Shown one piece after another: positions 1 through 42,448 of a stretch of DNA of 42,448 nt. Position 1 is the stretch's first letter; every line of letters starts with the position of its first letter. The stretch lies in the NCBI GenBank assembly GCA_022782265.1, contig JALFOM010000030.1, positions 1 through 42,448 on the forward strand, read 5' to 3'. The DNA comes from Clostridiales bacterium. GTDB taxonomy: Bacteria; Bacillota; Clostridia; Oscillospirales; Oscillospiraceae. Below the pieces are notes generated by a model, which saw nothing but the letters and a program-made list of their open reading frames with translations, had not been told where the DNA came from and made no database searches. The position numbers and the translations under genes were made by a program.

Positions 1-1826
1 GTGCCACGGAGAGCGCGGAGCTGAAGCACAGCGTCTCGGTGATGATTATGGCAGCCTGCATCCTGATGGCCTTTTCCCGGATCGAGATCTTATCCGTGGT
101 GTCCATCGGCCGCTTTATGGCCCTGATTCTTGTGATGACCTCCGCCATGAAGGGCGGAATGCTCACCGGTGCCGCCATAGGTACGGTTCTGGGCCTTGCC
201 ATGGACGTCACCAGCACCGGAGCGCCCTTTTACACCATGGCCTATTCCTTTTCCGGGCTGCTGTCCGGCGTGTTCGGCAAGCACGGGAGGCTGTTTTTCG
301 TCCTGTCCTTCATCCTGTCCGGGGCTTTGTCCGTGGTCTGCGCATGGAATCAGGAGGTTTACATCAGTTCCTTGTTTGAAACCTTTTCCGCTTCTGTCAT
401 CTTCATGCTGCTGCCCGCCTCCTTCCTCAACCATGTGGGGGTGATCCTGCAGTCCATGGAGCGGGGCAGCGGGGAATCCGGCCTGCGGCGCTTTGCGGCG
501 CTGAAGGTGAAAAATCTCAGCGAGGCTTACGGAGAGCTTTACGAGACGGTGAAGAAGAGCCTGGAGGAGCCCGGCAACGATGAAAACATCGCAAAGGTCT
601 TTGACCGGGCGGCAGATCAGGTCTGCGTGAAGTGCAAATATAAAAACCGCTGCTGGAACGCGGAGTATGTGGACACTCTCTCCGCCATGAACGACGCCAC
701 CCAGGCCATGCGGGAGCACGGCAGTCTGTCCGTGGAGGACATCCCCGGCTTTTTCCGGGAGAAATGCACCGGCCTTCCCGCCTTTGTCACGGCGGTGAAC
801 GGAGAGCTGCGGGCCATGGCCTACCGGCGGCAGCTCCGCGCAAGGCTGTCGGAAAACCGGAGCGTGGCCTGGGGGCAGTATAACGATATGGCTCTGATGC
901 TGAGCCGGGTGGCAAACGAGCTGGGCAGCATCAACGGCGCAGACCCTCTGGCGGAGCGGCGGCTGATCCGCTATCTGCGCAGCCTTGACATCGACGCGGA
1001 GACCGCCGTATTCCGTGACGGCAGCGGCAGGCTCCGGGTAATCATTGAAAGCGGCCGGCTGACCCCGCTGACCAGAGACGAAAACTATCTGGAAAAGCTG
1101 TCCTCGGTGGTGGGGGTGCGCCTCTGCCAGCCAAAAGAGCTGAGCGAGGGCTGCTCCAAGCTCACGCTGCTTGAAGCGGAGCCGCTGGCCGTATCCGTGG
1201 GCATTGCCGCCCTAAAAAAGCGGGGCGAAAAGGTCAGCGGGGACAAGGGCACCTATTTTAAAACCGACGCCGGCGTTCTCTGTGTCATCCTCTCCGACGG
1301 CATGGGCTGCGGGGACGATGCCGCCCGGGACAGTTCCCAGGTGGTAGCCATCCTGGAAAAGTTCCTGCGTTCTGGGGCGGACCCGGCGGTGGCCATGAAG
1401 GTTCTGAACTCCGTCATGCTCCTGCGGGGCGGGGACAACTGGGGCTTTGCCACGGTGGATCTGATGTGCGTGGACCTGTTCACCGGGGAGACCTGCTTTT
1501 ACAAATACGGGGCCGCCCCCTCCTATGTGAAAAGCGGCAAGAGCATCCGCCGCATCAAGGGTGAGACCCTGGCCGCCGGACTCAGTTCCGGGGAGGGCAT
1601 CGCGCCGGATCTGGTGCGTATGCGCCTGCGTCCCGGCTCCACGGCCATCATCGCCTCCGACGGCGTGATTGTGGACGACGAGGACGATTGGATCAAAAAT
1701 TTGCTGATGAGAGGCACTGACGATATGAAGGCACTGGCACGCGGCACCCTGAAAGAGGCCGAAAAGGTATACGGCGCCAACGACGACATGACGGTAGTCA
1801 CCGTCCGGGTGGAAGAGCGCGTATGA
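1..1826 (+). CDS. spoIIE: Stage II sporulation protein E (SpoIIE), 5'-truncated by window edge
   Basis: SpoIIE is the membrane-bound PP2C-type serine phosphatase that dephosphorylates the anti-anti-sigma factor SpoIIAA and so activates sigma F in the forespore; it also acts at the asymmetric septum. The open frame is already running at base 3, so the start and roughly the first 200 residues lie outside; 607 residues are visible against about 800 in the family. The first ~110 visible residues are hydrophobic membrane segments. A conserved Cys cluster (CVKCKYKNRCW) follows, then a central region, then the C-terminal phosphatase with the SGD motif and LSDGMGCGDDA, the metal-binding signature of SpoIIE. 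The C-terminus holds ASDGVIVDDED, another PP2C Asp motif. The next gene overlaps the stop by ATGA. Identification is firm; only the true start is unseen. Confidence 0.95.
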   Translation, partial: ATESAELKHSVSVMIMAACILMAFSRIEILSVVSIGRFMALILVMTSAMKGGMLTGAAIGTVLGLAMDVTSTGAPFYTMAYSFSGLLSGVFGKHGRLFFVLSFILSGALSVVCAWNQEVYISSLFETFSASVIFMLLPASFLNHVGVILQSMERGSGESGLRRFAALKVKNLSEAYGELYETVKKSLEEPGNDENIAKVFDRAADQVCVKCKYKNRCWNAEYVDTLSAMNDATQAMREHGSLSVEDIPGFFREKCTGLPAFVTAVNGELRAMAYRRQLRARLSENRSVAWGQYNDMALMLSRVANELGSINGADPLAERRLIRYLRSLDIDAETAVFRDGSGRLRVIIESGRLTPLTRDENYLEKLSSVVGVRLCQPKELSEGCSKLTLLEAEPLAVSVGIAALKKRGEKVSGDKGTYFKTDAGVLCVILSDGMGCGDDAARDSSQVVAILEKFLRSGADPAVAMKVLNSVMLLRGGDNWGFATVDLMCVDLFTGETCFYKYGAAPSYVKSGKSIRRIKGETLAAGLSSGEGIAPDLVRMRLRPGSTAIIASDGVIVDDEDDWIKNLLMRGTDDMKALARGTLKEAEKVYGANDDMTVVTVRVEERV

Positions 1827-2203
1827 GATACCGTATCCGTGACGGCTTTCTGGAATTGTGCGGCGCGGTCTCCGCGTGGTACAGGGGTGTATGCGGCCGG
1901 TTTCGTCAGGGCCGCTCAGGCAGAACGGAGGTGATAAAGGGCACTGCAAGCCGGGTAATTGTGGTCAAGTCCCCGGACCCGGGGATCTTCCGGGAGGCGT
2001 TTTTCATTCTGCGGGACGACTATTTTTCCAATCGCGGTATCAGTCAGGAGGAGCTGCTGCGCCAGGCGCGGCAGTCGGCGGAGGGCTATGTCCGCTCCCA
2101 TTTGCCGCAAAGCCCTCCCCGCCCCGGCCCAGGAAAGCTGCTGTTGCTGCTGGTCGCTGTGGCGGCGGCGGTGATACTCCTCCTGAAGCTTTTCGGACTG
2201 TGA
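1823..2203 (+). CDS. Small C-terminally anchored membrane protein of unknown function
   Basis: A 126-residue basic protein whose ATG overlaps the spoIIE stop codon (ATGA), which suggests translational coupling. The N-terminal ~95 residues are soluble and rich in Arg, with a short stretch VIVVKSPDPGIFREAFFILRD reminiscent of conserved clostridial hypotheticals found next to spoIIE. A Pro-rich linker (PQSPPRPGPGK) leads to a single C-terminal hydrophobic segment (LLLLLVAVAAAVILLLKLFGL), so the protein is probably tail-anchored with its N-terminus in the cytoplasm. I do not recognise a catalytic motif. Its position in the spoIIE transcript, just before a terminator, hints at a sporulation role, but that is inference from context only. 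Confidence 0.8.
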   Translation: MRYRIRDGFLELCGAVSAWYRGVCGRFRQGRSGRTEVIKGTASRVIVVKSPDPGIFREAFFILRDDYFSNRGISQEELLRQARQSAEGYVRSHLPQSPPRPGPGKLLLLLVAVAAAVILLLKLFGL

Positions 2204-2226
2204 GGTGAGGCAATACAAAAAAATTC

Positions 2227-2260
2227 GTGCCGGGGCATATGCCCCGGCACGGTTTTTCTT
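2227..2260. terminator. Bidirectional rho-independent terminator
   Basis: A perfect 12-bp arm hairpin (GTGCCGGGGCAT/ATGCCCCGGCAC, 2227-2250) is followed by a T-rich tract on the plus strand (2253-2260) and preceded by a run of A (2218-2223) that gives a T-tract on the minus strand. It sits between the end of the spoIIE operon and the end of the convergent carboxypeptidase gene and can serve both. Confidence 0.85.
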
Positions 2261-2286
2261 ATCCTGACATTTATGTAAAAACATGT

Positions 2287-2964
2287 TCACGCGTAAAACA
2301 TGTCCACGTATTCTTCCAGCGTTATGCTCAGCTCATGGATCTGCTCCGCGGCGGAGAGACCCACATAGCGGTAATGCCAGGGCTCATACTCCACGCCGGT
2401 TATCCCGCGCTTTCCCTCCGGGTAACGGAGGATAAAGCCATACTGCCAGCAGTTTTCCATCAGCCACTGCTGGGTAGCGGTGTCCCCCTGCTTCTCGTCA
2501 AGCAGGCTGTATTCCTCATCCACGATGTCCACGGCCAGGCCCAGCTGATGCTCGCTGTATCCGGGCGCCGCCGCGTGGCTTTTGGCGTCGGCCTCCGCCG
2601 TCTCCCGGTCAAGGCCCTGACTCATCAGCTCGCCGACCTTTTCCTCATACACCTCCTCCTGCTGGCTCCAGGCCCGGTAGGAGGAAACGATCAGGGGGCT
2701 GTGCCCCGCCGTCCGGCAGGCGCGCAGCATGTCTTCCAGGTCAGCCGCGCAGCGGGAGTCCACCATCTGTGTCCCTTCGATAATGGTAAACTCCGGGTTC
2801 ACCTCACCGGAGATCTGGTTCCAGGGGTTGACCAGGACAAGGAGCTTGGCCTCGTTTTTCTGCCCCGTCCAGCCTGCGGCCCGGGCGATGAAAAAGCCGG
2901 CTACCAGCAGCACCAGCAGACCCAATATGATATTCACGGCAACAGGTTTCTTCTTCGTCTTCAT
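2287..2964 (-). CDS. VanY-like D-alanyl-D-alanine carboxypeptidase (peptidase M15B)
   Basis: Membrane-anchored zinc D,D-carboxypeptidase that trims the terminal D-Ala of peptidoglycan stem peptides outside the cell. After a short basic start (MKTKKK) comes one hydrophobic segment (VNIILGLLVLLVAGFFIA). The M15B signature is clear: SEHQLGLAVDI supplies the His and Asp zinc ligands, and EPWHYRYVG supplies the catalytic Glu neighbour and third His ligand. Size (about 225 residues) fits the family. I prefer ATG at 2964, which gives a canonical basic-then-hydrophobic N-terminus; a TTG at 2994 preceded by GGGGGG is the alternative and would add ten residues. The gene follows the two-component operon on the same strand and has its own promoter carrying the same 18-nt repeat as that operon, so control by that system is likely (inference). 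Confidence 0.9.
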   Translation of the reverse strand: MKTKKKPVAVNIILGLLVLLVAGFFIARAAGWTGQKNEAKLLVLVNPWNQISGEVNPEFTIIEGTQMVDSRCAADLEDMLRACRTAGHSPLIVSSYRAWSQQEEVYEEKVGELMSQGLDRETAEADAKSHAAAPGYSEHQLGLAVDIVDEEYSLLDEKQGDTATQQWLMENCWQYGFILRYPEGKRGITGVEYEPWHYRYVGLSAAEQIHELSITLEEYVDMFYA

Positions 2965-3027
2965 AGGATAAATGTCAGCCTCATAAAATTCCAATTTCCA
3001 GCCCCCCGATCTTTCCGGTCTGGGGGC

Positions 3028-3080
3028 ATTATATTACGCGCTTGTATACTTTCTGCCAATTCTTTGTATCGTTTTTGTAT
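3028..3080 (-). promoter_or_regulatory. Promoter and response-regulator-type direct repeats upstream of the D,D-carboxypeptidase
   Basis: On the minus strand a TATAAT -10 (3028-3033) is preceded by ATACAAAAACGATACAAA (3063-3080), two ATACAAA half-sites 11 bp apart, with a further ATACAA at 3042-3047, 22 bp beyond the second half-site, so all three fall on an 11-bp register. The identical 18-nt block occurs at 6012-6029. OmpR-family regulators bind direct repeats with about this spacing; binding here is inferred. Confidence 0.7.
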
Positions 3081-3097
3081 CATTGCAAGATTTTTTC

Positions 3098-3889
3098 TCA
3101 GCACGGGTTGATCTGCCAGCCGTTGGTCCAGATAAAGACCGGTATGGTCAGCTCCCGGCTGCCATCGGTATAAAAGTTAATGCTGTAACGATGATTATCG
3201 CCGATGCTTACGCTGTTGTCAAGCTCCGCGACGGTATCGGTAAATTTATACATCTCCGTCAGGTTTTTGGCGATGAGCTGGACTGTGTCGGAGCTGTCTT
3301 CCATATATGACGGTTCTTTTTCCTCATTTGTTCCGTTCTCATCATAGGCGGACTCTTCGTATTCCGTGTATCCGGCGCTGAGGATGATGCCTGTGCTGTC
3401 ATCCACCGCATAGGACAGCTCACGGTATGTGGTTCCGTCCTGCCTTGCGTAATAGATGATCCAAACGATGGCCGTTGTCACATTGGAATCGTCTGAAACG
3501 ATCAGCTGCGGCTCCGCATAGATCAGATCGGCGCTGCCAAGCTGAGTATACGGGAGATCGGTTCCTTCTATGAGCCGCGGTATTTCATATACCATAGCTG
3601 TCGCTTCCGCTTCCGTCATATTCTGCCCGCCGCTGATGGAGACGGAATTATAGTTGTTGTTTTCAGAGAACAGGGAGAACAGGCCCAGCTTTTCCAGCTT
3701 GGCGCTGTCGCTGGTGATGCTGAGCATGGAGCTGCCCAGATCCACGGTCTCTCTGGTGTTGTCCGTCCGGTTGTTCTGGATGCGGGTGAAAAAGCCCGGC
3801 ATATACAGACCCAGGGCCACGGCCGCCGCCATCATCAGAAGCCAGGGCAGGATCTGGGCGGATTTTTTCTTTTTCACAGTCCTTTTCAT
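3098..3889 (-). CDS. Membrane-anchored extracytoplasmic protein, third gene of two-component operon
   Basis: A 263-residue protein with a basic N-terminus (MKRTVKKKK), one membrane segment (ILPWLLMMAAAVALGLYM) and an extracellular domain of about 230 residues rich in Asn, Ser and acidic residues. I recognise no catalytic motif. The end is beta-rich (YSINFYTDGSRELTIPVFIWTNGW). Its ATG overlaps the stop of the upstream histidine kinase (ATGA), so the two are translated together, as accessory proteins of envelope sensor kinases often are (for instance YycH/YycI next to WalK). I infer that it modulates or feeds signal to the kinase; sequence similarity to YycH is not evident. No clear terminator follows; the next promoter begins within about 20 bases. 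Confidence 0.85.
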   Translation of the reverse strand: MKRTVKKKKSAQILPWLLMMAAAVALGLYMPGFFTRIQNNRTDNTRETVDLGSSMLSITSDSAKLEKLGLFSLFSENNNYNSVSISGGQNMTEAEATAMVYEIPRLIEGTDLPYTQLGSADLIYAEPQLIVSDDSNVTTAIVWIIYYARQDGTTYRELSYAVDDSTGIILSAGYTEYEESAYDENGTNEEKEPSYMEDSSDTVQLIAKNLTEMYKFTDTVAELDNSVSIGDNHRYSINFYTDGSRELTIPVFIWTNGWQINPC

Positions 3890-5298
3890 ACCCGGCCTCC
3901 CTTCAGCTCCACGGTGACGCAGGTACCGTTGCCCACACGGCTGGCAAAGCTCATGGTCCCCTTATGCAGTCTGACGATCTCGTTGCACAGGGACAGGCCC
4001 AGGCCCACGCCCCCCTGCGCCCGGGAGCGGGATTTATCCACCCGGTAGAACGCCTCGGTGATGTGGCCGATCTCCTCCTCGGGGATGCCCCGCCCGGTGT
4101 CCAGCACCCGGATACGGCAGCCTTCATCCGTCATCTCCGACATGATATAGATGTTCCCGCCCTTGTCCATGGCCTTGCGGGCGTTATCCAGAATATTCAC
4201 CAGCAGGGATTTGACCAGGTCCGGCTCCAAAAGGCACTCGCCGTCCTCGCAGCGGCACTGGAGCACGATCCCCTTTTCCTCATACACCCGTTTCAGGTGC
4301 TCCACCATGCCGCCCACAATCTGGGCGGGTCTTGCGGGCACCAGCTGGATCTCCTTCTTCTCCAGCACCAGCAGGTCCAGCAGCTTGAAGGACAGGCTTT
4401 CCAGCCGCTTGCCCTCGGAGAAGATGTAGTTTGCCGCGTCCATCTGCTCGCCCTCCGTCAGGGTCTGGGAGCGGATCAGCTCGGCATAGCCGATGATGGA
4501 GGTCATGGGGTTTTTCATCTCGTGGGCAAAGTTGCCCATAAAGGTCTTCTGCCGGTCGGCGGCGTCCTGGATGGTCTTGATATTGTCCTCCAGCTTCTCC
4601 GCCATGGTGTTGAAGTCCTCGGTGAGCTTGCCGATCTCATCCTTGTTGACAACTCTCGCCCGGTAGGACAGGTCGCCGGAGGCGAAGCGCTTGGCGGCAG
4701 CGGAAAGAGCGCTGATGGGCTGGGTCACCCAGTAGGCGATGGCCCAGCACAGCAGACCGCCCGCCACGGCGATCACCGCGAACACCTGCCGGTAGATATG
4801 TACCTGGGCCTGGCTGTCCTCATAGATGCCGCTAATATCGTAGCAGATATCCAGGTACAAGGTCTCATAGGTGGCGGACAGGGCGGCGCTGATGCGCATA
4901 TGCCTTCTCCCCTGCCCGTCCCGGACAACGCTCACCAGCCCCTGGCCCTCAGAGGTCTGGTGCTGCACATCCAGGGAGATGTTACAGCTGTTATCCTCAA
5001 AGAGCGTCTCTCCCTCGGACGACAGCTTCAGGGCGGACCAGCCGGCGGAGCTCTGCCCGCTCATCTGGCCCAGCACCTCCGCCAGCTTCACATGCTCCGT
5101 ACCGGGGCTGACCTGATCCACGATCTTCAGCGTGTTCAGAACCATGCGGGTGGCGCGGAGGGCGGATTCGGTCTCCCGGTCAAACGCGCGGGAAAATCCG
5201 AGCGTGACAATAAGGCTGCCGCCTATCCCGAAGGCAAGCGCCAGCAGCCATATCATGCACATGGTTATCCTGAGCCGGAATTTCACCCTCTGCAGCAC
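3886..5298 (-). CDS. Sensor histidine kinase (envelope-type, HAMP)
   Basis: A 470-residue membrane kinase. TM1 is about residues 12-34, an extracellular sensor loop of ~135 residues follows, and TM2 is about 171-190. A HAMP linker (VTQPISALSAAAKRFASGDL) leads to the dimerisation helix with phosphoacceptor His259 in FAHEMKNPMTSIIGYAEL. The ATPase domain has the N box (NILDNARKA), G1 (DTGRGIP), F box (FYRVDKSRSR) and G2 (GGVGLGLSLC), so it looks fully active. Translation starts at GTG 5298, four bases after the regulator's stop, so regulator and kinase are one transcript. The cognate pair plus a membrane accessory protein and a D,D-carboxypeptidase with a shared promoter box point to cell-wall sensing. 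The signal is unknown. Confidence 0.95.
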   Translation of the reverse strand: MLQRVKFRLRITMCMIWLLALAFGIGGSLIVTLGFSRAFDRETESALRATRMVLNTLKIVDQVSPGTEHVKLAEVLGQMSGQSSAGWSALKLSSEGETLFEDNSCNISLDVQHQTSEGQGLVSVVRDGQGRRHMRISAALSATYETLYLDICYDISGIYEDSQAQVHIYRQVFAVIAVAGGLLCWAIAYWVTQPISALSAAAKRFASGDLSYRARVVNKDEIGKLTEDFNTMAEKLEDNIKTIQDAADRQKTFMGNFAHEMKNPMTSIIGYAELIRSQTLTEGEQMDAANYIFSEGKRLESLSFKLLDLLVLEKKEIQLVPARPAQIVGGMVEHLKRVYEEKGIVLQCRCEDGECLLEPDLVKSLLVNILDNARKAMDKGGNIYIMSEMTDEGCRIRVLDTGRGIPEEEIGHITEAFYRVDKSRSRAQGGVGLGLSLCNEIVRLHKGTMSFASRVGNGTCVTVELKGGRV

Positions 5299-5302
5299 CC
5301 TT

Positions 5303-5956
5303 TCAAAGCACCAGCCGGTAGCCCACCCGGTTCACGGTCTGGAGCTTGTCTTCCCAGCCGATCTTCTTGCGCAGGCGTTGGATATGCAGGTCTACTACCC
5401 TGCTGCCCACGGGGTATTCCCCGCCCCAGACCCGCTCGTATATGGTTTCCCGGTAAAGGGCGGCTCCCGGGTTCTGGGCGAAGAGCAGCATCAGGTCCCA
5501 TTCCTTCTTGGTGAGAAGGATGGTCTCCCCGTTTCGCTGAACCTGGAGAGAGCGCATGTCGATGGTCAGCTCCCCCACCGTCAGCAGATCCTCGGTTTTC
5601 TGGTAGCGGCGGAGCACCACCTCCACCCTGGCCAGAAGCTCCATCACCTCAAAGGGCTTGACGATATAGTCCTCCGCGCCCATGCGAAGGCCCTTCACCC
5701 TGTCGTCCACAGAGTTTTTGGCGGTAATGAAGATCACCGGCGTGCCGGTAGGCTGTATGTACTCCATCAGTTCAAAGCCACTGACCTCCGGCAGCATCAC
5801 ATCCAGCAGAGCCAGGTCAAAATGCTCCTCTTCCAGAATGTTCGCCGCCGTCGTCCCGTCATAGGCGCAGGTACAGCTGTACCCGGCTTTCGTCAGGCTC
5901 AGCTTTATCAGGTCTGAGATGGGCTTCTCATCTTCCACGATCAGTACACGGATCAA
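5303..5956 (-). CDS. OmpR/PhoB-family response regulator
   Basis: Receiver domain (residues 1-118) with acidic pocket VEDE, phosphoacceptor Asp52 in LLDVMLPEVSG, Thr in FITAKN and Lys in VKPF, then a winged-helix DNA-binding domain ending RVVDLHIQRLRKKIGWEDKLQTVNRVGYRLV, the OmpR-type recognition helix and wing. I choose a TTG start at 5956 because a near-perfect Shine-Dalgarno (GGAGGG, 5964-5969) lies 7 bases upstream and the protein then begins IRVLIVEDE, as the family does; the upstream in-frame ATG at 5971 would put the SD inside the coding region. The promoter carries direct repeats that also occur upstream of the neighbouring carboxypeptidase, suggesting autoregulation. Confidence 0.95.
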   Translation of the reverse strand: MIRVLIVEDEKPISDLIKLSLTKAGYSCTCAYDGTTAANILEEEHFDLALLDVMLPEVSGFELMEYIQPTGTPVIFITAKNSVDDRVKGLRMGAEDYIVKPFEVMELLARVEVVLRRYQKTEDLLTVGELTIDMRSLQVQRNGETILLTKKEWDLMLLFAQNPGAALYRETIYERVWGGEYPVGSRVVDLHIQRLRKKIGWEDKLQTVNRVGYRLVL

Positions 5957-5998
5957 GAAACAACCCTCCATTGTATATGACAGTCTCATATCCAATTA

Positions 5999-6029
5999 AT
6001 TATACACCGGATTTGTATCGTTTTTGTAT
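5999..6029 (-). promoter_or_regulatory. Promoter of two-component operon with 11-bp direct repeats
   Basis: TATAAT -10 on the minus strand (5999-6004). Where a -35 would sit there is ATACAAAAACGATACAAA (6012-6029) rather than TTGACA, typical of promoters activated by an OmpR-family regulator. It is identical over 18 nt to 3063-3080. Confidence 0.7.
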
Positions 6030-6086
6030 ACTTTTTGGAAATATGTGTCATAAAAACCGCAAATTTCAGAAAAATTAAGAATTGGA

Positions 6087-6118
6087 AACGAAAACGGCGC
6101 GGCTTTTTTGCCGCGCCG
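6087..6118 (-). terminator. Terminator of mntP
   Basis: Stem CGGCGCGGC (6095-6103) / GCCGCGCCG (6110-6118) with an A6 loop on the minus strand, followed by TTTTCGTT (6094-6087). Confidence 0.85.
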
Positions 6119-6122
6119 GGTC

Positions 6123-6686
6123 TTAAAGTGAGAGGATTCCCAGGTGCTCAAGGAGGATTTTCACGCCGATCAGCACAAGGATAATGCCGCCGGCCAGCTC
6201 CGCTTTGGACTTATAGTGGGCGCCGAAGACGTTGCCGATGTAAATGCCCGCAAAGGACAGCAGGAAGGTGGTCACGCCGATCAGGCCCGCAGCGGGGAGA
6301 ATCTGCACCTCCAGAAAGGCGAAGGTGATGCCTACCGCCAGGGCGTCAATGCTGGTGGCAACGGCCATAAGCAGCATGGTTTTTACGCCGAAATCGTCGT
6401 TTAATTCCTCGGCCTTGCCGAAGGACTCCTTGATCATGTTGCCGCCGATGAAGGCCAGCAGCACAAAGGCCACCCAGTGATCCACCGTCTCGATCACCGA
6501 CTCGAAGCGGAAGCCCAGCAGATAACCAATGACGGGCATCAGAAACTGAAAGCCGCCGAAATACAGTCCGGCCAGGGCCGCGTGCTTCACGCCCACCTTT
6601 TTCACGCTCAGTCCCTTGCAAACGGAAACGGCAAAGGCGTCCATGCTCAGCCCCACGGCGATCAGAAACAGCTCGATAAAGCCCAT
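6123..6686 (-). CDS. mntP: MntP-family manganese efflux pump
   Basis: Exports Mn2+ across the cytoplasmic membrane and prevents manganese poisoning. The 187-residue protein has about six hydrophobic helices. It contains the two paralogous half motifs of the family, with conserved Asp in [10 protein letters not shown] (Asp16) and in [10 protein letters not shown], and the GGNMIKES segment. Length matches MntP (about 185-190). Start ATG 6686 has GGAGAG eight bases upstream. It is a single-gene unit with its own strong promoter and terminator; I see no yybP-ykoY Mn riboswitch in the roughly 40-base leader, which is too short to hold one. Confidence 0.93.
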
Positions 6687-6720
6687 TGATATCTCTCCAA
6701 ATTATAAGTAAAGTTCAATC

Positions 6721-6749
6721 AATATAAAGCAAGTTTACAAAAAAGTCAA
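6721..6749 (-). promoter_or_regulatory. Promoter of mntP
   Basis: Minus-strand -35 TTGACT (6744-6749), 17-bp spacer, -10 TATATT (6721-6726); transcription would start about 25-30 bases before the ATG. Confidence 0.75.
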
Positions 6750-6807
6750 GGAATATTCGGAGAATCGGCGTATAATGGAAACACTTTATTACGGAAAGGA
6801 AATTCTT

Positions 6808-7200
6808 ATGCAGGAAGTATACGAATTTTTAAAGAGCGCTGGCACATACTATCTGGCCACCTGTGAGGACGGGCAGCCCAGAGTACGGCCTTTCGGCACG
6901 GTGAATATGTATGACGGGAAGCTGTACATTCAGACCGGCAAATCCAAATCCGTCTCCCGTCAGCTCCACGCCAATCCCAAGCTGGAAATCTGCGCCATGC
7001 AAAGCGGCAAATGGCTCCGCGTGGAGGCCACGGCGGTGGAGGATGTGCGCCGGGAGGCCCGGGTCAGTATGCTGGAAGCCTACCCGGAGCTCCAGTCCCT
7101 CTACTCCCCCGACGACGGAAACACTGAGGTCTGGTATCTGCGAAACGTCACTGCCACCCTCTCCTCCTTTGAAGAGCCGCCCAAAGTCTACAAATTCTGA
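6808..7200 (+). CDS. Pyridoxamine 5'-phosphate oxidase-like flavoprotein
   Basis: A 130-residue split-barrel protein of the PNPOx-like FMN-binding superfamily. The N-terminus (FLKSAGTYYLATCEDGQPRVRPFGTVNMYDGKLYIQTG) has the family's pattern of a Thr/Ala beta strand, Gly-x-Pro-x-Val-Arg-Pro and a strand with Lys/Ser (TGKSKSVSRQL) that typically contacts FMN phosphate. The members closest in style act as small flavin reductases or in stress responses; the true substrate cannot be read. Start ATG 6808 has AAAGGA eight bases upstream; the in-frame ATG at 6775 lies inside the probable promoter (TATAAT 6771-6776) and is not used. It stands alone, divergent from mntP. Confidence 0.85.
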   Translation: MQEVYEFLKSAGTYYLATCEDGQPRVRPFGTVNMYDGKLYIQTGKSKSVSRQLHANPKLEICAMQSGKWLRVEATAVEDVRREARVSMLEAYPELQSLYSPDDGNTEVWYLRNVTATLSSFEEPPKVYKF

Positions 7201-7230
7201 AAGCCCTTTCATCCTGATTGTACGAGAAAG

Positions 7231-7375
7231 CCTTCCCCTTGAGGGGAAGGTGGCGCGCAGCGCCGGATGAGGTGGAGAAGGGCTGAAAATTTGCCGAAGT
7301 GCCCGCAAAACGCTGCCGTTCTCTGTCCACCTCATCAGTCTCGCTCCGCTCGATAGCTTCCCCTCAAGGGGAAGC
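7231..7375. repeat. Large intergenic inverted repeat (MITE/REP-like)
   Basis: The ends are hairpins of related sequence, CCTTCCCCTTGAGGGGAAGG (7231-7250) and GCTTCCCCTCAAGGGGAAGC (7356-7375), and inner arms GATGAGGTGGA (7266-7276) / TCCACCTCATC (7326-7336) pair across the element. It does not code. The right half resembles the element at 29562-29610 (CAGTC...AGCTYCCCCT..GGGGA.GCC), so this is a dispersed family. Similar units are common between genes in gut Clostridia (from memory). Confidence 0.7.
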
Positions 7376-7383
7376 CATCTTTG

Positions 7384-7422
7384 CCGTCATCCTGATGCGC
7401 GAAGCGAAGAAGGATCCCGTAA
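7384..7422. repeat. Short dispersed repeat with GGATCC-type ends
   Basis: Begins GTCATCCTGATGCGCGAAGC and ends AAGAAGGATCCCG; ATCCT and AGGAT arms bracket a GCGCGAAGCGAAG core. This matches the style of short intergenic repeats of gut Firmicutes. No coding potential seen. Confidence 0.45.
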
Positions 7423-7454
7423 ACAGAAGTCTCTACCCCAACTATTGACATAGA

Positions 7455-7492
7455 GCCAAAAAAGTTCCGAAAACCAACGGTTTTCGGAACTT
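7455..7492 (-). terminator. Terminator of tRNA-fMet
   Basis: Minus-strand stem of 14 bp, AAGTTCCGAAAACC (7492-7479) with a 3-base loop and its complement (7475-7462), followed by a T-run from complement of 7457-7463. It begins directly after the tRNA 3' end. Confidence 0.85.
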
Positions 7493-7495
7493 TGG

Positions 7496-7571
<76 letters not shown>

Positions 7572-7591
7572 ATATTTAACTCAGCTTGGAC

Positions 7592-7620
7592 ATAATAGCA
7601 CAGTCCGGGTCTGAAGTCAA
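7592..7620 (-). promoter_or_regulatory. Promoter of tRNA-fMet
   Basis: Minus-strand -35 TTGACT (7615-7620), 17-bp spacer, -10 TATTAT (7592-7597), putting the start about 10-15 bases before the mature 5' end. Confidence 0.8.
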
Positions 7621-7647
7621 TACCCAGATGCAAAGTTTTTCTCCTCA

Positions 7648-7682
7648 GATTTCGACGCCCCGGGGTACCGGGGCGTCGAAAT
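7648..7682. terminator. Strong hairpin after lipoprotein gene, possible terminator
   Basis: Stem TTTCGACGCCCCGG / CCGGGGCGTCGAAA around a short GGTA-type loop immediately after the minus-strand lipoprotein stop. There is no convincing T-tract on either strand, so it may be a processing or stability hairpin instead. Confidence 0.5.
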
Positions 7683-7687
7683 TCCGC

Positions 7688-8584
7688 TCACCAGATCACA
7701 TCCGTCCAGCGCTGGGCAATGATGTCCTCCATTTCCGTAGGCGCGAAGATCTGACAGCTGTCTTCATCCCGGCTCACGACCTGGCGCGTCACATTGTCCT
7801 GATTCTGTGTCTCAATGATCAGGTACTCTGCGCCGCCGCAGGGCCGGATCTCCTCCGGCAGCGTCTCCGGCGTGTAGTCGTCCGCCTGTAATAGCTCACT
7901 GTCTTTTGACATATGAAGTACCCGGTACCGCTCGGGCAGCTCCGCGCCGCAGAAGCTGACTTCCGTTCTCATGCTGTACCGCTGGGCCTTACCGTCCACA
8001 GTGGTAGTGTATTCACCGCTCATCGTCTGGGTCATGCTCATGCCTTCGGTTATGTTCGATGAGATGCCGCTCCCGGCGGTCAGGTACACCCGGCCCTCGC
8101 TGTCCTGATACACCGGATTGACGTAAAACGCTTCTGTTCCGCCGCACTGGACGTACACAGTACCGGTATACTCATTGCTTGTGCCCTCATCGCTGACTAC
8201 GGTGGACAGGTACAGTTCCATGGGTCCAATGCTGTAAGATGCGCTGTAAGGCACGCCGTCCTGCTCCCACTGTACAAAAAATGCGCCCATGCCCTCCGTT
8301 CCGAAGTCATAGCCCTCGTCGGTTTTCTCCGCGTAGAGCCGGCCTTCATACTTTGCCATGTCCTCCGGGGAGATCTCCCCGCCGCCGTTTATAACGGTGT
8401 TCAGATTATCCTCAAGGTAGCTTTCAAAATTGAAGAGATCCAGATACTCCCGGGTGATAAACACGCCGACCATCATATCCTGATCCATGCCGGTCCCCTC
8501 CTCCGCCTCCGGACGGGCCAGAGCGCAGCCGGACAGCAGACACAGGGCCAGCAGCAGGGCAAAAATCTTATTCTTCTTTTTCAT
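7688..8584 (-). CDS. Lipoprotein of unknown function
   Basis: A 298-residue secreted lipoprotein: MKKKNKIFALLLALCLLSGCALA is a signal peptide with lipobox LSGC, so the mature protein starts at that Cys and sits on the outer face of the membrane. The remainder is a soluble domain rich in Tyr, Thr and acidic residues with no motif I know. The start overlaps the 3' end of the XRE regulator gene by 17 bases, so it is the last gene of the operon membrane protein - regulator - lipoprotein. Its job is probably tied to the membrane protein two genes upstream, but the sequence does not say how. Confidence 0.85.
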   Translation of the reverse strand: MKKKNKIFALLLALCLLSGCALARPEAEEGTGMDQDMMVGVFITREYLDLFNFESYLEDNLNTVINGGGEISPEDMAKYEGRLYAEKTDEGYDFGTEGMGAFFVQWEQDGVPYSASYSIGPMELYLSTVVSDEGTSNEYTGTVYVQCGGTEAFYVNPVYQDSEGRVYLTAGSGISSNITEGMSMTQTMSGEYTTTVDGKAQRYSMRTEVSFCGAELPERYRVLHMSKDSELLQADDYTPETLPEEIRPCGGAEYLIIETQNQDNVTRQVVSRDEDSCQIFAPTEMEDIIAQRWTDVIW

Positions 8585-8801
8585 CTTCCGCCTCCAGATT
8601 GCCGTCGAATTTCAAAATATCCCCCACATCGCAGTCCAGATAATAGCAGATGCGGTTGATGGTGCCGAACCGGACGCCTTTGGCCTTGCCGCTGCGCAGG
8701 ATGGAAAGGTTCGCCTCCGTTATGCCCACCTTGGCGCAAAGCTCCTTTGCCGTCATCCCCCGGCTGCGCAGCACCTCGTCAAGATACACGCGTATCGCCA
8801 T
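8568..8801 (-). CDS. XRE-family (YozG-like) transcriptional regulator
   Basis: A 77-residue Cro/C1-type helix-turn-helix protein. The HTH is MTAKELCAKVGITEANLSILRSGK (helices 2-3), followed by FGTINRICYYLDCDVGDILKF, the closing helices of the small HTH_26/YozG group that have no extra effector domain. Such regulators are usually paired with a DUF2975 membrane protein, and one lies 9 bases upstream here. Paired 19-bp inverted repeats flank the -10 of the operon promoter and are the likely binding sites (inference). Confidence 0.9.
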   Translation of the reverse strand: MAIRVYLDEVLRSRGMTAKELCAKVGITEANLSILRSGKAKGVRFGTINRICYYLDCDVGDILKFDGNLEAEDEKEE

Positions 8802-8810
8802 ACCCTCACC

Positions 8811-9752
8811 TCAGACAAACAGGTCGTTGTCCTCTTTCAGCTGCTTGCTCTCGCCCAGAAGCCGGGAGAGAAGCAGGGCCGCCAGGGCCACAGCCACGGA
8901 CGAAACAGGAAATTCCACCTCGAAGCTGACGGACCGGAGCTGCGGGGCCAGGACCAGCTGAAGCAGATACACTCCGGCGCAGAGCAGCACTTCCGCCGTC
9001 AAAGCAGCGCGGCAGAAACGGGCAAGCCGCCGGGAGAGGATCAGCGTCTCTTCCGAATACCTGTCCTCCACCGCCGCGTCCAGCAGCTTCCGGGAGAGAT
9101 GCAGCGCCACAAGGCTCAGCCCACAGGGCACAGCCGCCGCCACTGCACGAAGGATAATGACAAACCAGCTCAGCCCCAGCCCAGTGTGCACCGTATTTGC
9201 CTCATTCAGCGCCCTGACCTCCCCGACTGCCTCCGCCGGGAACTGATAGAACAGGCAGAACACATATACCGCCGCCAGTGCAAATAAAACCAGTTTCCCG
9301 CACTTTTCCGCGCCCCGCTTCCCCTCAAAGGCCAGCCGAAGCAGGACCAGCACCAGCCAGGCGGCGATCAGCACCCAGACAAGACCGTTCAGCGCAGGCT
9401 TCGCCATCAGGGAATACCTGGCTTCCGCCATGGCGGGATTGATCAGCAGGTAAAGAGAATAAAACAGCGCCGCAGACGCCGCCGGAAGCAGCAGGTCCTC
9501 CGCAAAACACTTCCCTTTCAGCCACCGGAAAAGGCACAGCCCCGCCGGAAGAAGGCAGATCAGGACATAGAGCACGATAGCCAAAGCGTTTCCCGCGCCG
9601 CCGGACAGAGATAAACGGCGCAGCCAGTTGCCGATGGGCGCCAGCGGGAAAGAGAGCACTGCCTCCGCACTGCCGCCCAGGGCACAGAGAAGTACGCAGA
9701 GCGCCGCTTCCGCCCCAAGGGCGGCTGTCATCAGTTTATTTTTCATATTCAC
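8811..9752 (-). CDS. DUF2975-like integral membrane protein
   Basis: A 313-residue protein with about eight hydrophobic segments. The last stretch (LLLSRLLGESKQLKEDNDLFV) matches the distinctive C-terminal LKEENDLTV-type ending of DUF2975 proteins, and the gene order (DUF2975 followed by a short XRE regulator) is the standard one for that family. It is longer than typical DUF2975 proteins (about 150-190 residues), with an apparently duplicated or extended N-terminal membrane region. Function of the family is unknown; suggestions in the literature are limited to membrane-linked regulation. Start ATG 9752 has GGAG about eight bases upstream. Confidence 0.75.
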   Translation of the reverse strand: MNMKNKLMTAALGAEAALCVLLCALGGSAEAVLSFPLAPIGNWLRRLSLSGGAGNALAIVLYVLICLLPAGLCLFRWLKGKCFAEDLLLPAASAALFYSLYLLINPAMAEARYSLMAKPALNGLVWVLIAAWLVLVLLRLAFEGKRGAEKCGKLVLFALAAVYVFCLFYQFPAEAVGEVRALNEANTVHTGLGLSWFVIILRAVAAAVPCGLSLVALHLSRKLLDAAVEDRYSEETLILSRRLARFCRAALTAEVLLCAGVYLLQLVLAPQLRSVSFEVEFPVSSVAVALAALLLSRLLGESKQLKEDNDLFV

Positions 9753-9761
9753 CGCTCCTGA

Positions 9762-9814
9762 ATTATTGTTTTACGATAATCATCATAACAGCAGAATTAT
9801 TGTTTGTCAATAAT
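9762..9814 (-). promoter_or_regulatory. Operon promoter with two 19-bp inverted-repeat operators
   Basis: Minus-strand promoter TTGACA (9805-9810), 17-bp spacer, TATGAT (9782-9787). ATTATTGTTTGTCAATAAT (9796-9814, perfect arms ATTATTG/CAATAAT) covers the -35, and ATTATTGTTTTACGATAAT (9762-9780, one mismatch) lies just past the -10; centres are 34 bp apart. A repressor bound to both would block the promoter. Confidence 0.75.
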
Positions 9815-9827
9815 TTTTTATCAGTGA

Positions 9828-9861
9828 AAAAGCCTTTCCGGCTTATATCGGAAAGGCTTTT
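9828..9861 (-). terminator. Terminator of second two-component operon
   Basis: Stem AAAAGCCTTTCCG (9828-9840) / CGGAAAGGCTTTT (9849-9861), abutting the kinase stop codon at 9862, with a T-run on the minus strand. It separates this operon from the upstream-reading neighbour. Confidence 0.85.
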
Positions 9862-11175
9862 TTACTTTACCGGCAGAGAGAACTCCGCGGCAAAATGGCT
9901 CTCGTCCCGGCGGGTGGTAAAGCCGCCGTGCATGTGCTCCATGATCTTCTGGCAGGTGCGCAGGCCGATTTTCGTGCTCTCCACCGGGTTTGTCAGCACC
10001 GCGATATTGTTGGACATGCAGAAGCTCAGCTGCCCACCGCTCACCTCACAAATGAACATCACCGGGCGGGACTTGTCCGCGTATTTCCGGGCGTTGGACA
10101 CCAAATTGTCCATAACCCGCTTTAAATACATGGGGTCTGCCTGGACGGTGTACTGCCCCTGAATATCAATGCGGTTCACCGCAAAGCCGGCGTCCAGCAG
10201 GTCAAACTCCGCCTCGCCCATCAGCTGCTCCATCAGTATTCCCGCGTCGTAGTCCTCCAGCTCCATATTGGGCCGGGATGAGCCGAACATGAGGAAATAC
10301 TTGAACAGATCGTCCGTCATGTCCTTGAGCTTCATGGCCTTCTCATAGGACATGGCCGCCAGCTCCTGCTCCCGCTCCGGCAGGGCGCCGCTGTCCCGCA
10401 GCAGCTCCAGATAGCCGATCATGCTGGTCATGGGGGTACGGATATCGTGGGACAGGGCGGTGATCAGCTCCGCATTGGCCTCCCAGGCCTTCTTTTCGCT
10501 GCCCATCCGCTGAATCACCGAGCGGCGCATGTTGTCCATATCCCCGGCAAGCTTGGCGATTTCATCCTCGCCGCCGGCCTCGATGGGCCGTTCCAGATCC
10601 CCCGCGCTGACCTCCGCCGCCTCCCGGGACAGGGAGATGATGCGCATGGTGACACGGCGCACATAGGCAAGCATCACCGCGATAAAGGTGACGCTGGCCA
10701 GGGCCGCCGCCAGCACGTTATTGACCCAGTATTCCCGCACCTCGGAGGAGTCGCTGATAGCGATCTGATAGGTGCCGTCGGCAAAGCGCAGAGGATAGAG
10801 CTTGCCGTACTGGCCGGAATACTGCTCAGCGGAGTTCATGCCCGGCTCCGGTGGCCCGGACTGGCCGCCGCCGGCGCGAAAGGCGCCGTCCTTGCTGCCG
10901 TAGACCAGAATGGTCACATATTCATGCTTCGCCGTCCAGCGGGCGATGGCCGCGCTGTCTCTGCCGGAGACCTGATTTGCGTTGACCCAGGAGCTGAAGG
11001 AGGAATAGATCTCCGCTTTCCGGGCGGAAACCGACTCCTTGCTCATATATAAATGCTCCACCGTGTAGCGCCCCACGCCGCTGACGGTGAAAAAAACCGC
11101 CAGGCCGCAAAGAAACGACAGCAGCAGAGACAGCAGCACCTTGGCGCTGAGGGAGGCTTTGATCTTCTTAATCAA
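9862..11175 (-). CDS. Sensor histidine kinase with atypical ATP-binding motifs
   Basis: A 437-residue membrane kinase: TM1 about 12-33, extracellular region of ~115 residues, TM2 about 152-172, HAMP (ISLSREAAEVSAGDLERPI), then His243 in ALSHDIRTPMTSMIGYLELL, a canonical phosphoacceptor helix. The ATPase domain keeps the N box (NLVSNARKYA), but where G1 (DxGxG) should be it reads CMSNNIAVLTNPVESTKIGLRTCQKIMEHMHGG, with only a short G2-like IGLRTC. Kinases of this type (VanS/BceS-like groups of Firmicutes) are known to use reduced lids. Its start overlaps the end of the regulator gene by 8 bases, so they are coexpressed. The likely target is the divergent solute-binding lipoprotein gene (inference). 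Confidence 0.93.
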   Translation of the reverse strand: MIKKIKASLSAKVLLSLLLSFLCGLAVFFTVSGVGRYTVEHLYMSKESVSARKAEIYSSFSSWVNANQVSGRDSAAIARWTAKHEYVTILVYGSKDGAFRAGGGQSGPPEPGMNSAEQYSGQYGKLYPLRFADGTYQIAISDSSEVREYWVNNVLAAALASVTFIAVMLAYVRRVTMRIISLSREAAEVSAGDLERPIEAGGEDEIAKLAGDMDNMRRSVIQRMGSEKKAWEANAELITALSHDIRTPMTSMIGYLELLRDSGALPEREQELAAMSYEKAMKLKDMTDDLFKYFLMFGSSRPNMELEDYDAGILMEQLMGEAEFDLLDAGFAVNRIDIQGQYTVQADPMYLKRVMDNLVSNARKYADKSRPVMFICEVSGGQLSFCMSNNIAVLTNPVESTKIGLRTCQKIMEHMHGGFTTRRDESHFAAEFSLPVK

Positions 11176-11857
11176 TCTGATAGCCCTTTCCCCACACGGT
11201 GCGGATGATTTTGGGGCTGGAGGGATTGGCTTCGATCTTACGGCGCAGGTTCAGCACATGGACCATGACGGTGTTGCCGGAGCCGGGCAGGAATCTTTCC
11301 TTCCACACCGCCTCATAAAGCTCCTGGGCGGTGACGGTCTTGCCCCGGTTGCGGAGCATATATTCCAGTATGGCATATTCCGTGTCCGTCAGCAGCACGG
11401 GCTTTCCGGCGCTGGTGACGCTGCGGGAGCCAAAATCCACCTCCAGATCCTCGATGGCCAGGGCCGCCTCCGGCTTGCCCTGGTACTCCTTATACCGGCG
11501 GAGCAGGGAGCCCACCTTTGCCAGCAGCTCCTCCTGGGAGAAGGGCTTGGAGAGAAAGTCGTCCCCGCCGCTGCTGTAAGCGGAGATGCGGTCAGCCTGG
11601 GCGGACTTGGCCGTAAGGAAAAGCACGGGAGCGTTGGAAAACCCCCGCAGGGCGTCGCAGGTCTCATAGCCGCTCATGCCGGGCATCATCACGTCCAGGA
11701 TGACCAGGTCTGTGTCCGGGTGGCCCCGGAGATATTCAACAGCGCCGGCGCCGTCCGCCGCCTCGCTCACCTCATAGCGCTCCTGTAGGAGCAGGCGCAG
11801 CACATTGCGGATATCGGTATCGTCGTCAACAATTAAAATGTTCGATTTCTTAGGCAT
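11168..11857 (-). CDS. OmpR-family response regulator
   Basis: A 229-residue regulator. The receiver has DDD at residues 11-13, phosphoacceptor Asp55 in VILDVMMPGMSG, Thr in LFLTAKS and Lys in SKPFSQEELLAKV; the C-terminal winged helix ends NTVMVHVLNLRRKIEANPSSPKIIRTVWGKGYQID, a standard OmpR/VanR DNA-binding domain. Start ATG 11857 has GAGGTG seven bases upstream. It reads divergently from the propeller-SBP lipoprotein gene; the spacer between them holds TTAAGA direct repeats that I propose as its binding site. Confidence 0.95.
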   Translation of the reverse strand: MPKKSNILIVDDDTDIRNVLRLLLQERYEVSEAADGAGAVEYLRGHPDTDLVILDVMMPGMSGYETCDALRGFSNAPVLFLTAKSAQADRISAYSSGGDDFLSKPFSQEELLAKVGSLLRRYKEYQGKPEAALAIEDLEVDFGSRSVTSAGKPVLLTDTEYAILEYMLRNRGKTVTAQELYEAVWKERFLPGSGNTVMVHVLNLRRKIEANPSSPKIIRTVWGKGYQID

Positions 11858-11875
11858 TTGATCACCTCTTCTGGC

Positions 11876-11903
11876 ATTGTATCACATTTTTGTCTTTTCA
11901 CAA
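11876..11903 (-). promoter_or_regulatory. Promoter of second two-component operon
   Basis: Minus-strand -35 TTGTGA (11898-11903), 16-bp spacer, -10 TACAAT (11876-11881), followed by a short leader to the SD. Confidence 0.6.
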
Positions 11904-11919
11904 CGAAAAAAACAAAGAT

Positions 11920-11962
11920 TTAAGAAACCTTAAGAGACAGAGGCGTACAGATGTGGTACAAT
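11920..11962 (+). promoter_or_regulatory. Promoter of propeller-SBP lipoprotein with TTAAGA direct repeat
   Basis: TTAAGA at 11920-11925 and 11930-11935 (10-bp period) lies just before a weak -35 (GAGACA, 11934-11939); spacer 17; -10 TACAAT (11957-11962). A poor -35 next to direct repeats fits activation by an OmpR-type regulator. A matching box occurs at 27405-27420. Confidence 0.65.
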
Positions 11963-11974
11963 GCAGGCGTAACA

Positions 11975-12014
11975 CTCCCACAGCCAGGTTTTTCCGGCTT
12001 TTTTCAGGTGGGAG
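11975..12014 (+). promoter_or_regulatory. Structured leader, possible attenuator
   Basis: Outer arms CTCCCAC (11975-11981) / GTGGGAG (12008-12014) enclose an inner hairpin AGCCAGG-T5-CCGGCT (11982-11999) that runs into six T (11999-12004), an intrinsic-terminator shape. The two structures can coexist, so switching is not certain. No known riboswitch is recognised. Confidence 0.4.
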
Positions 12015-12049
12015 CCTGTACTGTAATTTTTCTCAATGGAGGATAAAAT

Positions 12050-14455
12050 ATGAAGAAAAGCAAAAACATTCTGGCCCTGATTCTGGCAGCGGTCATGCTG
12101 CTGGCGCTCACGGCCTGCGGCAAGGACGGTGAGCAGGGCAGCGCCCCCAGCAATACCCCCACTCCCGAATTTGTCTATACCTCAAGCTACAAGACCCTCT
12201 CCACCGGCACAAACGGGATGAGCGCGCAGCTCTTCACCGAGGACGGCTTCTACTCCGTGGAATCCGAGAAGGTGGGCGAGAAGGAGCATGACCAGCCTGC
12301 CGAATGGGAAGGCCAGTACGACATTTATGAGGAGGCCATCTACTTTGTCGGTTTCGACGGCAGCAGGACCAAGCTTGCAGACTATGAGCCTGTCCGCCCG
12401 GATTCCGACATGGAAGGCCATGATTACGGCAGCTACATCAGCGCCCTCATCCAGGGCCAGGACGGCCAGCTCATCACCCTGGACGACACCTGGGACAACT
12501 GGAACGACGCTCCCGAGGGTGTGGAGATGTACACTGACGAATGGTACAGCTACTCCCAGTATGAGGAGCATTACTATTTCCGCGTGCTGGACGCCACCGG
12601 CAAGGAGCTCTCCCGCAGTGAGCTGAACATAAACACCGCTGACGGCGGCTATTTCTCCCCCTACTCCATGATCGCCGGTGAGGACGGCACTGTGATCTGC
12701 TGCTGCGATCAGGGCATCATCGGCTTTGATCCCGCCACCGGCGAGCAGCTGTTCACCATTGAGATGAGCAACTACCCCGACAAGCTCATCCGCCTGAACG
12801 ACGGCCGGGTGGTGGTCTCCAACTGGGGCGAGAGCGGCAACCAACTCACCGTGGTGGATGTGGCAGCCAAAGCCCTGGGCGAGAACATTCCCTTTGACGG
12901 CGACACCTATAACACCGTCAGCGGCAGCGGCGAATACGACCTGTATTTCACCAGCGGCTCCAACTTCTACGGCTACAAGCTGGAAAATCAGGAAAAGACC
13001 AAGCTCTTCAACTGGATCAGCTGCGATGTGAACAATGACAACCTGTCCGGCTTCACCGTCAATGCCGAGGGTCAGGTTCTTGGTCTGATCAACTCCTGGG
13101 ACAGAAATTACGAAAACTGCACCTGCGAGCTGGTCACTATCTCCAAGCAGCCCTATGACCCCAGCACGGAAAAGACCGTGCTGACCCTGGCCACCCAGTA
13201 CGTCAACTGGAACGACCGGGACACCATCATCAATTTCAACCGCAACAGCGACAAGTACCGCATTGAGGTTCTGGATTACTCCGAGTACAACACCGAGGAC
13301 GACTATGAAGCGGGCCTGACCAAGCTGAAGACCGAGATCATGGCCGGCAACCTGCCCGACATCATCTGTCTCAACGGCCTGGACGGCAGCCTGCTCTCCG
13401 CCAAGGGGCTGATCGTGGACCTGTACCCCTACATGGACGCAGACAGCGAATTCAGCCGCGACGACTTCTTCCCCAACGTGCTGAAGGCCGTGGAGGAAAA
13501 CGGCAAGCTCTACTCCACCGTGGGCAGCTTCTACATCCAGACCGTGGCCGGCGCCAGCTCTGTGGTGGGCACTGAGCCGGGCTGGACCTACGCGGACCTG
13601 GAGGCGGCTCTGGCCACCATGCCCGAGGGCTGCGAGATCTTTGACCACTACACCACCAGGGACGACATTCTCCAGACCAGCCTGATGCTGGACATGGACG
13701 ACTATGTGAACTGGAGTACCGGCGAATGCAATTTTGACTCCCAGCAGTTCATTGACCTGCTGAACTTTGCCAACAAGTTCCCTGGGGAGTTTGACTGGGA
13801 TAATTACGAATGGTCCGAGGAGGATGACTCCTGGAACCGCATTGCCCAGGGCAAGCAGATGCTGATCAGCGCCAACATCTCCGACTTTGACTCCTCCATC
13901 CTCCAGTATCAGTCCCTGTTCGGCGGGGATATCGACGATGTGACCTTCATCGGCTTCCCCACCAATAACGGCGTGGGCAGCATGCTGGGCATTGACTCCG
14001 GCTATGCCATCAGCAAAAACTGCAAGGATCCCGAGGGCGCATGGCAGTTCCTGCGCAGCTTCTTCACCGAGGATTTCCAGGAAGGTCTGTGGAACTTCCC
14101 CAGCAACAGGAAGGCCTTTGACGCTAAGCTCAAGGAAGCCATGACTCCCGTATACATGACCGATGCCGATGGCAACTACATTCTGGACGAGAACGGCAAC
14201 AAGATCGAAGAGAGCCAGGGCGGCTTCGGCTGGGGTGACGGCGCGATGGTGGATATCTACGCCATGACCCAGGAGCAGGCCGACAAGCTGATGGAGCTGA
14301 TCGAGAGCACCGACAAGGTGGCCAATTACGACAGTGCCATCTATGACATTGTCACCGAGCAGGCCGCCGCCTTCTTTGCCGGACAGAAGTCCGCCGAAGA
14401 GGTCGCCAAGCTGGTGCAGAGCAAGGCCAATATCTTCGTCAACGAACAAAGATGA
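12050..14455 (+). CDS. Beta-propeller-like / extracellular solute-binding fusion lipoprotein
   Basis: An 801-residue lipoprotein: signal peptide with lipobox LTACG, anchored outside. Residues about 40-370 are beta-rich and repetitive (DGFYSVES, DGTVICCCDQGIIGFDPATGEQL, DGRVVVSNWG, EYDLYFTSGSNFYGYKLEN), which I read as a beta-propeller. Residues 374-800 form a family-1 type sugar-binding protein: KTVLTLATQYVNW start, LKTEIMAGNLPDIICL, VDLYPYMDAD, and EGAWQFLRSFFTED near the end. A normal SBP is about 430 residues, so this is a fusion. SD GGAGG precedes ATG 12050. Two sugar-type permeases follow after a 420-base gap. A paralogue lies at 27475. It could feed a transporter, sense a ligand for the adjacent kinase, or both. 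Confidence 0.85.
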   Translation: MKKSKNILALILAAVMLLALTACGKDGEQGSAPSNTPTPEFVYTSSYKTLSTGTNGMSAQLFTEDGFYSVESEKVGEKEHDQPAEWEGQYDIYEEAIYFVGFDGSRTKLADYEPVRPDSDMEGHDYGSYISALIQGQDGQLITLDDTWDNWNDAPEGVEMYTDEWYSYSQYEEHYYFRVLDATGKELSRSELNINTADGGYFSPYSMIAGEDGTVICCCDQGIIGFDPATGEQLFTIEMSNYPDKLIRLNDGRVVVSNWGESGNQLTVVDVAAKALGENIPFDGDTYNTVSGSGEYDLYFTSGSNFYGYKLENQEKTKLFNWISCDVNNDNLSGFTVNAEGQVLGLINSWDRNYENCTCELVTISKQPYDPSTEKTVLTLATQYVNWNDRDTIINFNRNSDKYRIEVLDYSEYNTEDDYEAGLTKLKTEIMAGNLPDIICLNGLDGSLLSAKGLIVDLYPYMDADSEFSRDDFFPNVLKAVEENGKLYSTVGSFYIQTVAGASSVVGTEPGWTYADLEAALATMPEGCEIFDHYTTRDDILQTSLMLDMDDYVNWSTGECNFDSQQFIDLLNFANKFPGEFDWDNYEWSEEDDSWNRIAQGKQMLISANISDFDSSILQYQSLFGGDIDDVTFIGFPTNNGVGSMLGIDSGYAISKNCKDPEGAWQFLRSFFTEDFQEGLWNFPSNRKAFDAKLKEAMTPVYMTDADGNYILDENGNKIEESQGGFGWGDGAMVDIYAMTQEQADKLMELIESTDKVANYDSAIYDIVTEQAAAFFAGQKSAEEVAKLVQSKANIFVNEQR

Positions 14456-14800
14456 CATCAGGGCGCAGGGCAAGCGGGCGACCGCAAGGGTCGCCCCTAC
14501 GCCTACCCTAAAATAATTACCGATTCAAAGCCCAATGCAGTGGGTTTGAATCGGGGAGGAAGAAGTCGCAGCGTGAAGAAAACATGCCGGTGGCATGTTC
14601 TTAGCGTAGACTGCGGCGGCTATGCTGCCGCAGGGAACCGAAACAGCGCACACATTCCGGAAAACGAAACGGAGCGAGTTTCTTCTAACGATGTAGGGGC
14701 GGCCCTGCGTGGCCGCCCGTGTTGATCTGCGTCGAAAACCGTGGGAAACGGGCCGCCACACAGGGCGGCCCCTACAGTCTCCTGGAAGATTGTCGGTTGC
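14456..14800. repeat. Cluster of intergenic hairpin repeats
   Basis: No gene is supported here. Consecutive inverted repeats: GGGCGACC-GCAA-GGGTCGCCC (14476-14496); CCGATTCAAAGCCCA / TGGGTTTGAATCGG (14520-14554); ACATGCC-GGT-GGCATGT near 14583; CTGCGGC...GCCGCAG near 14610-14635; and two long imperfect inverted copies beginning GTAGGGGCGGCCCTG (from 14694) and ending CAGGGCGGCCCCTAC (to 14775). The 61-codon open frames inside are by-products of the repeat. Confidence 0.7.
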
Positions 14801-14811
14801 TACGGCAGTAC

Positions 14812-14840
14812 TTGCGCGCAGCAACTACATGTAGTATAAT
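14812..14840 (+). promoter_or_regulatory. Promoter of the ABC permease operon
   Basis: -35 TTGCGC (14812-14817), 17-bp spacer, -10 TATAAT (14835-14840), 36 bases before the permease start. It implies the permeases can be expressed apart from the upstream SBP. Confidence 0.65.
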
Positions 14841-14875
14841 ATTCCCCAACGAAAACACAAAAAGCGGTAAAAGGT

Positions 14876-15763
14876 ATGAAAAAAAATTCGCCGAAACTGA
14901 ATGACAGAGGGAAGGATTTTCTCAAAAGCATGTGCTTTCTCTCCCCCAGCCTTCTGGGCGTGGGCATCTTCTTTATCCTGCCCTTCTGCGTGGTGGTCTA
15001 CTACTCCCTGATCGACGGGGTTGGATCGAAGAACTTTGTGTTCCTCCAAAATTTCATAAAGCTGTTCGATAACTCCGCTTTCCGGCTGGCCGCCAAGAAC
15101 ACCCTGACTTTCTCTGCCATGGCCGTGCCTCTGGCAGTCGTTCTGTCCATGGTCCTGGCGCTGATGCTGGAAAGCCGCATTCCGCTGAAATCCCAGTTCC
15201 GCACCTTCTTTTTAAGCCCCATGATGGTCCCTGTGGCCTCCGTGGTGCTGATCTGGCAGGTGCTCTTCAACTACAACGGCACGGTCAACGAGTTTCTCAT
15301 GCTCTTCGGCGCAGACAAGGTCGACTGGCTCCAGTCCCAGTTTGCCCCGGTGGTGGTGCTTCTTCTGTTTTTGTGGAAGAATCTGGGCTACAACATGATT
15401 CTCTTCATGGCCGCCCTGAATAACATCCCCAAGGAGCTGCTGGAGGTGGCCGACGTGGAGGGCGCCAGCGAGATGTATAAATTCTTTGCCATCAAGCTGC
15501 GCTACCTGTCCCCCACGGTGCTGTTTGTCACCATATTGTCCCTGATTAACTCCTTCAAGGTGTTCCGGGAGGTGTATCTGCTGGCCGGGGCCTACCCCTA
15601 CGAGGCGCTGTATACCCTCCAGCACTTCATGAACAACACCTTTGATTCCCTGGACTATCAGAAGCTCTCCGCCGCCGCGGTGCTGATGGCGCTGGTGATG
15701 GTGGTCATCATCGCCCTGCTCTTCAAGGCGGAGGACTGGTTCGGAAAGGACGTGGAGGGATGA
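14876..15763 (+). CDS. Sugar-type ABC transporter permease (UgpA/MalF class)
   Basis: A 295-residue inner-membrane permease with six hydrophobic segments. It has the MalF/UgpA-type coupling loop EAA motif, here LLEVADVEGASEMYKFFAIKLRYLSPTVLF, in which EVADVEGAS-x-G-like residues contact the ATPase, and the family N-terminus SPSLLGVGIFFILPF. It overlaps the next permease gene by 4 bases (ATGA), so the two form a heterodimer from one transcript. The nearest solute-binding gene is the propeller-SBP lipoprotein upstream. No ABC ATPase is in the window; many Firmicutes share one MsmK-type ATPase encoded elsewhere. Substrate unknown, probably a carbohydrate or glycan fragment. Confidence 0.93.
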   Translation: MKKNSPKLNDRGKDFLKSMCFLSPSLLGVGIFFILPFCVVVYYSLIDGVGSKNFVFLQNFIKLFDNSAFRLAAKNTLTFSAMAVPLAVVLSMVLALMLESRIPLKSQFRTFFLSPMMVPVASVVLIWQVLFNYNGTVNEFLMLFGADKVDWLQSQFAPVVVLLLFLWKNLGYNMILFMAALNNIPKELLEVADVEGASEMYKFFAIKLRYLSPTVLFVTILSLINSFKVFREVYLLAGAYPYEALYTLQHFMNNTFDSLDYQKLSAAAVLMALVMVVIIALLFKAEDWFGKDVEG

Positions 15764-16635
15764 AGAAAAAACGCTATTTTGGCCGGGGCGCCATGTTCCT
15801 GCTCTGTGCCTTCTTCGCCGTGGCCTTTCTGCTGCCCACGGTGCTGACCATCACCAACTCCTTCATGTCCGAAAGCGAGATCAACGCAAACTACGGCATG
15901 GTCTTCTCCACCACCACCGGGGGCTACGTCTCCGAAAAGGTGAATCTGAAGTTTATCCCCGACAAGGTAACTTTATCCCAGTACATCACGGGTCTGGTGA
16001 AAAGCCCGGAATACCTGCTGAAATTCTGGAACAGTGTGATTCTGGTGGTGCCCATCGTGATCTTTCAGGTGGCCATCGCCTCCGTGGCGGCCTACAGCTT
16101 CACCCGCTGGCGGGGGAAGCTCCGCAGCGGCATTTTCTTCTTTTATGTGATATTGATGCTCATGCCCTACCAGGTCACCCTGGTGCCAAACTACCTGGTC
16201 AGCGACTGGCTGGGCATTCTGAACACCCGCTGGTCCATCATTTTCCCCGGCATGTTCGCCCCCTTCTCCGTGTTTCTGCTGACCAAGTTCATGCGCCGCA
16301 TCCCCTACTCCCTCATTGAGGCCGCCAAGGTGGACGGCGCCGGAGAGTGGGATATCTTCACCAAAATCTGTCTTCCCCAGTGCCGCTCAGCCCTGTATTC
16401 CATCGCCATTCTGGTGTTTATCGACTACTGGAACATGGTGGAGCAGCCCCTGATCCTTCTGCAGGACGCGGAAAGCCAGCCTTTGTCGGTGTTTCTCTCC
16501 AGCATCAACGCCGGGGAGATCGGTCTGGCCTTCGCCATGGCAACCGTATACATGATCCCCTCACTGCTGCTGTTTCTCCACGGTGAGGAATATCTGGTGG
16601 AGGGCATCGCCAACTCCGGCAGCGTAAAAGGATAA
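15760..16635 (+). CDS. Sugar-type ABC transporter permease (UgpE/MalG class)
   Basis: A 291-residue permease partner with six predicted helices. The EAA loop is clear: SLIEAAKVDGAGEWDIFTKICLPQCRSALYSIAIL. VLMLMPYQVTLVPNYL and the FLLTKFMRRIPYSL segment before the EAA loop are typical of MalG/UgpE proteins. The N-terminal region contains a ~50-residue extracellular loop between helix 1 and 2 with YVSEKVNLKFIPDKVTLSQY, the stretch that normally reads 'T..NY'. It overlaps its partner and ends 68 bases before the HlyD-like gene on the same strand, so all may share a transcript. Confidence 0.93.
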   Translation: MKKKRYFGRGAMFLLCAFFAVAFLLPTVLTITNSFMSESEINANYGMVFSTTTGGYVSEKVNLKFIPDKVTLSQYITGLVKSPEYLLKFWNSVILVVPIVIFQVAIASVAAYSFTRWRGKLRSGIFFFYVILMLMPYQVTLVPNYLVSDWLGILNTRWSIIFPGMFAPFSVFLLTKFMRRIPYSLIEAAKVDGAGEWDIFTKICLPQCRSALYSIAILVFIDYWNMVEQPLILLQDAESQPLSVFLSSINAGEIGLAFAMATVYMIPSLLLFLHGEEYLVEGIANSGSVKG

Positions 16636-16703
16636 GCCAAATGCCTCCCCTAACAGGGGAATCTATATGTAATTCTATTTCGATTTGACGAGGAGAAAAG
16701 CTC

Positions 16704-18332
16704 ATGGAAGTCAAAGTGAAAAACAGAGGATGGGTCAAAAACGCCGCCATTATCTTTCTGGCGGTGATGCTGGTACTTACCTTCTTCTCCAACACCTTTA
16801 TGAACCACTCCCTGGCTGAGGTGGCTACCCAAAGCGTCACCAACGGCTCCATCACCGCCAAGGTGCGCGGCACCGGCACAGTGGAATCCAACGGCAGCTA
16901 CCAGGTCAAGGCCGGGGCCACCCGGGAGATCCGCGCCGTCATGGTCAAGGAGGGGCAGGAGGTCAACCAGGGCGATGTGCTCTTTGTTCTGGGCGAAGGC
17001 CCCAGCGAGGAGCTGGACGCCGCCACGGAAAACCTGCGTCAGCTCCAGCTCAGCTACCAGCGCACCGCGGTGAACATGCCCAGCTTTGACTACTCTCTGG
17101 ACGAACGGAATATTGAAAAGGCCAAGGAGACCCTGGCCAGCGCGCAGGCCGCTGAGAACAGTGCCAAGGCCGCGCTGGAGCAGAACGCCAACGTCCCCGA
17201 AGCCGAGCTGAAGGCCGCCCAGGCCCGGCTGGACAGCGCAAATCAGGCCCTGACCGACGCCAGGGCCGAGCTTCAGACCAGATACGACGCCGCTTTGGTC
17301 CTCCGGGATCAGGCCCAGGCCAGACTGCAGGAGCTGCTGAACAACAAGCCCGAAGAACCGGAAGAGGGCAGTGAGGAGGACAGCAGCTACCAGCAGCAGC
17401 TGGCCGCCGCCCAGGCGGAGCTGGACGCGGCAAACGCCCTGCTGGAATCCCTTGACCCCAGCGTTGACCCCACGGTAAAGGCCGCCCAGGCGGAAGCGGA
17501 CGCCGCTCAGGAGGCGCTGGACGCCATTTTGAACCGGGCCGGCCCCTATGCCGAGAGCTACAACCAGGCCGTAGAGGCCCGGAAGGCCGCCGAGGACGAG
17601 CTTTTCACCCTGGAATACAACCTGAACCAGGCCAAAATTCAGAACAACAAGACCGCCGCTGCCGCCGCGCTGGAGCTGCAGGATATGGCCCAGCAGATTG
17701 AAAAGGCCAAAAAGCAGCTGGCTGAACTCAGCGGCGGAGAGGATAACCAGGTGACCGCAAACGTGGGCGGCATCATTGAATCCATCGCCTACACCGCAGG
17801 CAGCACCGCCCCCAAGGACGAGGTGCTCTGCACCATTCAGGTGCCGGATATGGGCTACTCTCTCAGCTTCTCCGTCACCAACGAGCAGGCCCGCCGCCTC
17901 CGCGTGGGCGACAGCGCCAGCGTCACCAACTACTACTGGGGCAGCGAGATCACCGCCACTCTGACCAACATCAAGACCGACCCCAAAAACCCCCAGACCA
18001 GCAAGCTGCTGACCTTTGACCTGAGCGGCGATGTAAACGCCGGGTCCGAGCTGACCATTTCCGTGGGCCAGAAGAGCCAGAATTACGAGATCATCATCCC
18101 CAACTCCGCCATACGGACAGACAGCAACGGCAGCTATGTGCTGACGGTTGAGGCCAAAAACTCCCCCCTGGGCAACCGCTATATCGCCCAGCGGGTGGAT
18201 ATTGAGGTCGTTGCCGCCGACGATGTAAATTCCGCCGTCACCGGCGATCTGAGCTACGGCGACTTTGTGATCACCACCAGCAACAAGCCGGTGCAGAAGG
18301 GCGACCAGGTGAGAATGGCGGACGGAAACTGA
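16704..18332 (+). CDS. HlyD/MacA-like membrane-fusion (adaptor) protein with long coiled coil
   Basis: A 542-residue protein with a basic N-terminus, one membrane anchor (about 13-30), a beta-barrel/lipoyl entry region (VRGTGTVESNGSYQVKAGATREIRAVMVKEGQEVNQGDVLFVL, the classic lipoyl half-motif), a long Ala/Glu/Gln-rich coiled coil (about 115-380), the second lipoyl half (ANVGGIIESIAYTAGSTA), then barrel and membrane-proximal domains ending with GDFVITTSNKPVQKGDQVRM. In Firmicutes such proteins work with MacB-type ABC exporters or peptide exporters. SD GAGGAG precedes ATG 16704. The next gene starts one base after its stop and encodes a MacB-periplasmic-like protein, so the two surely work together; the expected ATPase and FtsX-type permease are missing nearby. 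Confidence 0.88.
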   Translation: MEVKVKNRGWVKNAAIIFLAVMLVLTFFSNTFMNHSLAEVATQSVTNGSITAKVRGTGTVESNGSYQVKAGATREIRAVMVKEGQEVNQGDVLFVLGEGPSEELDAATENLRQLQLSYQRTAVNMPSFDYSLDERNIEKAKETLASAQAAENSAKAALEQNANVPEAELKAAQARLDSANQALTDARAELQTRYDAALVLRDQAQARLQELLNNKPEEPEEGSEEDSSYQQQLAAAQAELDAANALLESLDPSVDPTVKAAQAEADAAQEALDAILNRAGPYAESYNQAVEARKAAEDELFTLEYNLNQAKIQNNKTAAAAALELQDMAQQIEKAKKQLAELSGGEDNQVTANVGGIIESIAYTAGSTAPKDEVLCTIQVPDMGYSLSFSVTNEQARRLRVGDSASVTNYYWGSEITATLTNIKTDPKNPQTSKLLTFDLSGDVNAGSELTISVGQKSQNYEIIIPNSAIRTDSNGSYVLTVEAKNSPLGNRYIAQRVDIEVVAADDVNSAVTGDLSYGDFVITTSNKPVQKGDQVRMADGN

Positions 18333-18333
18333 T

Positions 18334-19425
18334 ATGAAAGCTAAAGCACGGAAAAAGAGAATATTCCTGCTTGCGCTGAACGCTGTGCTGGTGCTTTTGG
18401 CCCTGCTCTGCCTGCTGACAATCCGTATTCTCTCCGCAAACATGGAGGCGCAAAGGGCGGCGGAGCGCTGGCAGGGAGAGAGCGGCACTGCGTTTCGCCA
18501 GATCAGCTGCTATCTGCCCGTGGACGAAAAACAGAGTCTGAACGACATGTACGCCTTTCGCTACAAGCTGCTGGACGCGCTGCACAAGGCCGCGCTGGAC
18601 ATTGACAACGACGAGAGCCTGTTTGTGGACGCTTGGAGCGCGGTGGACAAGCTCACCGTTTCCAGCTCCCGGGCCAGCGGCGAGGCCTCAGTCATCGCCG
18701 TGGGGGGCGAGTTCTTTCAGTTCCACCCCATCCGGCTTCTCAGCGGCAGCTACCTCTCCGAAAACGACCTGATGCAGGACCGGGTGCTGCTGGATGAGGA
18801 TCTGGCCTGGCTGCTGTTCGGCGGCACGGAGCTGACCGGCATGAGCCTGAAGATCAACGGCGTGCCTTTTGTGGTGGGCGGCGTCATCGAGCGGGAGCAG
18901 GATTTTGCCAGCCAGCGGGCCTACACCGTGGGTCAGGGGCTTTACATGTCCTATGACGCCTACGTCAGTCTGACAGGAAACGAGCAGGCCATCACCTGCT
19001 ACGAGCTGGTGATGCCCGAGCCGGTGAAGGGCTTTGCGCTGGACACAGTCAAAACCAACTTCACCCTGGGCCGGGGAGAGGCGCTGGAGAACACCGGCCG
19101 CTTCAGTCTTTTGCGGCTCTACAAGCTGCTGGGCCAGACCGGCACCCGCTCCATGCAGGCCATGGGGCTGATGTACCCCTACTGGGAGAATGCCGCACGC
19201 TGCGTGGAGGATATCTGCGTTATCCTGCTGCTGGCCGCCACGGTGTTTGCTGTGATCCCCCTGGTGACGGCGGTGGTGTACGCCGTCCGGCTTATCAAGC
19301 GGGGCAAGGAGGGGCTGGAGGAGCAGGTTCTGCCCCGGATTAAGGACAGCGCCGAAGAGGCCGTCCGGGTTCGGCAGCGCCGCCGCTGGGAAAAGCAGCA
19401 CGGGCTGCACGAGAAGAAACAGTGA
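18334..19425 (+). CDS. MacB-periplasmic-domain-like membrane protein, partner of the adaptor
   Basis: A 363-residue protein with an N-terminal membrane segment (about 9-31), an extracellular domain of ~250 residues and a second membrane segment (about 288-313), then a basic cytoplasmic tail rich in Arg/Lys/Glu. The extracellular domain resembles the MacB periplasmic core domain: IAVGGEFFQFHPIRLLSGSYLSENDLMQDRVLLDEDLAWLLFGGTELTGMSLKINGVPFVVGGVIE follows the 'G.y..f......G..f.......VvL....A..LFG.......i.i.g..f.VvGV' pattern. MacB itself has four helices and a fused ATPase; this protein has only two helices and lacks FtsX. One base separates it from the adaptor gene. I call it an orphan or divergent exporter component. 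Confidence 0.7.
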   Translation: MKAKARKKRIFLLALNAVLVLLALLCLLTIRILSANMEAQRAAERWQGESGTAFRQISCYLPVDEKQSLNDMYAFRYKLLDALHKAALDIDNDESLFVDAWSAVDKLTVSSSRASGEASVIAVGGEFFQFHPIRLLSGSYLSENDLMQDRVLLDEDLAWLLFGGTELTGMSLKINGVPFVVGGVIEREQDFASQRAYTVGQGLYMSYDAYVSLTGNEQAITCYELVMPEPVKGFALDTVKTNFTLGRGEALENTGRFSLLRLYKLLGQTGTRSMQAMGLMYPYWENAARCVEDICVILLLAATVFAVIPLVTAVVYAVRLIKRGKEGLEEQVLPRIKDSAEEAVRVRQRRRWEKQHGLHEKKQ

Positions 19426-19431
19426 TTCAAT

Positions 19432-19460
19432 CAAAGGGTCTCTCTCGGAGGGACCCTTTG
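19432..19460 (+). terminator. Hairpin terminator after adaptor operon
   Basis: Stem CAAAGGGTC (19432-19440) / GACCCTTTG (19452-19460), followed by a short T-containing run (TTATTTTC). Moderate strength. Confidence 0.6.
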
Positions 19461-19523
19461 CCGTTATTTTCTCAGGCGCCTATTTCCCTCTTTCCTAAGA
19501 TTTCTTAAAATTTTAACTTTTTG

Positions 19524-19553
19524 TTGACAAATTGTAACCTTTTGGTGTAAGAT
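19524..19553 (+). promoter_or_regulatory. Promoter of the GH25 gene
   Basis: -35 TTGACA (19524-19529), 18-bp spacer, -10 TAAGAT (19548-19553). Just upstream, 19494-19508 holds CCTAAGATTTCTTAA, which in reverse resembles the TTAAGAAAT-TTAAGG box of the propeller-SBP genes with one base missing. Confidence 0.6.
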
Positions 19554-19589
19554 ATAGTTACCATAATATTTGACCCGGAGAACATTGCC

Positions 19590-21410
19590 ATGAACGAACT
19601 GAAAAACAAACTGAACATAGATAAGCTCAGGCAGCTGCCCTGGAAGCGTATCGCTCTGATTGGGGCGCCCTGCCTGCTGATCGTTGTGCTGGCCCTGGTC
19701 TTTTCGCTGGTAACGAACAAGCCCGCTCCCACGCCGGAAAGTCCGGAAAGCCCGAAGCCCGCGGTTGTCGCCGTGGTTCCCACCACGCCCAGCCCCTCCC
19801 CCAGCGCCGCCCCGGTAGCGTCGGAGGACGCGGAGGGCATCAAGCTCCAGCTGAAGCTCAGCTCCACAGAGGAGGATCTGCAGATCACGGTCTGCGATGA
19901 AAAGGGCGAGGCCATCACCGGCGTGGAATTTGAGCTGAAGCTGACCTACCCGGACAAGACCGGGCACGCCTTCAAGACCGGCACCGACGGGCGGCTCTAC
20001 CGCACGAAACTCGCCGCCGGAGAATACAAGGTGGAGCTGCTGGAAAAGGAGGGTTATGTGCTCCCCGCTGCCCAGAGCATCACCGTGAAGGCCAGGCTTC
20101 AGTATGTCCCCATCTCCAACGTGTCTCAGCAGGCCGAGGTCAAGCCTGTGACCCAGCTCCCTGAGGAGGAGACCAAACCCGCCCAGGCGCAGGAGGCCCC
20201 GGCGGCGGAGGCCGAGGAGATCCAAACCCCGGAGAGCAGCGGCGATGTTATCATCATCGGCGGCACGGACGAGCCGGTGGTCAAGGACGACGGCAGCGGC
20301 AGTCTTGTGCTGGAGGAGACCAAACCGGTTCTGGACGCAAGCGGCCGCCCGGTCTACGATTACAGCTATGAGACCGGCGCAAACGGCTGTCTGCTGCTCA
20401 GCGAGAACGGCCAGGAGAGCGACGTAATGCCCGTTGAGGAAAACGGCCGTCTGGCCTACGGCATGCGCCGTGTCACCACCATTCTGCGCAGCGACGCAAA
20501 CGGCGTGACCGAGGTCACAGAAATCCCGGCGGTGCCGGAGGAGGGCGTGGAGTACATAACGGAAGAGAGCGCCCAGCGGGTAGAGGTTATGGACACCGCC
20601 GGCGTCCCCTTCTCCGCCTACAAAATCACCGCCACTCCGGCCACAGAGACCGTCACCACCCCTGTGGGCTGGCAGACAGAGAACGGCAAAACATTTTACT
20701 ACGACTTAAACGGAAACAAGGTCACGGGCCTGAAGAGCATCGACGGCAAGCTGTACTATTTTGACGACAGCGGCGTGAAGGCCAGCTCTCTGGGCATCGA
20801 CGTGTCCTATTTCAACGGCGAGATCGACTGGAACAAGGTAAAGGCCCAGGGCATCGACTTTGCCATCATCCGCGTGGCGGGCCGCACCTGGGGCAGCGGC
20901 ACACTGTTTGAGGACAGCAACTCCTACAAGCAGATGGAAAACGGCGGCGAGTATCTCCAGCAGGCCAAGGCCGCAGGACTGAAGGTGGGCGTGTATGTGT
21001 ATTCCTCCGCCATCAACACCAACGAGTCCGTGGAGGAGGCCAGCCTGGCCCTGAACATTCTGAACGGCACAAAGCTGGATCTGCCGGTGTATATCGACAT
21101 GGAGTATTCCGGCGACTACCCCAACGGCCGGGCCGACAAGCTGACAGCCCAGCAGCGCTATGAGATCGTGGAGGCCTTCTGCACCACCGTCAAGAGCGGC
21201 GGCTACACTCCGGGCGTCTACGCCGGGCAGTATTACTTTGAAAACGGGGCGCTGAATTTCTCCCAGGTGTCCAAATACAACGTGTGGCTGGCAAGCTACA
21301 CCCGGGACCAGAAGCTGCCCAGCTTCAGCGGCTACAACATGTGGCAGTTCACCTCCGCCGGCACAGTCAACGGCATCAGCGGCAATGTGGATCTGAACGT
21401 AATATTCTAA
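19590..21410 (+). CDS. Membrane-anchored GH25 lysozyme with Cna-B-like domain
   Basis: A 606-residue cell-surface hydrolase. A membrane anchor (about 20-42) is followed by a Pro/Ser-rich stalk, a Cna-B/SpaA-like beta-sandwich (about 85-175: QITVCDEKGEAITGVEFELKL...GRLYRTKLAAGEYKVELLEKEGYVLP), a Glu/Ala-rich linker, an uncharacterised middle region, one or two choline-binding-like repeats (GWQTENGKTFYYDLNGNKVTG, about 357-400) and a C-terminal GH25 muramidase from residue 402. Catalytic residues are visible: Asp404 in LGIDVSYFNG and Asp503/Glu505 in VYIDMEY. The enzyme cleaves the MurNAc-GlcNAc bond of peptidoglycan. It is monocistronic with its own promoter and a strong terminator. Confidence 0.93.
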   Translation: MNELKNKLNIDKLRQLPWKRIALIGAPCLLIVVLALVFSLVTNKPAPTPESPESPKPAVVAVVPTTPSPSPSAAPVASEDAEGIKLQLKLSSTEEDLQITVCDEKGEAITGVEFELKLTYPDKTGHAFKTGTDGRLYRTKLAAGEYKVELLEKEGYVLPAAQSITVKARLQYVPISNVSQQAEVKPVTQLPEEETKPAQAQEAPAAEAEEIQTPESSGDVIIIGGTDEPVVKDDGSGSLVLEETKPVLDASGRPVYDYSYETGANGCLLLSENGQESDVMPVEENGRLAYGMRRVTTILRSDANGVTEVTEIPAVPEEGVEYITEESAQRVEVMDTAGVPFSAYKITATPATETVTTPVGWQTENGKTFYYDLNGNKVTGLKSIDGKLYYFDDSGVKASSLGIDVSYFNGEIDWNKVKAQGIDFAIIRVAGRTWGSGTLFEDSNSYKQMENGGEYLQQAKAAGLKVGVYVYSSAINTNESVEEASLALNILNGTKLDLPVYIDMEYSGDYPNGRADKLTAQQRYEIVEAFCTTVKSGGYTPGVYAGQYYFENGALNFSQVSKYNVWLASYTRDQKLPSFSGYNMWQFTSAGTVNGISGNVDLNVIF

Positions 21411-21412
21411 GC

Positions 21413-21455
21413 AAAACAATCCCTCTCTTTCGGTTTGAAAGAGAGGGATTGTTTT
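21413..21455. terminator. Bidirectional terminator between GH25 gene and DUF4317 gene
   Basis: Stem of 18 bp, AAAACAATCCCTCTCTTT (21413-21430) and its complement (21438-21455), bounded by A-run and T-run, between convergent genes. It overlaps the stop codon of the minus-strand gene by two bases. Confidence 0.9.
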
Positions 21456-22593
21456 AATCCTCTGTAATATTGATGCCCACGCCGTTGACCTCCACGCCGC
21501 TGTCGGCGGCGATGAGGATATATTTCCGCCCGTCGATCACCCTGGTCTGCACCAGATAGCTGAACTTGGGGTCCACGCTGATCTTTACCTCAGGGGTGGC
21601 GATGGCAAAGCGGCGGCTGTCGATCAGGTTGGCGGGGCGCAGCTCCGCGTCCTCCCCAAAGCTCTCCCGGCAGCGGCCCTGAAAATCGTCGATCCGCTCT
21701 TCGGACAGGCCGCTGTTTTTCAGAATGTCCCCCAGCTCCCCCTGAGAGATGGTCAGCGGCTCCGGATCCCGGCTCTCCTTATGGGCCTCCAGCCGCTCCC
21801 GCAGCTGCTCATGGACGGACTGGACCACATCATAGCTACACTCCTTTTCCAGCGCCTGGCTCAAAGCCTCGTGGAAGGCCTCCCGCTGGTGTCCGGCGGA
21901 CATGGGAACCTGGGTGCGGAACACCGCGTCGATGAAATCCTGATGGATCTCCTCGGTATTCTTGGAGTAAAACAGGGCGTTATAAATGTTGGCGGCCCGG
22001 TCGTCAAAGCTGGGGAACATGAAGCCCAGTTCCGGGGCGGCCACGATCTGGCCCGGGGCGAAATTCTGGAAGCGGCTCTCCTCCGGGCAGTAGCCGAACT
22101 GCACCTTTCCGGCCTTCACCGGGCAGATGCTGCAGAGGATATAGCTGAACACCTGGTCTGAGCCGTCACGGTCCTGCTGGCCGTCCCTGCCCCGGTAGGG
22201 CACGTCATAGTTGTCATGGGCCAGAAGGATCACATAGCTGCTGTCCTCCATGTTAATGGAATTGATCACGCACTGATAAAAGGCATTTCTCAGCTCCTCG
22301 TCCTTCAGCTCGGTCTTTCGCAGGGCGGAGAGCAGCCGGTGCTCGTCGCTGTCCATGACCTGCTTTGTGGCGAAGGAGATGTCGATCAGGTTCTTCCCCA
22401 GCGCCCCGGACAGGGACTTTTTCAGCAGCTGCAGGTATTTTTCCGCCTCCTCCTGGCTGAGCAGGCCCATAGACTCGTCTATGGTGGCAATGATCTCCCG
22501 GCTGCTGTTGACGTAGCAGCCGTAAATATGGCTGATGCTGCTCCGGTCCAGCCGGATGCGGCGGCGTATTTCATTCAGTTCTCTTTGATTCAT
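21454..22593 (-). CDS. DUF4317 family protein
   Basis: A 379-residue cytoplasmic protein. The start MNQRELNEIRRRIRLDRSSISHIYGCYVNSSREIIATIDESMGLL is the characteristic opening of the DUF4317 family, which is common in Lachnospiraceae and Oscillospiraceae and has no known function. The middle has DISFATKQVMDSDEHRLLSALRKTELKDEELRNAFYQ and RFQNFAPGQIVAAPELGFMFPSFDDRAANIYNALFYSK. I start it at ATG 22593, where GGAG lies about 8 bases upstream; the frame extends nine codons further but without an SD. No membrane or catalytic motif is evident. Monocistronic, with TTGAAT (22661-22666) / CATAAT (22638-22643) as promoter, overlapping the T-tract of the upstream terminator. Confidence 0.9.
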   Translation of the reverse strand: MNQRELNEIRRRIRLDRSSISHIYGCYVNSSREIIATIDESMGLLSQEEAEKYLQLLKKSLSGALGKNLIDISFATKQVMDSDEHRLLSALRKTELKDEELRNAFYQCVINSINMEDSSYVILLAHDNYDVPYRGRDGQQDRDGSDQVFSYILCSICPVKAGKVQFGYCPEESRFQNFAPGQIVAAPELGFMFPSFDDRAANIYNALFYSKNTEEIHQDFIDAVFRTQVPMSAGHQREAFHEALSQALEKECSYDVVQSVHEQLRERLEAHKESRDPEPLTISQGELGDILKNSGLSEERIDDFQGRCRESFGEDAELRPANLIDSRRFAIATPEVKISVDPKFSYLVQTRVIDGRKYILIAADSGVEVNGVGINITED

Positions 22594-22637
22594 GGTAAAG
22601 CTCCGATCTGCCCCGGTCAAGCCGGCGGCAGTACAAC

Positions 22638-22666
22638 ATTATGCCATAAGCCCGGCAAAAATTCAA
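22638..22666 (-). promoter_or_regulatory. Promoter of DUF4317 gene
   Basis: Minus-strand -35 TTGAAT (22661-22666), exact 17-bp spacer, -10 CATAAT (22638-22643). Confidence 0.6.
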
Positions 22667-22694
22667 CCCGCTTCGGCGGAAAGGCCGAAGCGGG
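22661..22694 (-). terminator. Terminator of LRR gene operon
   Basis: Stem CCCGCTTCGGC (22667-22677) / GCCGAAGCGGG (22684-22694) with T-run on the minus strand immediately below (22659-22663 region), only a few bases after the LRR gene stop. Confidence 0.85.
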
Positions 22695-22700
22695 TGTGGA

Positions 22701-24518
22701 TCATTCAAAGATAATATTGCAGCCCGGCAGGGCAAAGCGCAGACGCTCGATCTGCTCGGGGCTGATGTTGTTCCCGCTGAGATTCAGCTCCTTCAGTCCG
22801 GTCATCGTGACAAGGACATCCACGGAACTGAGCTTATTGCCGGAGATATCCAGCGTCTCCAGATAGGGCAAGCCGGTCAGGGCTGTGGGGTCCGAGATGC
22901 TGTTGCAAGCCAGATCCAATTTTGTTATGCCCCGGGTCCACTGCAGCACACTGATATTCTCCAGATTGTTCCCCCGCAGATTCACGATTTGCAGGTTTTT
23001 GAAAAGAGCCAGCGCGGAAATATCCGTCAGGGCACGGTTGCTCAGGTCAAGCTCCGTCAGATCCTCCCTGAACTTCTCCCCGCCGATCTCAATGGAATAC
23101 ACCAGATCGTCATGCTCCACATAGCTGGAAGACAGGGCGGACTTCAGCTTGTCCACCGCCTCTCCCCCCAGCTCCGGGTTGTTGGTGATGGTCAGCAGCC
23201 GCAGGTTGGAAAGGCCCTTCAGGCTGTCCAGATCCGCGTCCTGAAGGCCGGTGTCCTCCAGCCCCAGGGTCTCCAGCGAATAGAGCCTGGAAAGCCCGGA
23301 ATAATCGCTGATGGGGTTTCCCGCCAGATGCAGCTCCTTCAGTCCGGTCAGAGAGCCCAGCGGCACCGTGGAAGTGATGCCGTTACCCTCGGCGTTGATG
23401 TACGCAAGGGTGTTGAGGGCCATCAGCGGCCGCAGGTCTGTGACCTGATTGTCTTTAATAATCAGCTCTTTCAGTCCGGGGATATCCATCAGCGGTGTAA
23501 TATCGCTGATCTTATTTCCGGTCAGATCCAGCCGTTCCAGCTCCCGGCAGGCGGACAGGGCGGAGATATCCGTTATCCCCCTGCTGCTGAGATTCAGCTC
23601 CTTCACATCCGACTTAAAGGTGACGCCGCCCAGAGTGATGTCCGCCGCGTCCTCCTGGTCGGTGTCGGTGTGAATGGCACAGCTGGGCAGGGCGGAGGAC
23701 AGGGCCTGGAGCTGCTCCTCGCTGATGGCAATGCCCTTGATGCTCAGAGTCGTCAGGTTTTCCAGTTCCGCCAGCACCGAAAAATCGGTGATGGGGTTAT
23801 TGTCCAGATACAGGGTACGCAGCCCCTTCAGCTCCGCCAGAGCGCGGATATCGGAAATATTGTTATCAGACAGGTCAAGGGCGGTCAGCCCGCCCAGGGT
23901 GCTGAGGGCGCTGATATCCGAGATGCTGTTGCCGGACAGGTTCAGACTGGTCAGGGCATACAGCTTTGCCACCTGATCCATCTCCCCGTCCGTCAGGCCC
24001 ATGCCCGACAAACTCAGTGAGGCCGTGTTCATGTCGTATTCCGTGCCGGCAATCTTCACCTTGCCCGCGCTGTTCAGGGAGTCCCTCCGCCTTTCCAGCG
24101 CCATGATGCGCTGCGCCACCTCCGGGTCTCGGGTATCCAGCAGCCGCAGCACCTCCAGGGCCTTGTCCAGGTTCCCCTGGGCCTCATAGCAGTCCGCCAT
24201 GAGCATCAGGCACTCCTGCCGCTGGTCCACGGCGGCGGCCTTGCGCAGATCGGTCAGGGCGCTGTCGTAGTCGCCGCTGGCATAGCTCTCCACAGCCCTG
24301 TTGTAATAGGCGCTGTAACTGCGCTTTTCCGAGGCGGCGCGCAGTACGATGGCGATAAGCACAACAAGCACCACCGCGGCGATGGTTCCCATGACGTACA
24401 GCCCGCGCTTGGATATATTCAGCTGTGTTTTCAGCCTGCTGAACCAGCCGGGGGGCTGCACAGCCTGATGGCTGCCGGTCGCCGGCTGGTGCGAGAGTGT
24501 ATTCTGCCTGCGTTTCAT
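22701..24518 (-). CDS. Membrane-anchored TPR and leucine-rich repeat protein
   Basis: A 605-residue protein. Cytoplasmic N-terminus of 39 residues, one membrane helix (about 40-60), a pair of TPR-like helices (YYNRAVESYASGDYDSALTDLRKAAAVD, LMLMADCYEAQGNLDKALEVL), then SDS22/internalin-type leucine-rich repeats of about 22 residues (LTSLNLSGNSISDISALSTL, LTALDLSDNNISDIRALAEL and so on) to the C-terminus, outside the cell. The LRR part is built as three related blocks: each opens with a strand like VTFKSDVKELNLSSRGITDISAL and closes with a segment like LSSALPSCAI. A protein-protein binding role at the surface is likely; no enzyme domain. Its start overlaps the stop of the upstream gene (ATGA). 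Confidence 0.9.
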   Translation of the reverse strand: MKRRQNTLSHQPATGSHQAVQPPGWFSRLKTQLNISKRGLYVMGTIAAVVLVVLIAIVLRAASEKRSYSAYYNRAVESYASGDYDSALTDLRKAAAVDQRQECLMLMADCYEAQGNLDKALEVLRLLDTRDPEVAQRIMALERRRDSLNSAGKVKIAGTEYDMNTASLSLSGMGLTDGEMDQVAKLYALTSLNLSGNSISDISALSTLGGLTALDLSDNNISDIRALAELKGLRTLYLDNNPITDFSVLAELENLTTLSIKGIAISEEQLQALSSALPSCAIHTDTDQEDAADITLGGVTFKSDVKELNLSSRGITDISALSACRELERLDLTGNKISDITPLMDIPGLKELIIKDNQVTDLRPLMALNTLAYINAEGNGITSTVPLGSLTGLKELHLAGNPISDYSGLSRLYSLETLGLEDTGLQDADLDSLKGLSNLRLLTITNNPELGGEAVDKLKSALSSSYVEHDDLVYSIEIGGEKFREDLTELDLSNRALTDISALALFKNLQIVNLRGNNLENISVLQWTRGITKLDLACNSISDPTALTGLPYLETLDISGNKLSSVDVLVTMTGLKELNLSGNNISPEQIERLRFALPGCNIIFE

Positions 24519-25213
24519 TTGCTGTCTCCGGCTTTGTTTTCTTCGGTTTTGGGGCTCTGCTCCGGCTTTTCCCCCGCTGCGGCCTTCTCCGCCCTGTTGG
24601 GGGCGATGACCTTGGGGGCCTTCATTTTCGGCAGCTCAACCTCAGTCTGAGGCTTTTTCTTTTTCATGGCGATGGCGGTGAACAGCAGGGCCAGCATCAC
24701 GCAGAGGACCGAGATCTCCTGCAGTCCGGCAGAGAGGGTGACGGGGTTTGCCGTGTCACGCAGGGCGGCCAGATCCTCCACAAAGATGTGGTACAAAAAT
24801 GGCAGGCCGAACAGGGGCACCAGCAGCCATTTGGTGCGGATGATGCCGAACACCGTGCCGGTGTACAGCACCGCCACCAGCAGATACAGCAGGATGCACA
24901 GCACCGTGTGCAGCCAGCTGTCAAAGGTGAAGGACTTGATGATGAAAAACACCACGCCCAGAATCACCGGAACAGCAGTGAGCCACAGGGCCTTTTTGCC
25001 CAGCAGAACAAGGCAGAGGATGAAGAGAATGTTGCACATCAGCGGCAGAGCGATCTGGGTGGCGGCGAAAAAGGGATCGTCCCACTTGCCCCAGCAGCCC
25101 ACAATGCGGAACACGGCGGACAGCGCCATGAAAATGATGGCCGTCTGGACGGCCCAGTGCTGCTGCTCCACATAGAACTTCGCCCGCGGGGCGCTCTTTT
25201 TTTCCTTTTCCAT
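24515..25213 (-). CDS. Polytopic membrane protein of unknown function
   Basis: A 232-residue protein with about six hydrophobic stretches between residues 20 and 180 (for example AIIFMALSAVFRIVG, LPLMCNILFILCLVLLG, LWLTAVPVILGVVFFII, VLCILLYLLVAVLYTG) and a Lys/Glu/Pro-rich C-terminal tail of ~45 residues predicted cytoplasmic. No family is recognised. It is cotranscribed and translationally coupled (ATGA) with the LRR protein gene, so the two probably form a membrane complex. That is the only functional clue. Confidence 0.8.
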   Translation of the reverse strand: MEKEKKSAPRAKFYVEQQHWAVQTAIIFMALSAVFRIVGCWGKWDDPFFAATQIALPLMCNILFILCLVLLGKKALWLTAVPVILGVVFFIIKSFTFDSWLHTVLCILLYLLVAVLYTGTVFGIIRTKWLLVPLFGLPFLYHIFVEDLAALRDTANPVTLSAGLQEISVLCVMLALLFTAIAMKKKKPQTEVELPKMKAPKVIAPNRAEKAAAGEKPEQSPKTEENKAGDSK

Positions 25214-25250
25214 CTTATCCCGCCTTTCTGTATACTCTATCTTTTACGGT

Positions 25251-26483
25251 TCAGACGGCCCAGTCTCCGTTTTTGAAAATCTCCACAGTCTGACCGTCTT
25301 CGGTAATGCCGGTAATGCTCAGATCCGGCGCGCCGATCATAAAGTCCTCATGGATCATGGAGTCGTTCACGCCTAAAGCCCGGGCTTCTTCGGGGCTGTA
25401 CTGGTCGAAGTCCTTCAGACAGCTGGAATAGCCCATGCCCAGAGCCAGATGGCAGGAGGCGTTCTCGTCAAAAAGGGTGTTGTAAAACAGGATGCCGCTT
25501 TCACGGATGGGACTCTTGTAGGGCACAAGGGCACATTCGCCCAGCATGGAGGCGCCCTCGTCCATGGCCAGCATCAGCTTCAGGGCCTCCTCGTTTTTTC
25601 CGGCGTGGGCCTCCACCACCCGGCCGTTTTCAAAGCGCAGGGAGAAGTTTTCGATCAGCACGCCCCGGTAGGACAGGGGCATGGTGGAGTAAACCACGCC
25701 TTCCGCGTCGCCGCTTTTGGGGGTGGTGAACACCTCCTCGGAGGGGATGTTGGCGTTATACCACACGTCCTTGTCCGGCAGCTTTTCCGCCCCGCCGCAA
25801 AAGAGCATCTGGGGCATCAGACCCACGGAGAAGTCCGTGCCGGTAGAGGCGCTTTTATAGATCAGGCGGCGCAGATTCAGGGCGTTCAGCCACTGGCAGC
25901 GGCGGCGCAGATTATCACTGTGCGTTTTCCAGTCGCCGATGGGGTCCTCCCCATCCGCCCGGGCGCAGCTTAAAATGGCCTGCCACAGCTTTTCCACCGC
26001 CTGAGCCTCATCCAGCGCGGGGAAGACCTTTTTCGCCCATTTTGCCCCGGCCACGGCGGCCACGCACCATTGGTATTTGTTCTCCATGGCGTCGGAATAG
26101 GGGCGGGTGATCTGATATCTGGCCTGCTGGGCTCTGGCCCACTTGTCCTGGTCGATGCCGGCCAGGCCGTCCGGGTCTTCGGAGCAGAGGTAGATATTGG
26201 CGGGCAGAAGCTCCGTCTTTTTCTTCATGTTCTCCTCTTCCCAGCTCTCCACCCGGCCCAGAACTTCGTCGCTCTGGTATTGGATGTCCAAGCGGGTAAA
26301 AGGCTGGTAGCGCCATTCGATCAGTACCTTGGCCGCCCCGGCCAGATAACACTCCTCCGCCAGCATCTCCACAAAATCCAGCTGCTCGGGCGCGGTGCGG
26401 ATAACGGCGTACTGGCCCTGCTGAATGTTCACGCCCGAGCGGGCGATAAGCCGTGCATAGCGGCGAAGAATTTCTCTGTCCAT
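25251..26483 (-). CDS. Metal-dependent aminopeptidase, M29 family (AmpS/aminopeptidase T)
   Basis: A 410-residue cytoplasmic exopeptidase that removes N-terminal residues from peptides. The M29 fingerprints are complete: IPSEEVFTTP and the GECALVPYKSPI stretch supply metal-binding Glu residues, LFYNTLFDENASCHLALGMGY supplies His and Tyr, and IHEDFMIGAPDLSI supplies the last His and Asp. N-terminal domain and length match AmpS (about 410). SD GGAGGAG precedes ATG 26483. It has its own promoter with notable inverted repeats, and its role is peptide catabolism. No cofactor information beyond the two-metal site of the family. Confidence 0.95.
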   Translation of the reverse strand: MDREILRRYARLIARSGVNIQQGQYAVIRTAPEQLDFVEMLAEECYLAGAAKVLIEWRYQPFTRLDIQYQSDEVLGRVESWEEENMKKKTELLPANIYLCSEDPDGLAGIDQDKWARAQQARYQITRPYSDAMENKYQWCVAAVAGAKWAKKVFPALDEAQAVEKLWQAILSCARADGEDPIGDWKTHSDNLRRRCQWLNALNLRRLIYKSASTGTDFSVGLMPQMLFCGGAEKLPDKDVWYNANIPSEEVFTTPKSGDAEGVVYSTMPLSYRGVLIENFSLRFENGRVVEAHAGKNEEALKLMLAMDEGASMLGECALVPYKSPIRESGILFYNTLFDENASCHLALGMGYSSCLKDFDQYSPEEARALGVNDSMIHEDFMIGAPDLSITGITEDGQTVEIFKNGDWAV

Positions 26484-26496
26484 TTTGCTCCTCCGG

Positions 26497-26516
26497 AAAG
26501 CGCTATATTGCGCTTT
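26497..26516 (-). promoter_or_regulatory. 5'-leader hairpin before aminopeptidase SD
   Basis: Perfect arms AAAGCGC (26497-26503) and GCGCTTT (26510-26516), ending a few bases before the SD GGAGGAG. It could affect initiation or mRNA stability. Confidence 0.5.
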
Positions 26517-26520
26517 GATT

Positions 26521-26580
26521 TATTTTGTTAAAGCATTATACCATATATATGGGGATAAGTCCATATTTTTTAACAAAATA
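26521..26580 (-). promoter_or_regulatory. Aminopeptidase promoter framed by a 12-bp inverted repeat
   Basis: Minus-strand -35 TGGACT (26558-26563), 17-bp spacer, -10 TATAAT (26535-26540). TATTTTGTTAAA (26521-26532) and TTTAACAAAATA (26569-26580) form perfect arms around it, and the spacer holds the palindrome CCATATATATGG (26541-26552). Probable operators. Confidence 0.65.
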
Positions 26581-26598
26581 AGGGATTCCCGCCCCCGC

Positions 26599-27327
26599 TC
26601 AGGGCGCTTTATACTCGCAGTAGGCGTTGAAGCAGGGCTTGCCGTCCATGTGGATTCCCTGTACGGTAAAGCCCTCGCCTCTGGGGATCACTCCCATCTT
26701 GATGGTATTGCCGGTGACACACTCCTTGATGTAGTCGATGCGGAGCTTGGACAGCATGCGGTATTCTCCATCCCAATAACCCGTCTCGCGGCAGACCAGC
26801 TCCGCGTAGTTGTGGAAGGCGAAATGGGCGGCGTTTTTATCGCAGTCGTCCTTGGTGATGGTCTTTTCCGTGGTGTATTCCACGTCTCTCGTCAGCAGGC
26901 GCTTGAAGTTGGGCACTTCATTGAGGGGACTGGTGGTGTAGAGAGGCTCAATGTCCTTGCAGGTCAGGCGGTTGCGTCCTTTCAGCAGCACAGGCATCAT
27001 CACCAGGTCGATGCGGGCGGCAAGGACACCGTCCTTCATAAACTCTCCCCGCAGGACATATTCGGTCTCACAGTTCGTCCGGCCCGAGGCATAGCCCACC
27101 AGCTCATCCCCCAGGGCGAAGGGGAGATACTGCTCCAGCTTGATGCGGCGGAACATCCACACCGCGTTCAGCTTTGCCTTCAGGTTGCCCTTGCTGGCGC
27201 CCTCTTCCTTGTTGCGCAGGGTAGCGGCCAGGACCAGCTGCTGGATCAGCGCGCAGGGGCTCATGTAGCCGGTGCTGTCCAGGTCTTCTTCCGTCACGGT
27301 ATAGCGCAGGGTCTCTTTCATATCCAT
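26599..27327 (-). CDS. Acyl-ACP thioesterase-like double-hotdog protein
   Basis: A 242-residue protein with the layout of bacterial acyl-ACP thioesterases, which release fatty acids from acyl carrier protein: a first hotdog beginning LRYTVTEEDLDSTGYMSPCALIQQLVLAATL and containing LNAVWMFRRIKLEQYLPFALGDEL (the 'aW.l.r..i.i...P..gd' pattern), and a second hotdog from residue ~150 with NAAHFAFHNYAELVCRETGYWDG and LSKLRIDYIKECVTGNTI. The usual HVNN catalytic string of the second hotdog is changed to AFHNYAEL, so activity or substrate could differ; a general hotdog thioesterase is the alternative call. ATG 27327 has GGAGG 8 bases upstream. It is divergent from the second propeller-SBP gene. Confidence 0.7.
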   Translation of the reverse strand: MDMKETLRYTVTEEDLDSTGYMSPCALIQQLVLAATLRNKEEGASKGNLKAKLNAVWMFRRIKLEQYLPFALGDELVGYASGRTNCETEYVLRGEFMKDGVLAARIDLVMMPVLLKGRNRLTCKDIEPLYTTSPLNEVPNFKRLLTRDVEYTTEKTITKDDCDKNAAHFAFHNYAELVCRETGYWDGEYRMLSKLRIDYIKECVTGNTIKMGVIPRGEGFTVQGIHMDGKPCFNAYCEYKAP

Positions 27328-27368
27328 ATTTTCTTCCTCCCGGTCAAATTATTTGCCTATATTTTGTC

Positions 27369-27397
27369 ATCTTAACAGAGTTTGTAGTATAGCGCAA
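27369..27397 (-). promoter_or_regulatory. Promoter of thioesterase-like gene
   Basis: Minus-strand -35 TTGCGC (27392-27397), 17-bp spacer, -10 TAAGAT (27369-27374). Confidence 0.55.
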
Positions 27398-27404
27398 TGC
27401 TTTT

Positions 27405-27449
27405 TTAAGAAATGTTAAGGTGACAGTGGAAAAACGATAAAGGTATAAT
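27405..27449 (+). promoter_or_regulatory. Promoter of second propeller-SBP lipoprotein with TTAAGA/TTAAGG direct repeat
   Basis: TTAAGA (27405-27410) and TTAAGG (27415-27420), 10-bp period, followed by GTGACA (27420-27425) as -35, 18-bp spacer and TATAAT (27444-27449). The arrangement copies that at 11920-11962. Confidence 0.65.
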
Positions 27450-27474
27450 ATATTGGAAAAAGAGGTGGACTGAA

Positions 27475-29526
27475 ATGAAAAAAGTCCTTTGCCTTCTTAC
27501 GGCCGCCGCACTGCTTCTGACTCTCTGCGCCTGTGGGGCGGAGGAGGCGCCGTCAGAGGCGGAATACTACTGGCGTGCAGAGACGGAAAGCCGTTATCCC
27601 CTGGGCCTCAACGGGGTGATACAGGGCCTTGCCGCCTCGGATGACTGTATCTTTCTCTGCGGAGAAAGCGAGGATGGGCCGCTGCTGGGACGCATCCCCT
27701 ATGAGATCCGGGAGGGCCGTGCCGTGCCGGGTGGGATGGAGGCGGTGGAGCTGCCGGAACTGGCGGAGGGCAGGCGTATGCTGGATCTGGACTTCGGCGC
27801 AGGGAAATTTTATGTACTGATTGTCCTGCCGGAGAGCTATTTGGTTCTGACCTGTCTGCCGGATGGCAGCATAGAGGACAATCTCAGCCCTGTTTTTGTG
27901 GGAGACGAGGAGCCGAAGAGCATCCTGGTGACAGAGGACGGCGGCTTTTGTCTGAGAAGCCTGCACAACATCTGTCTCTATGATTGCACCGGGAAACAGA
28001 CGGCAGCGTTCAGCGACTATCTCTCTGACCTGTACCCTCCCCTGCTGATCGGCGGAGACGTGTTCGCCCAAAGTCTGCCCATGGGTTCCGGCGCTGTCCG
28101 CCTGTGCCGTCTGAACAGGGAGACGGAAAAGCTTGAAGAAATCAGGCGCGAAACGGAGGCAGAGTATCTGCCCCGCTCCCTTTGCCGGAGTGCGCTGGGA
28201 ACGGCGCTGATCAATGAAGGCCGGGAGCTGCTCAGTATCGGCCCGGACGGCCAGACAGAGACGGTGCTGAACTGGGCGGAGCTCACCGGGGAAACCGGGA
28301 CAGAATACCGCTATGTGTGCCAACTTAACGATAATAACTTTCTCATGACGCCCGGGGATTCCGGGGAGCTGATCCTGCTGAACCGTGACTACCGGCCGGA
28401 CGAGCGAAAGACGCTGCGCATCGGCTTTTACGGTCAGGCAAGCGCCATGCTGTCCGTTTTGCAAAACAGCTATGCCCACATCAACGGGGATTATCGGGTG
28501 GAGTGCATCGGCTACGGCAGCGACGAGGCAGGCCTTTCCCGGCTGATGCTGGACGTGGGCGCCGGGGACAAGCTGGATATCGTCGTCAGCGACGGCTGGC
28601 AGGTGGACCCCAGCGGGGGCTTTGCGGACCTGTATCCCCTGATCGACGCCGACCCGGAGCTTTGCCGGGAGGACTTTGTGCCCTGGATGCTGAATAGGCT
28701 GGAGGACGGCGGGCAGCTCAAGCAGATCTGGGGCGGCTTTATTCTCAGTACCATGGAAGCCCGGGGCCCGCTGACAGAGGGGCCGGAGCCCCTGCGTCTG
28801 GCGGACTGCCAGAGCTATCTGGATGGGATCGCTTATGAGGGACCGCTGTTCGGCAGCATACACACCAAGGAGAATTTACTGAATAACATTGCCGTGAATC
28901 TGCTCTCCGCCGCCTATGACGAGGAGACGGGGTGTTACGACCTGCGCACACCGGAGGTCATGGCGCTGCTGGCGCTGTGCAATACCCGGCCTTTAGACTT
29001 TACCTTTGACGAAAACGGCCGGATCATTCAGGATGAGCCGGCGCTGGTCTCCGTGACGGAGCTGCAGCTGGGCAGCCCCGGGGATAAGAAAGAGGAACCG
29101 GCAGCCCCGGTCCGATACTTTGACGGCAGTGACAGCGGGGACAATTTCAGCGCCGTGTTCTGCGACTACCGGGCCTGCTACATGATCCCCAAAACATGCG
29201 CCGACAAGGAAAGCGCCTGGGCCTTCCTCCGGACCATGCTGAAGGAGGACTGGCAGCTGAAAACCTTTACCGAACGCGGCATCGGCTTTCCCTGCAACGC
29301 AGCCGCGCTGGAGAGAGCGCTGGCCGCGTGTATGCAGGACGAGCGGCGGGAAGAGGTCAGCACGATTCTGGATACCGGTGTTTTCCATGATTACGACATG
29401 CAGCAGCTCAGTGCCATTCTCGTGGAAGGTATGCGCCCCTATTTTTACGGGGATTCTTCTCTGGAGAATGCTATTGACAAGACCCAGAGCCGGCTGAACC
29501 TTTACTATGCAGAGCGGCATGGATGA
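27475..29526 (+). CDS. Second propeller-like / solute-binding fusion lipoprotein
   Basis: A 683-residue lipoprotein with lipobox LCACG. Residues 30-305 are repetitive beta-strand sequence (DCIFLCGESEDGPLLGRI, DLDFGAGKFYVLIVL, DGGFCLRSLHNICLYDCTGKQ), as in the gene at 12050. From residue ~311 (KTLRIGFYGQASAML) a solute-binding domain follows, with ADLYPLIDADPELCREDFVPWMLNRLEDGGQL aligning with VDLYPYMDADSEFSRDDFFPNVLKAVEENGKL of the paralogue, and SAWAFLRTMLKEDWQ near the end aligning with GAWQFLRSFFTEDFQ. There is no transporter gene next to it, which favours a sensory or scavenging role over plain uptake. The promoter box shared with the 12050 gene suggests common control. Confidence 0.83.
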   Translation: MKKVLCLLTAAALLLTLCACGAEEAPSEAEYYWRAETESRYPLGLNGVIQGLAASDDCIFLCGESEDGPLLGRIPYEIREGRAVPGGMEAVELPELAEGRRMLDLDFGAGKFYVLIVLPESYLVLTCLPDGSIEDNLSPVFVGDEEPKSILVTEDGGFCLRSLHNICLYDCTGKQTAAFSDYLSDLYPPLLIGGDVFAQSLPMGSGAVRLCRLNRETEKLEEIRRETEAEYLPRSLCRSALGTALINEGRELLSIGPDGQTETVLNWAELTGETGTEYRYVCQLNDNNFLMTPGDSGELILLNRDYRPDERKTLRIGFYGQASAMLSVLQNSYAHINGDYRVECIGYGSDEAGLSRLMLDVGAGDKLDIVVSDGWQVDPSGGFADLYPLIDADPELCREDFVPWMLNRLEDGGQLKQIWGGFILSTMEARGPLTEGPEPLRLADCQSYLDGIAYEGPLFGSIHTKENLLNNIAVNLLSAAYDEETGCYDLRTPEVMALLALCNTRPLDFTFDENGRIIQDEPALVSVTELQLGSPGDKKEEPAAPVRYFDGSDSGDNFSAVFCDYRACYMIPKTCADKESAWAFLRTMLKEDWQLKTFTERGIGFPCNAAALERALAACMQDERREEVSTILDTGVFHDYDMQQLSAILVEGMRPYFYGDSSLENAIDKTQSRLNLYYAERHG

Positions 29527-29561
29527 GGTGGAACAGATGTGGCACAGCCTGCTGCGGTGAT

Positions 29562-29610
29562 ACCCCCTTCAGTCACGGCTCGCCGTGACAGCTCCCCCTA
29601 ATGGGGAGCC
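29562..29610. repeat. Dispersed intergenic repeat (two hairpins)
   Basis: GTCACGGC-TC-GCCGTGAC followed by GCTCCCC-CTAAT-GGGGAGC. It matches the layout of the right half of the element at 7326-7375, so both belong to one repeat family. It lies just after the second propeller-SBP gene. Confidence 0.65.
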
Positions 29611-29623
29611 TTTGCATGGTAGC

Positions 29624-29652
29624 AAGAAAACAGAGCCTCCCAAAAGGGAGGC
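29624..29652 (-). terminator. Terminator of hypB
   Basis: Stem GCCTCCC (29635-29641) / GGGAGGC (29646-29652), loop of four, followed on the minus strand by TCTGTTTTCTT. Confidence 0.75.
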
Positions 29653-29668
29653 CCAGAACGTTTTTCCT

Positions 29669-30337
29669 TTACTCGATCCAGTTCTTGATCTCGGTGCGGA
29701 GCCAGGCGGCCCACTGGTCGATGCCCTCGCCGGTGCGGGCAGAGATGGGGATGATCCTGATGTTGGGGTTCAGCCGCAACACATGCTTTTTACATGCCTC
29801 CAGGTCAAAATCGAAGTAAGGCAGCACGTCGATCTTGTTGATGAGCAGTACATCGCAGATGGAGAACATCAGCGGGTACTTCAGGGGCTTGTCGTCCCCC
29901 TCCGGGACGGAGAGGATCATGGCGTTTTTCACGCTGCCGGTGTCGAACTCCGCAGGGCAGACCAGATTGCCCACGTTTTCCAGAATGGCAAAGTCCACAT
30001 CCTCAACGCCCAGGCCCTCAAGGCCCTGCCTGGTCATGCCTGCGTCCAGATGGCACATACCGCCGGTGTGGAGCTGGATGACCTTGGCGCCGGTTTTTTC
30101 GATGGCGGCGGCGTCCACATCCGAGTCGATATCCGCCTCCATGACGCCGATACGGAATTCGTCCTTCAATGCGGCAATGGTGGCCTTCAGTGTGGTGGTC
30201 TTGCCGGAGCCGGGAGAGGACATCAGATTCAAAAGGAAAGTCCGGTTCTTTTTCAGCTCTGCACGGAGCCGGTCAGCCTCCCGATCATTGTTTTCGAAAA
30301 CGCTCTTTTTTATCTCAAGAACTCTGTAACTTTCCAT
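29669..30337 (-). CDS. hypB: HypB-type nickel/GTP metallochaperone
   Basis: A 222-residue GTPase of the HypB/UreG SIMIBI class that delivers Ni2+ to [NiFe]-hydrogenase. Walker A is residues 41-48 (SPGSGKTT), the invariant metal-site Cys95-His96 is in TGGMCHLD, a third ligand Cys127 is in NVGNLVCPAEFD, and the guanine specificity motif is NKIDVLPYFDFDL. The His-rich N-terminal extension of some HypB proteins is absent; the N-terminus is the usual EIKKSVFENNDREADRLR helix. No hypA, hypC-F or hydrogenase gene is visible, so it is an orphan here; a role for a hydrogenase encoded elsewhere is likely. GGAGGG lies 7 bases before ATG 30337. Confidence 0.95.
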   Translation of the reverse strand: MESYRVLEIKKSVFENNDREADRLRAELKKNRTFLLNLMSSPGSGKTTTLKATIAALKDEFRIGVMEADIDSDVDAAAIEKTGAKVIQLHTGGMCHLDAGMTRQGLEGLGVEDVDFAILENVGNLVCPAEFDTGSVKNAMILSVPEGDDKPLKYPLMFSICDVLLINKIDVLPYFDFDLEACKKHVLRLNPNIRIIPISARTGEGIDQWAAWLRTEIKNWIE

Positions 30338-30366
30338 AAAAGACCCTCCGAATCAATAGTGAGGCC

Positions 30367-30395
30367 ATTTTATCACAATCACTTCAGCATTTCAA
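30367..30395 (-). promoter_or_regulatory. Promoter of hypB
   Basis: Minus-strand -35 TTGAAA (30390-30395), 17-bp spacer, -10 TAAAAT (30367-30372). It overlaps the last codons of the upstream lipoprotein gene, so hypB can be made apart from it. Confidence 0.6.
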
Positions 30396-31503
30396 GGGCG
30401 GCGCGGAATCTGTGCTCAAACTCACCGTCCGTGCGGAAATATCCGCTGTCCAGCGGCGGAAAGTATAGTTCGGCGGAGGAAAGAGATAAAAGGACTGTAT
30501 CCAACACGCCCGGTTCCTCCAGCTCCCAGCCGGTGACGGCGGGGATCAGCCCCTGGGACAGGGCAAGCTCCACTGCCCGCTGAGGATGCAGCAGCCAGGA
30601 GAGGAATTTGGCAATGGCCTGCTCCCGGCCGGAAAAGGGGCTGGTCACCGCAAGGCCCACTGCCCGGGCAAAACAGCCCGCCGGGCCGGACAGGGGGTGC
30701 AGCTCCAGCTCCCCGCTCAGTTCCCCGGTAAGGCCGGTGGAGGAGGCCAGCGCGCAGACCACCTCCCCGCTCTCCGCAAGGGACAGGGCCGGACTGTCAC
30801 AGGCCGCAAGGCCCCCCTCGTAGGCCGCTTCGGCCAAAAGATTGTAGAAGCGCTTATAGTCCTCGCTGAGGATGTCCTGCTCCCGGACGCCGGAAAAACC
30901 GCTGCCCACAGGGCCGAGGGCAAGCGTAAACAGGCTTGTAAAAGAATCGGCAGTAAAAAACACTTGCCCCTGCTGCCCGCAGGCGGAGGCCGCCGCGCAA
31001 AGGCCCTCGATTGAGGTGATCGACCCCCGCCCCAGGGTGGAGGCCGCGCTTTGGTCAAAAGCCGGTCCGTTTACCACCAAAAGCTCCGTCTCCGCCCCGA
31101 TGGGGAAGAAGGCGCTGCCCACACAGTCTGACAGGGCCAGAAAGCTTTCGCTGTAGGCCGGAGCATGGGTAAAGCCCGATGAGACGTCCCGCAGTCTGCC
31201 CTGCTCATGCAGGGCCACAGCCCTCTCATGGCCGCAGAGGATCAGGTCGGGCCGGGCGCTGTCCAGCGCCGCGCCCAGCTCCTCTTCGTTGGCAAAGGCT
31301 CTCAGCTCCGCCTTCACCGGGAAAGAGGCGTTATTGAACTGCTCCGCAAGCGCCGCAAGCTCCGCGGACAGCAGCTCGCCCTCCACAAGCCAGATGCTGA
31401 CCGTCTCCTCCTCCGGCGTTTGGATCTCCTCCCCGCAGCCGGAGAGCAAAAGACAGGCGCAGAGGAGAAAACAAGCTATTCGGAAAAATGGCCGGGTTTT
31501 CAT
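30379..31503 (-). CDS. Extracellular solute-binding lipoprotein (family 1-like)
   Basis: A 374-residue lipoprotein; MKTRPFFRIACFLLCACLLLSGCG is a signal peptide with lipobox LSGC. The domain begins VSIWLVEGELLSAELAALAEQFNNASFPVKAELRAFANEEELGAAL, the standard opening of a periplasmic-type binding protein, with DLILCGHERAVALHEQGRLRDVSS (the 'PDi......l...g.l.dL' step) and QAIAKFLSWLLHPQRAVELALSQGLIPAV near the end. I use ATG 31503, which has AAGGAG six bases upstream; 13 further codons in frame lack an SD. No permease is nearby. It could recruit substrate for a transporter encoded elsewhere. Ligand unknown. Confidence 0.85.
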   Translation of the reverse strand: MKTRPFFRIACFLLCACLLLSGCGEEIQTPEEETVSIWLVEGELLSAELAALAEQFNNASFPVKAELRAFANEEELGAALDSARPDLILCGHERAVALHEQGRLRDVSSGFTHAPAYSESFLALSDCVGSAFFPIGAETELLVVNGPAFDQSAASTLGRGSITSIEGLCAAASACGQQGQVFFTADSFTSLFTLALGPVGSGFSGVREQDILSEDYKRFYNLLAEAAYEGGLAACDSPALSLAESGEVVCALASSTGLTGELSGELELHPLSGPAGCFARAVGLAVTSPFSGREQAIAKFLSWLLHPQRAVELALSQGLIPAVTGWELEEPGVLDTVLLSLSSAELYFPPLDSGYFRTDGEFEHRFRAALEMLK

Positions 31504-31583
31504 TGATCGCTCCTTATTGCAAAATATGCACTGATTCACCACTTAATTGAAAAAACACCGTAAAAATTGGCTTCTGTTCACCA

Positions 31584-31646
31584 TTTATACCACATTTTCG
31601 CTGCAAAAGCAAGACTTTTGCATTCGGTGGAGAGATGGTGTATAAT
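31584..31646. promoter_or_regulatory. Divergent promoters sharing a central inverted repeat
   Basis: Minus strand: TTGCTT (31607-31612), 17 bp, TATAAA (31584-31589). Plus strand: TTGCAT (31618-31623), 17 bp, TATAAT (31641-31646). Both -35 boxes lie in or next to GCAAAAG-N5-CTTTTGC (31603-31621), a probable operator controlling both directions. Confidence 0.65.
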
Positions 31647-31682
31647 ACTGGCGAAAAAACACCCGGCAGGGAGTGGGAGAGC

Positions 31683-32339
31683 ATGAGCATGAAATATGAC
31701 GCAGTTTTATTTGATTTGGACGGAACGGTGCTGGACACCGTTGAGGATATTGCCGATTCGCTGAACCGGGCGCTGAGAAGCCACGGTTTTGCGGAGATCA
31801 GCCCGGCCCAGGCGGAATCCTTTCTGGGCAACGGCACACGGCGACTGGTGGAGCTGGCCCTGCCGGAGAACTGCCCGGAGGACGTAAAAGAGGAGGTAAT
31901 CCAGGAATACCGGGGTCTGTACGACCGCTTCTGTCACGAAAAGACCCGGCCCTACCGGGGCATGGTGGAGCTGATGAAGGCCCTGAAGGCGGCAGGCGTA
32001 AAGACTGCCATCGTCTCCAACAAGCCGGACAGCATGGTGCAGACGCTGGAGCAGGTGTATTACCCCGGCGTTCCCGATATGGTCATGGGTGAGCGGGATG
32101 GGCTTGCCCGCAAGCCCGCGCCGGACATGGTGCGCTTCGCGCTGGAGACCATCGGCGCGGAGGCAGAGCGGAGCATCTATGTGGGAGATACAGAGGTGGA
32201 TATCCTGACCGCGAAAAACGCGGGGATGGGCTGCATCTCCGTGCCCTGGGGCTTTCGCAGCCGGGCGCAGCTGGAAAAAGCCGGTGCCAAGCCCATCGCC
32301 GACAGCGTGGAGGAACTGGCCCGGTATCTGGGCCTATAA
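31683..32339 (+). CDS. HAD-family phosphatase (phosphoglycolate phosphatase-like)
   Basis: A 218-residue HAD hydrolase that dephosphorylates a small phosphoester in the cytoplasm. Motif I is DLDGTVLDT, with nucleophile Asp and acid/base Asp two residues later; motif II is Ser in IVSNKPD; Lys in RKPAPD; motif IV is YVGDTEVDILTAKNAGM. The four-helix cap between motif I and II is of the Gph/PpaX type (C1). True substrate (2-phosphoglycolate or pyrophosphate-like) cannot be decided. I place the start at ATG 31683 with AGGGAG upstream; the frame continues up to 31635, but that is inside the promoter (TATAAT 31641-31646). Confidence 0.9.
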   Translation: MSMKYDAVLFDLDGTVLDTVEDIADSLNRALRSHGFAEISPAQAESFLGNGTRRLVELALPENCPEDVKEEVIQEYRGLYDRFCHEKTRPYRGMVELMKALKAAGVKTAIVSNKPDSMVQTLEQVYYPGVPDMVMGERDGLARKPAPDMVRFALETIGAEAERSIYVGDTEVDILTAKNAGMGCISVPWGFRSRAQLEKAGAKPIADSVEELARYLGL

Positions 32340-32346
32340 TGAAACG

Positions 32347-32373
32347 GGCTTCCCCGGAAGGGAAGCCTTTTTT
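32347..32373 (+). terminator. Terminator of HAD phosphatase gene
   Basis: Stem GGCTTCCC (32347-32354) / GGGAAGCC (32360-32367), followed by six T. Confidence 0.9.
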
Positions 32374-32387
32374 CGAGCAAATGTGCT

Positions 32388-33095
32388 TTACAGCGGTGTT
32401 TTCTTGATCTGCCCCCAGCGGCGGGGGTATTTGGCCGGCGTGTCCGCCACCTTGCGGATAATGACGGCGCTGTGGGTGATGTCCGTGCCGGGGATGGTAT
32501 AATCCACCCGGCGCTCCAGCTTGCCGCCCAGGGTATGGATGGCCTTTTTCGCCTCGTCCAGCTCGGCCTGGCAGTCGGGCCCCTTCATGGCAATAAAGGC
32601 CCCGCCCTTTTTTACCAGGGGCAGACACAGCTCGCACAGCAGATTCAGCCGAGCCACCGCACGGGATGCGGCAAAATCGAAGGCCGCCCGGTATTCCGCC
32701 GGGGCTTCCTCCGCCCGGCAGTGGATGCATGTCACATCTTCAAAGCCCAGGCGCTCACAGGTGTTTTTCAGAAAATTCACCCGCTTGTCCAGGCTGTCCA
32801 GCAAGGTGAGCTTCAGCTCCGGGCAGGCGATCTTCAGCGCAAGGCCCGGAAAGCCCGCGCCGCTGCCCACGTCGATCAGGCGCTTGCCGCCCATGTTCTC
32901 CATGGTCAGCAGGGCCGCGCAGTCCAGAAAATGGAGCTTAGCCGTGTTCTCCTCCCCTTCGATGGCGGTCAGGTTCATCACGGCGTTGATCTCCGCAAGA
33001 TAGTCGCAGTATATCCGGTAGCGCCGCAGCATATCCTCGTCCAGAGCCAGCCCCAGCTCTTCAAAGCCGCCGCGCAGATATTCTTCAAGCTTCAT
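32388..33095 (-). CDS. rsmG: 16S rRNA m7G527 methyltransferase RsmG (GidB)
   Basis: A 235-residue SAM-dependent methyltransferase that modifies G527 of 16S rRNA. It has the family opening (LEEYLRGGFEELGLAL...YCDYLAEINAVMNLTAI), the SAM-binding LIDVGSGAGFPGLALKIACP, SLDKRVNFLKNTCERL, ASRAVARLNLLCELCLPL and the C-terminal YPRRWGQIKKTPL ending. Length fits (about 235). A terminator separates it from the minus-strand gene upstream; SD GTGAGG precedes ATG 33095. In many Firmicutes rsmG is next to mnmG or parA/B at the origin; those are absent here, so it has moved. Confidence 0.96.
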   Translation of the reverse strand: MKLEEYLRGGFEELGLALDEDMLRRYRIYCDYLAEINAVMNLTAIEGEENTAKLHFLDCAALLTMENMGGKRLIDVGSGAGFPGLALKIACPELKLTLLDSLDKRVNFLKNTCERLGFEDVTCIHCRAEEAPAEYRAAFDFAASRAVARLNLLCELCLPLVKKGGAFIAMKGPDCQAELDEAKKAIHTLGGKLERRVDYTIPGTDITHSAVIIRKVADTPAKYPRRWGQIKKTPL

Positions 33096-33111
33096 AACAA
33101 AACCTCACAGA

Positions 33112-33143
33112 AAAATCGGATGTGTTTTCACACATCCGATTTT
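33112..33143 (-). terminator. Terminator of SleB-like gene
   Basis: Stem AAAATCGGATGTGT (33112-33125) / ACACATCCGATTTT (33130-33143), followed on the minus strand by TTTTTC. It lies between the SleB-like gene and rsmG. Confidence 0.85.
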
Positions 33144-33167
33144 AACATACTCTTTTTATTTACGCAA

Positions 33168-34025
33168 TCATTCGTAGAAATCATGGTCGCCGATGGTGGC
33201 GTAAAAGCTTAAACTGCTGCGAAACCAGCTGTCATCCGCCAGTCTGGGGTTCACAAAATACATGCAGTCCCCCACGGTGTTGTAGCCCTCAAAGCACAGA
33301 TAGGCCGCGATGACCGACTGCTCGTCCGGTTCGGAGTAGACGGTGCCGTTCATGACCGGCTCAAACTGGATGCTGTGCTCCCGGTCAAAGATCACGTCGT
33401 ACACCGAGTCCGGGTAGGCTTCGCTGGCCACGCGGTTGAACACCACGTTGCCCACGCCGATCTGCCCGGCCAGGGGCTGGTTTGCCGCCTCCGCGTGGAT
33501 AATACGGGCAAGCCAGAAAACATCGTCCGTGCCGAAATTGTCGCTGTAATAGGTGCTGCTGCCCCGGGCAAGCTGCATACCGGCGCTGTCGATATCCATG
33601 CGGCGCAGATCCTCAGTTAAAGTGCAGCTCAGGCCCAGCAGCTTTGCCAGCGCCTCCGCAGGCAGGTAAAGCTCCCCGCCGATCAGCGCCGCGCTGCCGG
33701 GGGCATAGAAATAACGCTGGTTTGCCAGCAGATATTCCTTCCCATCCCCGATCTCCGCCTCCAGACCGGGGGCTGACAGGTTATACTTTCCCGCTGTGTC
33801 ATCCCGGTTGACGGCAAGCTCCACATTGAAAAAGCGGCAGACGTCCTCCACCGGCAGCAGCGCCGTCCCGCCCCGTGCATAGCCCCGGCAAGTCAGCAGC
33901 CCGTCGATATAGATGCGCATGTCCGTATACGCCGGTTCCGCCTCCTCGGCAAAAGCCGGAACGCCGCAGACCAGCAGGCACAGCAGCAGCGCCAGAGACA
34001 GCAGTTTGACTGACCGGCCTTTCAT
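33168..34025 (-). CDS. Cell-wall hydrolase, SleB/CwlJ type, with copper-amine-oxidase-like N-terminal domain
   Basis: A 285-residue secreted protein: signal peptide (LLSLALLLCLLVCGVPAFA), a copper-amine-oxidase-N-like beta domain (YTDMRIYIDGLLTCRGYARGGTALLPVEDVCRFF...YLPAEALAKLLG, residues about 32-140), then a SleB/Hydrolase_2 domain (about 160-285) with catalytic Glu in ARIIHAEAANQPLAGQIGVGNVVFNRV and VYDVIFDREHSIQFEPV. These enzymes cut spore or vegetative peptidoglycan as lytic transglycosylases; the N-terminal domain probably binds the wall. Its ATG overlaps the stop of the TSCPD gene. Sporulation or germination use is plausible given spoIIP next door, but SleB-like proteins are also vegetative. 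Confidence 0.93.
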   Translation of the reverse strand: MKGRSVKLLSLALLLCLLVCGVPAFAEEAEPAYTDMRIYIDGLLTCRGYARGGTALLPVEDVCRFFNVELAVNRDDTAGKYNLSAPGLEAEIGDGKEYLLANQRYFYAPGSAALIGGELYLPAEALAKLLGLSCTLTEDLRRMDIDSAGMQLARGSSTYYSDNFGTDDVFWLARIIHAEAANQPLAGQIGVGNVVFNRVASEAYPDSVYDVIFDREHSIQFEPVMNGTVYSEPDEQSVIAAYLCFEGYNTVGDCMYFVNPRLADDSWFRSSLSFYATIGDHDFYE

Positions 34026-34276
34026 TCCTCAGCCTCAAGGCACTGCTTCAGGGCCTTGGCCAGCTGATCCGGGCAGGAGGTGGGCTTAAAGCCGCAGCGT
34101 ATACCCTCCATACGGGAGATGGCCTCTCTGATCTCCATACCCTCCACCAGGCGGGAGATGCCCTGAAGATTGCCGCTGCATCCGCCGGTGACTTTGACGT
34201 GCTTTATTCTGTCTCCTTCGACCTCAATTTCCATCAGCTGAGAGCAGACGCCCCGGGGTCTGTATGTAAATTCCAT
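34022..34276 (-). CDS. TSCPD domain-containing small protein
   Basis: An 84-residue cytoplasmic protein of the TIGR03905/TSCPD group. The name-giving motif is GFKPTSCPDQLAKAL near the C-terminus, with conserved Cys also in PRGVCSQL and TGGCSGNLQGISRLVEGM. Related domains occur at the end of some ribonucleotide reductases and probably bind metal or nucleotide; this stand-alone version has no known job. The reading frame runs much further upstream, but ATG 34276 has AAAGGA eight bases before it and the extension lacks conservation. Overlaps the SleB-like gene by 4 bases. Confidence 0.9.
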   Translation of the reverse strand: MEFTYRPRGVCSQLMEIEVEGDRIKHVKVTGGCSGNLQGISRLVEGMEIREAISRMEGIRCGFKPTSCPDQLAKALKQCLEAEE

Positions 34277-34307
34277 GGTTTTCTTTCCTTTCTTCAAAGA
34301 TATTGAC

Positions 34308-34336
34308 AATATACCGCGAAAAAGAAAAAAGGTCAA
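34308..34336 (-). promoter_or_regulatory. Promoter of TSCPD-sleB-like operon
   Basis: Minus-strand -35 TTGACC (34331-34336), 17-bp spacer, -10 TATATT (34308-34313). Confidence 0.75.
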
Positions 34337-34339
34337 TAG

Positions 34340-34370
34340 CGGGATAATTCCCCCTCCGGCTGCATAACAA
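34340..34370 (+). promoter_or_regulatory. Possible sigma-E-type promoter for spoIIP
   Basis: GGATAAT followed after about 14 bases by CATAACAAT, near the sigma-E consensus (-35 with ATA, -10 CATACAAT) but with one extra base. No sigma-A promoter is visible on this strand. Weak support. Confidence 0.3.
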
Positions 34371-34394
34371 TAAATAGTATACGAAAGGAGGAGG

Positions 34395-35447
34395 ATGGGT
34401 ATAGGTACGGCAAAAAAGCTGGCGGCTCTGGGTATGGCGCTGATGTGCCTGTTTCTGCTGTTCATGGGCCGGCTGAAGGAAACGGCAGATACGGCTGTGG
34501 AGGCAGGGCGGATGAAAAATGTGGAGATTGTGGTCCCCTCTGCCGCCCCTGAGCCGGAGGAAGCACCGGCGGAAGCCAGCCCGGAGCCGGACAGCCGGTT
34601 GGAAGCGGAGGCCGGGCCCATATCCCTGAGTCCGCCGGAAGAGAGCGAAGCGCCCCTGCCCCAGCCGGAGGAGAGCCGGAACCTTGACCAGATTCAGGAG
34701 ACCACCATCACCGGAGGCCTGAGCATCAAAAACGAGACGAGCTATGACATTGACGTCTCCGGGATGCTTTCGGAAGGCTCACAGGTGAAGCTGCCCGCCG
34801 GTGAGCCCCAGATTCTCATCATCCATACCCATTCCAGCGAGGCCTATACCCCTGCCGGGCTGGACCGCTATGAGGCCAGCGACACCAATCGCACCGAGGA
34901 TAAGGAGTACAACATTGTCCGCGTAGGCGACGAGCTGACGGCGCTTTTGCAGCAGGCGGGGCTGAACGTGATCCACGACCGGGAGATCTACGACTACCCC
35001 AGTTATACCGGCTCCTACGAGCGCTCCGGCGCGGCGGTGCAGAGCTATCTGGAGCAGTACCCCGGCATTGCCGTGGTCATCGACATGCACCGGGACGCCC
35101 TGGGCGCAAACGGCGTGGTCTACAAGACCATGGCGGAGGAATCGGGGGTCTGTGCAAGCCAGGTCATGCTGCTGGTGGGCACCGACGACAGCGGGCTGTA
35201 CCACCCCAACTGGCGCTCCAACCTGTCCCTGGCGCTGTACCTGCAAAACGCGGTCAGCGCCGTGCACCCCACGCTGATGCGCCCGGTGTCCCTGGTGCAG
35301 CAGCGCTATAACCAGCATCTCACCGGCGGCTCCTTAATCCTTGAGGTGGGCAGCAGCGGCAACACCCTCCAGGAGGCCCTGGCCGCGATCCGTCTTTTCG
35401 CCGACGCTGCCGCACCGGCCCTGCTGGCACTGGTAGAAGAGGAGTAA
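34395..35447 (+). CDS. spoIIP: Stage II sporulation protein P (SpoIIP)
   Basis: SpoIIP is the amidase/endopeptidase that, with SpoIID and SpoIIM, thins septal peptidoglycan and drives engulfment of the forespore. The 350-residue protein has an N-terminal membrane anchor (ALGMALMCLFLLFMG), a Pro/Glu-rich stalk, and a C-terminal amidase fold with the family metal-site stretch ILIIHTHSSEAYTP at about residue 144, DMHRDAL at about 230 and GGSLILEVGSSGNTLQEAL near the end. It follows GGAGGAGG directly. It reads away from the SleB-like pair; next to it, other sporulation genes of the DMP complex are absent. Confidence 0.95.
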   Translation: MGIGTAKKLAALGMALMCLFLLFMGRLKETADTAVEAGRMKNVEIVVPSAAPEPEEAPAEASPEPDSRLEAEAGPISLSPPEESEAPLPQPEESRNLDQIQETTITGGLSIKNETSYDIDVSGMLSEGSQVKLPAGEPQILIIHTHSSEAYTPAGLDRYEASDTNRTEDKEYNIVRVGDELTALLQQAGLNVIHDREIYDYPSYTGSYERSGAAVQSYLEQYPGIAVVIDMHRDALGANGVVYKTMAEESGVCASQVMLLVGTDDSGLYHPNWRSNLSLALYLQNAVSAVHPTLMRPVSLVQQRYNQHLTGGSLILEVGSSGNTLQEALAAIRLFADAAAPALLALVEEE

Positions 35448-35475
35448 AAATAAGAATAATTCGCAAAAATAAAGC

Positions 35476-35504
35476 TTTACAAAGCCGGGGAACTGTGCTA
35501 TAGT
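35476..35504 (+). promoter_or_regulatory. Promoter of PerR-like/rubrerythrin operon
   Basis: -35 TTTACA (35476-35481), 17-bp spacer, -10 TATAGT (35499-35504). An AT-rich block (35449-35462) just upstream might be a weak PerR/Fur site, but it is not a clear match. Confidence 0.6.
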
Positions 35505-35543
35505 AGTGAACGAACAGGAATGATTACTGATTTGGAGAAAACA

Positions 35544-35951
35544 ATGGAAGCAAGGCACAACAAAAGCAAACAACGGCAAGCCATATTTGATGTGCTTTGT
35601 GCCTCCAGGGAACACCCCTCGGCGGAGATGATTTTCAGCGCGCTCAAGCCTGATTATCCCTCTCTCAGTTTGGGCACGGTGTACCGGAACCTGAGCTTTT
35701 TCCAGCAGCAGGGTCTGGCTGTCAGCGTGGGCAATGTGGACGGAAACATGCGTTACGACGCCTGTACTTCTCCCCACCCCCATCTGCTTTGCCGGAACTG
35801 CCGGAGAGTGACCGATCTTGTTTTACCCGATACCGTCAGCAGCCTGTATGACGAGGCGGAGCGTCTCTGGGGCTGCAAGGTGGAGTCCTATTCCCTCACC
35901 TTCACGGGCCTCTGCCCCAGGTGCCGGGAGGAAGATCCAAGTTTTCCATAA
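35544..35951 (+). CDS. Fur-family peroxide/metal regulator (PerR-like)
   Basis: A 135-residue regulator. The winged-helix part is [52 protein letters not shown], and the dimerisation part carries His/Asp ligands ([25 protein letters not shown]) and the two CxxC pairs of the structural zinc site (CRNC and CPRC). The gene just upstream of rubrerythrin suggests PerR, a Fe/Mn regulator that derepresses oxidative-stress genes when oxidised by H2O2. I start at ATG 35544 with GGAG seven bases upstream. A Zur or Fur identity cannot be excluded from sequence alone. Confidence 0.9.
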
Positions 35952-35979
35952 TTTTTTACAATATCAGGAGGAAATTACA

Positions 35980-36546
35980 ATGAAGAAATGGGTTTGCCCC
36001 GTATGTGGTTATGTTCATGAGGGAGATACTCCCCCCGAGTTCTGCCCCCAGTGCAAGGTCCCCGGCTCCAAGTTCACCGAGCAGAAGACTGACATGGTCT
36101 GGGCTGCCGAGCATGTTGTCGGCGTAGGCAAGCAGTTTGGCGCTGACGTGCCCGAGGAAGTCAAGGCAGAGATCATCGCCGGCCTGAAGGCCAACTTTGA
36201 AGGCGAGTGCACTGAGGTTGGCATGTACCTGGCCATGGCCAGAGTTGCCCACCGCGAGGGTTATCCCGAAATCGGCATGTACTGGGAGAAGGCCGGTCTG
36301 GAAGAGGCCGAGCACGCCGCCAAGTTTGCCGAGCTGCTGGGTGAGGTCGTTACCGACAGCACCAAGAAGAACCTGCAGATGCGCGTAGACGCCGAGAACG
36401 GCGCCACCGCCGGCAAGTTCGAGCTGGCCAAACTGGCAAAGAAGTACAATCTGGACGCTATCCACGACACCGTCCACGAGATGGCCCGCGACGAGGCCCG
36501 CCATGGCAAGGCTTTCAAGGGTCTGCTGGAGCGCTACTTCAAGTAA
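35980..36546 (+). CDS. Reverse rubrerythrin (N-terminal rubredoxin domain), peroxide reductase
   Basis: A 188-residue non-haem iron protein that reduces H2O2 in anaerobes. The rubredoxin-like domain is N-terminal (Cys6-x2-Cys9 and Cys22-x2-Cys25), reversed relative to classical rubrerythrin and like C. acetobutylicum RevRbr. The diiron four-helix bundle follows: [42 protein letters not shown] and [12 protein letters not shown] carry the Glu/His ligands. SD AGGAGG lies 8 bases before ATG 35980. It is 28 bases after the regulator gene and on the same transcript. A rubredoxin gene downstream could supply electrons. Confidence 0.96.
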
Positions 36547-36558
36547 GAAACACAAAAG

Positions 36559-36585
36559 TGGCGGGAGCTTTTCCCGCCGCTTTTT
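36559..36585 (+). terminator. Terminator of rubrerythrin operon
   Basis: Stem GTGGCGGGA (36559-36567) / TCCCGCCGC (36572-36580), loop of four, then five T. Confidence 0.9.
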
Positions 36586-36622
36586 GTTTAATTATGATCA
36601 TGACACAATAGGAGGGAATTGA

Positions 36623-36877
36623 ATGGTCATTTGCAGATGCGGGTGTGAATTTGAAAATTCCCGATGGGATTCCCATGTCATATGCCCGAACTGCAAACGT
36701 ATATATCCCAATGTTGCACCTGACATGGTCCACCCAATATCAGAAGAAGAGCGCCGTTGGAAATGTGAACAGTGCGGCAAGCTGAACGAAAACAGCTACG
36801 CAGGTGCGCCCAGAACAACTTGTGCCACATGCGGTGCGAAACGCCCGGGCAATCCCGGCGACTGGTACAAAATCTGA
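36623..36877 (+). CDS. Small double zinc-ribbon protein
   Basis: An 84-residue protein with two zinc-binding halves: CRCGCEFENSRWDSHVICPNCKRIY and WKCEQCGKLNENSYAGAPRTTCATCGAKRP. The second half follows the RanBP2 zinc-finger pattern (W-x-C-x2-C-x-N...C-x2-C). No other domain. SD AGGAGGG lies six bases before ATG 36623. It stands between rubrerythrin and rubredoxin; a redox or nucleic-acid-binding role is possible, but function is unknown. The sequence just after its stop encodes a scrap of rubrerythrin. Confidence 0.8.
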   Translation: MVICRCGCEFENSRWDSHVICPNCKRIYPNVAPDMVHPISEEERRWKCEQCGKLNENSYAGAPRTTCATCGAKRPGNPGDWYKI

Positions 36878-36880
36878 CGG

Positions 36881-36913
36881 ATTCGCGACGAAGCAAGACA
36901 CGGCAAGGGCTTC
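36881..36913 (+). pseudogene. Remnant of a rubrerythrin C-terminus
   Basis: Translated from 36881 the DNA reads [11 protein letters not shown], against [11 protein letters not shown] of the intact gene at about 36486-36518. 23 of 30 bases from 36884 match, with five of the seven differences silent or conservative. There is no start or upstream rubrerythrin sequence. Confidence 0.55.
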
Positions 36914-36947
36914 ACGCCAAAACGGCAAAGAAACGCTCTGTCCGGGC

Positions 36948-36975
36948 TTGACCTCACTCGGTTTTATGCTATAAT
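36948..36975 (+). promoter_or_regulatory. Promoter of rubredoxin gene
   Basis: -35 TTGACC (36948-36953), 16-bp spacer, extended -10 TGCTATAAT (-10 at 36970-36975). Confidence 0.75.
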
Positions 36976-37073
36976 TGAAAAGGGCATCGGCAAAACAGCA
37001 AAGCACTGAAGCGCTTTCCTGAACCTTGCTTCAGCATATAAAACACACTATTTGAATGAAAGGAGACTGTACA

Positions 37074-37208
37074 ATGAAATATGTCTGCAACCTGTGCGGC
37101 TGGGTCTACGACGAGGAAGAGACCGGCGTGAAGTGGGAGGATCTCCCCGAAGATTTCACCTGCGAGCTCTGCGGCGCGGGCAAGGATGAATTCAGCCCTG
37201 AAGAGTAA
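37074..37208 (+). CDS. Short rubredoxin
   Basis: A 44-residue iron protein with Cys5-x2-Cys8 (CNLCGWVYD) and Cys30-x2-Cys33 ([11 protein letters not shown]), the Fe(Cys)4 site. It is about 8 residues shorter than usual (52-54): the loop between the two Cys pairs, normally holding GxPxxGIxPGT, is cut, as in the known 45-residue Desulfovibrio desulfuricans form. Aromatic residues Tyr/Trp and LPEDFTC are conserved. SD AAAGGAG lies about 8 bases before ATG 37074. Probable electron donor to the rubrerythrin upstream. Own promoter and terminator. Confidence 0.95.
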
Positions 37209-37219
37209 AAATCAACGAA

Positions 37220-37247
37220 GGAAGCGGCGTAAACCGCTTCCTTTTTT
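37220..37247 (+). terminator. Terminator of rubredoxin gene
   Basis: Stem GGAAGCGG (37220-37227) / CCGCTTCC (37234-37241) followed by six T. The same stem recurs at 38105-38126. Confidence 0.9.
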
Positions 37248-37307
37248 CTTGCCATCAGGGTGGGTAATGTGATATTCTTGTGAAAACCGCAAAAGGAGAA
37301 GAAAAAT

Positions 37308-37577
37308 ATGGAACTGATCAAAAAGAAAATTGAAGAAGTGGTTCAGAAGATCAAAAACGACAAAAACTTCGCGGCGAAATTTCAGAAGGACCCGGTAAAA
37401 GCCCTGGAGGAAGTTCTGGGCGTGGACCTGCCGGAGGATCAGATCAACGCAATCATCAGCGGCATCAAGGCCAAGATCAACCTGGACACTGTCAGCGGCA
37501 TGCTGGACAGCGACGGAGACGGCAAGCCCGATCTGGGCGGCCTGGGCAAGCTGGGCGGCATCCTGGGGAAAAAATAA
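37308..37577 (+). CDS. Small protein resembling an NHLP/Nif11-type leader, with Gly-rich tail
   Basis: An 89-residue protein. Residues 1-60 (KIEEVVQKIKNDKNFAAKFQKDPVKALEEVLGVDLPEDQINAIISGIKAKI) follow the spacing of nitrile-hydratase-like or Nif11 leader peptides of RiPP precursors ('ka..D..f...l..DP..aL.E.lG..lP'), then a Ca-binding-like DSDGDGKPD and a Gly/Leu/Lys tail (LGGLGKLGGILGKK). No modification enzyme, protease or exporter is adjacent. Small conserved proteins of this style are also widespread in Clostridia without a RiPP role, so the leader similarity may be only structural. SD AAGGAG precedes ATG 37308. Confidence 0.8.
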   Translation: MELIKKKIEEVVQKIKNDKNFAAKFQKDPVKALEEVLGVDLPEDQINAIISGIKAKINLDTVSGMLDSDGDGKPDLGGLGKLGGILGKK

Positions 37578-37587
37578 AGGACAATGC

Positions 37588-37626
37588 AAAAACAGGGAGC
37601 AGTTCTTCCGGCTGTTCCCTGTTTTT
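37588..37626. terminator. Bidirectional terminator between small convergent genes
   Basis: 15-bp stem AAAAACAGGGAGCAG (37588-37602) / CTGTTCCCTGTTTTT (37612-37626) with one G-T pair and a 9-base loop. Confidence 0.9.
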
Positions 37627-37643
37627 CTGAAGCGCTGATAAGC

Positions 37644-37811
37644 CTATGCTTGCTTATTCTGAAAGGCCATGTACATCTCCTCCGTCTCCTGCTGGGCCTG
37701 ACGGAGCATCTCGTTTCGCAGCAGGCTGACGGGCATGGCCATCGCGTCAGTGATGGCATTGAACAGTTTATAGTACATGGCTTTGTAGAGTTCCGCTTCC
37801 CTGTCTTCCAC
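37644..37811 (-). CDS. Conserved very small protein
   Basis: A 55-residue protein, likely from GTG 37811 (SD GAGGTG six bases upstream). The sequence LYKAMYYKLFNAITDAMAMP...QQETEEMYM resembles short proteins common in Oscillospiraceae with the pattern YxxLFNxxTDA...QQExEExY (from memory). No membrane segment; two helices are predicted. The frame is open much further upstream, but that DNA holds palindromes and the divergent gene's control region. Function unknown; it is divergent from a ribbon-helix-helix gene. Confidence 0.6.
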   Translation of the reverse strand: MEDREAELYKAMYYKLFNAITDAMAMPVSLLRNEMLRQAQQETEEMYMAFQNKQA

Positions 37812-37832
37812 TTTTTTCACCTCGTTTATGAT

Positions 37833-37888
37833 GCAGCACAATTGTGCTGCAAATGCAACGTATATTTGTAATGCATATTGTAATACAT
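37833..37888. promoter_or_regulatory. Operator region between divergent small genes
   Basis: Perfect 18-bp palindrome GCAGCACAATTGTGCTGC (37833-37850) and a direct repeat TTGTAATGCAT (37866-37876) / TTGTAATACAT (37878-37888), 12-bp period. Likely sites for the ribbon-helix-helix protein encoded alongside. Confidence 0.6.
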
Positions 37889-37917
37889 TCTGAGCATAAT
37901 AAGGCTTGAGGTGTATC

Positions 37918-38094
37918 ATGAGCAAATTCAAAATCCCCAGCATACCTGCCACAACGAACAAATCCATCCGTTTTCCCAACGATGTGATTGAGCAGGTGGA
38001 AAAGGCCATTGTGGGCAAGGACTTCACCTTCTCCGCCTTTGTCATCGAGGCGGTGCGCATGGCGCTGAAGGATCTGCAGGACGATGAAGAATAG
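37918..38094 (+). CDS. Ribbon-helix-helix (CopG-like) small DNA-binding protein
   Basis: A 58-residue protein: NKSIRFPNDVIEQVEKAIVGKDFTFSAFVIEAVRMALKDL fits the ribbon-helix-helix pattern (beta strand with alternating Ser/Arg, then helix, Gly/Phe turn, helix FSAFVIEAVRMAL). RHH proteins bind DNA as dimers and commonly autoregulate; repeats in front of the gene fit. No toxin partner is recognisable; the divergent 55-residue protein is not a known toxin. Start ATG 37918 has TGAGGTG about five bases upstream. Confidence 0.85.
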   Translation: MSKFKIPSIPATTNKSIRFPNDVIEQVEKAIVGKDFTFSAFVIEAVRMALKDLQDDEE

Positions 38095-38100
38095 GCGGGA

Positions 38101-38131
38101 AAAAGGAAGCGGCGAGAACCGCTTCCTTTTT
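38101..38131. terminator. Bidirectional terminator between RHH gene and coaX
   Basis: Stem GGAAGCGG (38105-38112) / CCGCTTCC (38119-38126) with A-run before and five T after. Stem identical to 37220-37241. Confidence 0.9.
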
Positions 38132-38164
38132 CCCATTTCTGCATTTTCGTTTTTTTACCTGTCC

Positions 38165-38929
38165 CTACTTGTTCTTCTGGTACAGGTACCACAGGCCCTT
38201 CAGCAGCAGATCATCATCGCAGATGATCTCATGCCTGCAGAAGGGGATGATGCTGGAGGACAGGCCGCCGGTGGCCACAACGGTGCATTTGTAGCCCAGC
38301 TCGGCTTCCATCCGGTCGATCATGCCGTCGATGGTGGCGGCGGTGCCGAACACCGCGCCGCTGCGCATGCTGTCCACAGTATTGGTGGCGATGCACTTTT
38401 TCGGCGGGGTGATAGAGATATCCGGCAAAAGGCTTGTGCCGGCGGCAAGGGCGTTGTAGGCCAGCTTCACGCCGGGGATGATGGCCCCGCCCCGGTAGCA
38501 CCTGTCCTTATCGATCACCACCACGGTGGTGGCGGTGCCCATGTCCAGCACAATGGAGGGCACGCCGTAAAAGTTCATGGCGGCCACGCTGCCCACCACG
38601 ATATCTCCGGCCAGAGTGCCGGGGTCATCAATGCGGACATTCATCCCGGTGCGCATACCCGGTCCGACTACCATGCAGTCTATCCCGGTGAGCTTTTTCA
38701 CCGCCTCTTTCAGCGAGTCGGTGACGGAAGGCACGACAGAGGAGATGATGGCCCCCTCAAAGCCGCGGCTGTCGATACCGAACACCTCAAAAAGCTGGCG
38801 GAGCTTGATGGCGTATTCCGCCGGGGTCTCCCGGGTGTTGGTCTGTATGCGGACGATGCTGTTTATCTCGCCCTTTTCAATGCAGCCCAGGACAATATTG
38901 GTATTGCCCACATCAATGGCAAGGATCAT
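38165..38929 (-). CDS. coaX: Type III pantothenate kinase
   Basis: First step of coenzyme A synthesis: ATP-dependent phosphorylation of pantothenate, using the acetate-kinase/actin fold and no feedback by CoA. The 254-residue protein has phosphate-1 motif AIDVGNTNIVLG, pantothenate site VVGPGMRTGM, the second ATP-phosphate motif VLDMGTATTVVVID and GGAIIPGVKL, then VVATGGLSS. Start ATG 38929 follows the stop of the upstream ECF gene by one base. The neighbour probably imports pantothenate, so the two genes supply and activate the vitamin. Confidence 0.96.
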   Translation of the reverse strand: MILAIDVGNTNIVLGCIEKGEINSIVRIQTNTRETPAEYAIKLRQLFEVFGIDSRGFEGAIISSVVPSVTDSLKEAVKKLTGIDCMVVGPGMRTGMNVRIDDPGTLAGDIVVGSVAAMNFYGVPSIVLDMGTATTVVVIDKDRCYRGGAIIPGVKLAYNALAAGTSLLPDISITPPKKCIATNTVDSMRSGAVFGTAATIDGMIDRMEAELGYKCTVVATGGLSSSIIPFCRHEIICDDDLLLKGLWYLYQKNK

Positions 38930-38930
38930 T

Positions 38931-39518
38931 TTATGCTGCCTTTCCCTTTTTTCCAATATTGATCAGTCTGACGACAATGGGGCTGAGGACGATATCCACG
39001 ATCAGCTCAAAGACGAAGTTCAGACCAACCAGCCCTACGATCATATAGGTGCCCACATTCTCAAAACCGCTGCCTGCCGCCCACTGGGAAATGGTCTCCA
39101 TGAAGAAGAGGAAGCAGCCCAGCAGGAACACGCCGGTGTTGACCACAGGGCAGACGATGGCGGAAGCCACCACAGCCACATAGGTGTTCTTCTTTTCCAG
39201 CAACCTGAACACCAGTCCGGCGCAGAGACCGGCCAGTGTGCCCTTGGCCAGAACGGTCACAACGGTGCCGAGGGGGCTGATGGGCAGAAAAGCTGCAGCG
39301 TCGCCGGAGAGCAGCACAGCCATGCCGAACACGAAGCCCAGCCAAGCGCCTGCGCCCGCGCCGTACATCGCAGCGCCCACAACGATGGGGATGAGCACCA
39401 GAGAGACGGAGAAGGGGCCGAAGCGGACGAAGCTGCCCAGCAGCTGGAGCACGACGACGATGGCGGTGAAGATGGCCACGCCGGTCAGAACGCGGGTTTC
39501 AATACGTTTGCTTTTCAT
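38931..39518 (-). CDS. ECF transporter S component, probably for pantothenate
   Basis: A 195-residue membrane protein with about six hydrophobic segments and the S-component features: N-terminal TRVLTGVAIFTAIVVVLQLLG, GAAMYGAGAGAWLGFVFGMAVLLSGD, LAKGTLAGLCAGLVFRLL. S components bind vitamins and share an energy-coupling module encoded elsewhere. Fusion to the operon of coaX (one base between) points to pantothenate, like PanT; sequence alone does not prove the ligand. SD AGGAGG lies about 10 bases before ATG 39518. Confidence 0.88.
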   Translation of the reverse strand: MKSKRIETRVLTGVAIFTAIVVVLQLLGSFVRFGPFSVSLVLIPIVVGAAMYGAGAGAWLGFVFGMAVLLSGDAAAFLPISPLGTVVTVLAKGTLAGLCAGLVFRLLEKKNTYVAVVASAIVCPVVNTGVFLLGCFLFFMETISQWAAGSGFENVGTYMIVGLVGLNFVFELIVDIVLSPIVVRLINIGKKGKAA

Positions 39519-39571
39519 ATTTTATTTACCTCCTGCTGTCGCTCCGGTCATGCCGGATGCGGCGCAGGGAC

Positions 39572-39600
39572 ATCATATTACAGGCTTATTTGTTTGTCAA
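39572..39600 (-). promoter_or_regulatory. Promoter of ECF-coaX operon
   Basis: Minus-strand -35 TTGACA (39595-39600), 17-bp spacer, -10 TATGAT (39572-39577). The -35 overlaps the last codons of ogt. Confidence 0.8.
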
Positions 39601-40079
39601 TATTTTGCTGTTTTTTCCTGTTCCAACAGGAATTTTTTTCGTTCGATGCCGCCGGCGTAGCCGGTCAGGCTGCCGTCGCTGCCCAGCACTCTGTGACAGG
39701 GAATCAGAAGGGAGATGGGATTTCTGCCCACGGCGCTGCCCACCGCTCTGGGGCTGCTGCCCAGGCGCTTTGCCAGCTCTCCGTAGCTCAGGGCTTCGCC
39801 GTAAGGGATGGTGAGCAGCTCCTCCCACACCCGTTTTTGAAAGGGCGTCCCCGCCGGCGCAAGCTTTACCTTTATTTTCGGTTCTTTTCCCCGGAAATAT
39901 TCCTCCAGCCAGTCCACAGCGGCGCTGAGCGCGGGGCTGTTTTCCGCTTCGGTCAGCACCATGTCCCGCAGCCCGGCCCGGTCATATTTCTGTCCGGTAA
40001 ACCACAGCCCGCAGACCGCCTCCCCGTCAGCGGCGATGAAGATTTCCCCGAGGGGGGAAGAAAATGTACAGCAATCCAT
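39597..40079 (-). CDS. ogt: Methylated-DNA-protein cysteine methyltransferase
   Basis: Suicide repair enzyme that moves methyl from O6-methylguanine (and O4-methylthymine) to Cys128 in the active-site PCHRV (ISLLIPCHRVLGSDGSLTGYAGG). The DNA-binding Arg finger helix (SYGELAKRLGSSPRAVGSAVGRNP) and N-terminal ribonuclease-H-like domain are present. 160 residues is normal. SD AAGGGAG precedes ATG 40079. It lies 16 bases downstream of the deacetylase gene on the same strand and could be cotranscribed. Confidence 0.96.
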   Translation of the reverse strand: MDCCTFSSPLGEIFIAADGEAVCGLWFTGQKYDRAGLRDMVLTEAENSPALSAAVDWLEEYFRGKEPKIKVKLAPAGTPFQKRVWEELLTIPYGEALSYGELAKRLGSSPRAVGSAVGRNPISLLIPCHRVLGSDGSLTGYAGGIERKKFLLEQEKTAKY

Positions 40080-40095
40080 TTTTCTCCCTTTCGTC

Positions 40096-41538
40096 TCAGT
40101 TGGCGATGCTGTGGTGGGCCTCGTAGCTTGTCATGTCCAGGGCCTCAAAGCTGTAGCCGTTGGAGGTGCCCCAGATCAGCACGGTTTCCACTGCGTTCAC
40201 GCTGTAATTTTTGATGTCGTGCTGGAGCACCACGGCGGCAGTTTTGCCGCTGCATCCGGCGATGATGTTCTCTGCCACCTGGCTTGTGACTGTGGTCTCC
40301 CCCGCGTCGCCGCTGGACACATTCCAGTCAAAATAGCGGTAGCCCATGTTCTCCATGGCGGCGGCCAGCCGGCTCATGATCCCCGGGTTAAAGCGGCTTA
40401 CGGTGTTGGAGCTGCCGCCGGGGAAGCGGAACAGGCTGGTATAGCTGCCGGTCTGCTCGTAGATCAGCTGCTCCACGGCGTTAAAGTCGTCAAAATAAGC
40501 CTGCTCGCTGGAATAGATGCTGTTATAATCGTGGGTATAGGTGTGTACGCCGATGCTGTGCCCCTCCCGGTAGGCGCGGCCGATCATGTCGGAATAGCGG
40601 GTGTCGGTACCGGTGACAAAGAAGGTGGCCTTGGCCCCGTATTCAGACAGGATATCCAGCAGCTGCTCGGTATAGGGCCCCGGGCCGTCGTCGAAGGTCA
40701 GATAGATGGTCTTTCTCTCCGGCTTTTTCACCTCGGGCCGCTCCGCCGCCACCACATTCACCCGGCGCTTGGCGCTGGCGGCGTCGCCCCGGTCGTTGGT
40801 GATGGAATAGGTCAGTTCATAGCTGCCCGGCACATAGGGGCAGACGCTGCCGCTGACGGTCACATAGCTTGTCAGGTCGTTTCCCAGGCTGTCCGCGGCC
40901 CGGTAGCCCGGCTCGGAAAAGCTCATGGCTGCGGTCATGGTCATGTCCGCGTCGCCGTTTAAGCTGATGCTGGGGGTGGATATACTGTATTCGATGAGCC
41001 GCTCAGCCCGGGCCTCGTTGCCGGAGGAATCCTTCACGGTGTAGATAATCCTGTCCTCCAGCTCCGTGCGCTCCACCCGGCCGGTGATGTCTCCGTCGCA
41101 GTTATCCCGGGCGGTGTAGCCCTCCTCCTCGTAGCCGGTAAACCAGCTGGCCTTATAGCCCTCCGTGTGGTTAAGCTCGATTACCGGGGGCTGGGTGTCC
41201 ACCACCCGGACATGGCGCTCCACAGTGGTCTCCCGCCCCAGAACGGAGGCGGTGTAGCTTATGGTGTATTCCCCCAGCTTTCCGGTGTCCACCTGGCCCT
41301 GTCCGCTCAGGCCTTTGGGCTTCCTGCTGCTGCCGAAGATCCGCCCGGTGGATATGGCCTGCGCCCCGGGGTCAGTGAATGTCTCCCCCACTTCCACCGT
41401 CATCTCGCTCTCGCCCAGCAGCGTGATCTCCGCGTGACGCCCGTCAATCAGCACCGCCGCCGCAAGCAGCACCAGCAGATATACGCCCAGAATAATCAGC
41501 GCCAGGCGCAGCTTGGGGCTCATTTTTTTCTTTTCCAT
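40096..41538 (-). CDS. Polysaccharide deacetylase with Ig-like repeats
   Basis: A 480-residue cell-surface enzyme. Membrane anchor about residues 11-31, then three DUF5011/HYR-like Ig repeats (ITLLGESEMTVEVGETFTDPGAQAIS..., PPVIELNHTEGYKASWFTGYEEEGYTARDNCDGDI, PSISLNGDADMTMTAAMSFSEPGYRAADSLGNDL), and a NodB domain with all family motifs: TFDDGPGPYTEQLL (Asp-Asp), HTYTHDYNSIYSS (His-His zinc ligands), RFPGGSSNTVS, YRYFDWNVSSGDA and VLQHDI. It removes acetyl groups from peptidoglycan GlcNAc or similar glycans, often giving lysozyme resistance. Start ATG 41538 has GGGAG six bases upstream. Confidence 0.95.
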   Translation of the reverse strand: MEKKKMSPKLRLALIILGVYLLVLLAAAVLIDGRHAEITLLGESEMTVEVGETFTDPGAQAISTGRIFGSSRKPKGLSGQGQVDTGKLGEYTISYTASVLGRETTVERHVRVVDTQPPVIELNHTEGYKASWFTGYEEEGYTARDNCDGDITGRVERTELEDRIIYTVKDSSGNEARAERLIEYSISTPSISLNGDADMTMTAAMSFSEPGYRAADSLGNDLTSYVTVSGSVCPYVPGSYELTYSITNDRGDAASAKRRVNVVAAERPEVKKPERKTIYLTFDDGPGPYTEQLLDILSEYGAKATFFVTGTDTRYSDMIGRAYREGHSIGVHTYTHDYNSIYSSEQAYFDDFNAVEQLIYEQTGSYTSLFRFPGGSSNTVSRFNPGIMSRLAAAMENMGYRYFDWNVSSGDAGETTVTSQVAENIIAGCSGKTAAVVLQHDIKNYSVNAVETVLIWGTSNGYSFEALDMTSYEAHHSIAN

Positions 41539-41682
41539 CTTATCTCCCACCCGTTTGCTCTATTCTACCCGAATATGATGATTGAACTGCGGCCAGGACT
41601 GACCGGTTCATGATTATCGTGGAGTATATTATACACCAGCGTAAATATTATGTTAACAGGAAAAATGTCGTTTTCAGAAAAA

Positions 41683-41753
41683 TTAAGAAATTACGGCCAA
41701 AGCTGGTTAAGAAATTAATTTTCGTTGAACTGGCAGGAAATCTCTGTTATAGT
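41683..41753 (+). promoter_or_regulatory. glyS promoter with upstream direct repeats
   Basis: -35 TTGAAC (41725-41730), 17-bp spacer, -10 TATAGT (41748-41753). TTAAGAAATTA occurs at 41683-41693 and 41707-41717, 24 bp apart. The whole 265-base gap (41551-41815) is otherwise A/T-rich without a gene or T-box. Confidence 0.65.
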
Positions 41754-41783
41754 AACAAGTTGTCGGAAAGACAAATATTATCT

Positions 41784-41802
41784 CTGCGGCAGCCAGCCGC
41801 AG
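41784..41802 (+). promoter_or_regulatory. Hairpin next to glyS ribosome-binding site
   Basis: Perfect arms CTGCGGC (41784-41790) and GCCGCAG (41796-41802); the last bases of the stem run into the AGGAAAGGA Shine-Dalgarno. Could limit translation. Confidence 0.45.
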
Positions 41803-41815
41803 GAAAGGACGAAAA

Positions 41816-42448
41816 ATGAAAAACATCGAAAAGACAATGGACAAAATCGTGGCCCTGTGCAAAAACCGCGGCTTCATCTTCGCCGGAAGCGAGATCTACG
41901 GCGGCCTTGCCAACACCTGGGACTACGGCCCTCTGGGCGTGGAGCTGAAAAACAACGTAAAAAAAGCCTGGTGGAAGAAATTCGTTCAGGAGAACCCCTA
42001 CAATGTGGGCCTGGACGCCGCCATACTGATGAACCCCCAGACCTGGGTGGCTTCCGGCCATCTGGGCGGCTTCTCCGACCCGCTGATGGACTGCCGTGAG
42101 TGCCACGAGCGCTTCCGCGCCGACAAGCTCATCGAGGACTGGTGCAATGAGACGGGCTTTGAACTTCCCAAGCCCATCGACGCCTTTTCCCAGGCGGAGA
42201 TGAAGGACTTTGTGGAGGAGCACAACATCCCCTGCCCTACCTGCGGAAAGCACAATTTTACCGATATCCGTCAGTTCAACCTGATGTTCAAGACCTTCCA
42301 GGGCGTGACCGAGGACGCGAAGAACACCGTTTACCTCCGGCCTGAGACTGCCCAGGGTATTTTCACCAACTTTGTGAACGTCCAGCGCACCACCCGCAAG
42401 AAGCTGCCCTTCGGCATCGGCCAGATCGGCAAGAGCTTCCGCAACGAG
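41816..42448 (+). CDS. glyS: Glycyl-tRNA synthetase (class II, dimeric type), 3'-truncated by window edge
   Basis: Charges tRNA-Gly. The 211 residues present are the N-terminal catalytic region of the eukaryote/archaea-like dimeric GlyRS found in Firmicutes: [46 protein letters not shown], a zinc-type Cys pattern (CRECHERF...CPTCGKHNF), and class II motif 2 with [37 protein letters not shown]. The gene continues beyond 42448. SD AAAGGA lies seven bases before ATG 41816. Confidence 0.97.

Follow-up and report, generated by a model that had tools for sequence, protein, structure and literature searches.

The pho box of Escherichia coli is an 11-bp tandem repeat that stands in place of a -35. 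Other systems come close to the locus described here, as far as the available parts of the respective reports describe them. In the VanRS system of the enterococcal van clusters, the regulator acts on the promoter of its own operon and on a second promoter for peptidoglycan enzymes, which can include VanY (PMC8541618). The kinase WalK is stimulated by YycH and YycI (PMC7355866). In Lactobacillus paracasei, experiments in cell extract show the CwaRS regulator acting on the promoter of its own operon, which also encodes LdcA, a penicillin-binding-protein-type enzyme re-annotated as an L,D-carboxypeptidase (PMC7062640). Furthermore, the OmpR-family regulator RR_1586 of Clostridioides difficile has been shown to bind 11-bp direct repeats, and a site in its own promoter has been proposed (PMC6222199). 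For the operator and operon presented below, a literature search of partly available sources turned up no published description, which does not prove that none exists in print.

The window, that is the whole 42,448-nt stretch of Clostridiales DNA analysed, carries the following genes under study:

5303..5995, minus strand: OmpR/PhoB-type response regulator (open reading frame; Response_reg 5.2e-28, Trans_reg_C 5.4e-21)
3886..5298, minus strand: membrane sensor histidine kinase with HAMP, HisKA and HATPase_c domains
3098..3889, minus strand: third operon gene, 263 aa, with an N-terminal membrane anchor
2287..2994, minus strand: VanY-type (M15) membrane-anchored carboxypeptidase, SxHxxGxxxD and PWH motifs intact

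The regulator has a receiver domain (97.9 bits, cut-off 30.2) and a winged-helix Trans_reg_C domain (74.9 bits, cut-off 26.2) which, with a candidate operator of ~ 11-bp direct repeats known from sequence only, place it in the OmpR/PhoB family. Among the best 25 of 106 NCBIfam models, the curated cut-offs were reached neither for CseB (192.8 against 350), PhoB (188.7 against 296.2) and MtrA (184.6 against 300) nor for YycF (175.8 against 340) and VanR_ACDEGLN (162.1 against 350). The same holds for the kinase, among the best 25 of 92 models, with WalK (168.9 against 725) and VanS (125.5 against 400); by eye, an extracytoplasmic loop lies between its two predicted membrane stretches. The regulator reading frame as listed opens at TTG 5995, but given the position of the -10 a start at ATG 5971 or TTG 5956 appears likelier.

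The third gene overlaps the kinase stop codon by 4 bp. Its product shows no NCBIfam match and no Pfam family at E ≤ 0.1, YycH/YycI included, and Foldseek returned no match at E ≤ 0.001. The structure model displays two helix-plus-four-strand units with the YpeB C-terminal domain as best structural match, and the fold match to a PepSY-like domain is weak; YycH and YycI are absent from the VIA list of structural matches, which does not exclude them. On the basis of co-occurrence and of this weak PepSY-like match, the third protein may be part of the sensor.

The carboxypeptidase belongs to the VanY family PF02557 (129.6 bits, cut-off 25) and has the zinc and catalytic residues, S147, H149, D156 and H207 being invariant in 11/11 sequences. 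Its TTG start at 2994 is supported, since the (E)ADxYP that follows is conserved. The best model is vanY_BG with 149.7 against a curated cut-off of 400, so the enzyme is not classed as a VanY-B/G glycopeptide-resistance carboxypeptidase; vanXY (106.4) and LdcB (98.4) come next. With profile A4, the best PDB chain is a D-alanyl-D-alanine carboxypeptidase by name (5hnm, 199.6 bits), and the LdcB L,D-carboxypeptidase chain 4ox5 scores below it (101.9 bits). The enzyme may be D,D- rather than L,D-specific.

The locus resembles VanRS in its OmpR-type pair, with an own-operon promoter and a second promoter for a peptidoglycan enzyme. A VanRS-kind glycopeptide-resistance switch would account for a VanY-like target beside an OmpR-type pair, and VanR likewise uses two promoters, to drive its own operon and the resistance genes (PMC8541618). 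However, no VanH, VanA or VanX is found among the 16 window proteins scanned, the VanR, VanS and VanY models stay far under their curated NCBIfam cut-offs, and the locus differs further by the third anchored protein in the operon and by lipoprotein targets in sister species; we regard such a resistance switch as most unlikely. With WalRK (YycFG) and YycH/YycI the locus shares an OmpR-type pair over peptidoglycan enzymes and a co-encoded anchored protein, but its kinase and regulator score under the WalK and YycF cut-offs, and no Pfam match to YycH/YycI is found for the third protein. Moreover, the WalR box consensus differs from the ATACAA element described below. As in CwaRS-LdcA, an OmpR-type pair is linked to a carboxypeptidase gene, yet here the enzyme is of VanY type and has its own operator copy outside the regulator operon. 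RR_1586 is likewise a clostridial OmpR-family regulator with 11-bp direct repeats and a proposed own-promoter site, whereas its repeat is DRTTAAGNWWW instead of ATACAA and its proposed targets differ, as far as the available text goes. Finally, the regulator has the domain make-up of PhoB, its second-best NCBIfam model among the best 25 of 106 (188.7 bits), but this score is under the cut-off of 296.2, the half-site is different and the targets include no phosphate genes.

A scan of the window finds the exact 18-mer ATACAAAAACGATACAAA on the minus strand at 3063-3080 and 6012-6029, as a preliminary description had reported, and nowhere else at up to 3 mismatches. None of 100 dinucleotide-preserving shuffles of the window contains it. 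The two promoters are composed as follows:

6012..6029, minus strand: direct-repeat element, two ATACAA units 11 bp apart, regulator-operon promoter
6030..6040, minus strand: degenerate third unit TTCCAAAAAGT, upstream in the same register, regulator promoter (assigned partly by eye)
5999..6004, minus strand: -10 hexamer TATAAT of the regulator promoter, 14 bp past the start of the last ATACAA unit, no -35
3063..3080, minus strand: direct-repeat element, units 1 and 2 of the vanY-like promoter, identical to 6012-6029
3048..3058, minus strand: degenerate unit 3 TGGCAGAAAGT, vanY-like promoter
3042..3047, minus strand: promoter-proximal unit 4, ATACAA, same 11-bp register, vanY-like promoter
3028..3033, minus strand: -10 hexamer TATAAT of the vanY-like promoter, 14 bp past the start of unit 4

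The units of the vanY-like promoter begin at 3080, 3069, 3058 (degenerate) and 3047; the ATACAA at 3042-3047 had already been noted on the shared 11-bp register and is present as described. ATACAA recurring every 11 bp describes the repeat better than a pair of ATACAAA half-sites. There are 2-3 units in the regulator promoter versus 4 in the vanY-like one. At the upstream degenerate-unit position of the former, CCAAAAAGT is also found in G012, G119, G018 and G124, and the unit 3 position of the latter is kept as TGACCGAAACG in several sister species. A good -35 is missing from both promoters, in agreement with the preliminary description, the best TTGACA match with spacers of 16-18 being 3/6 in each.

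In its own genome, which is 82% complete, the 18-mer occurs at 5 places with up to 3 mismatches, 2 exact and 3 with 3 mismatches, compared to 4 places for a reversed control pattern. The element is thus not scattered over the genome, the remaining places being at control level; scatter was the outcome that the preliminary description had named as refuting its proposal. A sequence-only target-promoter model, whose training set contained the VanY site and not the regulator site, retrieves the two window sites alone at E ≤ 10 (3.2e-13 and 2.9e-6). The loose motif ATACAAA-N4-ATACAAA shows no enrichment with up to 2 mismatches (16 places versus 16 for the control). A third perfect half-site pair, ATACAAATTAAATACAAA, is present at C105:6205-6222 with no recognisable envelope genes nearby; since the loose motif is not enriched, the additional places, this pair included, are not called targets.

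In a search of 102 congeneric genomes, the 17-base core of the element turned up in 7, exactly those encoding a kinase orthologue (E ≤ 1e-110), and its control pattern has 0 matches in the table of this search. A three-unit pattern was searched with up to 2 mismatches: all 14 places without mismatch are in the 7 kinase-bearing genomes, as are 4 of the 5 with one mismatch, while the rows with 2 mismatches (33 of 52) are near the reversed-control level of about 29 and were treated as background. Four of these 2-mismatch rows come from kinase-bearing genomes (G012:C6, G008:C14, G123:C50 and G124:C11). The 7 genomes may be a single clade, and therefore their co-occurrence does not amount to 7 independent events.

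Altogether 25 sites were collected in these 7 genomes: 6 before the regulator, 7 before the VanY gene, 11 before a large lipoprotein and 1 (G123:C31) that runs into a contig end. The element thus precedes the VanY-type gene in 7/7 genomes and the regulator in 6/7. The earlier proposal, in which the regulator turns on its own operon as well as a peptidoglycan-trimming enzyme, is partly supported by the co-occurrence of element and kinase and by sites before both genes; the own-operon part does not extend to G008, whose regulator promoter is without the element. Other observations also count against the proposed regulation. Indeed, the additional VanY gene that G008, G018, G123 and G124 carry upstream of the regulator is devoid of the element, and VanY genes are present in 92/102 genomes, mostly without it. 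In 18 readable of 23 kinase-free VanY loci, with start codons as called, the best pair has 2 mismatches in 2 (L133 and L135), 3 in 1 and at least 4 in 15; this comparison is not clean, because the weakest kinase-bearing VanY promoters, L129 and L130, have 2 mismatches as well. Tandem ATACA repeats in kinase-free genomes (G070:C17, G070:C22, G121:C34 and G083:C17) adjoin no VanY, regulator or lipoprotein gene and were set aside.

Just two exact copies 3 kb apart could suggest a recent duplication, or a repeat family with no regulatory role. However, similarity ends at the element, with different flanks and unit numbers (2-3 versus 4), both places keep the element in sister species whose kinases are about 65-70% identical, and the element occurs at unlinked loci before unrelated genes. 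This explanation is largely refuted by the conserved position relative to the -10, and we consider it extremely unlikely.

The same geometry bears on the direction of control. None of the patterns used for collecting the 25 sites included a -10, and 24/25 sites have at least 4/6 TATAAT letters at +14 from the start of the promoter-proximal repeat, compared to at most 3/25 at each of the other offsets between 4 and 29. A -35 match of at least 4/6 is found in 0/25. Activators that contact polymerase typically sit at a fixed spacing from the -10. The promoter-proximal unit starts 14 bp from the -10, so that a bound protein could instead block polymerase at both promoters until a signal arrives, and some OmpR-type regulators do repress, such as RR_1586, which binds 11-bp direct repeats and repressed reporters (PMC6222199). 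Against a repressor site, promoters without a -35 are expected to be weak in the absence of an activator, and the spacing is fixed as in polymerase-touching activators; repression is in our opinion unlikely. The constant distance to the -10, together with the missing -35, supports activation.

A different regulator of the cell could bind the element, the neighbouring regulator being one target among others: each genome encodes many kinases, with 4 to 39 first-look candidates, and neighbourhood and co-occurrence are no proof of binding. Core and kinase are nevertheless in the same 7/102 genomes. Furthermore, when the order was searched for exact matches with the -10 as part of the pattern, 2/394 genomes gave one: the window genome, at its regulator promoter, and G378, which belongs to another family and in which a related regulator, again of OmpR type (55% identity), directly follows the match together with a kinase. 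A different binding protein is thus very unlikely. In alignment, the window regulator has the recognition-helix segment RxVDLxxQRLRKK in common with the regulators outside the genus. For outside regulators picked without the motif, a looser two-unit plus -10 match lying upstream is the best or sole one in the locus in 4/5; the fifth, L115, with a weak match tied with others, counts against the proposed regulation, as does a class-wide search of 391 genomes, in which no site beyond the own one was found. The element is very probably the regulator's own switch, given that the two co-occur in related species, and would belong with this regulator and not with the envelope in general because of the shared 7/102 genomes, the target positions and the lack of scatter.

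Large solute-binding-like lipoproteins, a target class that the preliminary description did not mention, are the commonest one in 4 sister species (11/25 sites). As targets they are confined to G008, G018, G123 and G124, and they have the four-unit promoter found before vanY. In the window genome, five homologues (7 matches) were considered and rejected as targets, none having the element, which also speaks against the proposed regulation. From composition and one sub-threshold PQQ_2 match, we would guess at an N-terminal beta-propeller in these lipoproteins.

Taken together, the OmpR/PhoB-type regulator in all likelihood switches on its own operon together with a small envelope regulon through 11-bp tandem operators that replace the -35. 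On an envelope signal, the kinase would phosphorylate the regulator encoded at 5303-5995, which would then bind head-to-tail on ATACAA units at 11-bp spacing. The promoter-proximal dimer would cover the missing -35 and recruit RNA polymerase, with the -10 placed 14 bp after the point where the last unit starts. The predicted outputs, identified at family level, are the own operon of regulator, kinase and anchored third protein, the VanY-type enzyme from the four-unit promoter version, presumably acting on peptidoglycan, and, in sister species, large surface lipoproteins from the four-unit promoter. In an outside genome, G050, a FemAB-type gene lies behind ATACAA repeats. Tentatively, and with rather a low probability, a class of three-gene sensor operons (OmpR-type regulator, kinase and PepSY-like anchored protein) in Oscillospirales and Lachnospiraceae might sense the stem-peptide state, its ATACAA/11-bp code controlling stem-peptide enzymes (VanY here, FemAB in G050) together with lipoproteins that would collect or sense released wall fragments.

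A regulator from an uncultured gut genus hence gains, from genomes alone, a predicted operator, a precise layout of its promoters and a short list of targets, and a VanY-type wall enzyme outside van clusters is tied to a putative dedicated switch. The role of a large class of surface lipoproteins becomes testable, and the ATACAA/11-bp code may be used for finding the targets of related regulators in other Clostridia.

The 18-nt element built from ATACAA direct repeats occurs as an exact match twice in the window, at 6012-6029 (-) before the response regulator gene and at 3063-3080 (-) before the vanY-like gene, as the preliminary description had reported. No third place was observed in the window at ≤3 mismatches, and 100 shuffles gave 0 matches. 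In the organism's own genome (2,283,339 bases, 157 contigs, 82% complete) five places were found at the same threshold, two of them exact and three carrying 3 mismatches, against four with the reversed control. A looser pattern with free middle bases displayed no enrichment in this genome (16 places vs 16 for the control); hence, weight was put on the full element, its position and its conservation. The third ATACAA, at 3042-3047, does share the 11-bp register of the other units, so that the vanY-like promoter shows units in 11-bp steps, the third one being degenerate. The genes concerned are the following:

5303-5995, minus strand, response regulator
3886-5298, minus strand, kinase
3098-3889, minus strand, anchored third gene
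2287-2994, minus strand, VanY-type carboxypeptidase

Pfam domain searches identified the regulator as OmpR/PhoB type and the kinase domains as HAMP, HisKA and HATPase_c; among the NCBIfam matches listed, no curated equivalog cut-off was reached for this OmpR-family system. The third gene shares an ATGA overlap with the kinase gene, and its product has one membrane anchor and no match in Pfam or NCBIfam. The VanY-type protein matches Pfam VanY with 129.6 bits, its catalytic residues are unchanged in 11/11 aligned relatives, and its gene has its own promoter, located between the third gene and the VanY start.

The element recurs in related genomes, its core ATACAAAAAYGATACAA being present in 7 of 102 congeneric genomes. 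The kinase, at E≤1e-110, likewise occurs in 7/102, and the two sets are identical (G000, G008, G012, G018, G119, G123 and G124). With kinship ignored, the chance of such a coincidence is 5.4e-11, a figure which is too small if the seven genomes form one clade, as they may. Given that 92/102 genomes possess a VanY-type gene (E≤1e-30), the coincidence is not due to these genes; absences are soft since the genomes are incomplete.

The core search gave 14 sites in the 102 genomes and a three-unit search (≤1 mismatch) gave 19, of which 18 lie within the seven kinase-bearing genomes; combined with local scans, they provide a set of 25 sites in these seven. Six precede the regulator gene, that of G008 having no element in front, and seven precede a VanY-type gene, one in each of the 7 genomes, which in G018 lies on a different contig from the operon. 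Four genomes carry a second VanY gene, on the upstream side of the regulator, and this gene shows no element. Eleven sites precede the gene of a large lipoprotein (~690-810 aa) in G008, G018, G123 and G124, and one (G123:C31) is at a contig end. Lipoproteins were assigned by eye from signal-peptide and Cys starts, plus BLAST among lipoprotein ORFs, the one of G123:C18 by resemblance and not BLAST. The Pfam cut-off for SBP_bac_1 or SBP_bac_8 was reached by 4/6 lipoproteins scanned, and by 2/4 of those directly behind an element.

At 24 of the 25 sites at least 4/6 TATAAT letters are found 14 bp past the start of the promoter-proximal unit, while other offsets (4 to 29) reach this level in at most 3/25. 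The one deviating site, G008:C108, carries three units rather than four, with TAATAT at +14 of the third unit (by eye). No TTGACA match of at least 4 at spacers of 16-18 was observed among the 25 sites, and the mean best match, 2.64 vs a background of 2.50, is close to background. For contact with polymerase, an activator would need such an arrangement, in which a tandem operator stands in for the -35 at constant spacing to the -10.

Among kinase-less genomes, a single GGATACAAA lies ~20 bp before the -10 upstream of five VanY-type genes (loci L133, L134, L135, L136 and L140), below a TTAA-rich stretch in L133-L136; it is possibly a relic or a sign of different control. Tandem ATACAG/ATACAA/ATCCAA units in 11-bp steps are also seen in such genomes (G070:C17:112108, G070:C22:139154 and G121:C34:15225), with phage- or plasmid-like neighbouring genes (by eye).

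At the level of the order, an exact search for ATACAA-N5-ATACAA-N8-TATAMT matched in 2 of 394 genomes, at the window's own regulator promoter and in G378, from another family, where it directly precedes an OmpR-type regulator 55% identical to that of the window. In 391 genomes of the class, some of them common to both draws, only the own site matched. Five outside-genus regulators (58-66% identical) were picked by kinase similarity, the motif not being used. With a looser scan, the match upstream of the regulator was the best in its locus, or the only one, in 4/5 (L035, L036, L037 and L116), those of L036 and L037 being weak with a -10 of only 4/6; the match of the fifth, L115, was tied. In L037 a FemAB-family protein (PF02388, 1.3e-40), by family another peptidoglycan stem-peptide enzyme, is encoded next after the three-gene operon. 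The features of these loci are:

L159 (G378:C37), 1919-5547, minus strand, regulator, kinase, anchored protein and C39-like peptidase, behind an exact 17-base core
L037 (G050:C4), 6132-6171, minus strand, four ATACAAC units arranged head to tail in 11-bp steps, at the start of the regulator
L037 (G050:C4), 3072-3122, minus strand, second run of ATACAA-like repeats, before the FemAB gene

The window also contains another repeat, TTAAGAA-N3-TTAAG, exact at 11920-11934 (+) and 27405-27419 (+), upstream of the window's two large lipoprotein genes, 12050-14455 and 27475-29526 respectively. At ≤2 mismatches it gives 7 matches in the window vs 1.3 expected. Since its form fits the DRTTAAGNWWW direct repeat given for C. 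difficile RR_1586 in excerpts of PMC6222199, these lipoproteins may be run by another OmpR-type regulator. At 9862-11857 (-) the window encodes a further OmpR-type regulator paired with a kinase, arranged divergently to the lipoprotein gene at 12050; two ABC permease genes (14876-15763 and 15760-16635) come after that lipoprotein gene.

Known parallels, as far as excerpts of the respective papers describe them, are VanRS (PMC8541618), WalRK-YycHI (PMC7355866), CwaRS-LdcA (PMC7062640) and RR_1586, a clostridial OmpR-type regulator binding 11-bp direct repeats (PMC6222199); in C. difficile, WalR-affected genes include a D-Ala-D-Ala carboxypeptidase (excerpt of PMC9210968). By analogy, the regulator would work like PhoB/VanR-type activators. 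Taken together, the sequence comparisons make it very probable that the regulator binds the element and acts as an activator, whereby it would activate its own operon, in positive autoregulation, and an envelope regulon as well.
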